Assembly (NCBI GenBank): GCA_021827925.1
Contig: JAKATZ010000033.1
Span: forward strand, 1 to 49,828
From: Microcaldota archaeon
GTDB taxonomy: Archaea > Micrarchaeota > Micrarchaeia > Micrarchaeales > CABMGC01
Reading direction: 5' to 3'
Length of the DNA stretch: 49,828 nucleotides
In this document: in pieces, positions 1 to 49,828 of the stretch
How positions within the stretch are numbered: the stretch's first letter is position 1
How the letters are laid out: each line of letters starts with the position of its first letter
Translations under genes and position numbers: made by a program
Notes under the pieces: model-generated
Told to the model about the DNA's origin: nothing
What the model saw: the letters and a program-made list of their open reading frames with translations, nothing else
Databases searched by the model: none

Positions 1-44
1 ATCTTTGTGATATCTCCTTTATCCGTCTTGCCCTGTTTTGCCAT
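1..44 (-). CDS. 5' end of an unidentified gene, cut by the window edge
   Basis: An ATG on the minus strand opens a frame that runs off the left edge and begins MAKQGKTDKGDITK. Only 14 residues are visible, which is too little to name a family. A TATA-like box lies about 34 nt upstream, supporting a real start. It is divergent from the thermosome gene. Confidence 0.45.
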   Translation of the reverse strand, partial: MAKQGKTDKGDITK

Positions 45-72
45 GGGATTCACACATATATATCTAACAAAA

Positions 73-83
73 GCTTTTTAAAG
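73..83 (-). promoter_or_regulatory. TATA box for the leftward partial gene
   Basis: The minus strand reads ctttaaaaagc centred about 34 nt before the ATG at 44. This fits an archaeal TATA box with a leader of roughly 8 nt. Confidence 0.45.
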
Positions 84-154
84 CGATTGGGGGCAGCCCT
101 ACCTGCAGGCGCGCTCAAAACCCGCGTCTTTTTACCTCATCATAGTCACAGAGA

Positions 155-167
155 AAAGTATAAATAG
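155..167 (+). promoter_or_regulatory. TATA box of the thermosome gene
   Basis: The sequence aaagtataaatag is a strong archaeal TATA box. Transcription would start near 188, leaving a leader of about 50 nt. A GGTG Shine-Dalgarno at 231-234 sits 6 nt before the ATG at 241. Confidence 0.65.
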
Positions 168-240
168 ATATTGCTGCCATATTAGTGTTGGAATTAATTA
201 CCGATGTAATTGGTCCGACTACTTATCAAAGGTGTATACA

Positions 241-1899
241 ATGGCAGAGAATCAATTGGGAGGACAACAGTACCTGATATTGCCGGAAGGTGCAAGCAGG
301 CTTATAGGAAAGGAAGCACAGAGGACTAACATAGCGGTAGGATATGCTGTAGCCAGCATAGTAAGGACCACGCTGGGCCCGAAGGGCATGGACAAGATGC
401 TTGTTAGCGAGCTTGGGGACATCATAATAACGAACGACGGCGCAACAATCCTTGAAGAGATGAACGTTGAGCATCCTGTCGCTAAAATAATGGTTGAGAT
501 AGCCAAGACGCAGGACAAGGAAGTCGGCGACGGTACAACAACCGCTGTCATAGTTGCGGGCGAACTGCTCAAGGGGGCCGGAAACCTGCTCGATCAGGGC
601 ATACCTCCTGCAGCGATAATCAAGGGCTATGAGATGGCAAGGGAGAAGGCGCTCGGAGTTCTCGAGAACATCTCGGGCAACATCGAGATATCTGACAGTG
701 AGAAGCTTCAGAAGATAGCGATGGTATCGCTTGGATCAAAGAACATAGGCAGTGATGCTACAAAGAAGTACCTCGCGCACCTCGCTCTGCAGTCGTTGCA
801 GCAGGTTGCCGTTAAGGAGGGCAACAAGGTAAACATAGACAGGGACTTCATAAAGCTGGAGAAGAAGGAAGGCGGCAGCATGGACGATACAGCATTCATA
901 AATGGCGTGCTGGTTGACAAGGAAATTGCGCATCCGGGCATGCCAAAGTCTGCCAAGAATGCAAGCATAGCGCTTCTCGACGTTGCCCTGGAGATCGAGA
1001 AGACCGAAACCGATGCAAGGATAGAGATAACCTCGCCTGAGCAGATGCAGGCCTTCCTAGCACAGGAAGAGAAGATGCTCAAGGAGATGGTAGGCAAGAT
1101 CGAGAAGAGCAAGGCAACTGTTGTGTTCATACAGAAGGGCATAGACGATGTCGCGCAGCACTACCTGGCAAAGGCCGGAATAATTGCTGTAAGAAGGGTG
1201 AAGAAGAGCGACATGGAGAAGCTAGCAAAGGCTACTGGCGCAAGGCTTGTAACAAGTCTGGACGATCTAACTCAGAATGACCTTGGTTTTGCCGGACTTG
1301 TCGAGGAGCGCAAGGTCTCCGGAGAGCAGATGATCTTCGTGGAGAAGTGCAAAGACCCTAAGAGCGTAACCATCTTCGTAAGGGGCGGTACAAAACAGAC
1401 CGTTGATGAAGTGGAGCGCGCACTAACAGATGTCCTCGGAGCTCTCTCAAGTGCAATAGAGGAGGGCAAATACGTCACAGGCGGAGGAAGCACCGAGATA
1501 GACGTTTCGACAAAGCTCAGAGACTACGCCACAGATGTTGGTGGAAGGGAGCAGCTTGCAATACAGGCTTTCGCAGACTCTCTCGAGATAGTACCAAAGT
1601 CTCTGGCAGAGAGCGCAGGCATGGATCCTATAGACACTCTCGTGCAACTCAGGAGCAAGCATAAGAACAAGGAAGGCAGGAGCTACGGCATAGATGTCTA
1701 CAAGAACGCAATAGGGGACATGGAGAAGCTTGGCGTAATCGAGCCTCTCAAGGTAAAGGTGCAGGCCTTAACCAGCGCCACCGACGCGGCCGCATCGATA
1801 CTCAGGATAGATGACATGATAAGCTCGAAAGGCAGGGGCGGCGGACCCGGAGGCATGCCTCCAGGAGGCCCTGGCGGAATGGGCGGTATGGAAGATTGA
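241..1899 (+). CDS. thsA: Thermosome subunit (group II chaperonin)
   Basis: This is a 552-residue subunit of the archaeal cytosolic chaperonin, which folds proteins in an ATP-driven double ring. The nucleotide-binding signatures are visible: LGPKGMD at about residues 45-51, NDGATI near 65-70 and GDGTTT near 96-101. The C-terminus is the usual Gly/Met-rich tail. The track starts at GTG 232, but I prefer ATG 241 because GGTG lies 6 nt upstream and the protein then begins MAENQ, as family members often do. It has its own promoter and an 8-bp hairpin directly at its stop. No second subunit is in the window. Confidence 0.97.
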
Positions 1900-1918
1900 A
1901 GGATAGTATTTATCCTTC
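1898..1918 (+). other. Perfect 8-bp hairpin at the thermosome stop
   Basis: gaaggata and tatccttc pair perfectly around a 5-nt loop, beginning inside the stop codon. It could be a 3' stabilising hairpin for the thermosome mRNA. Its loop and 3' arm (gtatttatc) may also act as the TATA box for adkA, whose ATG is about 40 nt downstream. Confidence 0.4.
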
Positions 1919-1948
1919 AAATCCGCTTCCTAAGCGCTGCGTGTTCAA

Positions 1949-2524
1949 ATGGCCAAGATAATCGTCACAGGGACCCCTGGATCAGGAAAGAGTACGGTAC
2001 TTGCAAAGCTATCGGGGATAGAGATAGTTACCTTCTCCAGCGAGCTTCTAAAGCTGCTTGCTGAACGTGGCATAACCGACAGGGACCAGGTTAGACGGGT
2101 GCCATACCCTGTCACTGTAGAGATAAGGAGGAAGGCAATAGAGAAGCTAAACTCGATGAATGGCGACATGCTGATAGACACGCATGCCAGCGTAAAGAAG
2201 GGGATAAGGTACATTCCAGGGTTCTCCACTGCTGACCTCGGTGTAATGGAGGATGTTAAAGGCATAATCTACATAGATGCGCACGCCAATGACATATTGC
2301 TCAGGCGCATACTGGACAAGACCCGGAAGCGCGATGCAGATTCAGAAGAGGAGATCAAGGAGCAGAGGAGGATAAACGCGGCCCTTGTGGCATCGTACGC
2401 ACTCTACCTTGACGTTCCGATGTATATAATAATGAACCGCCAGGACATGATAGAGAAAGCGGTTGAAGACACCAAGAAAGCGATAAACGATGCCCTTGGC
2501 AAAGGGGAGTTCATGTTCGAATGA
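1949..2524 (+). CDS. adkA: Archaeal adenylate kinase (AdkA)
   Basis: This 191-residue enzyme interconverts ATP + AMP and 2 ADP. It is of the archaeal type, distinct from bacterial Adk. The P-loop GTPGSGKST occupies residues 8-16. The segment IDTHASVKKG and the later EEEIKEQRRINAALVASYA match the archaeal family pattern. In many archaea adkA sits with secY, the EMC3-like DUF106 gene, L34e, cmk and L14e. Here all but secY follow on the same strand, which supports the assignment. The reading frame is intact and of usual length. Confidence 0.95.
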   Translation: MAKIIVTGTPGSGKSTVLAKLSGIEIVTFSSELLKLLAERGITDRDQVRRVPYPVTVEIRRKAIEKLNSMNGDMLIDTHASVKKGIRYIPGFSTADLGVMEDVKGIIYIDAHANDILLRRILDKTRKRDADSEEEIKEQRRINAALVASYALYLDVPMYIIMNRQDMIEKAVEDTKKAINDALGKGEFMFE

Positions 2525-2582
2525 CCGCAAGGTTAAAGAATCTGAAACACCAAGGGTTATTCATAATAAACGGGCAGTACAA

Positions 2583-3059
2583 ATGGACATACTACTAGTA
2601 GAGTTGGTTGCAGCCGCTTTTGCATATGCTGCATTCTCAATAACACTGCAGCGCAAGCTATCGAATATCGACAAGATGTACGAGATAAGGGCAACGATGA
2701 ACACGAAGACCAAGGATCTCATGCGCATGGCCAAGGAGAAGGCTGACAAGGCCACGATCGATGCTGCACAGAAGGAGCTGGCACAGCTTAGCATGGACAG
2801 CATGAAGAATCAGATGAAGCCGATGCTCATAGTGCTTCCAGTATTCTTCCTTATCTACTATGTACTGCTTCCTATGGGTTTTGCACCGAAGCTCACCCTG
2901 CAGATTCTTTCCTTTACGCTCGGATATCAGCAGGTGTTCATACTCGCCGCATTCGTCTCTGGACTGGTGCTCTCAACGTTGATGTCGATGCGGGACAGGA
3001 AGAGGCTCAGGAGCAAGTACGATTTCGGGCTGCTGCAGCCATCGCTCAAGCAGCAATAG
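2583..3059 (+). CDS. DUF106/EMC3-like membrane insertase (YidC/Oxa1 superfamily)
   Basis: This 158-residue protein resembles the archaeal DUF106 family, which is related to YidC, Oxa1 and EMC3 and helps insert membrane proteins. A first membrane segment spans about residues 3-20. A charged coiled-coil-like cytosolic stretch runs from about 25 to 75, and two more membrane segments lie near 82-103 and 115-137. The track starts at 2490 inside adkA. ATG 2583 is preferred because MDILLVELV opens directly into the first membrane segment. Neighbours match the conserved archaeal order (adk before, L34e after). Confidence 0.85.
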   Translation: MDILLVELVAAAFAYAAFSITLQRKLSNIDKMYEIRATMNTKTKDLMRMAKEKADKATIDAAQKELAQLSMDSMKNQMKPMLIVLPVFFLIYYVLLPMGFAPKLTLQILSFTLGYQQVFILAAFVSGLVLSTLMSMRDRKRLRSKYDFGLLQPSLKQQ

Positions 3060-3109
3060 ATAAATACTTTCCTAAAGATAAAGAATATGCTTACACTTAG
3101 GTGTTTTAT

Positions 3110-3436
3110 TTGCCAAAGCCAATGCACAGGTCTACCAGTTTCAGGCGCCTCCATAGGGTGACTCCATCAGGAAGGAAGGTTATTCATTTCGAAAGAAAAC
3201 CGGCAGCAATCCCGCACTGCGCAATATGCGGAAGCGAACTCAATGGCATATCAAGGAGCCGGAACTCAAAAGGCAGGACTCTTAGGAGCAATTCACGCAT
3301 ATTCGGCGGAGTCCTCTGTTCCGGCTGTTCTAGCGAGGTAATAAAGTCAGCAAGCAGGATAGAGCACGGAGAAATGAAGCTCAATGACATAAGCATAAGG
3401 CAGAGGGCCTATGTGCTTCAGATGATCTCTCATTAG
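3110..3436 (+). CDS. rpl34e: Large-subunit ribosomal protein L34e, TTG start
   Basis: The protein begins PKPMHRSTSFRRL and continues with GRKVIHFERK, as expected for archaeal/eukaryotic L34e. Two cysteine pairs, CAICG and CSGC, form the usual zinc ribbon. The track uses GTG 3101. I prefer TTG 3110 because GGTG at 3100-3103 is then spaced 6 nt from the start, exactly as at the thermosome, and the N-terminus matches the family. A TATA-like agataaatac at about 3057-3066 could serve it. It is 108 residues, somewhat longer at the C-terminus than many homologues. Confidence 0.9.
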   Translation: MPKPMHRSTSFRRLHRVTPSGRKVIHFERKPAAIPHCAICGSELNGISRSRNSKGRTLRSNSRIFGGVLCSGCSSEVIKSASRIEHGEMKLNDISIRQRAYVLQMISH

Positions 3437-3445
3437 GATGGAAGA

Positions 3446-4252
3446 ATGTCCGGAGTAGACATAGGCAGTACCGTCACTGATTCTATAAAAACGCCTTTTA
3501 AAGACAGTACGCTGCTGATGATCGGGATTGTGCTTGCCTTAATCTCCGTATTGCAAGTCATTGCACTTGCCGTTATTGGAGTATCTTCACCGTTTAAAGT
3601 CGCGGGGAATCCTTTCGTATCCATGCTCACGATCTTTCTTGTTTCGCTGCCCTTTTCGTTGATCACGATATTCTTCGCCATAACGGCGTATTTCAGGGCA
3701 TGGCACGGCAACTCCATCTCGCTTGCGCAGGCAATTGCCTCTGCAGCCGGAAGGTATCTAAGCGCGCTTGCTACGAGCATACTCTTCTTGATAGTCTCAG
3801 TTGTTCCTCTGGCCATAATACTAATACTCGTACTGGCCACAAATTCACATTCTGCCGTAGCGTTGCTATTCGAGCTCCTCTCCGCGATCTACACCTTTTA
3901 TATGATTGTTAGACTTTCGATAGGACTGTCTTATTCGATTATAGGCAACAAAGACCCAATAAGCTCACTCAAATCTAGCTGGCACTCAACCTCGGGATCG
4001 TTCTGGTCCATACTCGCTGCCTTTATCCTGATAGGCCTTATACTGTTCGTGGCGATATTAATACCCGTCCTAATATCGGGTATTTCTGTGCTGTTCGCAG
4101 CCCCAGAAGTCCAGTCAGTTGTGCCAAATCTTGTAGCCGACATCGTATCCGGATTCTTTTCAATCTGCGGTTATGTCGCATCTGTATCCATATACGCGCA
4201 GCTTGTCGCTGGGAATAAGGGCCTTACTATAAATGCCGGCAAGGCGCAATGA
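3446..4252 (+). CDS. Multi-pass membrane protein of unknown function
   Basis: This 268-residue protein has about six hydrophobic segments: roughly 22-46, 58-83, 107-135, 138-160, 190-213 and 235-258. Its general pattern recalls the archaeal DUF4013-like/GPDPase membrane-domain proteins, but I see no diagnostic motif and do not assign a function. It begins 9 nt after the L34e stop, with a purine-rich ggatggaag before the ATG. It interrupts the usual L34e-cmk adjacency. No signal peptide or catalytic signature is apparent. Confidence 0.75.
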   Translation: MSGVDIGSTVTDSIKTPFKDSTLLMIGIVLALISVLQVIALAVIGVSSPFKVAGNPFVSMLTIFLVSLPFSLITIFFAITAYFRAWHGNSISLAQAIASAAGRYLSALATSILFLIVSVVPLAIILILVLATNSHSAVALLFELLSAIYTFYMIVRLSIGLSYSIIGNKDPISSLKSSWHSTSGSFWSILAAFILIGLILFVAILIPVLISGISVLFAAPEVQSVVPNLVADIVSGFFSICGYVASVSIYAQLVAGNKGLTINAGKAQ

Positions 4253-4260
4253 TATTAAAC
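4250..4260 (+). promoter_or_regulatory. TATA box for cmk-rpl14e
   Basis: gatattaaacc overlaps the preceding stop codon region and is centred about 26 nt before the cmk ATG at 4281. This fits an almost leaderless transcript covering cmk and L14e. Confidence 0.5.
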
Positions 4261-4280
4261 CTTAACTGCGTAGGTATTAT

Positions 4281-4841
4281 ATGGAAGCCATTGTCATCTG
4301 CGGCTTTCCCTCTTCCGGGAAGACCACTGTATCAAACCTTCTGGGCGAGAAGCTCTCACTCAAAGTGGTAGGCGGAGGTGACATACTGAAGGAGATGGCT
4401 ACAACACGCGGCTACACCCCATCGGGGAACGACTGGTGGGATACCGAGGAAGGGATACGCTTCTCAAAAGAGCGCGAAAAGGATCTCAACTTCGACAAGG
4501 AAGCCGACAGGATACTGCGCGACAAGATAGAGCGCGGCAACATAATAATAACAAGCTATGTAGCGCCATGGCTTGTGGAGAAAGGATTCAAGATCTGGCT
4601 CGAGGCCAGCATAGAAAACAGGGCGGAGAGGATGACTGAGAGGGATAAGCTCAGCCTCGAAGAATGCATACGGATAATAAAGATACGTGACAAGGAAAAT
4701 AATCTGCTTTACAAGAAGCTGTACAACATAGATTTTGGCAAGGACCTCTCTGTATTCGACATGGCGATTGACACAAACGACAAGACAGCCGCAGATGTCG
4801 CCGACCTGATAATAGAAAAGCTTAACGCTAAGAAAAAATAA
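4281..4841 (+). CDS. cmk: Cytidylate kinase, archaeal type
   Basis: This 186-residue P-loop kinase phosphorylates CMP/dCMP to the diphosphate. The Walker A motif is GFPSSGKTT at residues 8-16. The VVGGGDILKEMA segment after it and WWDTEEG near residue 51 match archaeal Cmk, as does the TSYVAPW stretch. It is located between L34e and L14e genes as in many archaea, 11 nt before L14e. A dephospho-CoA-kinase-like reading is possible from the P-loop alone, but the context and the GGGDI motif favour Cmk. Confidence 0.9.
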   Translation: MEAIVICGFPSSGKTTVSNLLGEKLSLKVVGGGDILKEMATTRGYTPSGNDWWDTEEGIRFSKEREKDLNFDKEADRILRDKIERGNIIITSYVAPWLVEKGFKIWLEASIENRAERMTERDKLSLEECIRIIKIRDKENNLLYKKLYNIDFGKDLSVFDMAIDTNDKTAADVADLIIEKLNAKKK

Positions 4842-4852
4842 AAGGAGATCAA

Positions 4853-5116
4853 ATGGCACTGATAGAAGAAGGACGTGTTTGTATAAAGAAATCCGGAAGG
4901 GACGCGGGCAGCAAGGCCGTCGTGACAAAAGTGATAGACGATAATTTCGTCAGTATAATAACGGAAGGAAGGCCTCGCGAGAGAAGGTGCAACGTAAGGC
5001 ACCTGGAATTCCTCAACGAGAAGACCGACGCAAAGGACCCGTCAAAGGCAGCCGCCTACCTCGGGATCAATGAGAAGCAGAAGCCTTCCCCTCAGCAGAA
5101 GAAAGCGCAGAAATGA
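4853..5116 (+). CDS. rpl14e: Large-subunit ribosomal protein L14e
   Basis: This 87-residue protein begins MALIEEGRVCIKKSGRDAGS and has the KOW-like beta fold pattern of archaeal L14e, including GRDAGSKAVV and RRCNVRHLEF. A good Shine-Dalgarno (aaggagatc) precedes the ATG. It follows cmk by 11 nt and is probably co-transcribed with it. In many archaea cbf5 follows; here the next plus-strand gene is an aminotransferase, so the operon is shortened. Its last 50 nt overlap a possible convergent small gene. Confidence 0.93.
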   Translation: MALIEEGRVCIKKSGRDAGSKAVVTKVIDDNFVSIITEGRPRERRCNVRHLEFLNEKTDAKDPSKAAAYLGINEKQKPSPQQKKAQK

Positions 5117-5324
5117 GTAAGTCATTTTCCCTGTGCGCAGTCCTGGCCGCATTTCTCGCGACATTCCTCGGGTCTATTACAACCGGCGCCTGATTCTGGG
5201 CATCCCTTCTTAGCATCCTCTCGATAGCTGGGCGAAGGTCGCTATCCCCTGCTATTACCTTCGCTGTTTCCAAAAGCCTTCTCTCCTCTTTTATGCTCAA
5301 AGTTCTTGCCACAACATCACTCAC
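5067..5324 (-). CDS. Possible small helical protein, unknown
   Basis: The track frame runs 5399-5067 from a TTG. I see no ATG, and suggest GTG 5324 because caatattaatc lies about 25 nt upstream as a TATA-like box. The product would be about 85 residues, charged and helical (IKEERRLLETAKVIAG, then MLRRDAQNQ and RNAARTAHREN). No family is recognised. It is the only frame covering 5117-5400. It overlaps the L14e 3' end by 50 nt, which counts against it. Confidence 0.35.
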   Translation of the reverse strand: MSDVVARTLSIKEERRLLETAKVIAGDSDLRPAIERMLRRDAQNQAPVVIDPRNVARNAARTAHRENDLLISALSSAEGKASASH

Positions 5325-5400
5325 TAAGTGGTTTCCCGCAAAGATTAATATTGCTTGCCTGCAACCCCAGAGTACACATTCATTCCAACCACGGCGCAAC

Positions 5401-5410
5401 CAATATAAGC
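5401..5410 (+). promoter_or_regulatory. TATA box of the aminotransferase
   Basis: caatataagc is centred about 26 nt before ATG 5431, so the mRNA is probably leaderless. This supports the start at 5431 rather than the track start at 5293. Confidence 0.55.
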
Positions 5411-5430
5411 CTGTCTTTATCTATCTCATC

Positions 5431-6762
5431 ATGCGAGTGAGAGTAGACAAGCGGATAAAGGACATAATAGCAAGGGACAAAGCAGTCATGCTCAAGACAA
5501 CAAAGGAACGCTACCCTTTTGTTGCAGATCACGGTTCCGGAGACCACGTCTATGACGTATCTGGTAACAAGTTCATAGATTTCTCCAGCTTCATAAGTGT
5601 TTACAATCTCGGGATCAATGCGAATAGCGAGGTGCGCGAGGCTGTAAAAGAGCAGGTAGACCTGCTGATGCATCCTGCATTCACTGATTTCTATGCCGAG
5701 AGGCCTGTAAGGTTCGCTGAGAAGCTAGTGAAGATGTTTCCAAAAGGTTTCGGCAAGGTATTCTTCTCGAATTCCGGCACAGAGGCAAACGAGGATGCCA
5801 TAAAGCTCTCCAGGATATTCACCAAGAGGCAGTACCTGCTCTCCTTCTACAACTCATTTCACGGAAGGACCGCCGGATCCCTGGCCCTGACTGCTTCAAA
5901 ATCAATACAGCGAAAGCACTACGGTCCATTCCCCGGAGTCATTCACGCTCCGTATCCATATCCGTACAGATGTCCGTTTGGGACCGAAGACCCTGATGAA
6001 TGCGGTCAGGCAAGCCTTGATTATCTCAAAAAGAACATTCTCGATAAAGAGGCTCCGCCAGACGAGATCGCTGCTATCTTCTTCGAACCCGTACAGGGGG
6101 AAGGCGGATATATAATCCCCCCGCAGAATTTCATAAAAGGGCTAAGGGAGATGTGCGACGATTACGGCATGCTGCTTGTCGCTGACGAAGTGCAGACGGG
6201 TTATATGCGCACAGGAAGCTTCCTGGCACTCGAGCACTTCGGTGTGGAGGCGGACATATATACAATGGCAAAATCCACTGCCGGCGGTATACCCTTCGGT
6301 GTTACCGTATCGCGCAGCTCTCTCGGAGATGTCCAGGAAGGCGAGCATGCGAATACCTTCGGCGGCAATCTGCTTGCCATAGCCGCAGCGGAAGCTTCTC
6401 TAGACTATATTAACCGCAACTTTCGGTCTCTCAGGTCAGGGATAAACTCAAGGAGCAGCATTGTGATGAGGCGCCTGCTCGAGATGCAGGAAAAATACGG
6501 CATTATAGGGGAGATACGCGGTATCGGGCTCATGATCGGCATCGAGCTCGTGAAAGACAGGAAGACAAGAGAGCCAGCGGAGAAGGAGAGATCTGCAGTG
6601 CTTGAAGAATGTTTCTACAATGGCCTTATCCTGCTCCCTGCCGGCCGGTCAACGATACGGGTAATACCTCCCTTAACCATATCCATAGCGAGCCTTGAAG
6701 AAGGGTTAGACATACTTGAAAACGCACTGCAGAAGCACTCAAAACGATCAAAAGCCAGATGA
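5431..6762 (+). CDS. Class III PLP-dependent aminotransferase (GABA/ornithine type or amino-acid racemase)
   Basis: This 443-residue protein is a fold-type I PLP enzyme. SGTEAN occurs at 115-120, the cofactor-pyridine Asp is in ADEVQTG near 251-257, and the Schiff-base lysine is K281 in MAKSTAGG. The family includes 4-aminobutyrate and ornithine aminotransferases and, in Thermococcales, broad-specificity amino-acid racemases of the same sequence class. The substrate therefore cannot be set from sequence. The start at 5431 is backed by a TATA box about 26 nt upstream. It stands alone, convergent with the PolD gene. Confidence 0.88.
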   Translation: MRVRVDKRIKDIIARDKAVMLKTTKERYPFVADHGSGDHVYDVSGNKFIDFSSFISVYNLGINANSEVREAVKEQVDLLMHPAFTDFYAERPVRFAEKLVKMFPKGFGKVFFSNSGTEANEDAIKLSRIFTKRQYLLSFYNSFHGRTAGSLALTASKSIQRKHYGPFPGVIHAPYPYPYRCPFGTEDPDECGQASLDYLKKNILDKEAPPDEIAAIFFEPVQGEGGYIIPPQNFIKGLREMCDDYGMLLVADEVQTGYMRTGSFLALEHFGVEADIYTMAKSTAGGIPFGVTVSRSSLGDVQEGEHANTFGGNLLAIAAAEASLDYINRNFRSLRSGINSRSSIVMRRLLEMQEKYGIIGEIRGIGLMIGIELVKDRKTREPAEKERSAVLEECFYNGLILLPAGRSTIRVIPPLTISIASLEEGLDILENALQKHSKRSKAR

Positions 6763-6862
6763 TGAAATGACTGGGTACCGTTCAGGAAGGCTGTATCCCT
6801 CAATCGAGTATCCTGCAGCTCACTGATAAGTCGTGCCGATTATTCCTGTCAGCGCGCGAAAA

Positions 6863-9800
6863 CTAGATGTATCTGCCCAGATTGAATTGCCCGCTCGTCG
6901 CATGTTCCTGGTCCTCGGATCCGAAGAATATGTTCTTGATCTCGTCCCTGACCAGGTAGAGTCTCTGCCTTATATACGGATCAAGCCCGTATCTCTCCGC
7001 AAGCCCTATCGCCATGTTAAGGTACTTCTCTATACCTCCCTTGGATATTGTCAGCAGGAGCTTTCCTCCGTCCTTAGCGCATTTACCTGTGAGAGGCACC
7101 CTTCTGTATTTTGCATTGCACGAAGAGCACCGGAAAGACTGCTTTGAAAACGAATGAAGATTCCCTATAAGATCCGGTATGAAATGGCTTAGGATCAGGC
7201 GCCGCGCCGCGTCTCTTCTGTCTATTGCATATATCATGTCCATGAGCCTGAACTCAGCGTCTACCTTGTCCTGCATTGTCTTGAACTGAGTGTACGAGCT
7301 TCTCCTTGGCGAATTCGCTATTGCGGCAACTGAAGATTCGTGGGTAAACCAGAGATTGTCGAATACGCTTTTGTCCCCCAGCCTGTTCTCGACTATCTCT
7401 ATGTTTACTTCGGACGGATACGGATATGATAAGCTCTTTTCGTAGAATGAAAGCGGATATCTCCTCACCACCTCCAGCGCATGAACCTCATCATCGACCT
7501 CATCAGGCATCACATTCAAGGTAAGTATCAGCGGTGTATCCATCGTACCACCCACCCCTGCAGGCAGGAAATCCCTTGAGAAATTTATAAGCGCATCGAG
7601 CAGCAGCATTGTTGTGTCCTCATCTCCGTCGCAGTTTCTCCTCCTTGCGGTTATCGTGTACGGATGTGCAAATCCAACGTTAGCGTCAGTGAAGCCTATT
7701 ATTCTTCCAAGGACACCGCACGAGGTGTGCGGCGATAAGGTTACGACCAGTTTGCCTATCATCTCCTGCGCTGACACTGCGTTGTAGAATCTGTCAAGCC
7801 CGTATAGCCCCTCCAGCATCTGATCTACGAATCTTGACACTTTCAGCATGTACTCTCCTCCCCTCCTGCTCAGTATCACGTCCTGGTGCCTCAGCTCGAG
7901 AAGCTGTTCATCGCTTGTCAGTTCGTTCCCGAAGCAATCCCTGTCATACCCGAGGCTTCTCAGCTTCTCCACTCCCGTGCCTATCTCTTTAGGGTAGAAG
8001 TGTGTCATCGGAACGTCAGTAGCATCGAATCTCGCAGTTCCGTCCTTGAATATGAAGACTCCGTTCTGCGCCCTCAGTATGCCTTTCTCAAGCTGTTCTC
8101 CTATCCTGTCCTTATTCGTAAGACCCTTCACTCCCTTGACCGCATCGGGAAGCCTATTGATCCCAAGCTTCTTCATGCTGTTGGATACCGCCTTGACCAA
8201 ATCAACCTTCCTCTGCTCCCATGCATTTGCAGGAGAGCTGCACTTCGGGCAGATATCCTCTTCTACTATGGCCCCGCAGCCGGAGCACTTCCTCTCAGGT
8301 ATTGCGTGCTTCTGGCAGTCGTAGCAGAAAGGGCTATCAACTATCCTCTGGCAGCTACTGCATTTGTACCTTGCAAGCTCAACCTCCAGAGAGGAGCCGA
8401 ATTTCTTTGAGTCTATTGCATACATCTTCGCGAGGTTCCTGTCTTTGCTTTGCATGCCTGCAGGAAAAAGCACGTGTGGCGCAGGCTTCATGAGCCTCTC
8501 TTTCGCTTTTTCCGGCCTCCCGATCCTTGATCCTATGAACGCAGATCTCTTCATTATCCTGAATGGAGCCAGGGCGTTTACCTGCTGGAGCACATCTCCG
8601 TCATCAGGGTAAGCCTCCGCGGCACTCTTGGGCACGACCATCACACCTTCCTTATCTGCAAACCCCAGCGATGCGGCAAGGCTCTGTGCATAATCTCCGT
8701 AAACAATCGCCTTTCCAAGAACCAGCCTGTGCGGCACATTGAGAAGCTCAAGCACCCTCTTCACTTCAGGATCGTTCTCAAGCGTTATTTCCTCAATATC
8801 AAAAAGGTTCCCGCCTCCCAGAACTGCTGCCAGTGCAGCTGCGAGCTTTCTCAGCCCAGCGCTGCCGACTCCCTGGAACTCAAAGAGGAACTTCGGGTGC
8901 ACCGGTATTCCGTGCTTCATCGATAACCAGAACGCATCTTTGAACCCAAGCTCCTTGTGATTCACCGGATCTCCTCCCGCAGCAGCAAGCTCGGCATCCC
9001 AGTATTCCTCTACGTAGCTTGAAGGACGAAGCTGGGTATTTGATTTCTTGAAATCTCCGTAGGTAACTAGCATATCTCCCAAAGAGAGGATCTCTGTCAC
9101 CTCTCCTTTGATCTTCTCTGCGGTTTCAGCATCATTGACCCTGAATGCATCCCCTGACCTGAGCTTTACAAAAGGTCCTTCTATCGAATCAACAGGAACA
9201 GCTATGCACCCCTTTCCGGGATAGTCTATCTTAAGCTGCGTTCCGAGGGCTATGAAGCTTCCTGTTATCGCCATCGTTGCAGGGCTAACTCCTTTCGAGG
9301 CTATCCCCGTAAGCCTGCTCCTTCCGTACCTCAGCCTGAAGCCGCCCATGTGGCCTGGATATGAGAGTATCGGCCTCCCAGCTACCAGCTCGTCGAGGAA
9401 GGCCATCTCCTTGCCACTCTTCTGCTTCTCCTCGCTCTTTTTGACATCAGCCTTTATCACGTTGTTCAGCCATCCCCAGTCAAGGCCAACTCCTTTCGTT
9501 TCCTTAAGCATCTTCTTCGCCTTCTGCGCTATCCCTTCGCATGTCACAAGTGCGATCCCTCCCCTGACTCTGTCTGTGACCGGAATCTGCTTCCCGTCGG
9601 CCTTAATCCTTAAAAGGCCCCTGTGGACGCCTACCTCTATAGTCTCTGTAGGCACGCCATCGATGCATACGGGGCAGTTGCTGATTATAGCACGTATGTC
9701 ATCGTCAGGCGGTCTGTACTGCAGCCGTGCCGCACGCGTGTGGTACAGCTCTATCTCCTCAACGGCCCTCTCGACCTCTTCCTGCGTGGGCTTATAGACA

Positions 9801-10297
9801 CCTATGCGGAAGAGCTTCCTTACGTAGTCTGCAAGGGCCACAGAGAGTGCAGCGGCAGTGCCTCCCGCTCCGCGTATGGGTCCTGCATAAGCTATGGCAA
9901 CGTACTCTGTACCATCCTGGTTCCTGTATCTGGCGAAGCTGCTTATGCCTTCTGTAGGAGCCACAAGCACTCCTTCTGTCAGTATGGCAGTGCCCACCCT
10001 TACTGCAAGCTCCATCCTCTTTGTTGTTTCATATCCATCAAACTTTGGGCTTGTGCAAATCTCCCCTGCAACGTCGAATGCAAGCCTGCTTCTCCCCTGT
10101 CCGCTCAGCTTCGCCCTTATCAATTCCTCTATACCGTTGACATTTATAAGTCCTTCTACCCTGCTCGCGAGGTCAGGCGCAGGCTTTATCTCAACATAGC
10201 TCCTGGGATCGAATCCCTTCGCCCTTGCGTTCTTTGCCAGTTCATATTCCTTCTCAAACTTCTCGGAAAGCAGTTTGAAATAATTGTCTATGTCCAA
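6863..10297 (-). CDS. polC: DNA polymerase D large (catalytic) subunit DP2
   Basis: DP2 (1144 residues from TTG 10297) is the polymerase subunit of the archaeal replicative PolD. The catalytic signature RRNCDGDED followed by MLLLDALINFSRD is intact and uninterrupted, so there is no intein at this frequent insertion site. Cysteine-rich zinc ribbons are visible (CSSCQ, CYDC, CSGC, CPKC, and CSSCNAKY further on). The C-terminus QFNLGRYI resembles a PCNA-binding PIP box. The track start lies inside DP1. TTG 10297, 2 nt past the DP1 stop and 7 nt after GGTG, gives the expected LDIDNYFKLL start and suggests translational coupling. Confidence 0.95.
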   Translation of the reverse strand: MDIDNYFKLLSEKFEKEYELAKNARAKGFDPRSYVEIKPAPDLASRVEGLINVNGIEELIRAKLSGQGRSRLAFDVAGEICTSPKFDGYETTKRMELAVRVGTAILTEGVLVAPTEGISSFARYRNQDGTEYVAIAYAGPIRGAGGTAAALSVALADYVRKLFRIGVYKPTQEEVERAVEEIELYHTRAARLQYRPPDDDIRAIISNCPVCIDGVPTETIEVGVHRGLLRIKADGKQIPVTDRVRGGIALVTCEGIAQKAKKMLKETKGVGLDWGWLNNVIKADVKKSEEKQKSGKEMAFLDELVAGRPILSYPGHMGGFRLRYGRSRLTGIASKGVSPATMAITGSFIALGTQLKIDYPGKGCIAVPVDSIEGPFVKLRSGDAFRVNDAETAEKIKGEVTEILSLGDMLVTYGDFKKSNTQLRPSSYVEEYWDAELAAAGGDPVNHKELGFKDAFWLSMKHGIPVHPKFLFEFQGVGSAGLRKLAAALAAVLGGGNLFDIEEITLENDPEVKRVLELLNVPHRLVLGKAIVYGDYAQSLAASLGFADKEGVMVVPKSAAEAYPDDGDVLQQVNALAPFRIMKRSAFIGSRIGRPEKAKERLMKPAPHVLFPAGMQSKDRNLAKMYAIDSKKFGSSLEVELARYKCSSCQRIVDSPFCYDCQKHAIPERKCSGCGAIVEEDICPKCSSPANAWEQRKVDLVKAVSNSMKKLGINRLPDAVKGVKGLTNKDRIGEQLEKGILRAQNGVFIFKDGTARFDATDVPMTHFYPKEIGTGVEKLRSLGYDRDCFGNELTSDEQLLELRHQDVILSRRGGEYMLKVSRFVDQMLEGLYGLDRFYNAVSAQEMIGKLVVTLSPHTSCGVLGRIIGFTDANVGFAHPYTITARRRNCDGDEDTTMLLLDALINFSRDFLPAGVGGTMDTPLILTLNVMPDEVDDEVHALEVVRRYPLSFYEKSLSYPYPSEVNIEIVENRLGDKSVFDNLWFTHESSVAAIANSPRRSSYTQFKTMQDKVDAEFRLMDMIYAIDRRDAARRLILSHFIPDLIGNLHSFSKQSFRCSSCNAKYRRVPLTGKCAKDGGKLLLTISKGGIEKYLNMAIGLAERYGLDPYIRQRLYLVRDEIKNIFFGSEDQEHATSGQFNLGRYI

Positions 10298-10299
10298 TC

Positions 10300-11823
10300 T
10301 CAAACACCAAGAGTATTGAAGTCCACCGCGCCCATCCTGCCCTGCTTCGACTCGTAAACCGGCAGCACCGCAGGGGTTGGCATATGTCCAAGCTTTATCT
10401 GGTATGAGGTCCTTGCCTGCCACGTTCCGCTGTTAACTATCTGCGTGCCATGGTAGTCTGCATAGCCGTTCCTATGCAAGTGGCCCATGTGCAATATGTC
10501 TGGTATCTGGTCTATAACGAGTGAGTCGCTCTTCCCCGGTGTGACAGGATTGTCTCCGTATATTGGGGAGATATGCCGCATCTTGAGCACCTCTATCATT
10601 GCGCTCTCCGGCCTGGAATAGCTGCATCCCGGCACATTCCATATGACCGAGTCCAGAGAAGTACCATGGTAGGCCAGCACCCTCAAGCCATCAAGCATGA
10701 CATATCCTGGATTTGAGACAAAATGGACATTCTCCTTACTGAAATCCCCAATTATCTCTCTCGTAAGCATGGGCTGCGGTTCCGAGCGCTGTACAGCATC
10801 GTGATTTCCAGTCAGTACGAATATTTCAAGATAATCCGGCACCTTCGAAAGCAGATCAAACAACATCGAGTACTGCTTGTATATGTCTGGTATGGCCAGC
10901 TCCTTATCCTGCTCTGGATACACTCCTATGCCATCAACTAGATCCCCGCTTATGACAAGGTATTTTATCTTTCCAGCGAGATCCCTCTTCCTCTCTACTC
11001 TGCCGTTTATCCATTCAAGGAATCTGCTGAACTGCTTATCCAGAAAGAGCTTGCTGCCCACATGCACGTCAGAAGTAAACGCAATTGCCGTGTCATTCTC
11101 CGTGACCTTTCTTGTCCTTATTGGTATGTCAGGCCAGAGAACCTTGTTTGCAATTATGAACGGGGTGGCAATCTTCCCCTTCACAGCGACAACTTGATCA
11201 GATACGAGCTTCATCGCAGCCGAGAAGGTATCTGCCGCAGCACCTCCTTTCACATTCCCCTGTGGCTTTGTGAAGATGACTTTGACAGAACCAGTATCAT
11301 CCTCTATCGTGACCATGAGGTTTCCTTTCTTTGTTACGATCTTCTCGTACACCATGCCTACTATGCTCAGCTCCCTGCCTGTAGCGTACTGCCCTATCTT
11401 GTCTATGCTAGAGAGCATGCTTATGTTCCCTGTTCTCCCGCTCTCCAGTATGTTTCTCAGCTTGTCGAATCTGTCGTTGAAGTAAGAGGCAAAATCACTT
11501 ACCGAAGCCGATGTCTTTTCCACGTCTACATTCCTCACGCTGAACTTTCCACTGACCTCCTTTGCAAGAGGCATGTATTCAAGAGGCCTTGTTATCTCTA
11601 TCTGCACTGGCTTCTTCTCCTCCCCCTCCTCCTTCAGTATCTCCACAAGTGTTCCCTTGTCAAGTATCTTCAGGCCTTCCCTTCCTTCAAAGAAGGAGAT
11701 TATGTGGGCTGTAAGTGATTCTAGGTCTTTTCCCTTAACATCATCGTCGGTTAGGCTGGCATCTATGATGCACCTGCCGCTCAGCCTCTCGGCAAGCTCC
11801 ATCACAACCCTAACGCTCCCCAT
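10300..11823 (-). CDS. polB: DNA polymerase D small subunit DP1 (3'-5' exonuclease)
   Basis: DP1 (507 residues from ATG 11823) carries the proofreading exonuclease of PolD. After an N-terminal helical region and an OB fold (TIEDDTGSVKVIF), the calcineurin-like phosphoesterase motifs appear in order: TSDVHVGS, SGDLVDG, TGNHDAV and HMGHLHRNG. These Asp/His/Asn residues bind the two metals of active DP1. Its stop is 2 nt before the DP2 start, the usual archaeal arrangement in many euryarchaea. A TATA box sits about 40 nt before the ATG. TTG codons at 11835 and 11832 are alternatives. Confidence 0.95.
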   Translation of the reverse strand: MGSVRVVMELAERLSGRCIIDASLTDDDVKGKDLESLTAHIISFFEGREGLKILDKGTLVEILKEEGEEKKPVQIEITRPLEYMPLAKEVSGKFSVRNVDVEKTSASVSDFASYFNDRFDKLRNILESGRTGNISMLSSIDKIGQYATGRELSIVGMVYEKIVTKKGNLMVTIEDDTGSVKVIFTKPQGNVKGGAAADTFSAAMKLVSDQVVAVKGKIATPFIIANKVLWPDIPIRTRKVTENDTAIAFTSDVHVGSKLFLDKQFSRFLEWINGRVERKRDLAGKIKYLVISGDLVDGIGVYPEQDKELAIPDIYKQYSMLFDLLSKVPDYLEIFVLTGNHDAVQRSEPQPMLTREIIGDFSKENVHFVSNPGYVMLDGLRVLAYHGTSLDSVIWNVPGCSYSRPESAMIEVLKMRHISPIYGDNPVTPGKSDSLVIDQIPDILHMGHLHRNGYADYHGTQIVNSGTWQARTSYQIKLGHMPTPAVLPVYESKQGRMGAVDFNTLGV

Positions 11824-11860
11824 AGCGACCAACAATTAGCAGCAAAATTTCTCTATTAAT

Positions 11861-11870
11861 TCTTATATAC
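11861..11870 (-). promoter_or_regulatory. TATA box of the PolD operon
   Basis: The minus strand reads gtatataaga, centred about 42 nt before DP1 ATG 11823. Transcription would begin near 11839 and cover both PolD subunits. Confidence 0.6.
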
Positions 11871-11900
11871 TTTTGCAGCGGGATGCCCTCAAAACAGGAT

Positions 11901-12542
11901 TCACTGCATCGCTTCGCTACTTGGGCATATCTCCTTGAGGATGCACCTCGCGCATTCCTTCCTCCTTGCCCTGCAAGTGTCCCTTCCTAGCGCAATGAAA
12001 AGATTTGATACATTCCTCCATTCCCCTTCGGGGATCTTCCTCTGCAGGTCCCTCTCTATATTGTCTGCAAGCCTGTGCCTTGAGAGCCCCAGCCTCCTTG
12101 ATACTGTTATACAATGCGTATCCACGGCTATGCCCTCTGATTTCCCGAAGCCCTCGTTCTGTATCACATTGGCAACCTTCCTGCCGACCCCTGGAAGTTC
12201 CATGAGTCTTCCTATGCTGTCAGGCACCTCTCCTCCGAATCTCTCGATTATAATCCTTGCCGACCTCTTGAGATTCCTTGCCTTGGTCTTGTAATAGTTT
12301 ATCCCCCCGATCTCTTTTCTCAAAGTCCTTATGTCTGCATTTGCATACTCCTCGAAGTTCCTGAACTTCCTGAAGAGCCCTTCCGTTACTGTGTTCACCT
12401 GTTTGTCAGTGCACTGCGGAGAGAGTAGGACAGCAACGAATAGCTCAGTCATGTCGGCGTGTTTGAGTTCCGTATGCAGATCCTCCCCGTATCTCTCCTT
12501 AAGCAGCTTCAGTACTGAGGATACAAACGAACTCTCCTTCAT
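11901..12542 (-). CDS. nth: Endonuclease III (DNA glycosylase/AP lyase)
   Basis: This 213-residue enzyme removes oxidised pyrimidines and nicks the abasic site. The helix-hairpin-helix LPGVGRKVA holds the catalytic Lys122, and the catalytic Asp141 lies in AVDTHC, close to E. coli numbering. The C-terminal iron-sulfur ligands follow the exact C-x6-C-x2-C-x5-C spacing. The track frame extends to 12623, but ATG 12542 (MKESSF) fits family length and avoids overlap with the epimerase gene. It is probably the distal gene of the sugar cluster or has its own weak promoter. Confidence 0.93.
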   Translation of the reverse strand: MKESSFVSSVLKLLKERYGEDLHTELKHADMTELFVAVLLSPQCTDKQVNTVTEGLFRKFRNFEEYANADIRTLRKEIGGINYYKTKARNLKRSARIIIERFGGEVPDSIGRLMELPGVGRKVANVIQNEGFGKSEGIAVDTHCITVSRRLGLSRHRLADNIERDLQRKIPEGEWRNVSNLFIALGRDTCRARRKECARCILKEICPSSEAMQ

Positions 12543-12619
12543 TGAGTTACCAAGAAAAATCTGGCAAATACCGTACCAATCCTCCCATGCCTGCTGCAGG
12601 AATCCCCGATGGCACGCGA

Positions 12620-13567
12620 TCAACCCTTTCCAATTATGTCATCTATTGTACGCGCAACGGCCTCCCTAGAGCTGAATCCGGGTGAAAATCCGAACTCTCT
12701 GGCTTTTCTGTTGCTTATGAAGTTGTCGGTTATGTCTCCTGCCCACCCTTCCTTTGTATCTCCGTATTTAATCACCGCCCCAGGCGCTACTTTATCTACC
12801 ACCATCTCCGCGATCTCCCTGACGCTTATCTGGTCATTCGATGCAAGGTTGAATATGTTCTCACGCTCTTCAGATTTGCCATAAACGTGCAGTATGCCGT
12901 TTATGCAATCTTCTACATATATGTAGCTCTTTTTCTGGCCGCCGTTCCCGAGAACATCCAGATGGCTGCCGTCGCTTCTAAGTTTTTTGACAAAATCAAA
13001 TATGACTCCATGCGTTGCGTGCCTGCCTATCACGTTCGCAAATCTGAATATATAGAAATTGAACTTGTAAAGGTTAGAGTACGCGCTTATTAGGGCCTCG
13101 GAACCAAGTTTCATTGCACCGTATATAGATACTGGCTTCAGCGGCCCGTAATCTTCCGGGGTGGGCTTCACTCCCGCGTATCCGTATATGCTGCCGGAAG
13201 ACGAAAAGAGGATGTTTCCAATGCCATTCTCCCTTATCGCCTCAAGCACGTTGTATGTCGAGACTATTCCCTGCTCTATGGGATTCAGCGCCCCGAGCTT
13301 GACGTTCGGGTTTGCTGCAAGATGCACGACCGCGTCTATTCCCTTGCCTTTCATGGAATCGGAGAGATGCTGTTTATCAAGCACATCACCCCTGATGAAC
13401 TCGGCACCTTCCTCCACAAGCGCCGAAGCAAATTCCTCCTTTCCCGAGGAGAGGTTATCATACACTATCACCTTTGCCCCTTTCTGGAGAAGCAGCTGTG
13501 CAATGTTGCTGCCAATAAATCCCGCGCCCCCAGTCACAAAAAAGGCCCTGCCACCTATCTTCTCCAT
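12620..13567 (-). CDS. galE: NAD-dependent sugar epimerase, UDP-glucose 4-epimerase-like
   Basis: This 315-residue extended short-chain dehydrogenase has the NAD-binding GGAGFIGS near residues 13-20. The catalytic triad region is SSSGSIYG (Ser about 124) with Tyr149 and Lys153 in YGAMK. Archaeal proteins of this type convert UDP-glucose and UDP-galactose or related sugars. Exact substrate cannot be read from sequence. It follows the UDP-sulfoquinovose synthase gene by 9 nt and is surely co-transcribed. ATG 13567 is chosen over TTG 13570. Confidence 0.88.
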   Translation of the reverse strand: MEKIGGRAFFVTGGAGFIGSNIAQLLLQKGAKVIVYDNLSSGKEEFASALVEEGAEFIRGDVLDKQHLSDSMKGKGIDAVVHLAANPNVKLGALNPIEQGIVSTYNVLEAIRENGIGNILFSSSGSIYGYAGVKPTPEDYGPLKPVSIYGAMKLGSEALISAYSNLYKFNFYIFRFANVIGRHATHGVIFDFVKKLRSDGSHLDVLGNGGQKKSYIYVEDCINGILHVYGKSEERENIFNLASNDQISVREIAEMVVDKVAPGAVIKYGDTKEGWAGDITDNFISNRKAREFGFSPGFSSREAVARTIDDIIGKG

Positions 13568-13576
13568 CAAAATCCC

Positions 13577-14842
13577 TTATCCGGGAGAACCCTCCGCTCC
13601 GAGCTCCGGCGGTTTTCCAGTGAATCCCTTTGTTATGTACCTATAGAGCCACGCCTCCTTCTTCGAAGCCTCGCTGTTTTCGCTCCTATTCCAGTACACG
13701 TTTGGCATGAGTAGGCTCTTCTTTCTTATCCACACGCTCCTGTATCTGTCAAGATCCTTTATTATCTCCCTTATCTGTCCATCTACGCTGTGTTTCGGTT
13801 TAAACCCCACGCTAGGGAGCTTTTCGTGCACAACTTCGTAGTAGTGCTCCTGCTTCTCGACTCTTGGATTTTCAACAGTCTCGAACGTGGACTCGAACCC
13901 AAGCTCCTCTCCTATCTTCTTCACCTTCTCGGCAAGCTCGTAGGTATTGTAGGTCCTGTCCAGCTGGTTGACTATTCTGTATTCACCCTCCGCTGGTGGG
14001 TTCTCGGTCAACAGGAAGAGAGCGCTTATGCTGTCTTCAAGTGAAAGGAAACCCCTTGTCATGAGCCCCTTCCCGTATATCAGCAGCTTCTTAAGGGCTA
14101 TGAGCTGGGCGCAGTACTTATTTATGACAGTGCCCCAGATGGAGTCTATGTCTAGCCTTGTAAGGAGGCCCTCGTCTATCATCTCCGCTGTCCTGTTTCC
14201 ATACACAACTCCCTGCATGACATCGGTGGCCCTCAGTCCCCACACCCTGTTTGCGAACGCTACATTGTAGCTGTCGAATATCTTGCTCTGGTGGTACCAT
14301 GAACCACCCATCCTTGGCACGGTTATCTTGTCTTTCCTGCCTTTGTATTCGATATCCATGAATCCCTCCTCTATGGCTATGTTTGGGGTGCCGTACTCTC
14401 CCATCGATCCCATCTTCAGCAGATGGGCTTTTGGTGCGTACTTGTGCATGGCAAATAAGAGGTTCAGATTGCTAGACACGTTGTTAACCTGCGTGTAAAG
14501 CGCATGGGTAGTTGATATTTGCGAATAAGGCGCACTTCTCTGTTGGGCAAGGTGTATTATCGTTTCAGGCTTGTACTTCCTTATCAATGCCTCTACGAAA
14601 GCGGGGTGCTTGAGGTCCCCTTCTATCACATGCATCTTCTTCCCTGGATAATGCTTCTCAAAGCGCTGCGCACGTTCTTTCAGGTCAGCGCCTATGGGCA
14701 TCGCGGAGATGCCGCCCACGTCCGCAACAAGCCTGCGCGTTGCGTAGTTATCCACAACCACGACCTCTCCATACGCATTCGCCATTTTCATTGAAAGAGG
14801 CCATCCTATGTATCCATCAGCTCCCAGTATCATTGCCTTCAT
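13577..14842 (-). CDS. agl3: UDP-sulfoquinovose synthase (SQD1/Agl3 family)
   Basis: This 421-residue extended SDR closely resembles plant SQD1 and Sulfolobus Agl3, which join sulfite to UDP-glucose to make UDP-sulfoquinovose. The N-terminal GADGYIGWPLS binds NAD. The segment GSMGEYGTPNIAIEEG matches the SQD1 signature, with Ser146 where SQD1 has Thr145. Tyr183 and Lys187 in WYHQSK complete the catalytic set. The tail after about residue 390 is extra. The gene has its own possible TATA in the 66-bp gap upstream and heads the pair with galE. Function is well supported by motifs, but the final glycan or lipid acceptor is unknown. Confidence 0.9.
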   Translation of the reverse strand: MKAMILGADGYIGWPLSMKMANAYGEVVVVDNYATRRLVADVGGISAMPIGADLKERAQRFEKHYPGKKMHVIEGDLKHPAFVEALIRKYKPETIIHLAQQRSAPYSQISTTHALYTQVNNVSSNLNLLFAMHKYAPKAHLLKMGSMGEYGTPNIAIEEGFMDIEYKGRKDKITVPRMGGSWYHQSKIFDSYNVAFANRVWGLRATDVMQGVVYGNRTAEMIDEGLLTRLDIDSIWGTVINKYCAQLIALKKLLIYGKGLMTRGFLSLEDSISALFLLTENPPAEGEYRIVNQLDRTYNTYELAEKVKKIGEELGFESTFETVENPRVEKQEHYYEVVHEKLPSVGFKPKHSVDGQIREIIKDLDRYRSVWIRKKSLLMPNVYWNRSENSEASKKEAWLYRYITKGFTGKPPELGAEGSPG

Positions 14843-14908
14843 AAAATCAACCTATAAGTATTACGGTAAAATGATATCAATTCGCATATAAAAACGTTTG
14901 CGCCAGCA

Positions 14909-16363
14909 CTACCGCCTGTAATTTTTGGATATGAATCCCGCTATATCGAGTATGCCCAGCCTGTTGCCTCTTGCAAGCCCCTTCGGGTAGCATCCGAATA
15001 TCCCCTGTCTCGTATGGTCTCCCCTCTTCGGCGCTTCGGGTTTCATGAATCTGCTGCTTTCCGAGAAATTGAATATGTCTATGGTATAGCCTTCCCCGGC
15101 CTCAGCGAAAAGGTCTGGCGCCATAAACTTTCTCGTGCCTTTATAGTATTCCTGTGCATCGTAAACCGAGACAATTAGCTTCTTTCCTTCCGGATCCCTG
15201 AGCTTCTGCAATTCTGCCTTCAATACCCTCTTTATCTTCTCCTTCTCAGTATCATCAACAAATCCCTGCTCGAACCTTTTGTCATTTATCCATATTGTGC
15301 ATACGTTTATGTTAGATATTGCCGCGAATGCCTTTGTTTTCTCCATGTTAAAGTCGAACAGGTGCATTCTTGCGTATCTACCTCCGCCTCCTGAGAAAAG
15401 CCTTCCTGCCGAAGAGAAGACTGCACGTTTTGCCGCATGTGGCAGTCTATCATAGGTCTTCCTAAGCCCTGTCTTGAGCAGCATCTCCCTTAGCTCGTAT
15501 GGCAGCCTCCCCTTCTCTGTTCCGTCTTCAGCTTGCCTGCTTTTAAGTGTGATGTATCCTTTCTCCAGAAGCCACGAATTGACCAAGAATTTCTCCTTTA
15601 TGGGCTGCGCCCCATGGTCCGAGACAATCATCATCCCTTCGCCCCGTCGTCCGGCCCTCTCCATCACGAACCCAATATACTTATCTATCTCCATGTATAT
15701 TGGCAATAGCAATCTTTCCATCTCTTTCATGTTCATTACAAAATGTTGAATCCTGTCCGTTTCGGTAAAACACACGTAAGTGAAGTCGTACTTTTCCGAG
15801 CCTATCGCTTCCATTGCCAGTTCTGCTCTATCATGGACGCTTTTTGTGAATATCGCTGCTCCCTCCTCAACATCCATCCTGCCCTCCTTCATGTCTTTTT
15901 CTATCTCCGGTTCGCCGTAAAAACCGTGCTTTTTCATAAGCCTGCGGAGGAAAGAGCTTTCGGTCTTTGCCTTAAGCGGAAATCCCGTAATCAAGTCTAT
16001 GTTTCTGTATCCTGGCAGCCTTGTCTCCATTGCTGGGGTTATGATGAGGCATCTGAATCCGCTATCCGCAATATTCTTCCAGAACGGCGGGCACGAAACA
16101 GAATCATACTCGGCAAGGTCCGGGGTGTAATCCTTCCTCATCTCAAAGAAGTCAGGCACACCGTGCTCTCCCGGAGGCAGTCCCGTGTATATGCTGGGCC
16201 ATGCTGCTCCTGTCATTGGGGGAAGAGTGGATTCCATCTCGGATATAAGCCCCGCTGTGAGAAGCTTCCTGAAATTTTCCATCCCCTTAAACCTGCTCAG
16301 CTTATGGATAAGCCAGAGAGGTGCGGCGTCTATGCCAATAAGATGCAGCTTCCTTCTATTCAT
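14909..16363 (-). CDS. Alkaline-phosphatase-fold phosphodiesterase/nucleotide pyrophosphatase
   Basis: This 484-residue protein belongs to the type I phosphodiesterase/nucleotide pyrophosphatase branch of the AlkP superfamily. LIGIDAAP supplies the first metal Asp. The nucleophile is a Thr in PPMTGAAWPSIYTG. ETDRIQHF and SDHGAQP provide the other metal ligands. It follows the GT4 gene by 11 nt within the sulfo-sugar cluster, so it may hydrolyse a nucleotide-sugar or lipid-phosphate intermediate. That role is inference. ATG 16363 is preferred to the track TTG 16369. Confidence 0.85.
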   Translation of the reverse strand: MNRRKLHLIGIDAAPLWLIHKLSRFKGMENFRKLLTAGLISEMESTLPPMTGAAWPSIYTGLPPGEHGVPDFFEMRKDYTPDLAEYDSVSCPPFWKNIADSGFRCLIITPAMETRLPGYRNIDLITGFPLKAKTESSFLRRLMKKHGFYGEPEIEKDMKEGRMDVEEGAAIFTKSVHDRAELAMEAIGSEKYDFTYVCFTETDRIQHFVMNMKEMERLLLPIYMEIDKYIGFVMERAGRRGEGMMIVSDHGAQPIKEKFLVNSWLLEKGYITLKSRQAEDGTEKGRLPYELREMLLKTGLRKTYDRLPHAAKRAVFSSAGRLFSGGGGRYARMHLFDFNMEKTKAFAAISNINVCTIWINDKRFEQGFVDDTEKEKIKRVLKAELQKLRDPEGKKLIVSVYDAQEYYKGTRKFMAPDLFAEAGEGYTIDIFNFSESSRFMKPEAPKRGDHTRQGIFGCYPKGLARGNRLGILDIAGFISKNYRR

Positions 16364-16374
16364 TTCCAATAGAA

Positions 16375-17460
16375 CTACCTCTTGGAACGCAGCCCGTTTA
16401 TTATCCTCATGTAAGACTCCATATTCCTGTCAGCGTCAAAATCCTTGGAATACGAAAGAGCGTTTTTTGAAAGCCGTTTCCTGAGATCGCTGTCCTTGTA
16501 GAGCCTGATGAATTTCCTTGCAAAATCCTCCAGATTTCCGTACTCGTAAACGAGGCCGTTGTATCCGTCTTTGACGATGTGCCGTCTCGGCCTGTAGCTG
16601 ACAACAGTGTCGTTCTTCGTATTGACTAGAAGCGGAAGTCCGCAGGCCATGGCCTCAACAAAAGTCCTGCTCATTCCTTCCCACTCCGACGCAGATACAA
16701 AGAAAGGCGCCGTGTTATAAATCCTGACGAGTCTCTCTTCATCAACGTAACCTTCGAACCTAACGTTTCCCTCAAGTGCAAAATCTGAAACAAGCTTTCT
16801 GTATCTCTCCTCATGGGGTCCGGTGCCTATTATGCTGATAAGCCTTTTTCCATCAAGCCCTCCAAGTTTCCTGGCTCTTTCCATCCCTCTTATCAGGAAG
16901 CTTACCTTCTTCTGCCTCTCGTCCAGCCTGCCTACGTATATTGCACCTTCCATGCTTCTACGCTCTCCTGTATTTTTAAATACTTTATTTGGGGCGATAG
17001 GTACGTACTCTATCCTTGTGCGCTTGCCGAAGAACATTCTGGCATTCTCGCATTGTTCCGCGGATATCGCTACGTAGCAGTCCAGCCACTTTCTCATCTC
17101 ATGCATGAAATGTTGCCTGAGAAGCATCTTCGGCAAAAGCTTCTTAATTCCGGAATTGCTGAAATTAAGGAGGACGTTTCCCCTGTCAGTGTATATGAAC
17201 TTCGGCTGCCTTCCCTTTCCTATGATATACTTGCTTATGAATGGCACGTCCCGTATGGAATTTATCATGACAATATCATATCCGCCGCCCAGCTTTTCAG
17301 CAGCAACGGATTTCACATCGGGGTCTATCCTCGAGTAATCTGCAAAAACCTCAACATTGTATCCTTTCTGCCTTTTGAGGTATCTGTACATGTCGTACGT
17401 GGCTTTTGCCGCACCTCCGAAAGTTTTGAAGGATCCAGATTCCATCACAAGTATCTTCAT
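16375..17460 (-). CDS. GT4-family glycosyltransferase
   Basis: This 361-residue GT-B enzyme has the N-terminal SFKTFGGAAKATYDM and the C-terminal donor-binding region IYVGRLDERQKKV, EGYVDEERL and SEWEGMSRTFVEAMACGLP. The last contains the Glu-x7-Glu pattern typical of GT4. It would add a sugar to a lipid-linked or protein acceptor at the cytoplasmic face. It starts 8 nt after the CysN stop behind an agggagat Shine-Dalgarno. This tight coupling suggests that it may use the sulfated sugar made by the cluster. Confidence 0.88.
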   Translation of the reverse strand: MKILVMESGSFKTFGGAAKATYDMYRYLKRQKGYNVEVFADYSRIDPDVKSVAAEKLGGGYDIVMINSIRDVPFISKYIIGKGRQPKFIYTDRGNVLLNFSNSGIKKLLPKMLLRQHFMHEMRKWLDCYVAISAEQCENARMFFGKRTRIEYVPIAPNKVFKNTGERRSMEGAIYVGRLDERQKKVSFLIRGMERARKLGGLDGKRLISIIGTGPHEERYRKLVSDFALEGNVRFEGYVDEERLVRIYNTAPFFVSASEWEGMSRTFVEAMACGLPLLVNTKNDTVVSYRPRRHIVKDGYNGLVYEYGNLEDFARKFIRLYKDSDLRKRLSKNALSYSKDFDADRNMESYMRIINGLRSKR

Positions 17461-17468
17461 GAATCTCC

Positions 17469-18683
17469 CTACTCTACCAATCCTATCCCTGAAAAGCTCC
17501 CATTGCTATAGATCATGAACCTGCCAAGCTCAGGTATTCTCCTGAATTGCGCATAGACTAAAGGCCTAACAGTCTCTATCTCAGCATAAGCCGTGTTCTG
17601 CATAGGGATGATCCTTGCCTTCCCTGTTCTCTTCCCTGTCATTATGTCGGTGGTTTCGATTACTTTAATCGCAGCACATTCCGAAGCAATCCCATTCATC
17701 TTAATCGAAACATCGCCGGAGATATCCGAGACTATGAATATCCTGGCTTTTAACGCAACTGAAGACTCTATGCCTGCTCCCTGTGAGGAGATCACGCTAC
17801 CCCTTACCTCAGAGCTTATTCTCTCTTCCGGGACAAATGCTATGTTCTCCCCCTTCAGCGCACTCTCCTTCTTCTGTTCCCCTACAAAAAGTTCTGTTAT
17901 TCTCATGACACTTCCCTGCGGCATCAGGCTAAGCTCCTCCCCCTCCATTATTTTCCCCGCCACTACCCTGCCCATTACGATCCCCTTTTCACGGTCAAGG
18001 AATCCTCTCAGCGTGGCGACACCTTCTTTCTGTGCATCTCCATTGTCGACCGATTTCCATGAAAGCAGCTCCACAAGCACAGTGCCATTATACCATCGCA
18101 TATTGCCCGATGGCCGGCATAGATTCTCTGCATTATACGCTGATACTGGCACAAAGAAAATCTCCCGGAAGGATATGCCAACCTTCATGATATACTCCTC
18201 AATCTCCCTCTTTGTATTCTCAAATATCCTATCACTGTATCCTACAGCATCCATCTTGTTTATCGCTACGACAAGCTTCCTTATTCCTAGCATGCTGGCT
18301 ATGAAAAGATGTCTCCTTGACTGCTCTGTAAATCCTTCTATTTCCCTGGCTGATACTATCAGTAGCGCAGAGTCTGCATAGGAAGCCCCGCTCATCATGT
18401 TCTTGATAAGCTCTTCATGCCCTGGGACATCGATGAACTCAATTCTTGATCCTTTGTAAGTCAAATACGCCCTTGTGGTGTCTATCGTCATCTCGTTTTT
18501 TCTTTCTTCCTCGAAGCTATCCAAAATGTAGCCTGGCTCAAACTTCCTGCCTAAGGATTCACTCGTTTTCCTTGCATCGTCTACCCTCTGCGCGGTGACG
18601 GCGCCTGTCTCCATGAGCAAGCTTCCGATAAGGGTGGACTTTCCATGGTCCTTGTTTCCCAGCACTACTATCCTGCTTTCCAT
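17469..18683 (-). CDS. cysN: CysN: GTPase subunit of sulfate adenylyltransferase
   Basis: This 404-residue translation-factor-like GTPase has G1 GNKDHGKST (9-17), G3 DVPGHE and G4 NKMD. CysN couples GTP hydrolysis to formation of adenosine 5'-phosphosulfate by CysD. EF1-alpha-like beta-barrel domains follow (FLDREKGIVMGRV). The segment ERKNEMTIDTT resembles the ERxRGITID-type switch of the family. It lies 29 nt after the CysD-like gene, as expected for a two-subunit enzyme. ATG 18683 is preferred to TTG 18686. It is slightly shorter than bacterial CysN and has no APS-kinase domain. Confidence 0.9.
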   Translation of the reverse strand: MESRIVVLGNKDHGKSTLIGSLLMETGAVTAQRVDDARKTSESLGRKFEPGYILDSFEEERKNEMTIDTTRAYLTYKGSRIEFIDVPGHEELIKNMMSGASYADSALLIVSAREIEGFTEQSRRHLFIASMLGIRKLVVAINKMDAVGYSDRIFENTKREIEEYIMKVGISFREIFFVPVSAYNAENLCRPSGNMRWYNGTVLVELLSWKSVDNGDAQKEGVATLRGFLDREKGIVMGRVVAGKIMEGEELSLMPQGSVMRITELFVGEQKKESALKGENIAFVPEERISSEVRGSVISSQGAGIESSVALKARIFIVSDISGDVSIKMNGIASECAAIKVIETTDIMTGKRTGKARIIPMQNTAYAEIETVRPLVYAQFRRIPELGRFMIYSNGSFSGIGLVE

Positions 18684-18712
18684 CAATCACAACCCGAAAT
18701 CCGGACACGCCT

Positions 18713-19501
18713 CTACATGTATCCCAGCGCCCTTAACTTTTCCATTACGTACTCCTTTTCCTTGTCCTGGTCCCTTCCCGCACGCTCTTCTTCCGTTGTG
18801 TCCTCAAGCTCCTTTATTATCTCATCTATGTTTCCCGCGCTTGACCTTACTGGCGATGTGCAATGCACGCAGCCAAGGCTCCTGTATCTGTTTCCATTCC
18901 TTGAAAGGTACAGCGGATTTATCGGTATCCTCTCCTCCTTCGTATATCTCCAGATGTCGGTCTCCCTCCAGTCAAGGAGAGGGTGCACCCTGATATGCCC
19001 TTCGCCATCAGGGTTGGAAGAATAATTGTCCCACATCTCTGCCTGCTGATTCTTGTAATTCCAATTAAAATCCTTGTCCCTCGGGCTGGTGTACCTTTCC
19101 TTTGCTCTTATCCCGTGTTCATCCCTCCTTATCGAGACTATGAGCGCATCGAATCCATACTCCTTCATAACCTCCTTGAGTGCTTCTGTCTTGTTGCTTC
19201 CGCAGCAGCTGTATCCGGATATCTCTGGTTTTATCTTGCTCTTTGCCACGATCAGATCAAGCTCCCAGCTCTCAGCGAGCTCCTCCCTGAATGCGTACGT
19301 TTCAGGGAAATCTATCCCATTATCTATGTGTATAACTGGGAATGGGACTTTTTTCATGAACGCCTTCCGTGCGAGCGCGAGCATGGCCGTTGAATCCTTT
19401 CCCATGCTCCAAAGCGCTGCCACTTTCCTTGCATTCATCTTCGCTTCACGCATTATGTATACGCTGCCCTCAACAAGCGCCTTAAGCTCCTCGTTTGCCA
19501 T
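18713..19501 (-). CDS. cysD: CysD-like sulfate adenylyltransferase with APS-reductase-type cysteines
   Basis: This 262-residue PP-loop protein has SMGKDST near residue 32. It shows CysD features: RRDEHGIRAKERY, KNQQAEMW, RVHPLLDWRETDIWRY and IPINPLY. Unusually, it also has Cys99-Cys100 and Cys211-x2-Cys214 (GCVHCTSPV), followed by EERAGR. The CC/CxxC quartet is the iron-sulfur signature of assimilatory APS reductases, where typical CysD has GCYPLTGA. It could therefore activate sulfate with CysN, reduce APS to sulfite, or use the cluster structurally. Its place in an SQD1 cluster makes a sulfite role attractive but unproven. Confidence 0.8.
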   Translation of the reverse strand: MANEELKALVEGSVYIMREAKMNARKVAALWSMGKDSTAMLALARKAFMKKVPFPVIHIDNGIDFPETYAFREELAESWELDLIVAKSKIKPEISGYSCCGSNKTEALKEVMKEYGFDALIVSIRRDEHGIRAKERYTSPRDKDFNWNYKNQQAEMWDNYSSNPDGEGHIRVHPLLDWRETDIWRYTKEERIPINPLYLSRNGNRYRSLGCVHCTSPVRSSAGNIDEIIKELEDTTEEERAGRDQDKEKEYVMEKLRALGYM

Positions 19502-19509
19502 ACTATCAA

Positions 19510-19794
19510 CTATTTGTTTATATTCAGAAGCCCTCTCAGGTATTCTGTAGCCCCAGAAATTCCCTCACCTTCCTCAATGAATATGGGCACCTTTCCCAAT
19601 GGGGATTCCTTTTCATCGTACAATTCGGCATAAGAACTCTTAAGGTCCTGCTGCCTTGCTATCTTTCCTTCCCCAAAGATTATCCTGTAATATCTTGCGC
19701 TGCTGGATCTCAGCTCCATCCTGAATCTTTCCCAGTTATGCCTGCTCGGCGAAACGGAAAGTTCCCTGACAATGCCTTCGAATTTCTCCTTCAT
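19510..19794 (-). CDS. Small unknown protein in the sulfur operon
   Basis: This 94-residue acidic/basic soluble protein lies 4 nt after the ribbon-helix-helix gene and 8 nt before cysD, so it belongs to the same transcript. I recognise no domain. A helical N-terminus (KEKFEGIVREL) is followed by a mixed region with RYYRIIFGEGKIA and a terminal GATEYLRGLLNINK. There are no cysteines, membrane segments or catalytic motifs. Conserved neighbours in other genomes would be the best clue to its job. Confidence 0.7.
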   Translation of the reverse strand: MKEKFEGIVRELSVSPSRHNWERFRMELRSSSARYYRIIFGEGKIARQQDLKSSYAELYDEKESPLGKVPIFIEEGEGISGATEYLRGLLNINK

Positions 19795-19798
19795 CGCA

Positions 19799-20017
19799 TC
19801 AGCCAGTATATCCCAGTGCCTTCAGCTTGTCTATAACCGCACCCCTATCCTTGCGTCTTCCAAGCTCCATGTCAGCAACAGTCTCACGCAATATGTATGT
19901 TGCGTAGTCAGACACCGAAGAGAACCCCGTCTTCTTTATCTTTTCCTGCATCCTTTCGAACAAAGGCGTCGGTATGGTTATTGTTGTGTGTTTCCTTCTC
20001 AAGCCTCCTCTTTTCAT
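19799..20017 (-). CDS. Ribbon-helix-helix (CopG/Arc-like) regulator
   Basis: This 72-residue protein has a basic start (MKRGGLRRKH), then a beta strand TTITIPTPLFERM and two helices ending in SVSDYATYILRET, the ribbon-helix-helix DNA-binding pattern. It is the first gene of the sulfur cluster and may control it, possibly by binding its own promoter. Its C-terminus KLKALGYTG closely resembles the CysD-like C-terminus KLRALGYM two genes downstream. The 4-nt gap to the next gene implies co-translation. Confidence 0.8.
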   Translation of the reverse strand: MKRGGLRRKHTTITIPTPLFERMQEKIKKTGFSSVSDYATYILRETVADMELGRRKDRGAVIDKLKALGYTG

Positions 20018-20049
20018 TCTATCACATGTTGTTTAATGTCACAGCATTA

Positions 20050-20061
20050 AAGTATATAATA
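20050..20061 (-). promoter_or_regulatory. TATA box of the sulfur operon
   Basis: The minus strand reads attatatactt about 38 nt before the RHH ATG at 20017. The predicted transcript would cover RHH through the AlkP-fold gene, whose gaps are all under 30 nt. Confidence 0.55.
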
Positions 20062-20281
20062 CTTGGCATTGGGCCCGGCAGTAACTTCCATCCGCAAGCA
20101 ATAGCTGCCTGACAGGCTTCAGAATAAGCCAGCAATTCATGTTTATGCTTTGTCATTCTGCCCTGCCGATTACATGATTCTCTTGTAGCATAGTGTGATG
20201 AAACCTTTTTGCATTAGCCAACACAACCAGCAAAACCAACAAGGCTAAAAGAGCATACGCATAACTATACCCGGTCATTCG
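20062..20281. other. Divergent intergenic region, nothing recognised beyond promoters
   Basis: Between the RHH promoter and the small membrane gene I see no tRNA, repeat or convincing ORF. A TATA-like gctaaaagag and an ataactatac lie within 45 nt of ATG 20282. Confidence 0.4.
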
Positions 20282-20599
20282 ATGGTTGCTTTGAAGCATG
20301 TAGGAACTGCCATAAGCCTTCTGGGCGGCGTTGTGGTTCTAGGTCTTGGTCTGCTATTATCCATAAGCTTCGGGGCTTTGGGTGTAGGCATCGGCGGCTC
20401 CATTATTCCGCTCATAATTGCCCTGTTCGGATTTTTTATAATAGCGTCTTCGTTCATGTTCTATAAGCACTACGAGAACAGAGTTTTGGGAATCGTGGCA
20501 GTCCTCTTTGCAATAGCTGGAATATTTGTCGGCGGTCTTTTTGGCATACTCTCCTTGATCGGCAGCGTAATGGCATTCGTATACCGTGCAAAGAATTAG
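20282..20599 (+). CDS. Small four-helix membrane protein, DUF4064-like
   Basis: This 105-residue protein has about four hydrophobic segments (roughly 9-30, 32-56, 65-85 and 84-101) with glycine-rich turns. It ends in ILSLIGSVMAFVYRAKN. A very similar ending, LILSIIGGILAFVYAEE, occurs in the membrane protein at 23424, so the two are probably paralogues. The general pattern is that of DUF4064-type small membrane proteins. No enzymatic motif is visible and function is unknown. Confidence 0.7.
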   Translation: MVALKHVGTAISLLGGVVVLGLGLLLSISFGALGVGIGGSIIPLIIALFGFFIIASSFMFYKHYENRVLGIVAVLFAIAGIFVGGLFGILSLIGSVMAFVYRAKN

Positions 20600-20674
20600 T
20601 ACCTTCGGTTTTATGCCAGGCCATTACCTGGCATATCTTCCGATATTCTGCTCGCCAAGTATGCAAAATCAACC

Positions 20675-20757
20675 ACCCCACAGCAAGCTGCGGGGTATGC
20701 TGTATCGCAAGACTGTTGCATCTTCGATATTAGTGTTCCCACCCCAGGGGTTGGGGT
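20675..20757. repeat. Two G/C hairpins resembling an IS200/IS605-type element end
   Basis: accccacagc/gctgcggggt (20675-20696, one mismatch) and acccca/tggggt (20741-20757) are imperfect and perfect stems separated by 44 nt. They lie in a 235-bp convergent gap. The motif aaccacccca...cggggtatg resembles subterminal hairpins of archaeal IS200/IS605 elements. No transposase is present, so this would be a relic or a MITE. Terminator function is an alternative. Confidence 0.35.
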
Positions 20758-20834
20758 ATACTCTAGGCTAATCAATATACAGATATTCAGCATCACTCCT
20801 GTCACCGCAACCGCATCCCGATGCAGTTGCAAGT

Positions 20835-21734
20835 CTAATACATATGTTCCAATCTGTCTATCCTCTCCTGAATGGGGGGATGCGTTGAGAACAGATTCAT
20901 CAGATTCGCCTTGCTAAGTGGATTTGCAAAGTACAGCGGTGCTGTCACCTCATTCACATTCTTCACCTGGGTAGACCTTGGATCCTGTGAGTACTTCTGT
21001 ATTTTCCTGAGGGCGCTGGAGAGCGCACCAGGATTCCTTATTATCCTGGCGCCATTGGCATCTGCCATGTACTCTCTTTTTCTCGATAGGGCAAGTCTTA
21101 TTAGCATTGCAAAAAGGGGCGCAAGGAGGCCTATAAGCAGTGCAACTATTATTATTCCGTCTCCCCCCTGCCTGTTTCTCCCACCAATCCCTCCGAACCA
21201 GAACATGTTTCTTATGAACGCAGCAGCAATTCCTATGGCACCTGCAAATACTACTGCTACCATCATATATCTTATATCGTTGTCGTAAATGTGAGATATC
21301 TCGTGGGCGAGTACTCCCTCGAGCTCCTGCGTGTTCATGGTATTCAGAAGGCCTGTGGTTACGCTTATTGATGCACTCTTCTTGTTCCTGCCTGTCGCAA
21401 ATGCATTAGGATTAGGGTCCTGTACTATATACACCTTCGGAATAGGTATCTGGTTTGCAACAGCCAGTCCTCCAACTACCTCATAGAGGCCTGGATACTG
21501 TTTCCTGTCTGCCTCCTTGGATCCCGACATCTTCAGTATCAGCTTGTCACCTAGGAAGAACACATACGCGGCGTAAGCTGCAACCATCGCGATGCCAACC
21601 CCAAACGCAACAGGACCTCCCCCAATGTACGATACAAAGACAAGAATTACAAAAGAGAAAAGCAAGAAGAAAGCCAGAAGTAGCAGAATTGACTTCATGT
21701 TGTTGCTGGCTATCTCGTCAAAGAAGCTTGACAT
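20835..21734 (-). CDS. htpX: HtpX family membrane zinc metalloprotease
   Basis: This 299-residue M48 protease has two N-terminal membrane segments (about 14-35 and 40-62). The zinc motif HEISH is at 144-148 in a cytosolic domain, with further membrane segments after it. The third-ligand region REYMADANGA is present, and the C-terminus STHPPIQERIDRL is typical. HtpX degrades damaged membrane proteins. It is 12 nt downstream of lemA, a common pairing. The segment DPNPNAFATGRN is also family-typical. Confidence 0.95.
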   Translation of the reverse strand: MSSFFDEIASNNMKSILLLLAFFLLFSFVILVFVSYIGGGPVAFGVGIAMVAAYAAYVFFLGDKLILKMSGSKEADRKQYPGLYEVVGGLAVANQIPIPKVYIVQDPNPNAFATGRNKKSASISVTTGLLNTMNTQELEGVLAHEISHIYDNDIRYMMVAVVFAGAIGIAAAFIRNMFWFGGIGGRNRQGGDGIIIVALLIGLLAPLFAMLIRLALSRKREYMADANGARIIRNPGALSSALRKIQKYSQDPRSTQVKNVNEVTAPLYFANPLSKANLMNLFSTHPPIQERIDRLEHMY

Positions 21735-21746
21735 CAGAACACTAGC

Positions 21747-22373
21747 TCATTTGCTTTTCTTCGGAGACTGCGCATATGGCGTTTCAGCGCCGCCCTGCCG
21801 CTGCCCGGGGGAATTCACGTCTTCAAAGCTAACCTTGACTGCCTGTCTTTCCCCTTCCTGCGCCTGGAAGAAGTCTGCCTTTTTGAAGCCAAACATGCCT
21901 GCAAATACATTGCCTGGAAACTGCTGCACCGTGTTGTTGTAATCTAATACGTAATCATTGTATGATGTCCTAACAAATGAGATCTTGTCCTCTGTCGTCT
22001 CCAGCTCTGTCTGCAACATCTGGAAGTTTTGCGAAGCCTTCAGGTCTGGGTAGTTCTCTGCTACCGCGAAGATGCTCTTCAGGGCCTGGCTGAACTTATT
22101 GTTCGCCTGCGCCTTATCCTGCACCGAACCATTTATGAGCGAGCTCCTTAGCTGCGTGACTGCAGTCAGTACCGACTTCTCGTATTTCATGTAACCTTTG
22201 ACCGTTTCAACCAGATTGGGTATCAGATCGTATCTCCTCTTGAGCTGCACATCTATCTGTGCCCATGCGTCCTGCACTCTGTTCCTCTTGGCTACGAGCC
22301 CATTGAAGATTGCTATTATGGCGAGTGTTGCCACTATCACTATCCCGATTGCTATGAACAAAAGAAGTGGCAT
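21747..22373 (-). CDS. lemA: LemA family membrane protein
   Basis: This 208-residue protein has one N-terminal membrane helix (about 3-24), an extended coiled-coil region, and the LemA signatures NRVQDAWAQIDVQLKRRYDL and IPNLVETVKGY. The C-terminal NVFAGMFGF is also characteristic. Cellular role is poorly known; it often accompanies HtpX, as here. The track frame starts at 22535, but ATG 22373 gives the membrane helix directly. It also has a TATA-like ggcttttaag about 32 nt upstream. Confidence 0.92.
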   Translation of the reverse strand: MPLLLFIAIGIVIVATLAIIAIFNGLVAKRNRVQDAWAQIDVQLKRRYDLIPNLVETVKGYMKYEKSVLTAVTQLRSSLINGSVQDKAQANNKFSQALKSIFAVAENYPDLKASQNFQMLQTELETTEDKISFVRTSYNDYVLDYNNTVQQFPGNVFAGMFGFKKADFFQAQEGERQAVKVSFEDVNSPGQRQGGAETPYAQSPKKSK

Positions 22374-22400
22374 CACATCAATCGGATAGGCACTTTCAGG

Positions 22401-22451
22401 CTTAAAAGCCTTTCTGTAAATCGGGCAGCGCAGTACGAAAGGCTTATTATC
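22401..22451. promoter_or_regulatory. Back-to-back promoters for lemA and the unknown gene
   Basis: The minus strand ggcttttaag (22401-22410) is placed for lemA. The plus strand ggcttattat (22441-22450) is placed for the gene starting at GTG 22485. A GGTG at 22476-22479 lies 5 nt before that GTG. Confidence 0.4.
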
Positions 22452-22484
22452 TCTCGCAGAACATAGGTCTGTATTGGTGTATTT

Positions 22485-23321
22485 GTGGAAGGTGTTAGGG
22501 AACATGTTGAGAACGGTCATTTCCTCGGTTTGCACAGGGTCGCCAGATTAATGCTTCCATTGGCGGGAAGCGCGTCAGACCAGCACGCCTATGTTTTATC
22601 TGACAACAGGCCCTGGGGCTTCTTGGGCGGCCGCCCGCAGCAGATAAGGGTCTTCGGAAGCGACGGCATGCTGCAATTCACTACAAACACCTTTGCTGCG
22701 GAGCGAGGAGGAGATGGGCAAAGAGAACTTTTCCATTGTTTCAACCAGGACGCTATGCATTTGGACGAAGAAAAGCTCGGCATCCTTGCATTAAGGATTG
22801 ACGATATGCGTACGGCGCTTGAAGCCCTTCTTAGAGGCCCTTCTGTACTGCAGGAGCAGACCGATGTGGGGGAGTGGGTAATAAGGGTGCCTACAGCGCC
22901 CCGTGTTGGTGGCAGCACCTATGGTCTAAGCCTAAGGGAATACCATCGCTATCCGATACACACCGTTGGCACTGATGATTCAAACGTCGAGATGCGCTAC
23001 ATATACGTATCCTCACAAGGTTTTACCGTCAATAGGGAAGGAATGGAAATCAAGGCAAAAGGCAGGATCGCAGTCTTTCCATACGTTTCGGTTCCAGACA
23101 AGAATACTCCCCGGTTCCCCGACTTTGAAAGAGGCCAGATCTTCAGATTCCGCACCAACAGTGGCATAGGCTCCCACAATGTTGTTTCAGTCCTATCTTC
23201 TGTGGCAACAGGTGCACTTCCTAATCTAGCCGCATTCGCAGGTTTACTGCGCAACACCGAAAGAGTGATGCGCGAAACTGGAATTGTCCGGCACAGCGGC
23301 GCACCTAAGCTTAAAGCATAG
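22485..23321 (+). CDS. Orphan protein of unknown function
   Basis: This frame encodes 278 residues with no family I can recognise. It appears soluble and beta-rich after an N-terminal hydrophobic patch (VARLMLPLAG). Glycine- and arginine-rich turns follow, such as PWGFLGGRPQQ and APRVGGSTYG. GTG 22485 is supported by GGTG 5 nt upstream; ATG 22551 is an alternative. It stands alone between lemA (divergent) and a small membrane gene. Its composition looks somewhat different from neighbours (few lysines early on), which may indicate recent arrival. Confidence 0.6.
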   Translation: MEGVREHVENGHFLGLHRVARLMLPLAGSASDQHAYVLSDNRPWGFLGGRPQQIRVFGSDGMLQFTTNTFAAERGGDGQRELFHCFNQDAMHLDEEKLGILALRIDDMRTALEALLRGPSVLQEQTDVGEWVIRVPTAPRVGGSTYGLSLREYHRYPIHTVGTDDSNVEMRYIYVSSQGFTVNREGMEIKAKGRIAVFPYVSVPDKNTPRFPDFERGQIFRFRTNSGIGSHNVVSVLSSVATGALPNLAAFAGLLRNTERVMRETGIVRHSGAPKLKA

Positions 23322-23386
23322 CCCGTTAGCCGAGCATTATCCCTTCCAAAATACCCGGCCTTCCTCATATCTCCACTGTGCTACAT

Positions 23387-23396
23387 GATATAAACC
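23387..23396 (+). promoter_or_regulatory. TATA box for 23424-26193
   Basis: gatataaacc is centred about 32 nt before ATG 23424. It may drive the small membrane gene and, by read-through, ubiD-ubiA. Confidence 0.55.
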
Positions 23397-23423
23397 TTAG
23401 GCTTCATATTTTATTGTGGTACG

Positions 23424-23930
23424 ATGAAGAATGAACCAAAGCTGTTTTTCGCACTGTTGCTGGCCGGAGGAATATTGATCCTTATCGGGGGCCTTTTCGA
23501 GTTGTTCGTGGCCGCTTACGCTCCACATCTTGTTGGCATGCTTATCTCAAATAGCACACTGCGCAGGAGCGTAAGACTCCCGGTAGATATAGCAAACAAC
23601 AGCACCGCTGCAGCACAACTGATTTCACAGATTCAGGCATCGGCATCTATTGAAGGCGTTATAGGTCTTATATGCGGAATAGGTCTGTCTGCTCTATCCT
23701 TCTACATACGCGGCTCCGCGTCAGAGAAGCGCAAGAAACTATCGGCAGTTGCTGTCGCCTTGGGGATTGCCAGCTTTCTCGGAGGGTCAGGATTTTTCCT
23801 CGGTTTAATACTGAGCATAATAGGGGGGATTTTGGCATTTGTATATGCTGAAGAAGCGCCGCAGGCACCCGCTCCTGCTGTGTCTGAGACACAGCAGCAC
23901 GCAAAGCGCAGGCGCAGGAAAAGCAGATAG
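23424..23930 (+). CDS. Small membrane protein, paralogue of 20282-20599
   Basis: This 168-residue protein has a first membrane segment at about 8-32, a 45-residue external loop with an N-x-T site, and three more segments near 75-92, 108-125 and 126-143. A basic C-terminal tail ends in KRRRRKSR. The last membrane helix (LSIIGGILAFVYAEE) matches the end of the 105-residue protein at 20282. Function is unknown; DUF4064-like is the closest description. It starts 23 nt upstream of ubiD on the same strand. Confidence 0.7.
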   Translation: MKNEPKLFFALLLAGGILILIGGLFELFVAAYAPHLVGMLISNSTLRRSVRLPVDIANNSTAAAQLISQIQASASIEGVIGLICGIGLSALSFYIRGSASEKRKKLSAVAVALGIASFLGGSGFFLGLILSIIGGILAFVYAEEAPQAPAPAVSETQQHAKRRRRKSR

Positions 23931-23953
23931 CGATTATCCTATAAGGTAAGCCG

Positions 23954-25363
23954 ATGATAAAAGATCTGCATGACTACATTCGCCACCTTTCAGAAAAGGG
24001 CATGCTGCTCCGGGTAGACGCTGAGGTAGACCCCGAGCTCGAGATAACTGCATTCACTGAGAGGGCATCCCGTACCGGCTCGGACGAAAGCAAGACGCTA
24101 CTCTTCAACAAAGTCAAAGGCTATGATATGCCCGTGGTGACAAACCTCTTCGCTTCTTACTCTATGCTCTCAACTCTCTTCGGCGAGACACAGATAGGGG
24201 AGATAATCTCCTCAGCATTCTCGAAGGCAAGTGGGATATCCCTGATTAAGAGCGCAAAGGCCCTTATGAACCTGAAGCCTAAAACTGTTCCTTTCAAAAA
24301 GAGCAGATATGAGGAGCTAGATGGTCTCTCATGTCTCCCTGTGCCGAAAGTCTGGCCTAATGACGCAGGAAGATTTCTGACGCTTCCCGTGGTATCCACT
24401 CAAAGCCCTGTCGACAGTTCCGCCAATGCTGGTATATACCGCATGCAGGTCTTCGACAGCTTTACTACCGGCATGCACTGGCAGGCGCAGAAAGGCGGTT
24501 CCATTCACGCTTCAGAAGCAGCAGCCGCGAAAAAGAGGCTCAACGTGTCAGTTGCGATAGGCGCTGATCCTTACAGTATAATCTCTGCAGTCGCTCCTCT
24601 TCCCCAAGGCATAAGCGAGTTCGCCTTCTCGGGCATCGCGCGCGGGTCAAGAAGCATTTTGCTATCAAAAGATGGCTATCCTCCTGTACCTGAAAGCTCA
24701 GAGATAATACTGTACGGTTACGTGGATCCATCGGAGTCAAGGATCGAGGGTCCGTTCGGAGACCACACAGGCTATTATTCTATACCAGAACCGGCGAACG
24801 TATTCAACATAGAAGAAGTATATGCAAGAAAGGATCCCGTGTATGCATCAAGCGTGGTGGGTCATCCCTGGAATGAAGACGCCGCGATAAGCCGCTTCCT
24901 CCTTGAGTACATGAAGCCGGCAATACTCGCCGTAAACGACAGCATCACCGATATATATCTGCCTCCGGAGGGGGTTTTTACAAATCTCTGCTTTATATCC
25001 GTGAAGAAGAGATTTCCAGGTGAGGCGAAGAGGGCCATGTTTTCTGTGCTTGGGCTGGGTCAGCTATCATTCACAAAGATGATAGCTGCATTCGACCCTG
25101 ATATAGATATAAGGGACCTTCGCAGCGTTGCATGGGCTCTTTCAACCCGTGTAGATCCCGAGCGCGACATGCAGATAATAGGCGGGGTGCCTACCGATAC
25201 GCTTGACCACACCTCCAATCTTTCTGCGTACGGTTCAAAAGTGATGATCGATGCCACAAAGAAAACGCGGGGGGAGGGTTATTCGAGGGAATGGCCTGAT
25301 ACGATCTCCCTGCCTGCGAGTATACTTGAGGCGGTTGAAAGGAAATGGAAAAAGATGGAATAG
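23954..25363 (+). CDS. UbiD family decarboxylase
   Basis: This 469-residue protein belongs to the prenylated-FMN-dependent UbiD decarboxylases. The segment NAGIYRMQVFDSFTTGMHW and the ESRIEGPFGDHTGYYS stretch carry residues of the cofactor/active-site region. In archaea, UbiD homologues include anhydromevalonate-phosphate decarboxylase of the modified mevalonate pathway, as well as quinone-pathway enzymes. Overlap with a UbiA prenyltransferase gene would fit either isoprenoid supply or aromatic prenylation. The exact substrate is not decidable here. Start ATG 23954 follows an aaggtaag ribosome-binding site. Confidence 0.88.
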   Translation: MIKDLHDYIRHLSEKGMLLRVDAEVDPELEITAFTERASRTGSDESKTLLFNKVKGYDMPVVTNLFASYSMLSTLFGETQIGEIISSAFSKASGISLIKSAKALMNLKPKTVPFKKSRYEELDGLSCLPVPKVWPNDAGRFLTLPVVSTQSPVDSSANAGIYRMQVFDSFTTGMHWQAQKGGSIHASEAAAAKKRLNVSVAIGADPYSIISAVAPLPQGISEFAFSGIARGSRSILLSKDGYPPVPESSEIILYGYVDPSESRIEGPFGDHTGYYSIPEPANVFNIEEVYARKDPVYASSVVGHPWNEDAAISRFLLEYMKPAILAVNDSITDIYLPPEGVFTNLCFISVKKRFPGEAKRAMFSVLGLGQLSFTKMIAAFDPDIDIRDLRSVAWALSTRVDPERDMQIIGGVPTDTLDHTSNLSAYGSKVMIDATKKTRGEGYSREWPDTISLPASILEAVERKWKKME

Positions 25364-26193
25364 CGAGGGTCGTCGGTGAGCTTTTCGGTTTCGAGTTCAC
25401 AGTGTACAACCTCTCTTTCGTTTACGTTGGCATGCTTCTGTCTGGAAGTTCTTGGGAAGGGAAAATACTCCTCATCACTGTTGCCTTCTTCTCTGCAAGA
25501 TCTTCTGCGTTCCTGATGAACAGGTATGCCGGAAGGGATCTGGATATCAAGAATCTCAAGAAAGCAAGGATGCCAAGCCTTGGGATACCAAAGGGGATGA
25601 TACTCCTCATGTTCCTTTGCTTCGCATCAATATTCCTGGCGAGCGCATATCTGCTTAACATGCTTGCTTTCGCAATGGCGCCTGTTGTCCTGCTGCTCTT
25701 CATCGTTGATCCTTTCCTCAAGAGAAAGACGAGCCACAGGCACTTCTCGATAGGAATACTTGAGAGCTTTGATGTTGCAGGCGGATACATAGGCGCTGCA
25801 GGCATCTTCCCAACATCCCTTCCTCTGTACATCCTAATGGCGAGCATAATATTCATAGGCGCGGGATTTGACATAATGTATTCAGTGGTACATGTAGATT
25901 TCGACAAGGCGAACGGCCTACGAACTTATCCCGCAAAATACGGTCCAATCAGCGCCCTGCGCCTTTCTTCATACGTCCATGCCGCAGCAGGGATAGCAAT
26001 GCTGGCTTTTGCATTATGCCTTCATTCCTACGTTATAACTGCCGCTGCCCTTGTTGGAGTCTGCATACTCGTGATGGAGCATATAAATATTGATCACAGA
26101 AACGATCGTGAGCTTCTTAAGCGTGCAATGCTATACAACACTGTAATAGCAGTGCTGCTTGCCTTGGCAGTGTTCATAAACACATTCGCATGA
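25345..26193 (+). CDS. UbiA family prenyltransferase with an altered first motif
   Basis: This 282-residue polytopic protein has about eight membrane helices. The first Asp-rich motif reads NRYAGRDLD where the family usually has NxxxDxxxD, so the first Asp is Gly. The second, HVDFDKANGLRTYPAKYG, is normal. UbiA proteins transfer prenyl chains to aromatic or other acceptors at the membrane. The gene overlaps the ubiD stop by 19 nt, indicating coupled translation. The missing Asp could alter metal binding or specificity, or mark a non-quinone subfamily. Confidence 0.82.
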   Translation: MEKDGIARVVGELFGFEFTVYNLSFVYVGMLLSGSSWEGKILLITVAFFSARSSAFLMNRYAGRDLDIKNLKKARMPSLGIPKGMILLMFLCFASIFLASAYLLNMLAFAMAPVVLLLFIVDPFLKRKTSHRHFSIGILESFDVAGGYIGAAGIFPTSLPLYILMASIIFIGAGFDIMYSVVHVDFDKANGLRTYPAKYGPISALRLSSYVHAAAGIAMLAFALCLHSYVITAAALVGVCILVMEHINIDHRNDRELLKRAMLYNTVIAVLLALAVFINTFA

Positions 26194-26204
26194 CACTCAT
26201 GATC

Positions 26205-27632
26205 CTAAGAAACATTTCCTGCAAGAAGCGAACGCGCGACATCGCGCCGTTCCTTTATTATGTTCTCCAGTTCTCCCGGATCCTGCGCTAGATCGTACAG
26301 TTCGTCTATCCTTCCCTTTCCATAGAAGTGTAAAAGCTTATAATTCTCGCTGTATATCGCAGTCGCAGCGGTATTGTATCGTACCTTTGCCTTGTATATT
26401 CTATCCGCATGCTTAGATCTCCTCTTGAAACGAAGGAGCAGCCCTGTATCCCAAACCTCCGATATGCCTGTGTGGTCTGAGAATACAAACCTCTCCTTTC
26501 TCAGGGAACCATCGATATCCTCCTTGCCGTATCCTAGGCCAACTATCGCATCTCCAAGCGCAGAGAGACTGACGTTCTGCTCTATCCTGCGTCCGCTGCC
26601 GATCTGCTTACCATCGATAAAACGGGCGGTCACGAGAGGAACCTTGGATATCTCATTATACGGGAAAAGAGTATGGAACATCTGGCCGTGCTCCATGAAG
26701 GCCTGACCATGGTCGCTTGTCATTACAACAACAGCATTATCCAGAACTCCGCGTTCCTTCATTATTTCCAGTAACTCCTTCACCTTCCCGTCTAGGTACA
26801 TCAGCCTTTCTTCGTACGCCTTCCTTATGGTCCACACGTCTTCTGTGCCTGCGATATTGCTCACGTAAAGCCACTTGTCCTGGCTGACATACTTCTTTGT
26901 GACAAGCCCTATTGGGTAACCTTCGTGTGCTTCCATGTAGTTGAGAAATAGGAATTTGTTTCCATGGGGCGCCTGCGAGAGATACGAATCCACGAGCTTG
27001 TTTGTGAGTGCGGCCCCCTGATCAAGATTGCCGAAACCATACTCTTCGCTGTACCTCCTGTTCAGTGTTCCCCTGAGGCTCAGATAAAGTCTGTCAAGAT
27101 GATGCCTAGGTATCGCAAGGGATATTCCATACGCAAGCTCGGTAAGCCCTTCCCTGAGGGTGTCGTTGCTTATGATCCCAAGCGCGGTCTTATGGGTTTT
27201 GAGCTTGTTTTCTATGAATACATTCTTGATGTAGGAGAATCCGGATCCGAGCCCTGTGGAAGGGCTGATGAACGGGTTATTGGAGAAGAGAGATGTGCTA
27301 TAACCTAGGGATGCCATGCGCTTCGCAAGCGTCATATCCCCTTCCTTTATATACCTGTTCTTGGACACCAGCGGGTCCGTGTTCTTATAGTAGTTCTTTA
27401 TCGCATTCCCCCTAAGTCCTTCAATGCTGCGCACTCTCCTTCCGGTGAAAAGCGAAAGGTGCGAAGTGAGCGTATAGGTTCCTGGCGCAACAGCATTAGC
27501 ATAAACCGTACCCCTATCGCATACCGCATCGATCGCAGGCAGTTTCAGATCACCGCCATAATGTCTGAGGCAGTCAGCTCTAAGCGTATCAAGCATTATG
27601 AAAACGATGTTAGGTCTACCCCCCTTCCTCAT
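26205..27632 (-). CDS. Sulfatase-fold (AlkP superfamily) enzyme with Thr nucleophile
   Basis: This 475-residue protein starts NIVFIMLDTLRAD, the first metal-binding motif of sulfatases. Where sulfatases have Cys/Ser for formylglycine (C-x-P-x-R), this has Thr54 in YTLTSHLSLFTG. It is therefore more likely a phosphatase or phosphotransferase than a sulfatase. TSDHGQAFMEHG gives the second metal site. There is no signal peptide, so it probably acts in the cytoplasm. ATG 27632 is preferred to the track start because it directly precedes RKGGRPNIVF. The gene is convergent with ubiA, 11 nt apart. Confidence 0.85.
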   Translation of the reverse strand: MRKGGRPNIVFIMLDTLRADCLRHYGGDLKLPAIDAVCDRGTVYANAVAPGTYTLTSHLSLFTGRRVRSIEGLRGNAIKNYYKNTDPLVSKNRYIKEGDMTLAKRMASLGYSTSLFSNNPFISPSTGLGSGFSYIKNVFIENKLKTHKTALGIISNDTLREGLTELAYGISLAIPRHHLDRLYLSLRGTLNRRYSEEYGFGNLDQGAALTNKLVDSYLSQAPHGNKFLFLNYMEAHEGYPIGLVTKKYVSQDKWLYVSNIAGTEDVWTIRKAYEERLMYLDGKVKELLEIMKERGVLDNAVVVMTSDHGQAFMEHGQMFHTLFPYNEISKVPLVTARFIDGKQIGSGRRIEQNVSLSALGDAIVGLGYGKEDIDGSLRKERFVFSDHTGISEVWDTGLLLRFKRRSKHADRIYKAKVRYNTAATAIYSENYKLLHFYGKGRIDELYDLAQDPGELENIIKERRDVARSLLAGNVS

Positions 27633-27653
27633 CAGAATACTTCCTCCGGGCAA

Positions 27654-27947
27654 CAGCTCACAGCTCTATATTAAATTGAAAAGTTTTTAACTTTTTGTTT
27701 CTATTTCGCCTTTTTCGCACCTGTACTCTCTGGAAAAGGCAACAAGGGGTTCTGCCCATCTTTTCCAATTACGCAAGCCGCTACGTGCTCTACCTATCGG
27801 ATTTCTGACAGTGTTTTTGCTTCTGCGTGTATAAAAGAGCATTGCTAGAAACGGCATTTGGAAACAGCATCTGCCTACAAATGCATAGAAAGGCACCGAT
27901 AGTTTTCCATCTCTCCCTGCAATAATGGTATGCAGCGACACAAGAAC
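27654..27947. other. Intergenic stretch before the rRNA promoter
   Basis: This stretch holds a T-rich tract and a minus-strand TATA-like tttaatatag serving the sulfatase-fold gene. A minus-strand 84-codon frame (27687-27941) crosses it, but its product resembles nothing I know and it overlaps the promoter. I see no tRNA or repeat. Confidence 0.3.
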
Positions 27948-27958
27948 CTATATAAACC
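27948..27958 (+). promoter_or_regulatory. TATA box of the 23S rRNA gene
   Basis: ctatataaacc precedes the 23S by about 185 nt, with a predicted start near 27980. No 16S rRNA gene lies upstream, so the 23S has its own promoter. Confidence 0.65.
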
Positions 27959-28116
27959 TTAGCGGCGAATATACTCTGGTGCTTTAATGGCCACCGTCTG
28001 CTCTTAGAGTTCTGTGTTTCGAGAGCTACTTTTGCTTGATGAGATACATGACAACCTAGAGCATATGCGTTATGCCATGAAGACTAGTGAGATTGCCTGT
28101 TGGCAATTGATTTGAG

Positions 28117-28133
28117 GAGAAGACAAGCTTGAA
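28117..28133 (+). other. 5' arm of the pre-23S processing stem
   Basis: gagaagacaagcttgaa is perfectly complementary to 30984-31000. The 17-bp helix encloses the whole rRNA, as in archaeal pre-rRNA, where a bulge-helix-bulge in this stem is cut by the splicing endonuclease. Confidence 0.85.
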
Positions 28134-30983
28134 TGACACATTTTAAGCCACCTAGTGGATGGCTTGGCTCTAGCAGCGATAAAGGTCGTGGCAAGCTGCG
28201 ATAAGCCCAGGGTAGTTGCATGTCAAACGTTGAACCTGGGATTACCTTGTTGCACCATGAATAGTGGTGCACGCATACGCGGGGAACTGAAATATCTTAG
28301 TACCCGCAGGAGAAGAAAGCGAGAGCGATGCCGTTAGTAATGCGAATGAAAGCGGCGCAGGGCAAACTGAATCCTGCTGCGCGAGTTGCAGGAGATGTGG
28401 TGCAGCTTTTAGACTGGCTCACCTAGCTGAATGCTTTGGAAAAAGCAGCCATAGAGAGTGACAGCCTCGTAAGCGGAAGAGAGTCAGTCGTGCTGTGTTT
28501 GAGTAGCTCGGCCTGAGTATGTCGAGCGAATACGGGGGCATTAAACCCCAACCCTAAATATTGGCTAGAGACCGATAGTGAACAAGTAGCGCGAGCGAAA
28601 GCTGAAAAGAACCCACACGCGTGGGGCTGAAAAGATCTGAAACTAGGTGGTTACGAGAAGGTAAGGTATGAGAGGAATGAAGCGTGCCAAGCGAAAGCGC
28701 GAGAGCGCATAGCGAAGCGCGTGGATCAGTATCTTATCTTTCTTCTCGAAGCAAGAGCCAGGGAGTGTATTGAAGTGGCAAGCCGAAAGGCGAAGTGAAA
28801 GCGAATGCGCGCAAGCAATGAGGCGCAGGATGCGAAAGCATCTGAGTCACTTCTTTACGACCCGAAGCCATTGTGATCTACGCGCGGCCAGGACGAAGTC
28901 TGGTTTGTGCCGGATGGAGGTCCGCAACCAATCCTAGTATATCTGGCTGGGTGAGCTGCGGGTAGGGGCGATAGACCACTCGAACATGGCAATAGCGGGT
29001 CCCCTTCGAAGTATATTTAGTATAGCCCCAGGCGAGTTTGCACATGAGGTAGAGCTACCGATTGGAAGGTTTGGAGTCGAAAGGCTCCTTCTTCCTCTCA
29101 AACTCCGAATGCATGTGCTGCGTAGACCCTGGGAGTCGGCCGCATTGGGTAAGCTAGTGCGACGAGATTCGAAAGAGAAAGACTTTGGTTAAGGTCCCCA
29201 AATCCTAGTTAAGTGTATCGAAGGACGGCGTAATCTTAGACAGTCGGGAGGTAGGCTCAGAAGCAGCCATCCTTTAAAAAACGCGTAATAGCGTACCGAT
29301 TGAGGTTATGCTATCCGAAAATGGACGGGGCTAAATTAGGTACCGAGACCAAGGCGTCCGAAAGGACGGGTAGGAGGGCGTGCGGGATGGCTAGAAGCCT
29401 GGCCGTGAGGTCAGGTAGACCATCCTGCAGTGAAAATCCTGGTGTCAGTAACAGCAAATAAAGGTGAAAATCCTTTACGCCGAAAGCACAAGGTTTTCCT
29501 TGCAATGATCGTCAGCTGGGAGTTAGCCGATCCTAAGCAGGCAGCTAATTACTTGCCTGCAAAAGGGAAACATGTCAATATTCATGTGCCTAGCACGTAG
29601 GCGTGGCAACACAAGGCATATTTCCGACGCTTGAGGATAGGCCTGAAACAAAGTGCAAATGGCTGCGGAGTCTTATTATGAGGAGAAGCAGCTAAATGAA
29701 CTAAATATGGCTGAGTTCTTGAGCCCGTGAAAAGGGAATATGCAACGATCGTGCTAGATCGTACCTAGAACCAGTACAGGTGCTGCTGGCTGAAAAAGCC
29801 AAGGCGTGTCAGGAGAACCCGGGTTAGGGAAATCGGCAATCTAGTGGCGTAAGTTATCGAGAAGCCATGTCTGCGCTTGGTAAGCGCAGATAGCATTAAC
29901 AAGGGGGGAGCGACTGTTTATCAAAAACACAACTCACCGCAAAGCCGTAAGGCTTAGTACAGTGGGTGACGCCTGCTCACCGCTAGTACGCGAAACTCCA
30001 ATACAACGGAACTAAGCGCTAGCAAAGAGCGGGAGTAACTCTGACTCTCTTTAGGTAGCGTAATACCTCGTCACTTAATAGGTGACTTGCATGAAGGGCG
30101 TAACGTCTCCCCCGCTGTCCCAACTCGGGACCTGGTGAACTCACTACGTGGTGTACATGCCACGTTCTCTCAGTGGGTAGCGAAGTCTCCATGAAACTTG
30201 ACTATAGCCTGTTGCTGTTGTGTGAGTTGTGATGCATAGCGTAATTGGGAGCGTCGAAGCATGTGCTGCGGCGCATGTGGAGCGACAATGTAACACCAAT
30301 CTTCACTTCTTACGCAACTTACCATGAAAGTGGGACAACTGCAGGTGGATAGTTGGACTGGGCGGTTGCTTTCGATAAGGAAACGAAAGTGACCAATGCT
30401 CTGCTTAGGTGGGTTGGGAACCCACCGTAAAGCATAAAGGCAAATGCAGGGCTGACTGTATCTCGAAAAGCGTGAGATGCAGACCGGAAACGGGGGCTTA
30501 ACGAACTCTGGATGCTCTTTTAATGGGGCACCATGCTGTCAAAAAAGTTACTCTGGAGGTAACCGGTTCGTGGCGGGTGAGAGTTCACATCGACCCCGCC
30601 GTTTGATACACCGATATGGGCTTAGGTTATCCTGGCGGTGCAGGAGCCGCCAAGGGTTGGACTGCTCGTCCATTAAAAACCTACATGAGCTGAGTTCAGT
30701 ACGTCGCGAGACAGTACGGTAGCAACTACTGAGAGTGTTAGTGTCAGAGGATAGGGTCTCTTTAATACGAGAGGAACGAGAGACCGGCGCCTCTAGTGGA
30801 CCGGTTGTTTATAGCATTGCCGGGTAGCCACGCGCTAAGCGGATAAATCCTGAAAGCATCTAAGGATGAAGCCGCATCCGAAACGAGACACTTAGGGTGG
30901 CCATAGTACATGGCCTTGATAGGGCGGGCGTGTAGATGGGAAGCTTCGGCGACCCAAGAGCGCACCGCAACTAAATCCTAATT
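28134..30983 (+). rRNA. rrl: 23S ribosomal RNA, strongly divergent in its conserved core
   Basis: About 2,850 nt enclosed by a processing stem. Recognisable landmarks run in order: the 5' end ccacctagtggatggc, the GTPase-centre stretch agaagcagccatcctttaaa, tgtttatcaaaaacac, helix 69, the peptidyl transferase segments and the sarcin-ricin loop tacgagaggaac. No protein-coding intron is present. The core nevertheless differs at many near-universal positions, for example A2062U, A2448G, A2453C and G2505A in E. coli numbering. Many helix changes are compensated, which argues for a real, folded rRNA rather than a decayed copy. No 16S, 5S or spacer tRNA is adjacent. Mature ends are approximate. Confidence 0.93.
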
Positions 30984-31000
30984 TTCAAGCTTGTCTTCTC
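30984..31000 (+). other. 3' arm of the pre-23S processing stem
   Basis: ttcaagcttgtcttctc pairs with 28117-28133 over 17 bp. Confidence 0.85.
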
Positions 31001-31016
31001 TGTCTTTTTCTTTTTA
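31001..31016 (+). terminator. Pyrimidine-rich terminator after 23S
   Basis: tgtctttttcttttta directly follows the processing stem. Runs of T are the usual archaeal termination signal. Confidence 0.6.
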
Positions 31017-31102
31017 ATATGAAAAAGGTTAGGATTAAAAGGAAAAGCCATTGCCTGAACTTCCAAAGTGAAACTTTCAGAACCTGAGCTGTGCCTCCGT
31101 CT

Positions 31103-31158
31103 GGTTTGCCATAGTTGCATGAATCCGCAAGTTTCCTAGTTACCGTTTACGGCAAACC
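31103..31158. other. Inverted repeat of unknown role
   Basis: ggtttgcc and ggcaaacc form an 8-bp stem around about 40 nt in the gap between the 23S gene and aCPSF1. It is not a tRNA and I see no C/D or H/ACA boxes. It could be a 3' element of either transcript. Confidence 0.3.
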
Positions 31159-31182
31159 TGTCTACTCCTGCGCATATGTGGC

Positions 31183-33123
31183 TTACTTGAATCTTATGGT
31201 ATCCAGATCCATTGGCGCCCTGGCTTCTACGTGCATCTTGCTACCAAGTGTCCTAGCAAGGTCATCGCATTTGCTCTCCTCGCCGTGCATCGTGAAGATC
31301 TTCTTTGGCGAAGGTTTAAGATGTTGTACAAAACTTAGCAACTGCCTTCTGTCGCTGTGGCCAGAGAATCCCTCCATCGTGCTTACTTGCATACTTATCT
31401 TCACTGGTGAAAGCTTTCCATCTTCTCCTGGCAGTGCTGTTTCCCTGAGTCCGTTCTGCACTCTCCTTCCAAATGAGCTTGCGCTGTTGAAACCCACAAA
31501 CGCGAGCAAGTTCTTCGGATCCTCTGCAAGCGCCTTGAAGTACTCAAGACTTGCTCCGCCATTGAGCATTCCGCCGCTTGCAAGTATTACTGAAGGTCCC
31601 TTGTCAAGTATTTCGCTCCTCTCTCCCTTCGCGATCTCGAATATCTCGCTCTCGAAAGGAGAATTGTTGTTAAGTATCCTGTGCCTGAGGCTCATTTTCA
31701 GATACTCCGGGTATGCTGTGTGTATGGCGCTTGCTTCGAGTATCATACCGTCAAGATAGATTGGAACATCCAGCTTGTAATTAGGATTGTTTGTTATATA
31801 ATTCTCAAGAACCAGCATCAGTTCCTGGCTCCTCCCAACTGCAAAGAGAGGTATTAGAACCTTCCCTCCGTTGTCAACCGTCCTCTTTATCGCTTCCATC
31901 AGCACAAGCTCTGATTGCTGCCTGTCCTGTGTTATATCTCTCGGTCCTCCATAGGTGCTCTCTATGAACAGCGCATCGATCCTTGGATATCTTGTGTCTG
32001 CCTGGTCAAAGAGCCTCGTGAATCCGTACTTCATGTCTCCGGTGCTGACTATGTTGTACATGCCCTCTCCTATGTGGAGGTGCACTATCCCGCTGCCGAG
32101 TATGTGGCCTGCGTTGTGATACGTTAGCTTTATCTCATCAGTTACGTTCGTTACCTCTCCGTAATCCCTGGTTATCATATGGGTAAGCATCATCTTTATG
32201 TCCTTCTCCCCGTATAGCGGTGCGCCTCCGCTCTTCTGCACGAGTCTTGTGTAGTCATATAGGAGCAGGGCTGCAAGATCCCTGGTTGGAGGGGTGCAGT
32301 AGACAGGCCCCGTGTATCCGAACTTGAACAGGTAAGGAGTGAATCCCATGTGGTCCATGTGCGCATGCGTAAGTATCACCGCATCAAGGTCGTTTATGGT
32401 CAATCCCGCGCTGTCAAGGTATGGGAATGCCTTGTTCTCAGTTCCAGCCTGGTCAAGCCCCTTTATTCCTGGTTCAGGGCTTATTCCGCAGTCTATAAGT
32501 ATTTTCGAATGATTTGTTTCCAGAAGCAGGCTGCTCCTTCCTACCTCTCTGAATCCTCCCAATGCCGTAGCCTTTAGCCACTCGCTCTTCGATACGGGCA
32601 GGTTGATCTTCTTGCCTATGCCAGTAAGGAACTTCTTCCTGAACTCACTCTCCCTGACCATTAGCTGCCTCACTCCCTTTATAACATCGCTATTCATTGT
32701 TGGAGTCCTAAGCACCTTCGGTATCCACCGCGTCTCTGTTATTATCCTTACCAGTGTGCTTCCACCCTTTCCTATCACAAGACCTGGCTTCATAGCTTCG
32801 ATGTACACCTGGGAGAACTCCTTCACGAACTTTATTCCTTCCTCACTTACTCCGGCATCTGCTGGTACTATCTCGAGTATCTTCTTGGCAGCCTCCTCCG
32901 GTTCCATGAGCATGGCCGGCTCGCTTCTCACAATAAGCCTTTTTTTAATCGATGCCGAGATGTTCCTTATAATATTCTCATCAGAATAAACATACTCTAT
33001 GTTCTTCACGTAAACCGCTATGTCGGGCCCCTCGAACTCTATCTTAGCCAGCCCTGCCTCTCCAGGCATAAGCTCCTTTACTTTCTCGAAAATCTCCTTG
33101 TTCTCCTGTACGTCTTCGCTCAA
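31183..33123 (-). CDS. aCPSF1: KH-domain metallo-beta-lactamase/beta-CASP ribonuclease
   Basis: This 646-residue protein has an N-terminal KH region with GKGG (118-121). A metallo-beta-lactamase domain with HAHMDH (253-258) follows, then a beta-CASP domain and the C-terminal GFSGHSDRRQLL, which supplies a late zinc ligand. It is the archaeal homologue of CPSF73 and acts in 3'-end formation, transcription termination and RNA decay. Length is usual. The frame begins at TTG 33123 (SEDVQENK), with a TATA-like gatataccca about 24 nt upstream. A leaderless TTG would be unusual, so the precise start is open. Confidence 0.94.
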   Translation of the reverse strand: MSEDVQENKEIFEKVKELMPGEAGLAKIEFEGPDIAVYVKNIEYVYSDENIIRNISASIKKRLIVRSEPAMLMEPEEAAKKILEIVPADAGVSEEGIKFVKEFSQVYIEAMKPGLVIGKGGSTLVRIITETRWIPKVLRTPTMNSDVIKGVRQLMVRESEFRKKFLTGIGKKINLPVSKSEWLKATALGGFREVGRSSLLLETNHSKILIDCGISPEPGIKGLDQAGTENKAFPYLDSAGLTINDLDAVILTHAHMDHMGFTPYLFKFGYTGPVYCTPPTRDLAALLLYDYTRLVQKSGGAPLYGEKDIKMMLTHMITRDYGEVTNVTDEIKLTYHNAGHILGSGIVHLHIGEGMYNIVSTGDMKYGFTRLFDQADTRYPRIDALFIESTYGGPRDITQDRQQSELVLMEAIKRTVDNGGKVLIPLFAVGRSQELMLVLENYITNNPNYKLDVPIYLDGMILEASAIHTAYPEYLKMSLRHRILNNNSPFESEIFEIAKGERSEILDKGPSVILASGGMLNGGASLEYFKALAEDPKNLLAFVGFNSASSFGRRVQNGLRETALPGEDGKLSPVKISMQVSTMEGFSGHSDRRQLLSFVQHLKPSPKKIFTMHGEESKCDDLARTLGSKMHVEARAPMDLDTIRFK

Positions 33124-33208
33124 AGAACCACTGTATATATTGGGTATATCCTCTAACTCCGCTCCTGTTGCTATAGAAAAACGGTTGTATCATCTGTCAC
33201 TGTAGTTT

Positions 33209-33847
33209 TCACTTAAGCAGTTTCTCTATCTCTTCCTTTGCGTACTCCTTGAAACCTCCTTTCTTGGTAATTGATACAAGCCTTATGCCATCCCCTGTAG
33301 CTGTATCCCTCTTCATCGCTATCCTCAGCGCCTTTACTACGTGCTTCAGCGCATCCTGGACCATGATGTCCTCGCCGTACACGCTCTCTATGTATCCAGT
33401 CGCCGCTATCGATCCGCTTCCAGTAGAAGTGAATTTCGATTCCTTTATGTAGCCTCCCACGGGATCCACGCTGTATATCTCCGGGGCTCCCTTGTTAAGC
33501 CCTCCCAGTATGAACTCCACGAGGAAAGGGAACATTTTGTTTTCCTGCAATATTAGCGATATTATCGAGGTGGCAGAAGTAGGTGACATCACCTTTCCCT
33601 CGTCCATGTAATACATATCGCTCTGCACCTTCAGCAGCTTAACTAAGTACTCTGCATCTCCAACCCCTCCTGCTATGGTCATCGCAAGGTTATTGTTGAT
33701 CTTGTAAATCTTTATTGCCTCGGAGCTTGAGATGTACGTACCGTATGTCGCCCTTACATCCGATCCCATCACTATTCCATCAGTGCAAACTATGCCGACT
33801 GTAGTAGTACCATGCCTTATGTGGTCTGGAAGATTCTTATAGTCCAT
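33209..33847 (-). CDS. psmB: Proteasome beta subunit
   Basis: This is the proteolytic subunit of the archaeal 20S proteasome. A short propeptide (MDYKNLPDHIRHG) precedes the mature N-terminal nucleophile Thr14 in TTTVGIV. Mature Asp17 and Lys33 are both present (GSDVRA, EAIKI), so the site should be active. It is 212 residues from ATG 33847. The track adds 14 residues upstream, but a TATA box at 33865-33875 places the transcript start at about the ATG, meaning leaderless translation. No alpha subunit is in the window. Confidence 0.96.
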   Translation of the reverse strand: MDYKNLPDHIRHGTTTVGIVCTDGIVMGSDVRATYGTYISSSEAIKIYKINNNLAMTIAGGVGDAEYLVKLLKVQSDMYYMDEGKVMSPTSATSIISLILQENKMFPFLVEFILGGLNKGAPEIYSVDPVGGYIKESKFTSTGSGSIAATGYIESVYGEDIMVQDALKHVVKALRIAMKRDTATGDGIRLVSITKKGGFKEYAKEEIEKLLK

Positions 33848-33864
33848 TCTAATGCCCCAGTAAC

Positions 33865-33875
33865 AATTTAAAGAT
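33865..33875 (-). promoter_or_regulatory. TATA box of psmB (leaderless)
   Basis: The minus strand reads tctttaaattg, centred 23-26 nt before ATG 33847. It decides the start codon. Confidence 0.6.
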
Positions 33876-33919
33876 AAAGAAAGCGCCAAATAAAAAACGC
33901 GCGCTTAATTGCCCCGACT

Positions 33920-34171
33920 TCATATTATTAAGCTACCATTACCTATAAAAAACTTGCTATTTTCTATCGGTTCAGCAAGTTCCGCATAAGCAAACGTCCT
34001 GTACAACTTGGTTATCTTTATCCTATGCTGTTTTCCTATCCTAGCCTTCGCGTTCTTCACGAAGATAACCACATCGTCTATGCGACCTATGCTCTCCCCC
34101 TTGGGGTTTCTTGCATTCAGTCTCACTTCGTACGTTCCCCCTTCAACTAAGTCTTCTATTCCCATGTTCAT
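33920..34171 (-). CDS. Small TRAM-domain protein
   Basis: This 83-residue protein is essentially one TRAM domain, an OB-like RNA-binding fold (LVEGGTYEVRLNARNPKGESIGRIDDVVIFV, then HRIKITKLYRTFAYAEL). Small archaeal TRAM proteins act as RNA chaperones, with cold-shock-like roles in some species. It has its own TATA box (gcttaaatat at 34201-34210) and a ggtagggg Shine-Dalgarno just before ATG 34171. ATG 34165 is an alternative. It is adjacent to psmB but 72 nt away. Confidence 0.88.
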   Translation of the reverse strand: MNMGIEDLVEGGTYEVRLNARNPKGESIGRIDDVVIFVKNAKARIGKQHRIKITKLYRTFAYAELAEPIENSKFFIGNGSLII

Positions 34172-34200
34172 CCCCTACCAAAGGTAATGTGCAGGACAAG

Positions 34201-34210
34201 ATATTTAAGC
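34201..34210 (-). promoter_or_regulatory. TATA box of the TRAM gene
   Basis: The minus strand gcttaaatat is centred about 34 nt upstream of ATG 34171. Confidence 0.55.
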
Positions 34211-34266
34211 CTTATCTACAGCTACGCATTTTATCTCTGCAAAATGCGATTCGCGTTCAATGTCCT

Positions 34267-36504
34267 TCAGGCCCCGAAGGTAATATTGTCCATCCCGTAC
34301 TCAAGATACGCGTTTTCAGTGGTAGCATTCGGCGCATACATCCCTATTTCGTTGAAACCAGGCTGAAGACTTACGTTAAGAGCGTAGCTTCCCTGTGCTC
34401 CGGTCAGGGTTATCTGCCTTAGTGCTTCCTCATGCTGCCCGTAAATCATATACGTCTGAAGCACAAGCCCCGGATACGCAGTCATGGCATTCATTCTTAT
34501 CGTGATGTTCTGCTGTTTAGGCGAGTACACCATTATTCCTCTGGTGTTGTTGCCCCACCACATCGACGAGACCGTCTGGTTGCAAGTGCTGTAAGATCCC
34601 TGGCACAGGTAGTATCCCGGAAGCCATGTGCCTATCGTGTATGCAACAGTTGACTTTCCAACGGTAGAGAGCGCTCCCTCGGTGGAAAACACAGTAGTAT
34701 TTGCATCCTGGTATACTGGATTCCCGAAAATGCTGTTTAAGTACGTGAGCAGTAGTTGCTGTTCCTGCGGCGTGTAAGCGCCCCTGATCACGGATACGAA
34801 TCCCACATTGTATGTCGCAAGCCAGAAATCCGTCAGGTTGCTGTAATTCTCTCTTATAGGATATGGAAATACAAGTCCCTGTCCTCCTTCAAGATAGCTC
34901 GACGAAACGATAAGAGGTATCATGCTAAGGTAAAGCTGCTGGGTCGAGTTCATCCTTGTAGTGTAACCTCCAACTATCGGTTTTTTCATTGCAGTCTGGT
35001 AGTACATCGAGATTCCTGGATACAACATGTATCCATTCAATGGATTTGCAAGTGCGGGCAACATCAGCACGGAGAAATTTCCCTGAAGCCTTCCTAACTG
35101 CTGGTACGCCTTAGGTATGCTGGCATTGGTCATCAGGGTTGATGCAAAGCTTCCGGTAAGCGGCATCCCGTTATACTCTAGCAGAATCAGTGCAGATACT
35201 GCGACCGCGCAGTAGAACGCCTTCCTTTTGTCAAATTCCTTTGTCATAGCACTGAATCCGTATGCCGCAAGGACAGCGAGCGAAATTGTAACAAATACAT
35301 CGAATCTGCCCGGCTCGCGTATTATGTTGAAAATCGGAATATTCCTATACACCGAGTAAAGCGTTGGAACAGCTGAAACGTACGTGTATATTTGCACATA
35401 AGGTCCCAGGGAAAGAAGCACGAAAACGGCAAGGATGACAAGCCAGTAGCCAGTTGTCCTAAGCCTCTTCTCGTTTTTCATTTCGTAGTAAACTCCGAAG
35501 ACGGCCAGGGCAAGTACTGTGTATCCGATGTAAGACACCTTTTCTGATATGTCTGGCTCATACTGGTTACCCTGATAGGTAAGCCCGTAAAGCTGGTTGT
35601 AGTATCCCTTTGCTATGCTTGTGAACACTCCGTTGTAATAGCTAGGCAGGAAGAATGAGAGAAGGTTATCGCTGTACAGCATATTATTCGCAACACCTGA
35701 AAGCTGGTTGGCACCATGAAGCGCCGACGATGTGATGTTTGGTACGATCCATATAAGGAATGGGCTGCCTATCACTGCAACAGAGACCGCAAACACTCCT
35801 GCGTTTATGAAAAGACTCTTCTTCAGGAAACCCCTTCTCTCCCAGACTAGGAAGAGAAGCACCGTTACAAGTGCAAAAAACACCGCCATTATCCCCTGTT
35901 CTATATCTCCGAAGAAGGTCAGCAGAACGAATCCAAACCCGGCAAGGACCGCATAAGCCTTTCTATCCTCTCTCAGCATCAGTATGAAGAAAAGCACGAA
36001 AAGAGGTATGAACTCGATAAGAGTCCACTGCAGGTGCGAGTATCCTTGTGCTATGTGCATAGGGCTGAATGCATACACAAGCCCTGCTATAAAAGAAGCG
36101 TACCTGTTACTGGTGATGCGTTCCGCGAGCATGAACATGAAGATGCCTGATAGTGCAAAGCTTGTGAAGAAAAGAAAATTGTAGGCAAAAGGTATGCTCA
36201 CGGCCTGCAATGGTGCCGACAAGATGCCCGCCAGTGGTTCCATCGTCTGCGAAGCCAGGTCGGCGCCTATGGGATAAAGTATCATCGATGTGTGGTAAGG
36301 CGATTGGTACAGAGTGAAGATCGAGTATGGTACCCACCAGAGATTCCAGAGATTCTGGAACGCATCTCCGCCACCGCTCACTATGCTCGTGGTGATGTTT
36401 GCCGTGATGTTCCAGAACATCGCAAGCGATATCAGTAGATAAACTGCAAACACTGCGGCATACGCCTTTGCAACACCAGCATTCCAGTTTATTTTGAACT
36501 TCAT
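34267..36504 (-). CDS. Polytopic membrane glycosyltransferase-like protein (GT-C fold)
   Basis: This 745-residue protein has about a dozen membrane helices in its first 480 residues and a largely external C-terminal domain of about 265 residues. An acidic residue in the first external loop (SGGGDAFQNLWNLWW) fits the catalytic Asp position of GT-C transferases using polyprenyl-phosphate sugars. The fold class is inferred from topology; the exact reaction is unknown. It sits divergent from two flippases and a DPM1-like GT2, which would supply lipid-linked donors. The external domain contains many Tyr/Asn residues and several N-glycosylation sequons. Confidence 0.7.
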   Translation of the reverse strand: MKFKINWNAGVAKAYAAVFAVYLLISLAMFWNITANITTSIVSGGGDAFQNLWNLWWVPYSIFTLYQSPYHTSMILYPIGADLASQTMEPLAGILSAPLQAVSIPFAYNFLFFTSFALSGIFMFMLAERITSNRYASFIAGLVYAFSPMHIAQGYSHLQWTLIEFIPLFVLFFILMLREDRKAYAVLAGFGFVLLTFFGDIEQGIMAVFFALVTVLLFLVWERRGFLKKSLFINAGVFAVSVAVIGSPFLIWIVPNITSSALHGANQLSGVANNMLYSDNLLSFFLPSYYNGVFTSIAKGYYNQLYGLTYQGNQYEPDISEKVSYIGYTVLALAVFGVYYEMKNEKRLRTTGYWLVILAVFVLLSLGPYVQIYTYVSAVPTLYSVYRNIPIFNIIREPGRFDVFVTISLAVLAAYGFSAMTKEFDKRKAFYCAVAVSALILLEYNGMPLTGSFASTLMTNASIPKAYQQLGRLQGNFSVLMLPALANPLNGYMLYPGISMYYQTAMKKPIVGGYTTRMNSTQQLYLSMIPLIVSSSYLEGGQGLVFPYPIRENYSNLTDFWLATYNVGFVSVIRGAYTPQEQQLLLTYLNSIFGNPVYQDANTTVFSTEGALSTVGKSTVAYTIGTWLPGYYLCQGSYSTCNQTVSSMWWGNNTRGIMVYSPKQQNITIRMNAMTAYPGLVLQTYMIYGQHEEALRQITLTGAQGSYALNVSLQPGFNEIGMYAPNATTENAYLEYGMDNITFGA

Positions 36505-36615
36505 CGAAGCACTCTAAAACAAGCCCGTGCAAGGATCTTCAGACTTCATAAATATTACATGAAGAACCAATAAATACTCTTCTACGATAACTCTAATTGC
36601 CAAACCGGTATAAAA

Positions 36616-38205
36616 ATGGATAAGAATGAAGGAAGGATAGGCGAGCGAGGAGCCAGAGTGCTTTACTCTCTTGGCGCGGGACAGGTGGCAAGCGTGATGA
36701 TCACGATGGCCACATTTGTCATAATAACGAGGCTCCTAGGTCCATCTGATTACGGCGTTTATGTTTTCGCTTTCGGCTTTGCAACTCTCGTAGACGCTGT
36801 TGGAAACTTCGGCATAGGGACGTTTTTCAGTGCGAAGCTCGCCGAATATTCGTACAAAAATGATGCAAAAGGAGTAATGCGCACTATCTCATCAGGCTAT
36901 TCTCTACTATTCCCGCTCTCTCTTGGACTCACCATCCTGGCACTCGCAATAAGCCTGCTTCTCTCCGGATACCTTTTCCGCCCTCTCGGGATAAGCAGCA
37001 CTACGCTCGCAATAGCCTCGCTTATTATAATATTCTCTGTAGTGGCGAGCGCTTCCTACCATGCGCTCGTGGGCCTTTACAAAGGAGGCCTGGCTTCTGC
37101 ATCAAACATACTCGTGGATATTGTCCAGCTTTTTGCAAGTGCATCTCTACTGCTACTGGGTTTCGGGGTTAACGGCGCCCTGGCGGGGATGGTTATAGGT
37201 TATGCAATTGGCGCAACTGTATCGTTTCTTCTGGTTCTCAGGGAAGCATTCTCGTACGGAGGCATCTGGTCGCGCATGCCTACCCGCGGCGAACTGCGCA
37301 GAACAGCGCGCTACTTCTGGCCGCTCTCAATCAATAATTTCCTCAACAACGGCGTACTCAACTTCTCAATAATCTTCCTAGGTTATTTCATAACAAAAGC
37401 GTCGCTTGGGAATTACGGCGCCGCGTTGAAAGGGGTAAACCTTCTGGTGGTAGCCTACGGCACGATGAGCACAGTGCTGATATCGGTATTTTCCACCGCA
37501 AGATCTGCGAGGAGCAGGAAGAGCATCCCGGCAACGTACAACAAGATACTTAGATATTCCCTGGTGATAACGCTGCCTTTCATAGTGTATGTGGGCGCCT
37601 TCTCCAAGGCAGGTGTGTTCCTGCTCCTCTCAGGCAGGTATGCAATTGCGCCCCTCTACCTTACGCTTATGGCGGCGGGTCTCGCGATAAACCTGCTCGG
37701 ATTCTACATGAGCAGCCTTCTGGCATCAGGCGGGCGCACTCTCAGCATTCTCAAGTACAATCTCGCGTCAGCTGCGTTCCAGTTCGCATTTCTCCTCGCT
37801 CTCGTGCCTTTCTTAGGCGCCATGGGTGGCATACTGGCACTGTTCTTCATCGGGGGCATAGTCGAGGATATACTATTCATAAGGGGAGCAAGGAGGGTCT
37901 TCGGGATAACGTTTGAATACAAAAAGATTGCAATGGTCTTCATATGCAACGGCATACTCGCCATTGCAGTCTACCCTCTCCTTGTCTATGGCGGAACTGT
38001 AGCGCAGTTGATCCTAGGTGCCGCGCTTATCGCAATCCTTTACCCTCCGCTGCTGGCAGTCTCCGGAGCCATAAGCACTGCAGACATGGGCACAATATAC
38101 GACTCCACTTCCAAACTTCCCGCAGTTTCTGGACTAATAAAAGCATTTATCGGTTACACCGGAATATTCATCAGGAACCATCACAAAGGAGGGGCGCATG
38201 GCTGA
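36616..38205 (+). CDS. Polysaccharide/lipid-linked oligosaccharide flippase (Wzx/MOP type) 1
   Basis: This 529-residue protein has about 14 hydrophobic segments and the start pattern of polysaccharide biosynthesis (RfbX/Wzx) flippases: ARVLYSLGAGQVASV, then ARLLGPSDYGVY-like RLLGPSDYGVYVFAF. Such proteins move lipid-linked sugars from the cytoplasm to the outer face. A TATA-like accaataaatac lies about 45 nt upstream. Its stop overlaps the ATG of the next, homologous flippase by 8 nt. Together they look like a tandem duplication with coupled translation. Confidence 0.85.
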   Translation: MDKNEGRIGERGARVLYSLGAGQVASVMITMATFVIITRLLGPSDYGVYVFAFGFATLVDAVGNFGIGTFFSAKLAEYSYKNDAKGVMRTISSGYSLLFPLSLGLTILALAISLLLSGYLFRPLGISSTTLAIASLIIIFSVVASASYHALVGLYKGGLASASNILVDIVQLFASASLLLLGFGVNGALAGMVIGYAIGATVSFLLVLREAFSYGGIWSRMPTRGELRRTARYFWPLSINNFLNNGVLNFSIIFLGYFITKASLGNYGAALKGVNLLVVAYGTMSTVLISVFSTARSARSRKSIPATYNKILRYSLVITLPFIVYVGAFSKAGVFLLLSGRYAIAPLYLTLMAAGLAINLLGFYMSSLLASGGRTLSILKYNLASAAFQFAFLLALVPFLGAMGGILALFFIGGIVEDILFIRGARRVFGITFEYKKIAMVFICNGILAIAVYPLLVYGGTVAQLILGAALIAILYPPLLAVSGAISTADMGTIYDSTSKLPAVSGLIKAFIGYTGIFIRNHHKGGAHG

Positions 38206-39769
38206 GATAGGGGGCAGCATAACCGCAACGGAGCTTGGCGCGAGGACCGCAAAGGCAGCATCATTCCTGGTATTCGGAAGGGTATTGTCAGGGCTGGTCG
38301 CTGTCGTTATGTTTGTTGCCATAGCACGGCTGCTCCAGCCGGAGGGATACGGTCTGTATACTCTTGCCATTGCAGTCTCTGGATTTGTGGGATCGTTTGC
38401 AATACCAAGCCTGGGGGTATATTTCAACAGGAATATCCCTCTCAATCTTGCGAAGAAAAAAAAGCACACAATACGCGTTGCAGTGGGAGACGGCATACTT
38501 CTCATACTCGCTGCGACTGCCGTTCTCGCAGCGATAGGCGCGCTGCTTGCAGCGCCGATATCCAAAATGGTATTCGGCGGAATGCATCTCTTCCTGCTTG
38601 ACGTGGCATTTCTCTACGTCATCTCAAGCTCTGTTTACATGTTCTTCTATTCTGTTCTGCTAAGCTTTGGGAAAGGGGAATACGTGTCCGCTATGCAGCT
38701 TACAAACTCCATATTCCAAGGAGCAACAAGCATAGGGCTGATACTTCTGGGCTTCGGCGCATTGGGCGCGGCTTCCGGGATGGTCCTGGGTTCTATAGCC
38801 GCTTCGATTGTTGGAATTGTCTGCCTTCGCTCGCAAGGCGGTGCGTCGTTCCGCATAGACGGCATGCGTGAACGCATGCGGGAAATGCTTGCCTTCACAC
38901 TCCCTCTTGCAGCATCCGGGATAATGGGCAGTGCAATAAGCAATTTCTCAGTGATACTTCTCGGCCTGCTTATAGTGCCTGTATCACTTATAGGTCAGTA
39001 CGGCGTGGCCTCAAGGATAAGCGTACTTGTAGACATAATAAGCGGATCACTGACCATCTTCTTGATACCTATGTTTACTACGGCATTGCACGGCAAAAAG
39101 ACAAAAGGGAGGCTGTCTCAGCTCTATTCATACTCCCTTTATTACGGGGCATTGTTCACGCTCCCGATGATCGCGTACATCTCCATACTGTCTAAGTACC
39201 TTGTCGAAGGGGTATTCACCCTTGCTTACAAGAACGTCATCGTGTACATGCCGCTTGTAAGCATAGGCCTTTTCATCGGGATAGCCTGGAGCTATGCATA
39301 CTCATTGGTTGTGAGCATGGGCGATACACGGCAGGTCCTGAAATATTCTATGATAACTTCTGCTGCCGAGATGGTCTCCCTTTTCCTGCTGACCCCGATA
39401 CTACATGTCATGGGTGTGATAATCTCTTTGCTATACGTGGGAAATATAGCCTCTCTCCTGTTATATCTGCATCGTATACGCGGCACAGGCATAAGATCAT
39501 CAAACAGACAGTTCCCGCGGTTAGTCATATCCTCCATACTTCTCTCCGTTGCAATGCTTCCAATCCTCGCGTCAAATACCCGCCCTCCGGCCGCTCTGCT
39601 TCTCGGAGCCGCAGAAGTTTTCTCCATATATCCCATCCTCGTCGGGATAACCGGCGCGATAAGCCGCCAGGAGATATCCACGCTGCGTGCCATGGTCAGC
39701 GGGATACCAATAGCTGGGGTTGCAATACTGCCTTTCCTCTCATACGCGCGCATATTCTGCAGGAGATAA
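38198..39769 (+). CDS. Wzx/MOP-type flippase 2, tandem paralogue
   Basis: This 523-residue polytopic protein shares the N-terminal pattern of its upstream neighbour: ARTAKAASFLVFGRV, then RLLQPEGYGLYTLAI. It has about 14 membrane segments. The two may have different substrates, for example sulfated and plain glycans, but this is inference. Its ATG lies within the 3' end of flippase 1. The DPM1-like GT2 gene begins 1 nt after its stop, so the three genes form a tight operon. Confidence 0.85.
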   Translation: MAEIGGSITATELGARTAKAASFLVFGRVLSGLVAVVMFVAIARLLQPEGYGLYTLAIAVSGFVGSFAIPSLGVYFNRNIPLNLAKKKKHTIRVAVGDGILLILAATAVLAAIGALLAAPISKMVFGGMHLFLLDVAFLYVISSSVYMFFYSVLLSFGKGEYVSAMQLTNSIFQGATSIGLILLGFGALGAASGMVLGSIAASIVGIVCLRSQGGASFRIDGMRERMREMLAFTLPLAASGIMGSAISNFSVILLGLLIVPVSLIGQYGVASRISVLVDIISGSLTIFLIPMFTTALHGKKTKGRLSQLYSYSLYYGALFTLPMIAYISILSKYLVEGVFTLAYKNVIVYMPLVSIGLFIGIAWSYAYSLVVSMGDTRQVLKYSMITSAAEMVSLFLLTPILHVMGVIISLLYVGNIASLLLYLHRIRGTGIRSSNRQFPRLVISSILLSVAMLPILASNTRPPAALLLGAAEVFSIYPILVGITGAISRQEISTLRAMVSGIPIAGVAILPFLSYARIFCRR

Positions 39770-39770
39770 A

Positions 39771-40472
39771 ATGTACGATGACATTACCGTAATACTGCCG
39801 ACCCTAAACGAAGCGCGTTCACTGCCCATTCTCGCAGGATACCTGCTGCGGAAATACCCTGGAATCAGGGTGATCGTCGTTGACGACGGATCTTCTGACG
39901 GAACGAGGCGCAAAGCCATGGCTATGGCAAAAAGGAACAAAAGCCTCAGGTTCTACGACAGGAAGAGGTACGGTCTAGAAAAAGGCCTTACCAACAGCAT
40001 AATTTATGGCATATCCAAGAGCAGAACGCGATTTGTAATAGCGATGGACGCTGACCTGCAGCATCCCCCCGAGCTTATACCAAAGATCGTGGACAGCTTG
40101 CGCAGTGGATGCGAGATAGCTGTTGCATGCAGAAGTACTGTAGTCGGATGGGAGCTTTACCGGAAGATCGTTTCAAAGATCCTGATTTCCATAGGATATG
40201 CGGTGCTGATAATGCGCGGCAGCGCAAGGTGTGATGACATATTCTCCGGATTTTTCGGCACAAAGCGCAGCCTCTTTATTAAGGAGCAAAGGCTTCGCGG
40301 CGCCGCGTTCATAGGCCCGGGTTACAAGGTCCTTTTCGATCTTCTCAAACAGCTGCCCGCAGGAAGCGTAAAGACATGCAGCATACCCTACGTCTTCCAT
40401 GGCAGAAAGTACGGCAAGTCAAAGGCAGGAGCGACACAGGCATTCTTCCTTTTAAAGTCTTTCCTTAGCTAG
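39771..40472 (+). CDS. GT2 glycosyltransferase, dolichol-phosphate-mannose-synthase-like
   Basis: This 233-residue GT-A enzyme opens ITVILPTLNEARSL and has the DDGSSDGT nucleotide-binding motif and DADLQHPPE (DxD) metal site, as in DPM1. It probably loads a sugar onto polyprenyl phosphate at the inner face, producing donors for GT-C enzymes. It lacks the C-terminal membrane domain of many relatives, apart from a hydrophobic patch near residue 140. An aggag Shine-Dalgarno sits 5 nt before ATG 39771. The track start at 39720 is inside flippase 2. Its 3' end overlaps pyrG by 21 nt on the other strand. Confidence 0.88.
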   Translation: MYDDITVILPTLNEARSLPILAGYLLRKYPGIRVIVVDDGSSDGTRRKAMAMAKRNKSLRFYDRKRYGLEKGLTNSIIYGISKSRTRFVIAMDADLQHPPELIPKIVDSLRSGCEIAVACRSTVVGWELYRKIVSKILISIGYAVLIMRGSARCDDIFSGFFGTKRSLFIKEQRLRGAAFIGPGYKVLFDLLKQLPAGSVKTCSIPYVFHGRKYGKSKAGATQAFFLLKSFLS

Positions 40473-42062
40473 CTTCTTCGCAGCACGTACAAAGCTTACG
40501 AAAGGCGGAGAGGGATCCTCAAGCCTCGACCTGAGTTCCGGATGCGACTGTGTTGCAATGCCGAACGAGTCCTTCCATTCTACAAACTCAACGAGCTTCC
40601 CGTCTGTGGTCGTACCGCTGATCACCAGCCCCTTGTCTTCGAGCGCCTTCCTGTAGGCGTTGTTGAACTCGTACCGGTGCCTGTGCCTCTCGGCTATGCT
40701 CTCCCTGCCGTACGCGACGTACGCCTGCGTGCCCTCAGAGAGTCTGCACTTCCATAGCCCGAGCCTCATCGTACCTCCCTTCTTATCGACCCCCCTCTGC
40801 GATTTCAGCAAGTCTATCACCTTGTATCTTGAACCTCCGTTGAATTCCGAGGAGTCAGCGTTCTTCATGCCAGCAATGTTCCTCGAATACTCAACGACCA
40901 TCAGCTGCATGCCAAGGCAAATCCCAAGGTACGGCACCTTGTTCTCCCTCGCATACCTTATCGCGTTCACCATGCCCTCTATCCCTCTCTTTCCGAAGCC
41001 TCCAGGCACAAGTATGCCATCCACATCTTCAAGCTTTTTACCCGTATCCCCTTTCTCCAGAGTGTCAGATTCTATCCATTTCACATCTATTCTCGAGTCG
41101 AGTGCCGCGCCGGCGTGTATCAGCGCCTCTTTCACGCTTGCATAAGAGTCTCTGAGGTCAGTGTATTTGCCTACTATCGCGATCCTTGTGGAGGACCCTG
41201 GCTTTATAACCTTCTCCACCTTCTTAGACCATGAAGCCATCTTGCTCTTGTTCGCCTTCCTTCCCTTCAGTCCCATGGCATTTAGAAGCATCCTGTCAAA
41301 GCCCTGCTTCATGAAATGAAGTGGCAGCTTGTATATGGTTTCCTGATCCGAATCGTCTATCACGCGCTCCTTGCTTATGTTCGCAAAGAGGGCCAGTTTC
41401 TCCTTTGTTTTCTCTTCCAGCTTCCTGCTGCTTCGACATATCACAAAATCCGGTCTTATGCCAGATTGCAGCATAGATCTGAAACCCAGCTGAGCGGGCT
41501 TCGTCTTCTGTTCTCCTACAACGTCAAGCTGTGGCGAATAAGTAAGGTTTATGAAAATCACCTCGTGCCTGAGTGCGAACTGCCTCATCGCTTCTATGAA
41601 GTAGCTGTTCTCTATGTCTCCCACGGTCCCGCCGACCTCAATCACGAGTACGTCTGTCTTCTTCTCCTCGGCTACCTTCTCAACCATCCTTATCGCCTCG
41701 TTTGTCAGATGCGGTATTATCTGTACGTCCTCCCCGAGAAAGCCGCCCTTCCTTTCCTTCGTTATCACTTCCTCAAACAGCTTCCCGCCTGTTATGGATA
41801 GGTCTCCGGTGAGGTTCTTGTTGAGGAACCTCTCGTATATTCCGAAGTCCATGTCAACCTCGCTCCTATCGTCAAGCACAAACACTTCCCCATGCCTGTA
41901 CGGATTCATGGTCCCGCAGTCGTAATTCAGGTAACCGTCGAATTTAACCGGCATTGCATTGTAATCGTAGAAATCAAGGATCTTAAGTATGGAGGAGGTC
42001 ACGACTCCTTTTCCCAGGCCGCTCATCAAGGAGCCCAGTATCACGATATATTTTGATTGCAT
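40452..42062 (-). CDS. pyrG: CTP synthase
   Basis: This 536-residue enzyme makes CTP from UTP, ATP and glutamine. The synthetase domain starts YIVILGSLMSGLGKG, a P-loop-like signature, with MNPYRHGEVFVLDDRSEVDMD following. The glutaminase domain has the nucleophile in YLGICLGMQ and the His/Glu pair in SHPE. The track ATG at 42080 adds six residues. ATG 42062 is better because aatttaaatat at 42082-42092 then lies about 25 nt upstream, giving a leaderless mRNA. Confidence 0.96.
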   Translation of the reverse strand: MQSKYIVILGSLMSGLGKGVVTSSILKILDFYDYNAMPVKFDGYLNYDCGTMNPYRHGEVFVLDDRSEVDMDFGIYERFLNKNLTGDLSITGGKLFEEVITKERKGGFLGEDVQIIPHLTNEAIRMVEKVAEEKKTDVLVIEVGGTVGDIENSYFIEAMRQFALRHEVIFINLTYSPQLDVVGEQKTKPAQLGFRSMLQSGIRPDFVICRSSRKLEEKTKEKLALFANISKERVIDDSDQETIYKLPLHFMKQGFDRMLLNAMGLKGRKANKSKMASWSKKVEKVIKPGSSTRIAIVGKYTDLRDSYASVKEALIHAGAALDSRIDVKWIESDTLEKGDTGKKLEDVDGILVPGGFGKRGIEGMVNAIRYARENKVPYLGICLGMQLMVVEYSRNIAGMKNADSSEFNGGSRYKVIDLLKSQRGVDKKGGTMRLGLWKCRLSEGTQAYVAYGRESIAERHRHRYEFNNAYRKALEDKGLVISGTTTDGKLVEFVEWKDSFGIATQSHPELRSRLEDPSPPFVSFVRAAKKLAKERL

Positions 42063-42081
42063 ATCTCTATTCTTCTGCATA

Positions 42082-42092
42082 TATTTAAATTT
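42082..42092 (-). promoter_or_regulatory. TATA box of pyrG
   Basis: The minus strand aatttaaatat is centred 25 nt before ATG 42062. It overlaps the alternative start at 42080, which favours the inner ATG. Confidence 0.6.
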
Positions 42093-42186
42093 GCTTTGGG
42101 GCGGTCAACAACTGTAAATAAAGGCAAAGACATTTCCGAAAAATTCTATTAACCTTTGCTTGCAATATTTAATTCCCGATGATACC

Positions 42187-42708
42187 ATGCACTTGGAAGC
42201 TGGCGCAGAGTCGCCCAAGAAAGTGAACGCATTCATAGAGATACCGAAGGGCAGCAACATAAAGTACGAGTATGATGAAAAGTCAGGCTTCATGAGGGTA
42301 GACAGGATACTGCACACTTCGATGGTGTATCCTTACAACTATGGGTTCATACCTGGGACGCTTGGCGAGGACGGAGATCCACTCGACATAATGGTCATAA
42401 GCTCCGCATCATTCGTGCCAAACAGCGTGATAGTTGCCAGGCCGATAGGCTTGCTGCTCATGAAAGACGAGGAGGGCATCGATACAAAGATAATGGCCGT
42501 GCCTCTGCCTAAAGTCGATCCCGCATTCAAGGACGTCTCTGGAATGGACGGCATCAACGAGAGCACGAAGAGCATGATATCGCACTTTTTCTCATATTAC
42601 AAGAGTATTGAGCCCGGCAAGTGGGCCGAGGTAAGCGGCTGGGAGGGTGCAGAGAAGGCATACGAGCATATAGAAAAAGCCCAGTCAAAGGCGTTGCACA
42701 AAGGCTAA
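42187..42708 (+). CDS. ppa: Inorganic pyrophosphatase, soluble family I
   Basis: This 173-residue enzyme hydrolyses pyrophosphate, pulling biosynthetic reactions forward. The family signature EDGDPLD is at 61-67 with all three metal-binding aspartates. The KYEYDEKSG, VYPYNYGFIPGT and KVDPAF stretches are typical. The track begins at TTG 42160. ATG 42187 (MHLEAGAESP) is the natural start, with a TATA-like ttctattaacc about 40 nt before it. It is convergent with the NFACT-R gene, 39 nt away. Confidence 0.95.
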   Translation: MHLEAGAESPKKVNAFIEIPKGSNIKYEYDEKSGFMRVDRILHTSMVYPYNYGFIPGTLGEDGDPLDIMVISSASFVPNSVIVARPIGLLLMKDEEGIDTKIMAVPLPKVDPAFKDVSGMDGINESTKSMISHFFSYYKSIEPGKWAEVSGWEGAEKAYEHIEKAQSKALHKG

Positions 42709-42747
42709 ACACGAAGTATTCAGGAATCTTTGCCGGTATCAAAGGCA

Positions 42748-43512
42748 TCAAGCCTTCTTTACCAGAAACGTGCCTGCGGGAAGATGTTGCATTATGTAAT
42801 CTATGTCATGATATGGAAGAATGCCTGATATGGCCTTAGCAGCATCGGACTTTTTTGACCTTCCTATAGCTATAACAGCGCGCTCCTTCACCTTCAATCT
42901 TTCAGAAGTGATGAATGGAGCTATCATAATCTTGCCTTCATGCATGAACGCAGCGAGTTTAAGCTGCACGTTCTTGTGCCACTCCCTCTCTCCCTCAAGA
43001 AGGAAACTGCCCGTGGAAAGCGATCCTTTTCCGGTAGATTTCGTGACCTGCTTCCTTCTCATTGCATACACGTCAACTGCAGTCTGGGCGTTTTCCCATG
43101 CCCTTGAGAAAGACGCGGCGAACTGCGCAGCCTCATCCCGCGCCTCGCTTGACGAATTCCCTCCGTCCTTAAGTATCACAACAGAGGCTCCGAAAACGTC
43201 GGCGTGGAAGAAAAGATCATTATCATCGAAGTATTTTGAGTTCAGCTCCTCGTTTTGCACCGCGCTCCTGCCACCTACTGCAAGCATGCCCTCGCTTGTG
43301 AAGAACCAGTTGAATCTTTCATACCACTCCTTCTTTATATTCCTAATCTGCCTTTTTGCCTCCCCCTCTTCATCAAGCTCCCCCAGCCTGCCTTCAAGCT
43401 CCTCTGCCGCTGCATCTGCACCAGCTGCCTTCCTTTCGGCCCTCTTCGATCGTGAGAAATACTCTTCCGCGTTTTCCTGAGCTGATTTAGTAAAGTCTAT
43501 CTCGATCTCCAT
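42748..43512 (-). CDS. NFACT-R (DUF814) protein lacking the NFACT-N half
   Basis: This 254-residue protein has an Ala/Glu-rich coiled coil (about 15-60). A domain closely resembling the C-terminal part of RqcH/NEMF follows: KEWYERFNWFFTSEGMLAVGGR, NDLFFHADVFGASVVILK and later TGSFLLEG. RqcH/NEMF proteins are usually about 600 or more residues, with NFACT-N and helix-hairpin-helix domains before this point, and rescue stalled large subunits by C-terminal tailing. Only the coiled-coil and NFACT-R parts are here, and no missing half is seen nearby. It follows secE by 24 nt. Confidence 0.82.
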   Translation of the reverse strand: MEIEIDFTKSAQENAEEYFSRSKRAERKAAGADAAAEELEGRLGELDEEGEAKRQIRNIKKEWYERFNWFFTSEGMLAVGGRSAVQNEELNSKYFDDNDLFFHADVFGASVVILKDGGNSSSEARDEAAQFAASFSRAWENAQTAVDVYAMRRKQVTKSTGKGSLSTGSFLLEGEREWHKNVQLKLAAFMHEGKIMIAPFITSERLKVKERAVIAIGRSKKSDAAKAISGILPYHDIDYIMQHLPAGTFLVKKA

Positions 43513-43536
43513 CCTTAATTACACTCGGAGTTTACT

Positions 43537-43725
43537 TCATGTCGTGGTTATGAGGCCCACGATCTCAAAGATAATGAACGCAAGCAAGCCGAGCACAATG
43601 GTGCCAAGAAGCACCACCTTGAGGGTCCTGCTGAATGTGCTTACGTCTGGCTTGTAGCTCACGCTCAGAACGTGCTTTGAATCAGAGTAAAAAAGCCTGA
43701 GCTTCTTTGCCATGTTCAAGTCCAT
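43537..43725 (-). CDS. secE: SecE/Sec61-gamma translocase subunit
   Basis: This 62-residue protein has an amphipathic N-terminal region (KLRLFYSDSKHVLSVSYKP) and one C-terminal membrane helix (about 36-58), the architecture of SecE/Sec61 gamma. The KPD...F stretch before the helix is characteristic. ATG 43725 is supported by a TATA box (tatataaaca at 43751-43760) about 28 nt upstream; ATG 43713 is possible. In many archaea secE lies near ftsZ, as here. Confidence 0.87.
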   Translation of the reverse strand: MDLNMAKKLRLFYSDSKHVLSVSYKPDVSTFSRTLKVVLLGTIVLGLLAFIIFEIVGLITTT

Positions 43726-43750
43726 AAAATCAAATCATTATCGTATAGGT

Positions 43751-43760
43751 TGTTTATATA
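43751..43760 (-). promoter_or_regulatory. TATA box of secE
   Basis: The minus strand tatataaaca is about 28 nt before ATG 43725, which implies a leaderless transcript probably covering secE and the NFACT-R gene. Confidence 0.6.
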
Positions 43761-43837
43761 GCTTTGCGGTTTCTGCCGGTTGCCCACTGGCGATCATCAA
43801 CACAAACGGCAACAGCGCCGCCGCCAGCTACTGGTCT

Positions 43838-44911
43838 TTACTCCTGTTCGAAGATCTGGTCAAGATCCAGCTCTCCCGACTCATCGATCCTCTTCCTTAT
43901 CCCGCCTTCGGTGTATTCTGCGAACTCAACACCCCCCATGACAACCATAACTTTTATCGCAGTCTTCTGCATCGTTGGTTCTATTCTTGCTCCCCATTTC
44001 AGCATAGCATCTGGGCTTATCCTGCTCGCAACCTCCTGGAATACCTTCTCCGCTTCACGCAGGGTCAGGTCCTCCCCTCCTACAATATTCACCAGCGCCT
44101 TCTTCGCAGTGCCAAGGTTTACGTCAAGTAATGGGCTCCTTAGCGTATTCTCTATCGCGACGGTGGCCCTGTCTGCCGTCTGCGTCGCATTCGCTTCACC
44201 TATTCCTATCACTGCGTATCCAGAATCCTTCAGCACGCTCCTAAGGTCTGCGAAATCGAGATTTACCATTCCCGGTTTAGTCACCATCTCTATTATTCCC
44301 TTTGTCGCGTTCGCAAGCACCTCATCGCTTATCCTGAATGCCATGTTCAGGGGCAGATCCGGCGCAACTGAAAGCAATTTGTCATTAGGTATTATTATCG
44401 TCGTGTCAGTGACTCTCTTGAGCCTTGCCAATCCTTCCAGGGCGTTTCTCATCCTAGGTCTGCCTTCGCTAGAGAAGGGGAGCGTTACTATGCCTACAGT
44501 CAGGGCTCCTGATTCCTTCGCCTCATGCGCAATCACCGGAGCAGAGCCAGTTCCAGTGCCGCCTCCAAGCCCACAGGTCACGAAAGTCAGCTGTGCATCG
44601 CTCAGCACATGCCTTATCTCCTCCTTGCTCTCCATCGCAGACTCCTCGCCAAGCTTCGGATCGCTTCCTGCCCCGAGCCCACGCGTGAGTTTCTTGCCTA
44701 TCAACACCTTCCTGTCTGATTTGATCTTCGAAAGATGCGGGGCATCGGTATTCATTGCTATGAGCTTTGCTCCCTCTATGTTCAGCTCTGCTATCCTGGC
44801 TATAGTGTTAGATCCGCTTCCTCCAGCTCCAACTATATATATTTTCGGCTTTGCCGATTCTATGAACTTAAGCAGCTCTTCGTCGTCTGGAGAGATGGTG
44901 TTTTCAGCCAT
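43838..44911 (-). CDS. ftsZ: Cell-division GTPase FtsZ
   Basis: This 357-residue tubulin homologue forms the division ring. YIVGAGGSGSNT binds nucleotide near the N-terminus, and the tubulin signature GGGTGTGSAP is intact. The T7-loop region NLDFADLRSVL provides the catalytic Asp of the longitudinal contact. The C-terminus is short (GGIRKRIDESGELDLDQIF). The track begins at 44968; ATG 44911 (MAENTISPDD) fits the family. It is the only ftsZ in the window and lies upstream of secE. Confidence 0.96.
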   Translation of the reverse strand: MAENTISPDDEELLKFIESAKPKIYIVGAGGSGSNTIARIAELNIEGAKLIAMNTDAPHLSKIKSDRKVLIGKKLTRGLGAGSDPKLGEESAMESKEEIRHVLSDAQLTFVTCGLGGGTGTGSAPVIAHEAKESGALTVGIVTLPFSSEGRPRMRNALEGLARLKRVTDTTIIIPNDKLLSVAPDLPLNMAFRISDEVLANATKGIIEMVTKPGMVNLDFADLRSVLKDSGYAVIGIGEANATQTADRATVAIENTLRSPLLDVNLGTAKKALVNIVGGEDLTLREAEKVFQEVASRISPDAMLKWGARIEPTMQKTAIKVMVVMGGVEFAEYTEGGIRKRIDESGELDLDQIFEQE

Positions 44912-45000
44912 TGTATTACCGTCGCCCTTCCCATACAAATTGCACTGAAAGCATAAAAAGATTTGCACATGCAGAAAGCTCTCGTCACCCTCAACACAAA

Positions 45001-45010
45001 GATATAAATC
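45001..45010 (+). promoter_or_regulatory. TATA box of tyrS
   Basis: gatataaatc is about 35 nt before ATG 45040, with a predicted start near 45032. Confidence 0.6.
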
Positions 45011-45039
45011 TTTTGAACCGGCTGATACATCAGTGAAGC

Positions 45040-46104
45040 ATGATGGATCTAGACGAGCGGATAAATCTTGTAAAGTCAGAGCCTACTTCTGAGGTAGTTA
45101 CCGTAGATGAGCTCCGAAATCTATTCGAGACGAAATCAAGGCCCAAGCATTACATAGGCTTTGAGATAAGCGGCATGCCTCACATAGGACACGTACTTCT
45201 TGCAGGCAAGAAGATCAACGACCTTGAAAAGGCAGGGGTCGATACGCAGATATACCTGGCAGACTGGCACACAGTTGCGAATAACAAGCTTGGAGGCGAC
45301 TGGGAACGCATAATAGAAGCATCGAAATTCTATCGAAAGCTTTTCGGGATCGCATGCCCGCGCTCGAAGGTTGTTCTCGGCTCCGATCTCTATCATGACA
45401 ATGACGATTTCTGGAAGCTCGTAATACAGATGGCAAGGAAAACCACCATGGCAAGGGCGACGCGCACCCTGATAATACAGGGCAGGAGCGAGAAGGATAC
45501 CCTGCACGTTTCCCAGTACCTCTATCCCATAATGCAGGCAGCTGACATAATCGCCCTGAATGCAGACATTCCCCATGCGGGAATGGACCAGCGCAGGGTC
45601 CATATGCTAGCCAAGGAGCTTTTCAAGGAACTGAAGCTGCGCGAGATAGTGCCAGTGCACCATCATCTCCTGCCATCCCTCCATGAGCCTCCAAAGACAG
45701 CGGACGGAGCAGATAAAGAGGAGATCGTCGCGGCAATGAAGATGAGCAAGTCAAAGCCTGGATGGTCCATATCTGTGCTTGCAACAGAGGCTGAGGTAAA
45801 GGCCGCCATGCAGGCCGCATGGTGTCCGCCAGGAGTTACCTTTGAAAATCCCGTGCTAGCATTGTGCAGGTACATACTTCTGCCTTCTCTGGGCAGCCTG
45901 AAGGTCGAGCGCGGAATCAAGTACGGGGGTGATGTGGAGTACTCCTCCTTCAGTGCGCTTGAGAGCGAGTATGCAGCAGGGAAGCTTCATCCTGCTGACC
46001 TGAAGTCTGCGGCTTCATCTTCACTGAACCTGCTTCTCGATCCGATCAGGAAGGCCATTGGTTCAGAGAAGGAAAGAATAACCGAACTTTTTGCGCAGAA
46101 ATAA
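45040..46104 (+). CDS. tyrS: Tyrosyl-tRNA synthetase, archaeal type
   Basis: This 354-residue class I synthetase has the HIGH-type motif in GMPHIGHVLL and the KMSKS loop in AAMKMSKSKPG. The tyrosine-pocket pattern ALNADIPHAGMDQRRVHM is archaeal/eukaryotic. There is no C-terminal S4 domain, as expected for archaeal enzymes. It charges tRNA-Tyr. ATG 45043 is an alternative start. Its stop lies 1 nt before the 3' end of a convergent tRNA-Ser gene. Confidence 0.95.
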   Translation: MMDLDERINLVKSEPTSEVVTVDELRNLFETKSRPKHYIGFEISGMPHIGHVLLAGKKINDLEKAGVDTQIYLADWHTVANNKLGGDWERIIEASKFYRKLFGIACPRSKVVLGSDLYHDNDDFWKLVIQMARKTTMARATRTLIIQGRSEKDTLHVSQYLYPIMQAADIIALNADIPHAGMDQRRVHMLAKELFKELKLREIVPVHHHLLPSLHEPPKTADGADKEEIVAAMKMSKSKPGWSISVLATEAEVKAAMQAAWCPPGVTFENPVLALCRYILLPSLGSLKVERGIKYGGDVEYSSFSALESEYAAGKLHPADLKSAASSSLNLLLDPIRKAIGSEKERITELFAQK

Positions 46105-46105
46105 G

Positions 46106-46231
46106 CGCCGGGACTGGGATTTTCATGCCTGTTGGTACCTCCAGACAATTTGAACCCAGAAGGCCCGAAGGCCACCAGATCTCGAGTTTCGCCTTTGGTT
46201 CTGGCGCGATACCTGGTTCTGCCATCCCGGC
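46106..46231 (-). tRNA. tRNA-Ser(CGA) with two introns
   Basis: The acceptor GCCGGGA/TCCCGGC pairs perfectly, with G73 as expected for serine and no encoded CCA. The D-loop AACCAGGTA has the standard A14, G18-G19 and A21. The anticodon stem CCAGA/TCTGG encloses loop CTCGAGA (anticodon CGA), but a 13-nt insert (accaaaggcgaaa) separates the 5' arm from the loop. A long variable arm GGCC-TTCG-GGCC marks a class II tRNA. The T-stem CTGGG/CCCAG is split by about 29 nt just after loop TTCAAAT. Removing both inserts leaves 84 nt. A12-C23 in the D-stem is mismatched. Intron edges are uncertain by a few nt. Confidence 0.85.
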
Positions 46232-46260
46232 ACAGAAGTTATTAAATATTGCAGTATACT

Positions 46261-46270
46261 CTTATAAAAT
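46261..46270 (-). promoter_or_regulatory. TATA box of tRNA-Ser
   Basis: The minus strand attttataag is centred about 34 nt before the tRNA 5' end at 46231, giving a leader of about 8 nt. Confidence 0.5.
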
Positions 46271-46326
46271 GTCGCGTAGGGTCTCCAAAGCGTTAATGCC
46301 TGCAGCCTCTCGCACAATAGCAGAAG

Positions 46327-46338
46327 GCGTATAAACCT
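46327..46338 (+). promoter_or_regulatory. TATA box upstream of the BcsA-like GT2
   Basis: gcgtataaacct places the transcript start near 46358, exactly at the ATG of a 16-codon frame that precedes the main gene. Confidence 0.55.
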
Positions 46339-46357
46339 GAACTGCGATAGGATAGGA

Positions 46358-46408
46358 ATGAAGTACGGGATTGCAATCAGCGCCGAAGCCGAAACCTGTG
46401 AGTGTTAG
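46358..46408 (+). CDS. Possible 16-codon leader peptide
   Basis: A leaderless ATG gives MKYGIAISAEAETCEC and stops 1 nt before the GT2 ATG at 46410. The position matches the TATA-predicted transcript start. It could couple translation to the main gene. It may also be chance, if translation begins at TTG 46371 in the GT2 frame. Confidence 0.3.
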   Translation: MKYGIAISAEAETCEC

Positions 46409-46409
46409 C

Positions 46410-47960
46410 ATGATATTCGAGATAAAGAAAGGAGCTGTAGCTAGGTTTCTATCAGTGACAGTCTTCGTGGCCCTTACCGTTATAGGGCTGCTTTTTTCTG
46501 CCTATCTTCTTTTCTCTGCGCACGCTTTCTACATGTACGCCCTTGCCCTCTGCTTTCTATGCCTGACACTAATCTCTGGGTTCTTCAACATATTCACCTC
46601 ATACTCATACTACCGCTCTTACTTCTACGATGATTACCTGAAGAGCATAAAGGCAGGTCTGAAGCCCATGGCCCGCTTTCCCAGCGTGGCTGTTGTTGTT
46701 CCGGTGTACAACGAGGATCTCTCAATAGTTAAAAAGAATCTCATGCGCCTGCGAGAGATCAGGTATCCGCGCGAGAAGCTTACCTACTATATCCTTGATG
46801 ATTCCACTGATGCCTCTCTCAGGAAGGAGCTGAAGAAATTCAGCAAGGAGACAGGTATGCATTACCTACAGCGAAAAACCCGGAAGGGGTTCAAGGCCGG
46901 CGCACTTAACAACATGATGCTACACTCCCGCGAAGAATTCGTAGCCATATTCGATTACGATGAATACCTATCCAATCTTAATTTCCTCTCCGACCTGCTT
47001 CCCTATTTTCAGGACAAAAACCTCTCCTACCTGCAGACCGAGAAGAAATACTACTGCTCCAACTTTTTCTCTGACACTATAAATTTATTCGATGCCTTCT
47101 TCTTCAAGTTCATACAGCCGTCAAGGGCACTTAACAACACTGCAATATTCGCTGGATCATGCGGCCTGATACGCCGGAAGTACCTTGACTCCATCGGCGG
47201 CTTTCCGGAATACATAATAGAGGACACATTCTTCAGCTTCGAGTCAGATGTCCACGGATACAAGAGTCTATACATACCAAAAGCGTATGCGTTCGGGAAG
47301 CCGGTAAAGTCGTTCACAGAGCTTGTCAAACAGCAATGGCGATACAACTACGGCGATACGCAGTTCCTTATGTACTTCATATCTAGATTCGGGAAGAAAT
47401 CACGGAAAGACTCTCTCTCGCCGCTCTCAAATCTGGACTATATGGCGCACGGTTTCGGGTTCAACTACATCTCCGTAGTGCTGATACTTTTTACGATGCT
47501 TTCCGTCTTTGTCGTGTTCACGAAATTCAGCCTAATGAATCTCTCGCTGACTCAGATATTCGGCTATGTGAATCTCAACATAGAACTGCTGAGTATAGCC
47601 GCATTCTCACTCTCCATACTGGGCCCGGTTATACTGACGAAGATATACTTCAAGTCAATACGCAAGGGCATCATGATATTCATGCTGAACTTTGCCCTCG
47701 CCTTCATAAGGGCGAAGGCAGCATTCTCTGCGCTTTTCAAGATAAACCTCAAGGAATCCTGGCAGACCGGCACTGACAAAAGGTACGGGAAGGTCGCCTA
47801 CGCTTTAAGGAACTCCTTTGTTGAGATAGCCTTCTCTTCGATGCTATTCCTTCTCAGCACTGTGGCCCTTGCTGTGGACAACATATCCGGCGGCCTATGG
47901 TTACTATGGTACGGTATCCTATATGTATCAACGTTCTTCCTTTTCTACAAATACGGGTAG
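46410..47960 (+). CDS. Membrane GT2 glycosyltransferase (cellulose-synthase-like)
   Basis: This 516-residue protein has two N-terminal membrane helices and a GT-A catalytic domain with PVYNED, LDDSTD, DYDEY (DxD), IIEDTFF (acceptor Asp) and QQWRYNYGD (QxxRW). Several C-terminal membrane helices follow. This D,D,D,QxxRW set is that of processive or membrane-embedded GT2 enzymes such as BcsA and CsgA-type glucosyltransferases. It may make or extend a surface glycan. ATG 46410 is chosen; the track starts at TTG 46371. The DUF424 gene follows 4 nt later. Confidence 0.87.
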   Translation: MIFEIKKGAVARFLSVTVFVALTVIGLLFSAYLLFSAHAFYMYALALCFLCLTLISGFFNIFTSYSYYRSYFYDDYLKSIKAGLKPMARFPSVAVVVPVYNEDLSIVKKNLMRLREIRYPREKLTYYILDDSTDASLRKELKKFSKETGMHYLQRKTRKGFKAGALNNMMLHSREEFVAIFDYDEYLSNLNFLSDLLPYFQDKNLSYLQTEKKYYCSNFFSDTINLFDAFFFKFIQPSRALNNTAIFAGSCGLIRRKYLDSIGGFPEYIIEDTFFSFESDVHGYKSLYIPKAYAFGKPVKSFTELVKQQWRYNYGDTQFLMYFISRFGKKSRKDSLSPLSNLDYMAHGFGFNYISVVLILFTMLSVFVVFTKFSLMNLSLTQIFGYVNLNIELLSIAAFSLSILGPVILTKIYFKSIRKGIMIFMLNFALAFIRAKAAFSALFKINLKESWQTGTDKRYGKVAYALRNSFVEIAFSSMLFLLSTVALAVDNISGGLWLLWYGILYVSTFFLFYKYG

Positions 47961-47964
47961 CGCG

Positions 47965-48279
47965 ATGCTCTATTTCAAGAAATACGATACCGATTTCGGC
48001 GGAAAGCTGATTGCATTGTGCGATAGCGAGCTTCTCGGTCACAGATACAGCGAAGGCAAGGTAGTCATAGACCTTGAGACGTACGCTGGTTTCTACAATG
48101 GCGATCTTCTAAACGAGGAAGAAGCAGAGAAAAAGTTCACTAAGGACGATGTCCATTCGGCAAACATTGTGGGGCGTAGGTCGGTAGCCATATTCCTGAA
48201 GAAGGGAATAATATCAAAGGAAGACGTGCGGACCGTTGGAGAAGTTCCTTTCGTGCACGTATACCGGATACTGAGTTAG
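47965..48279 (+). CDS. DUF424 archaeal protein
   Basis: This 104-residue protein matches the archaeal DUF424 family: MLYFKKYDTDFGGKLIALCDSELLGHRYSEG, then FYNGDL and ANIVGRRSVAIFLKKGII. Its function is unestablished, though homologues are widespread in archaea and sometimes near translation genes. The track frame starts at 47869 inside the GT2 gene. ATG 47965 is correct by homology. Its stop overlaps the NAC stop by 4 nt on the opposite strand. Confidence 0.85.
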   Translation: MLYFKKYDTDFGGKLIALCDSELLGHRYSEGKVVIDLETYAGFYNGDLLNEEEAEKKFTKDDVHSANIVGRRSVAIFLKKGIISKEDVRTVGEVPFVHVYRILS

Positions 48280-48629
48280 CCCTTCCCTCCCTTAAGCTTA
48301 AGTATCGCCTCTGCAATGTCCCCTCCCGTCTCCTCAAGCGCCTTCCTTGCGGCTTCATCGTCAGAGATGCCTGCCTGTTCCTTTACCATCTCAATGTCAT
48401 CCTTGGTTATTTCCATTGCTTCCTTCTCCTTTGTTCTCTCGCTGACCTCCCCAACGACCTGGAAGCTCCTGTTGCCCTGCATCTCTATCATAGTCACGCT
48501 GGGATTGTCTATTATGATGTCCTTCTCTACACCTTCTATTATCACGCGCTTGGCATCTATCTCTGTATTCTTCATTCCCATGCTCTCCATCATCCTTTTC
48601 AGGGTTCTCGGGTCAACGTTCGGCATCAT
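48276..48629 (-). CDS. nac: Nascent-polypeptide-associated complex protein (NAC)
   Basis: This 117-residue protein has an N-terminal NAC domain (PRTLKRMMESMGMKNTEI, then VTMIEMQGNRSFQVVGE) and a C-terminal UBA domain (DIEMVKEQAGISDDEAARKALEE, GDIAEAILKL). Archaeal NAC is a homodimer that binds ribosomes at the exit tunnel and shields nascent chains. ATG 48629 is preferred over ATG 48662 because the TATA box catataagat overlaps the latter. ATG 48626 is also possible. Confidence 0.93.
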   Translation of the reverse strand: MMPNVDPRTLKRMMESMGMKNTEIDAKRVIIEGVEKDIIIDNPSVTMIEMQGNRSFQVVGEVSERTKEKEAMEITKDDIEMVKEQAGISDDEAARKALEETGGDIAEAILKLKGGKG

Positions 48630-48661
48630 CAAATCATCTACTGCGTGCAGGACTGCGCGCA

Positions 48662-48672
48662 TATCTTATATG
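48662..48672 (-). promoter_or_regulatory. TATA box of nac
   Basis: The minus strand catataagat at this position predicts a start near 48640, 10 nt before ATG 48629. This argues against the track start. Confidence 0.5.
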
Positions 48673-48688
48673 CTTTGCAACATAAGAC

Positions 48689-49828
48689 TTAGAATGTTTC
48701 TTTTCCCTCGTCTGATTTCTTCTTATCATCCGCTTCAACAGTTCTGCCCTCTACAGAATCGGTCTGCACTTTTGACATGTCTATTTCAGCTCCAGATCCA
48801 TCCCTTCCCCTTCTCTCGTGCACATAGAGCATAAGCATCCCTACGGCAAACAGCGCTCCTGCTGCGACAGCCCCTATCACGATATCCTTCATGCTGATGC
48901 CAGCCTCGCTTCCTATGGTGGGTACTGTCACCAGAACCGTTGTAGGTGAGGTTGTCTGGAAGCTTATCTGCTTTTCAAACAAACCGACTACTGGGTCTCC
49001 GTTTATTGAGAAACTGACGGTACTGTTTGTGCTGTTTACTGTATAATTTGTTATTCCCGTCCATCCTGCTCCTGTCATCTCGAATGGGAACACCTTATCC
49101 GATGGCATGTCCGAAGGGAAGCCCATCGTAACATTAATCCCGTACTCTGCGCTTCCGTTAATGCTTATGTTGAGCAGCGAAACCGGCAGATATCCTCCGA
49201 TTCCAGTAGCCACTGTCCTTGTCACATTTGCAATCACCAGTGTTCTGATCCCGGATGAATTGACTGGGGAGATGATGCTTATCACGGCCCTTGAATTTGG
49301 GAAACTGAATACGGTGATGTTCCTTGATATGAAAACGCTCCTTTCGATATAAGGGAGATTCGGGAGTTCGATCCTGTTTATTATTCTGTTCACTCCTGTG
49401 CTCGATGTCTGTATCGTGCCTGATTCATAGAGCGCCACACTCACAGTGTGAAGTATCGGCAGATATGATACGCTTAGCAGCTCAATGTAGAAGAACGCCC
49501 CGTCCCTCGCAAGAACCAGCTCCGGTTTGCCTGGGGCCAGATCGTATGAAACGTTGTTCACCACTATTCCTGCAGCATACGGTGCGATGTAACTCTGCAC
49601 AAGAGTGAAGCTGGAATTGTCAAGTTTCAGCACCTTTATCCAGTCCTGGGTGTAATTCTTCAGCACGTATCCCCTGCTTGTCGCATTTGTGAAATTGCTT
49701 ACTATGGGCCCATTGTATCCACCGCCGCCCCCTCCTCCGCCGCCGCCGCCCCCGCCTCCCCCTCCTCCTCCTCCGCCGCCCCCGCCTCCCCCTCCTCCTC
49801 CTCCGCCTCCTGAAGGCACAGTGGTGGT
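48689..49828 (-). CDS. Partial cell-surface protein with poly-glycine linker and C-terminal anchor
   Basis: The frame stays open to the window edge (the track start at 49819 is an internal GTG), so the N-terminus is missing. Visible parts are TTVPS, then 31 glycines, an approximately 280-residue beta-rich region with 14 N-x-S/T sequons (NFT, NAT, NYT, NSS and others), one membrane helix (IVIGAVAAGALFAVGMLMLY) and a 45-residue charged cytoplasmic tail. This topology is typical of anchored archaeal surface glycoproteins. It may be a target for the glycosylation genes at 34-47 kb. The binding partner or enzymatic role is unknown. Confidence 0.75.
   Translation of the reverse strand, partial: TTTVPSGGGGGGGGGGGGGGGGGGGGGGGGGGGGGGGYNGPIVSNFTNATSRGYVLKNYTQDWIKVLKLDNSSFTLVQSYIAPYAAGIVVNNVSYDLAPGKPELVLARDGAFFYIELLSVSYLPILHTVSVALYESGTIQTSSTGVNRIINRIELPNLPYIERSVFISRNITVFSFPNSRAVISIISPVNSSGIRTLVIANVTRTVATGIGGYLPVSLLNISINGSAEYGINVTMGFPSDMPSDKVFPFEMTGAGWTGITNYTVNSTNSTVSFSINGDPVVGLFEKQISFQTTSPTTVLVTVPTIGSEAGISMKDIVIGAVAAGALFAVGMLMLYVHERRGRDGSGAEIDMSKVQTDSVEGRTVEADDKKKSDEGKETF
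49718..49810 (-). repeat. 31-glycine codon tract with a 30-bp internal duplication
   Basis: Ninety-three bases encode only glycine, using mixed ggc, ggg and gga codons. A 30-bp (10-codon) unit is repeated at least twice in tandem (offset 49751 versus 49781). Slippage or unequal exchange could change its length in steps of ten residues. Confidence 0.85.

Follow-up and report, generated by a model that had tools for sequence, protein, structure and literature searches.

A CysD-like protein with the cysteine quartet of APS reductases in a Micrarchaeota operon

The described systems closest to the protein reported here are P. syringae CysDN, the heterodimeric ATP sulfurylase of structure 1zun, and the APS reductases (APR). 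In APR and PAPS reductases, APS is attacked by the C-terminal cysteine of the ECG[L/I]H motif rather than by the cluster, and sulfite is taken over as S-sulfocysteine. Sulfite is also needed by the UDP-sulfoquinovose synthase SQD1. For Agl3 of Sulfolobus, which uses sulfite in vitro, the authors call the transfer of sulfite in vivo still unknown (PMC4388408). Our literature search, with most subscription journals outside its reach, found no report of an iron-sulfur site in CysD, and its queries on Micrarchaeota with sulfoquinovose or sulfate adenylyltransferase gave no paper on a CysDN-SQD1 operon.

We analysed a contig of 49,828 nucleotides from a Microcaldota archaeon (JAKATZ010000033.1; this whole stretch is called the window), whose source genome measures 969 kb and is 93% complete. 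The window holds an operon with genes for a CysD-like protein and an SQD1-like enzyme. With a probability of roughly 0.7, we read the former as CysD, one subunit of a CysDN ATP sulfurylase driven by GTP; the protein would keep an APR-type metal site, make APS without reducing it and pass the APS on to surface-glycan sulfur chemistry.

Assignment to the CysD family

The open reading frame at 18713–19501 occupies exactly this interval on the minus strand, and the plus strand is interrupted by stops. The gene and its marked positions are as follows.

18713–19501, minus strand: CysD-like catalytic subunit of heterodimeric ATP sulfurylase with an APR-type cysteine quartet, 262 aa
19202–19207, minus strand: Cys99-Cys100 codons, proposed cluster ligands 1 and 2, aligned with the CC of APS reductases
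18860–18871, minus strand: Cys211-Val-His-Cys214 codons, proposed cluster ligands 3 and 4, aligned with the CxxC of APS reductases
18773–18787, minus strand: ERAGR (residues 239–243), a motif common to CysD (as ERxGR) and APR; E239, R240, G242 and R243 are invariant in quartet and non-quartet CysD

The motifs that a sequence-only reading had named as CysD-type (RRDEHGIRAKERY, DWRETDIWRY) and as APR-like (GCVHC, EERAGR) are all present. Close relatives of the protein share 62–76% identity and come from records named Candidatus Micrarchaeota. Among the NCBIfam models, the protein scores 287 bits against the CysD model NF003587, above the cut-off of 195, and 207 bits against the CysD model TIGR02039, below the cut-off of 396.6; it reaches 61 bits against TIGR02055 APS_reductase (cut-off 235.3) and likewise stays below the cut-offs of the CysH models. 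Its Pfam assignment is PAPS_reduct, a match that does not separate CysD from CysH. A profile built from quartet and non-quartet relatives aligns with the whole of P. syringae CysD (1zun) at 4e-113, and its matches to APR and PAPS reductases are no better than about 1e-12. The AlphaFold model, built from 21 sequences, has a pLDDT of 82 and a pTM of 0.84, with residues 93–97 beside the CC pair below 50. In a fold search with this model, the best match is 1zun_A (44% identity, TM 0.86 by target) and the second is the APR 2goy_A; TtuA is also among the matches.

In trees of 52 and 49 rows, CysD is split from CysH/APR at full or nearly full support (100/100), and the window protein lies inside CysD. 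The same placement and the 100/100 split are recovered when the four cysteine columns are masked. The protein thus falls inside CysD among members that carry these cysteines, which is largely the placement that the sequence-only reading had named as speaking against its own proposal. The characteristic CysD residues are kept, namely the PP-loop SxGKDS, RRDExxxRAKER, ERxGR and the GY at the C-terminus. The ERAGR tail, previously taken as a mark of APR, loses that value: CysD has S/TERxGR as well, and Skermanella CysD has ERAGR without the quartet, so the motif is not diagnostic. Judged from these sequence comparisons, the protein is a CysD subunit, a variant of a known enzyme that carries an APR-type cysteine set.

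The cysteine quartet and APS reduction

The window protein contains four cysteines in total, C99, C100, C211 and C214. None of the four varies in any of the 66 distinct Micrarchaeota homologues, and any further cysteine position is filled in at most one row, an invariance which indicates that the four are under selection as a set, beyond chance. Their proposed likeness to the CC...CxxC ligands of APS reductase was borne out column for column: the quartet columns are the CC and CxxC of all eight quartet-bearing CysH/APR references, and in a profile alignment the quartet positions fall on CC and GCxxCT in the APR of M. tuberculosis (7lhr). The accompanying statement that ordinary CysD lacks such cysteines holds for the familiar types, with HTCL or YTCL at these positions in the E. 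coli, Sinorhizobium and Bacteroides types, VRDC in Streptomyces CysD and RSEI or similar in the Skermanella group. It fails for other CysDs, since CCCC is found in those of Ilyobacter and Gemmatirosa and of four viral contigs (L127, L128, L129 and L136).

The fewest quartet changes on the masked tree number four. Because the quartet occurs both in CysDs and in APR-type CysHs that have ECG[L/I]H, an ancestral quartet followed by losses is the simplest account of these four changes. On this simplest reading, for which the sample of CysDs from outside Micrarchaeota is small, the quartet would be a metal site inherited from the ancestor of the PAPS-reductase/CysD fold and lost in several lines that include the familiar CysDs. 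The CC...CxxC ligand set retained from that site would hold a cluster, or less likely zinc, beside the sulfate end of the active site, with a role in structure or substrate binding rather than in electron transfer.

Two of the viral contigs show the surroundings of their quartet CysD. In L128 (4953–9157), genes for a CysN-like GTPase and then for a PF01663 phosphodiesterase follow it contiguously, and in L129 (2924–5831) a PF01663 gene lies upstream of it. In a few Micrarchaeota (L058, L060, L074, L120; G184, G171, G093), a second PP-loop protein adjoins CysDN or takes its place. This second protein has neither the cysteine quartet nor ECGxH, and it carries ERAGR and an LRALGY-type tail.

All nine CysH references contain the catalytic cysteine of ECG[L/I]H. 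It is absent from the window protein and from all 66 Micrarchaeota homologues, whose C-termini are CysD-like, and no APS reduction is expected where this cysteine is missing. Assignment as an APS reductase or as a bifunctional enzyme was rejected on the missing catalytic cysteine together with the tree position in CysD. A catalytic cysteine supplied in trans was rejected as well, for the conserved operon partners tested provide none: the two small upstream proteins have no conserved cysteine, and the best cysteine column of CysN is filled in 17 of 36 rows. SQD1 has one cysteine column at 8 of 8, which is probably a feature of the SQD1 family itself. In Ilyobacter, the quartet CysD stands in an operon with AprA, ferredoxin, CysC, a CysN with a kinase domain and a transporter, and its position next to a separate AprA fits a quartet CysD that works as an ordinary sulfurylase. 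Most probably, the window CysD activates sulfate and leaves the product unreduced.

Two other views of the quartet have to be weighed against this. Four invariant cysteines suit zinc as well as a [4Fe-4S] cluster, and sequence alone does not separate the two, so that the protein could be an otherwise plain CysD with a purely structural zinc site. However, the quartet agrees with the APR [4Fe-4S] site in both spacing and position, down to the rare adjacent CC, and we consider zinc quite unlikely. The sequence-only reading had proposed a protein that might form APS, reduce it, or do both; in its bifunctional form, APS would be made, reduced to sulfite through a [4Fe-4S] cluster and the sulfite handed to SQD1. 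The exact alignment of an APR-type quartet, the tight linkage of SQD1 and the need of SQD1 for sulfite in a genome that yielded no CysH, AprA or sulfite reductase all speak for such an enzyme. The proposal does not stand up to the 100/100 grouping with CysD, the 61 bits to TIGR02055, the C-terminal cysteine that acts in APR in place of the cluster and is missing here without a substitute, the quartet CysD beside AprA in Ilyobacter, and the many CysD-bearing relatives that have no SQD1 (counted below). We hold it to be highly improbable.

The operon and the possible destination of APS

The genes from the RHH-like protein to the epimerase all lie on the minus strand and are tightly spaced, and an endonuclease-III-like gene overlaps. 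Besides CysD, the operon comprises the following.

19799–20017, minus strand: RHH-like small protein, 72 aa, named from the look of its sequence and its conserved position; no Pfam match; CysD-like C-terminal tail
19510–19794, minus strand: conserved small protein, about 95 aa, directly upstream of CysD; no Pfam match; homologues in the same place in most relatives
17469–18686, minus strand: CysN-like GTPase, 405 aa, 26 bp downstream of CysD; PF00009 131 bits; TIGR02034 CysN 207 bits, below the cut-off of 336
16375–17460, minus strand: GT4-family glycosyltransferase (PF00534), 8 bp after CysN
14909–16369, minus strand: alkaline-phosphatase-superfamily phosphodiesterase (PF01663)
13577–14842, minus strand: UDP-sulfoquinovose synthase (SQD1/Agl3-like); NF041015 514 bits over 1–384 of 384, below the cut-off of 575
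12620–13570, minus strand: NAD-dependent sugar epimerase/dehydratase (PF01370), 6 bp after SQD1

The order RHH, small protein, CysD, CysN recurs across Micrarchaeota, and CysN lies downstream of CysD in nearly all relatives. In the tree, the window CysN is distinct from the EF-1A-like gene of the same genome; the CysN tree is poorly rooted owing to a very long IF-2-like outgroup and was used for this distinction only. CysN shares 44% identity with its nearest tree row, compared with 74% for CysD, and this fast evolution, together with the score below the TIGR02034 cut-off, suggests that the partner may be altered. In the proposed reaction, CysDN would convert ATP and sulfate to APS and PPi, with GTP hydrolysed by the adjacent CysN. 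Of 60 relatives, 50 encode the RHH-like protein, in most cases at the CysD locus, and most genomes that lack CysD do not have it (homologues L156–L185); it is probably a dedicated regulator. The C-terminal tail L[KR]xLGY is found in 21 of 22 RHH-like proteins, in 36 of 36 CysDs and in 1 other ORF among the 730 in the loci compared, and the RHH-like protein may bind to CysN or monitor the assembly of CysD.

Two further observations concern the surroundings. An ORF of 419–425 aa, which may be an antisense or mobile-element ORF, occurs in the CysD operon of two SQD1-bearing genomes (L092:11808–13085 and L093:8563–9822). A sulfatase-superfamily protein (PF00884, 79 bits) is encoded at 26205–27653 on the minus strand, 7 kb from CysD, and its nucleophile position reads as Thr, compared with Cys or Ser in true sulfatases.

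SQD1 is encoded near CysD wherever the two occur together, with a single exception. Strong SQD1 matches were found in 17 of 98 relatives, 11 of which also have CysD and 6 of which do not. In 10 of these 11, across seven genera, the two genes are separated by 0.9–4.0 kb (always within 4.1 kb). Random placement would give this linkage with a probability of about 2e-18, a figure that serves as a guide only since the genomes are related. In one genome (G013), CysD, CysN and SQD1 are contiguous. Eleven other Micrarchaeota SQD1s score 621–647 bits against NF041015, compared with 514 for that of the window. In contrast, SQD1 is absent from 73 of the 84 CysD-bearing relatives, so its supply cannot be the general role of CysD, and this candidate role was rejected. 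The earlier idea that the protein supplies sulfite to the neighbouring SQD1 therefore keeps its genomic basis where SQD1 exists and fails as a general account. Under the preferred reading, APS would enter surface-glycan sulfur chemistry. In genomes with a linked SQD1, such as that of the window, it would lead towards sulfite and UDP-sulfoquinovose, and elsewhere to another consumer.

No convincing user of APS was found in the searches of this genome and its relatives. In agreement with the sequence-only reading, the source genome has no separate CysH, its one PF01507 gene being the CysD itself; sulfite reductase (NIR_SIR) and AprA were not found in it either. In 60 relatives, AprA matches reach at most 46 bits, far below the cut-off of 642, and are probably other flavoproteins. 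In 98 relatives, the APS kinase matches are weak and do not exceed about 23 bits; a few pass the Pfam cut-off narrowly, and none is full-length. In the same relatives, Sulfotransfer_3 gave no match, and Sulfotransfer_1 gave one that is broken by stops. An ATP sulfurylase without a recognised outlet for its APS is strange. In 19 of 35 CysD-bearing genomes, a PF01663 gene is located no more than about 5 kb from CysD, even though each genome has only about two to three such genes; together with the PF01663 gene that follows CysDN in L128, this suggests that CysDN may serve surface-glycan chemistry together with a PF01663 enzyme.

That association can be pressed further, to APS as the final sulfuryl donor, with the PF01663 or another enzyme moving sulfate to a surface glycan or lipid without a PAPS step. 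The frequent PF01663 neighbour, its contiguity with CysD and CysN in L128, its upstream position in L129, the adjoining glycosyltransferases and the lack of a convincing APS kinase or sulfotransferase among the matches are consistent with it. However, we know of no APS-dependent sulfotransferase in the alkaline-phosphatase superfamily to which PF01663 belongs, these genes could encode phosphodiesterases or sulfatases that act on this glycan, and the sulfotransferase search consisted of two Pfam models (Sulfotransfer_1 and Sulfotransfer_3). Direct donation from APS thus seems unlikely. CysDN might instead have been re-used to adenylate a substrate other than sulfate, as a parallel to the PP-loop ATPases with [4Fe-4S] clusters (TtuA, TtcA, DndC); the diverged CysN, the TtuA fold match and the lack of a known APS user in the genome point that way, but the protein retains the CysD motifs and has by far its best match in P. 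syringae CysD, which leaves such re-use with very little probability. In the boldest reading, which we regard as unlikely, an iron-sulfur CysDN would be the sole sulfate-activating or -reducing enzyme of Micrarchaeota and some viruses; linked enzymes would bring APS directly to sulfated or sulfonated surface glycans without APS kinase, APS reductase or sulfite reductase, and the cluster would help to hand on the sulfur group.

Comparison with known systems

P. syringae CysDN (1zun; NF003587/PRK05253 group) resembles the window pair in full-length homology, SxGKDS, RRDExxxRAKER, ERxGR, the GY tail and the CysN partner. The window protein is shorter, with 262 aa compared with about 300, and lacks the insert before the LGC motif; its CC and the second cysteine of its CxxC are absent from 1zun and E. 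coli CysD. In addition, the window operon, unlike the P. syringae system, has no linked CysC or CysH. APR (P. aeruginosa 2goy, M. tuberculosis 7lhr; TIGR02055) shares the fold, the CC...CxxC in the same columns and the arginine motif, whereas the window protein has no ECG[L/I]H cysteine, scores 61 bits against TIGR02055 and lies across a 100/100 branch. A parallel for the cysteines is the CysD of Ilyobacter polytropus and Gemmatirosa, in which all four align. In contrast to the full operon of Ilyobacter, with transporter, CysC, AprA, ferredoxin and a CysN-kinase, the Micrarchaeota CysDN comes without a known APS user.

The more interesting point is the absence of a recognised outlet for this ATP sulfurylase. 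Should the quartet be an ancestral metal site that some CysDs have kept, sulfate activation and APS reduction would descend from one iron-sulfur ancestor, and unrecognised metalloproteins would be encoded by many genes now annotated as plain CysD. The neighbouring SQD1 gene belongs to the family of Sulfolobus acidocaldarius Agl3 and plant SQD1; unlike the window operon, the account of Agl3 (PMC4388408), in the part available, does not mention a linked CysDN. The operon described here makes two matters testable, namely the in vivo sulfite source of UDP-sulfoquinovose synthases and the use of activated sulfate by small DPANN archaea with CysDN alone.
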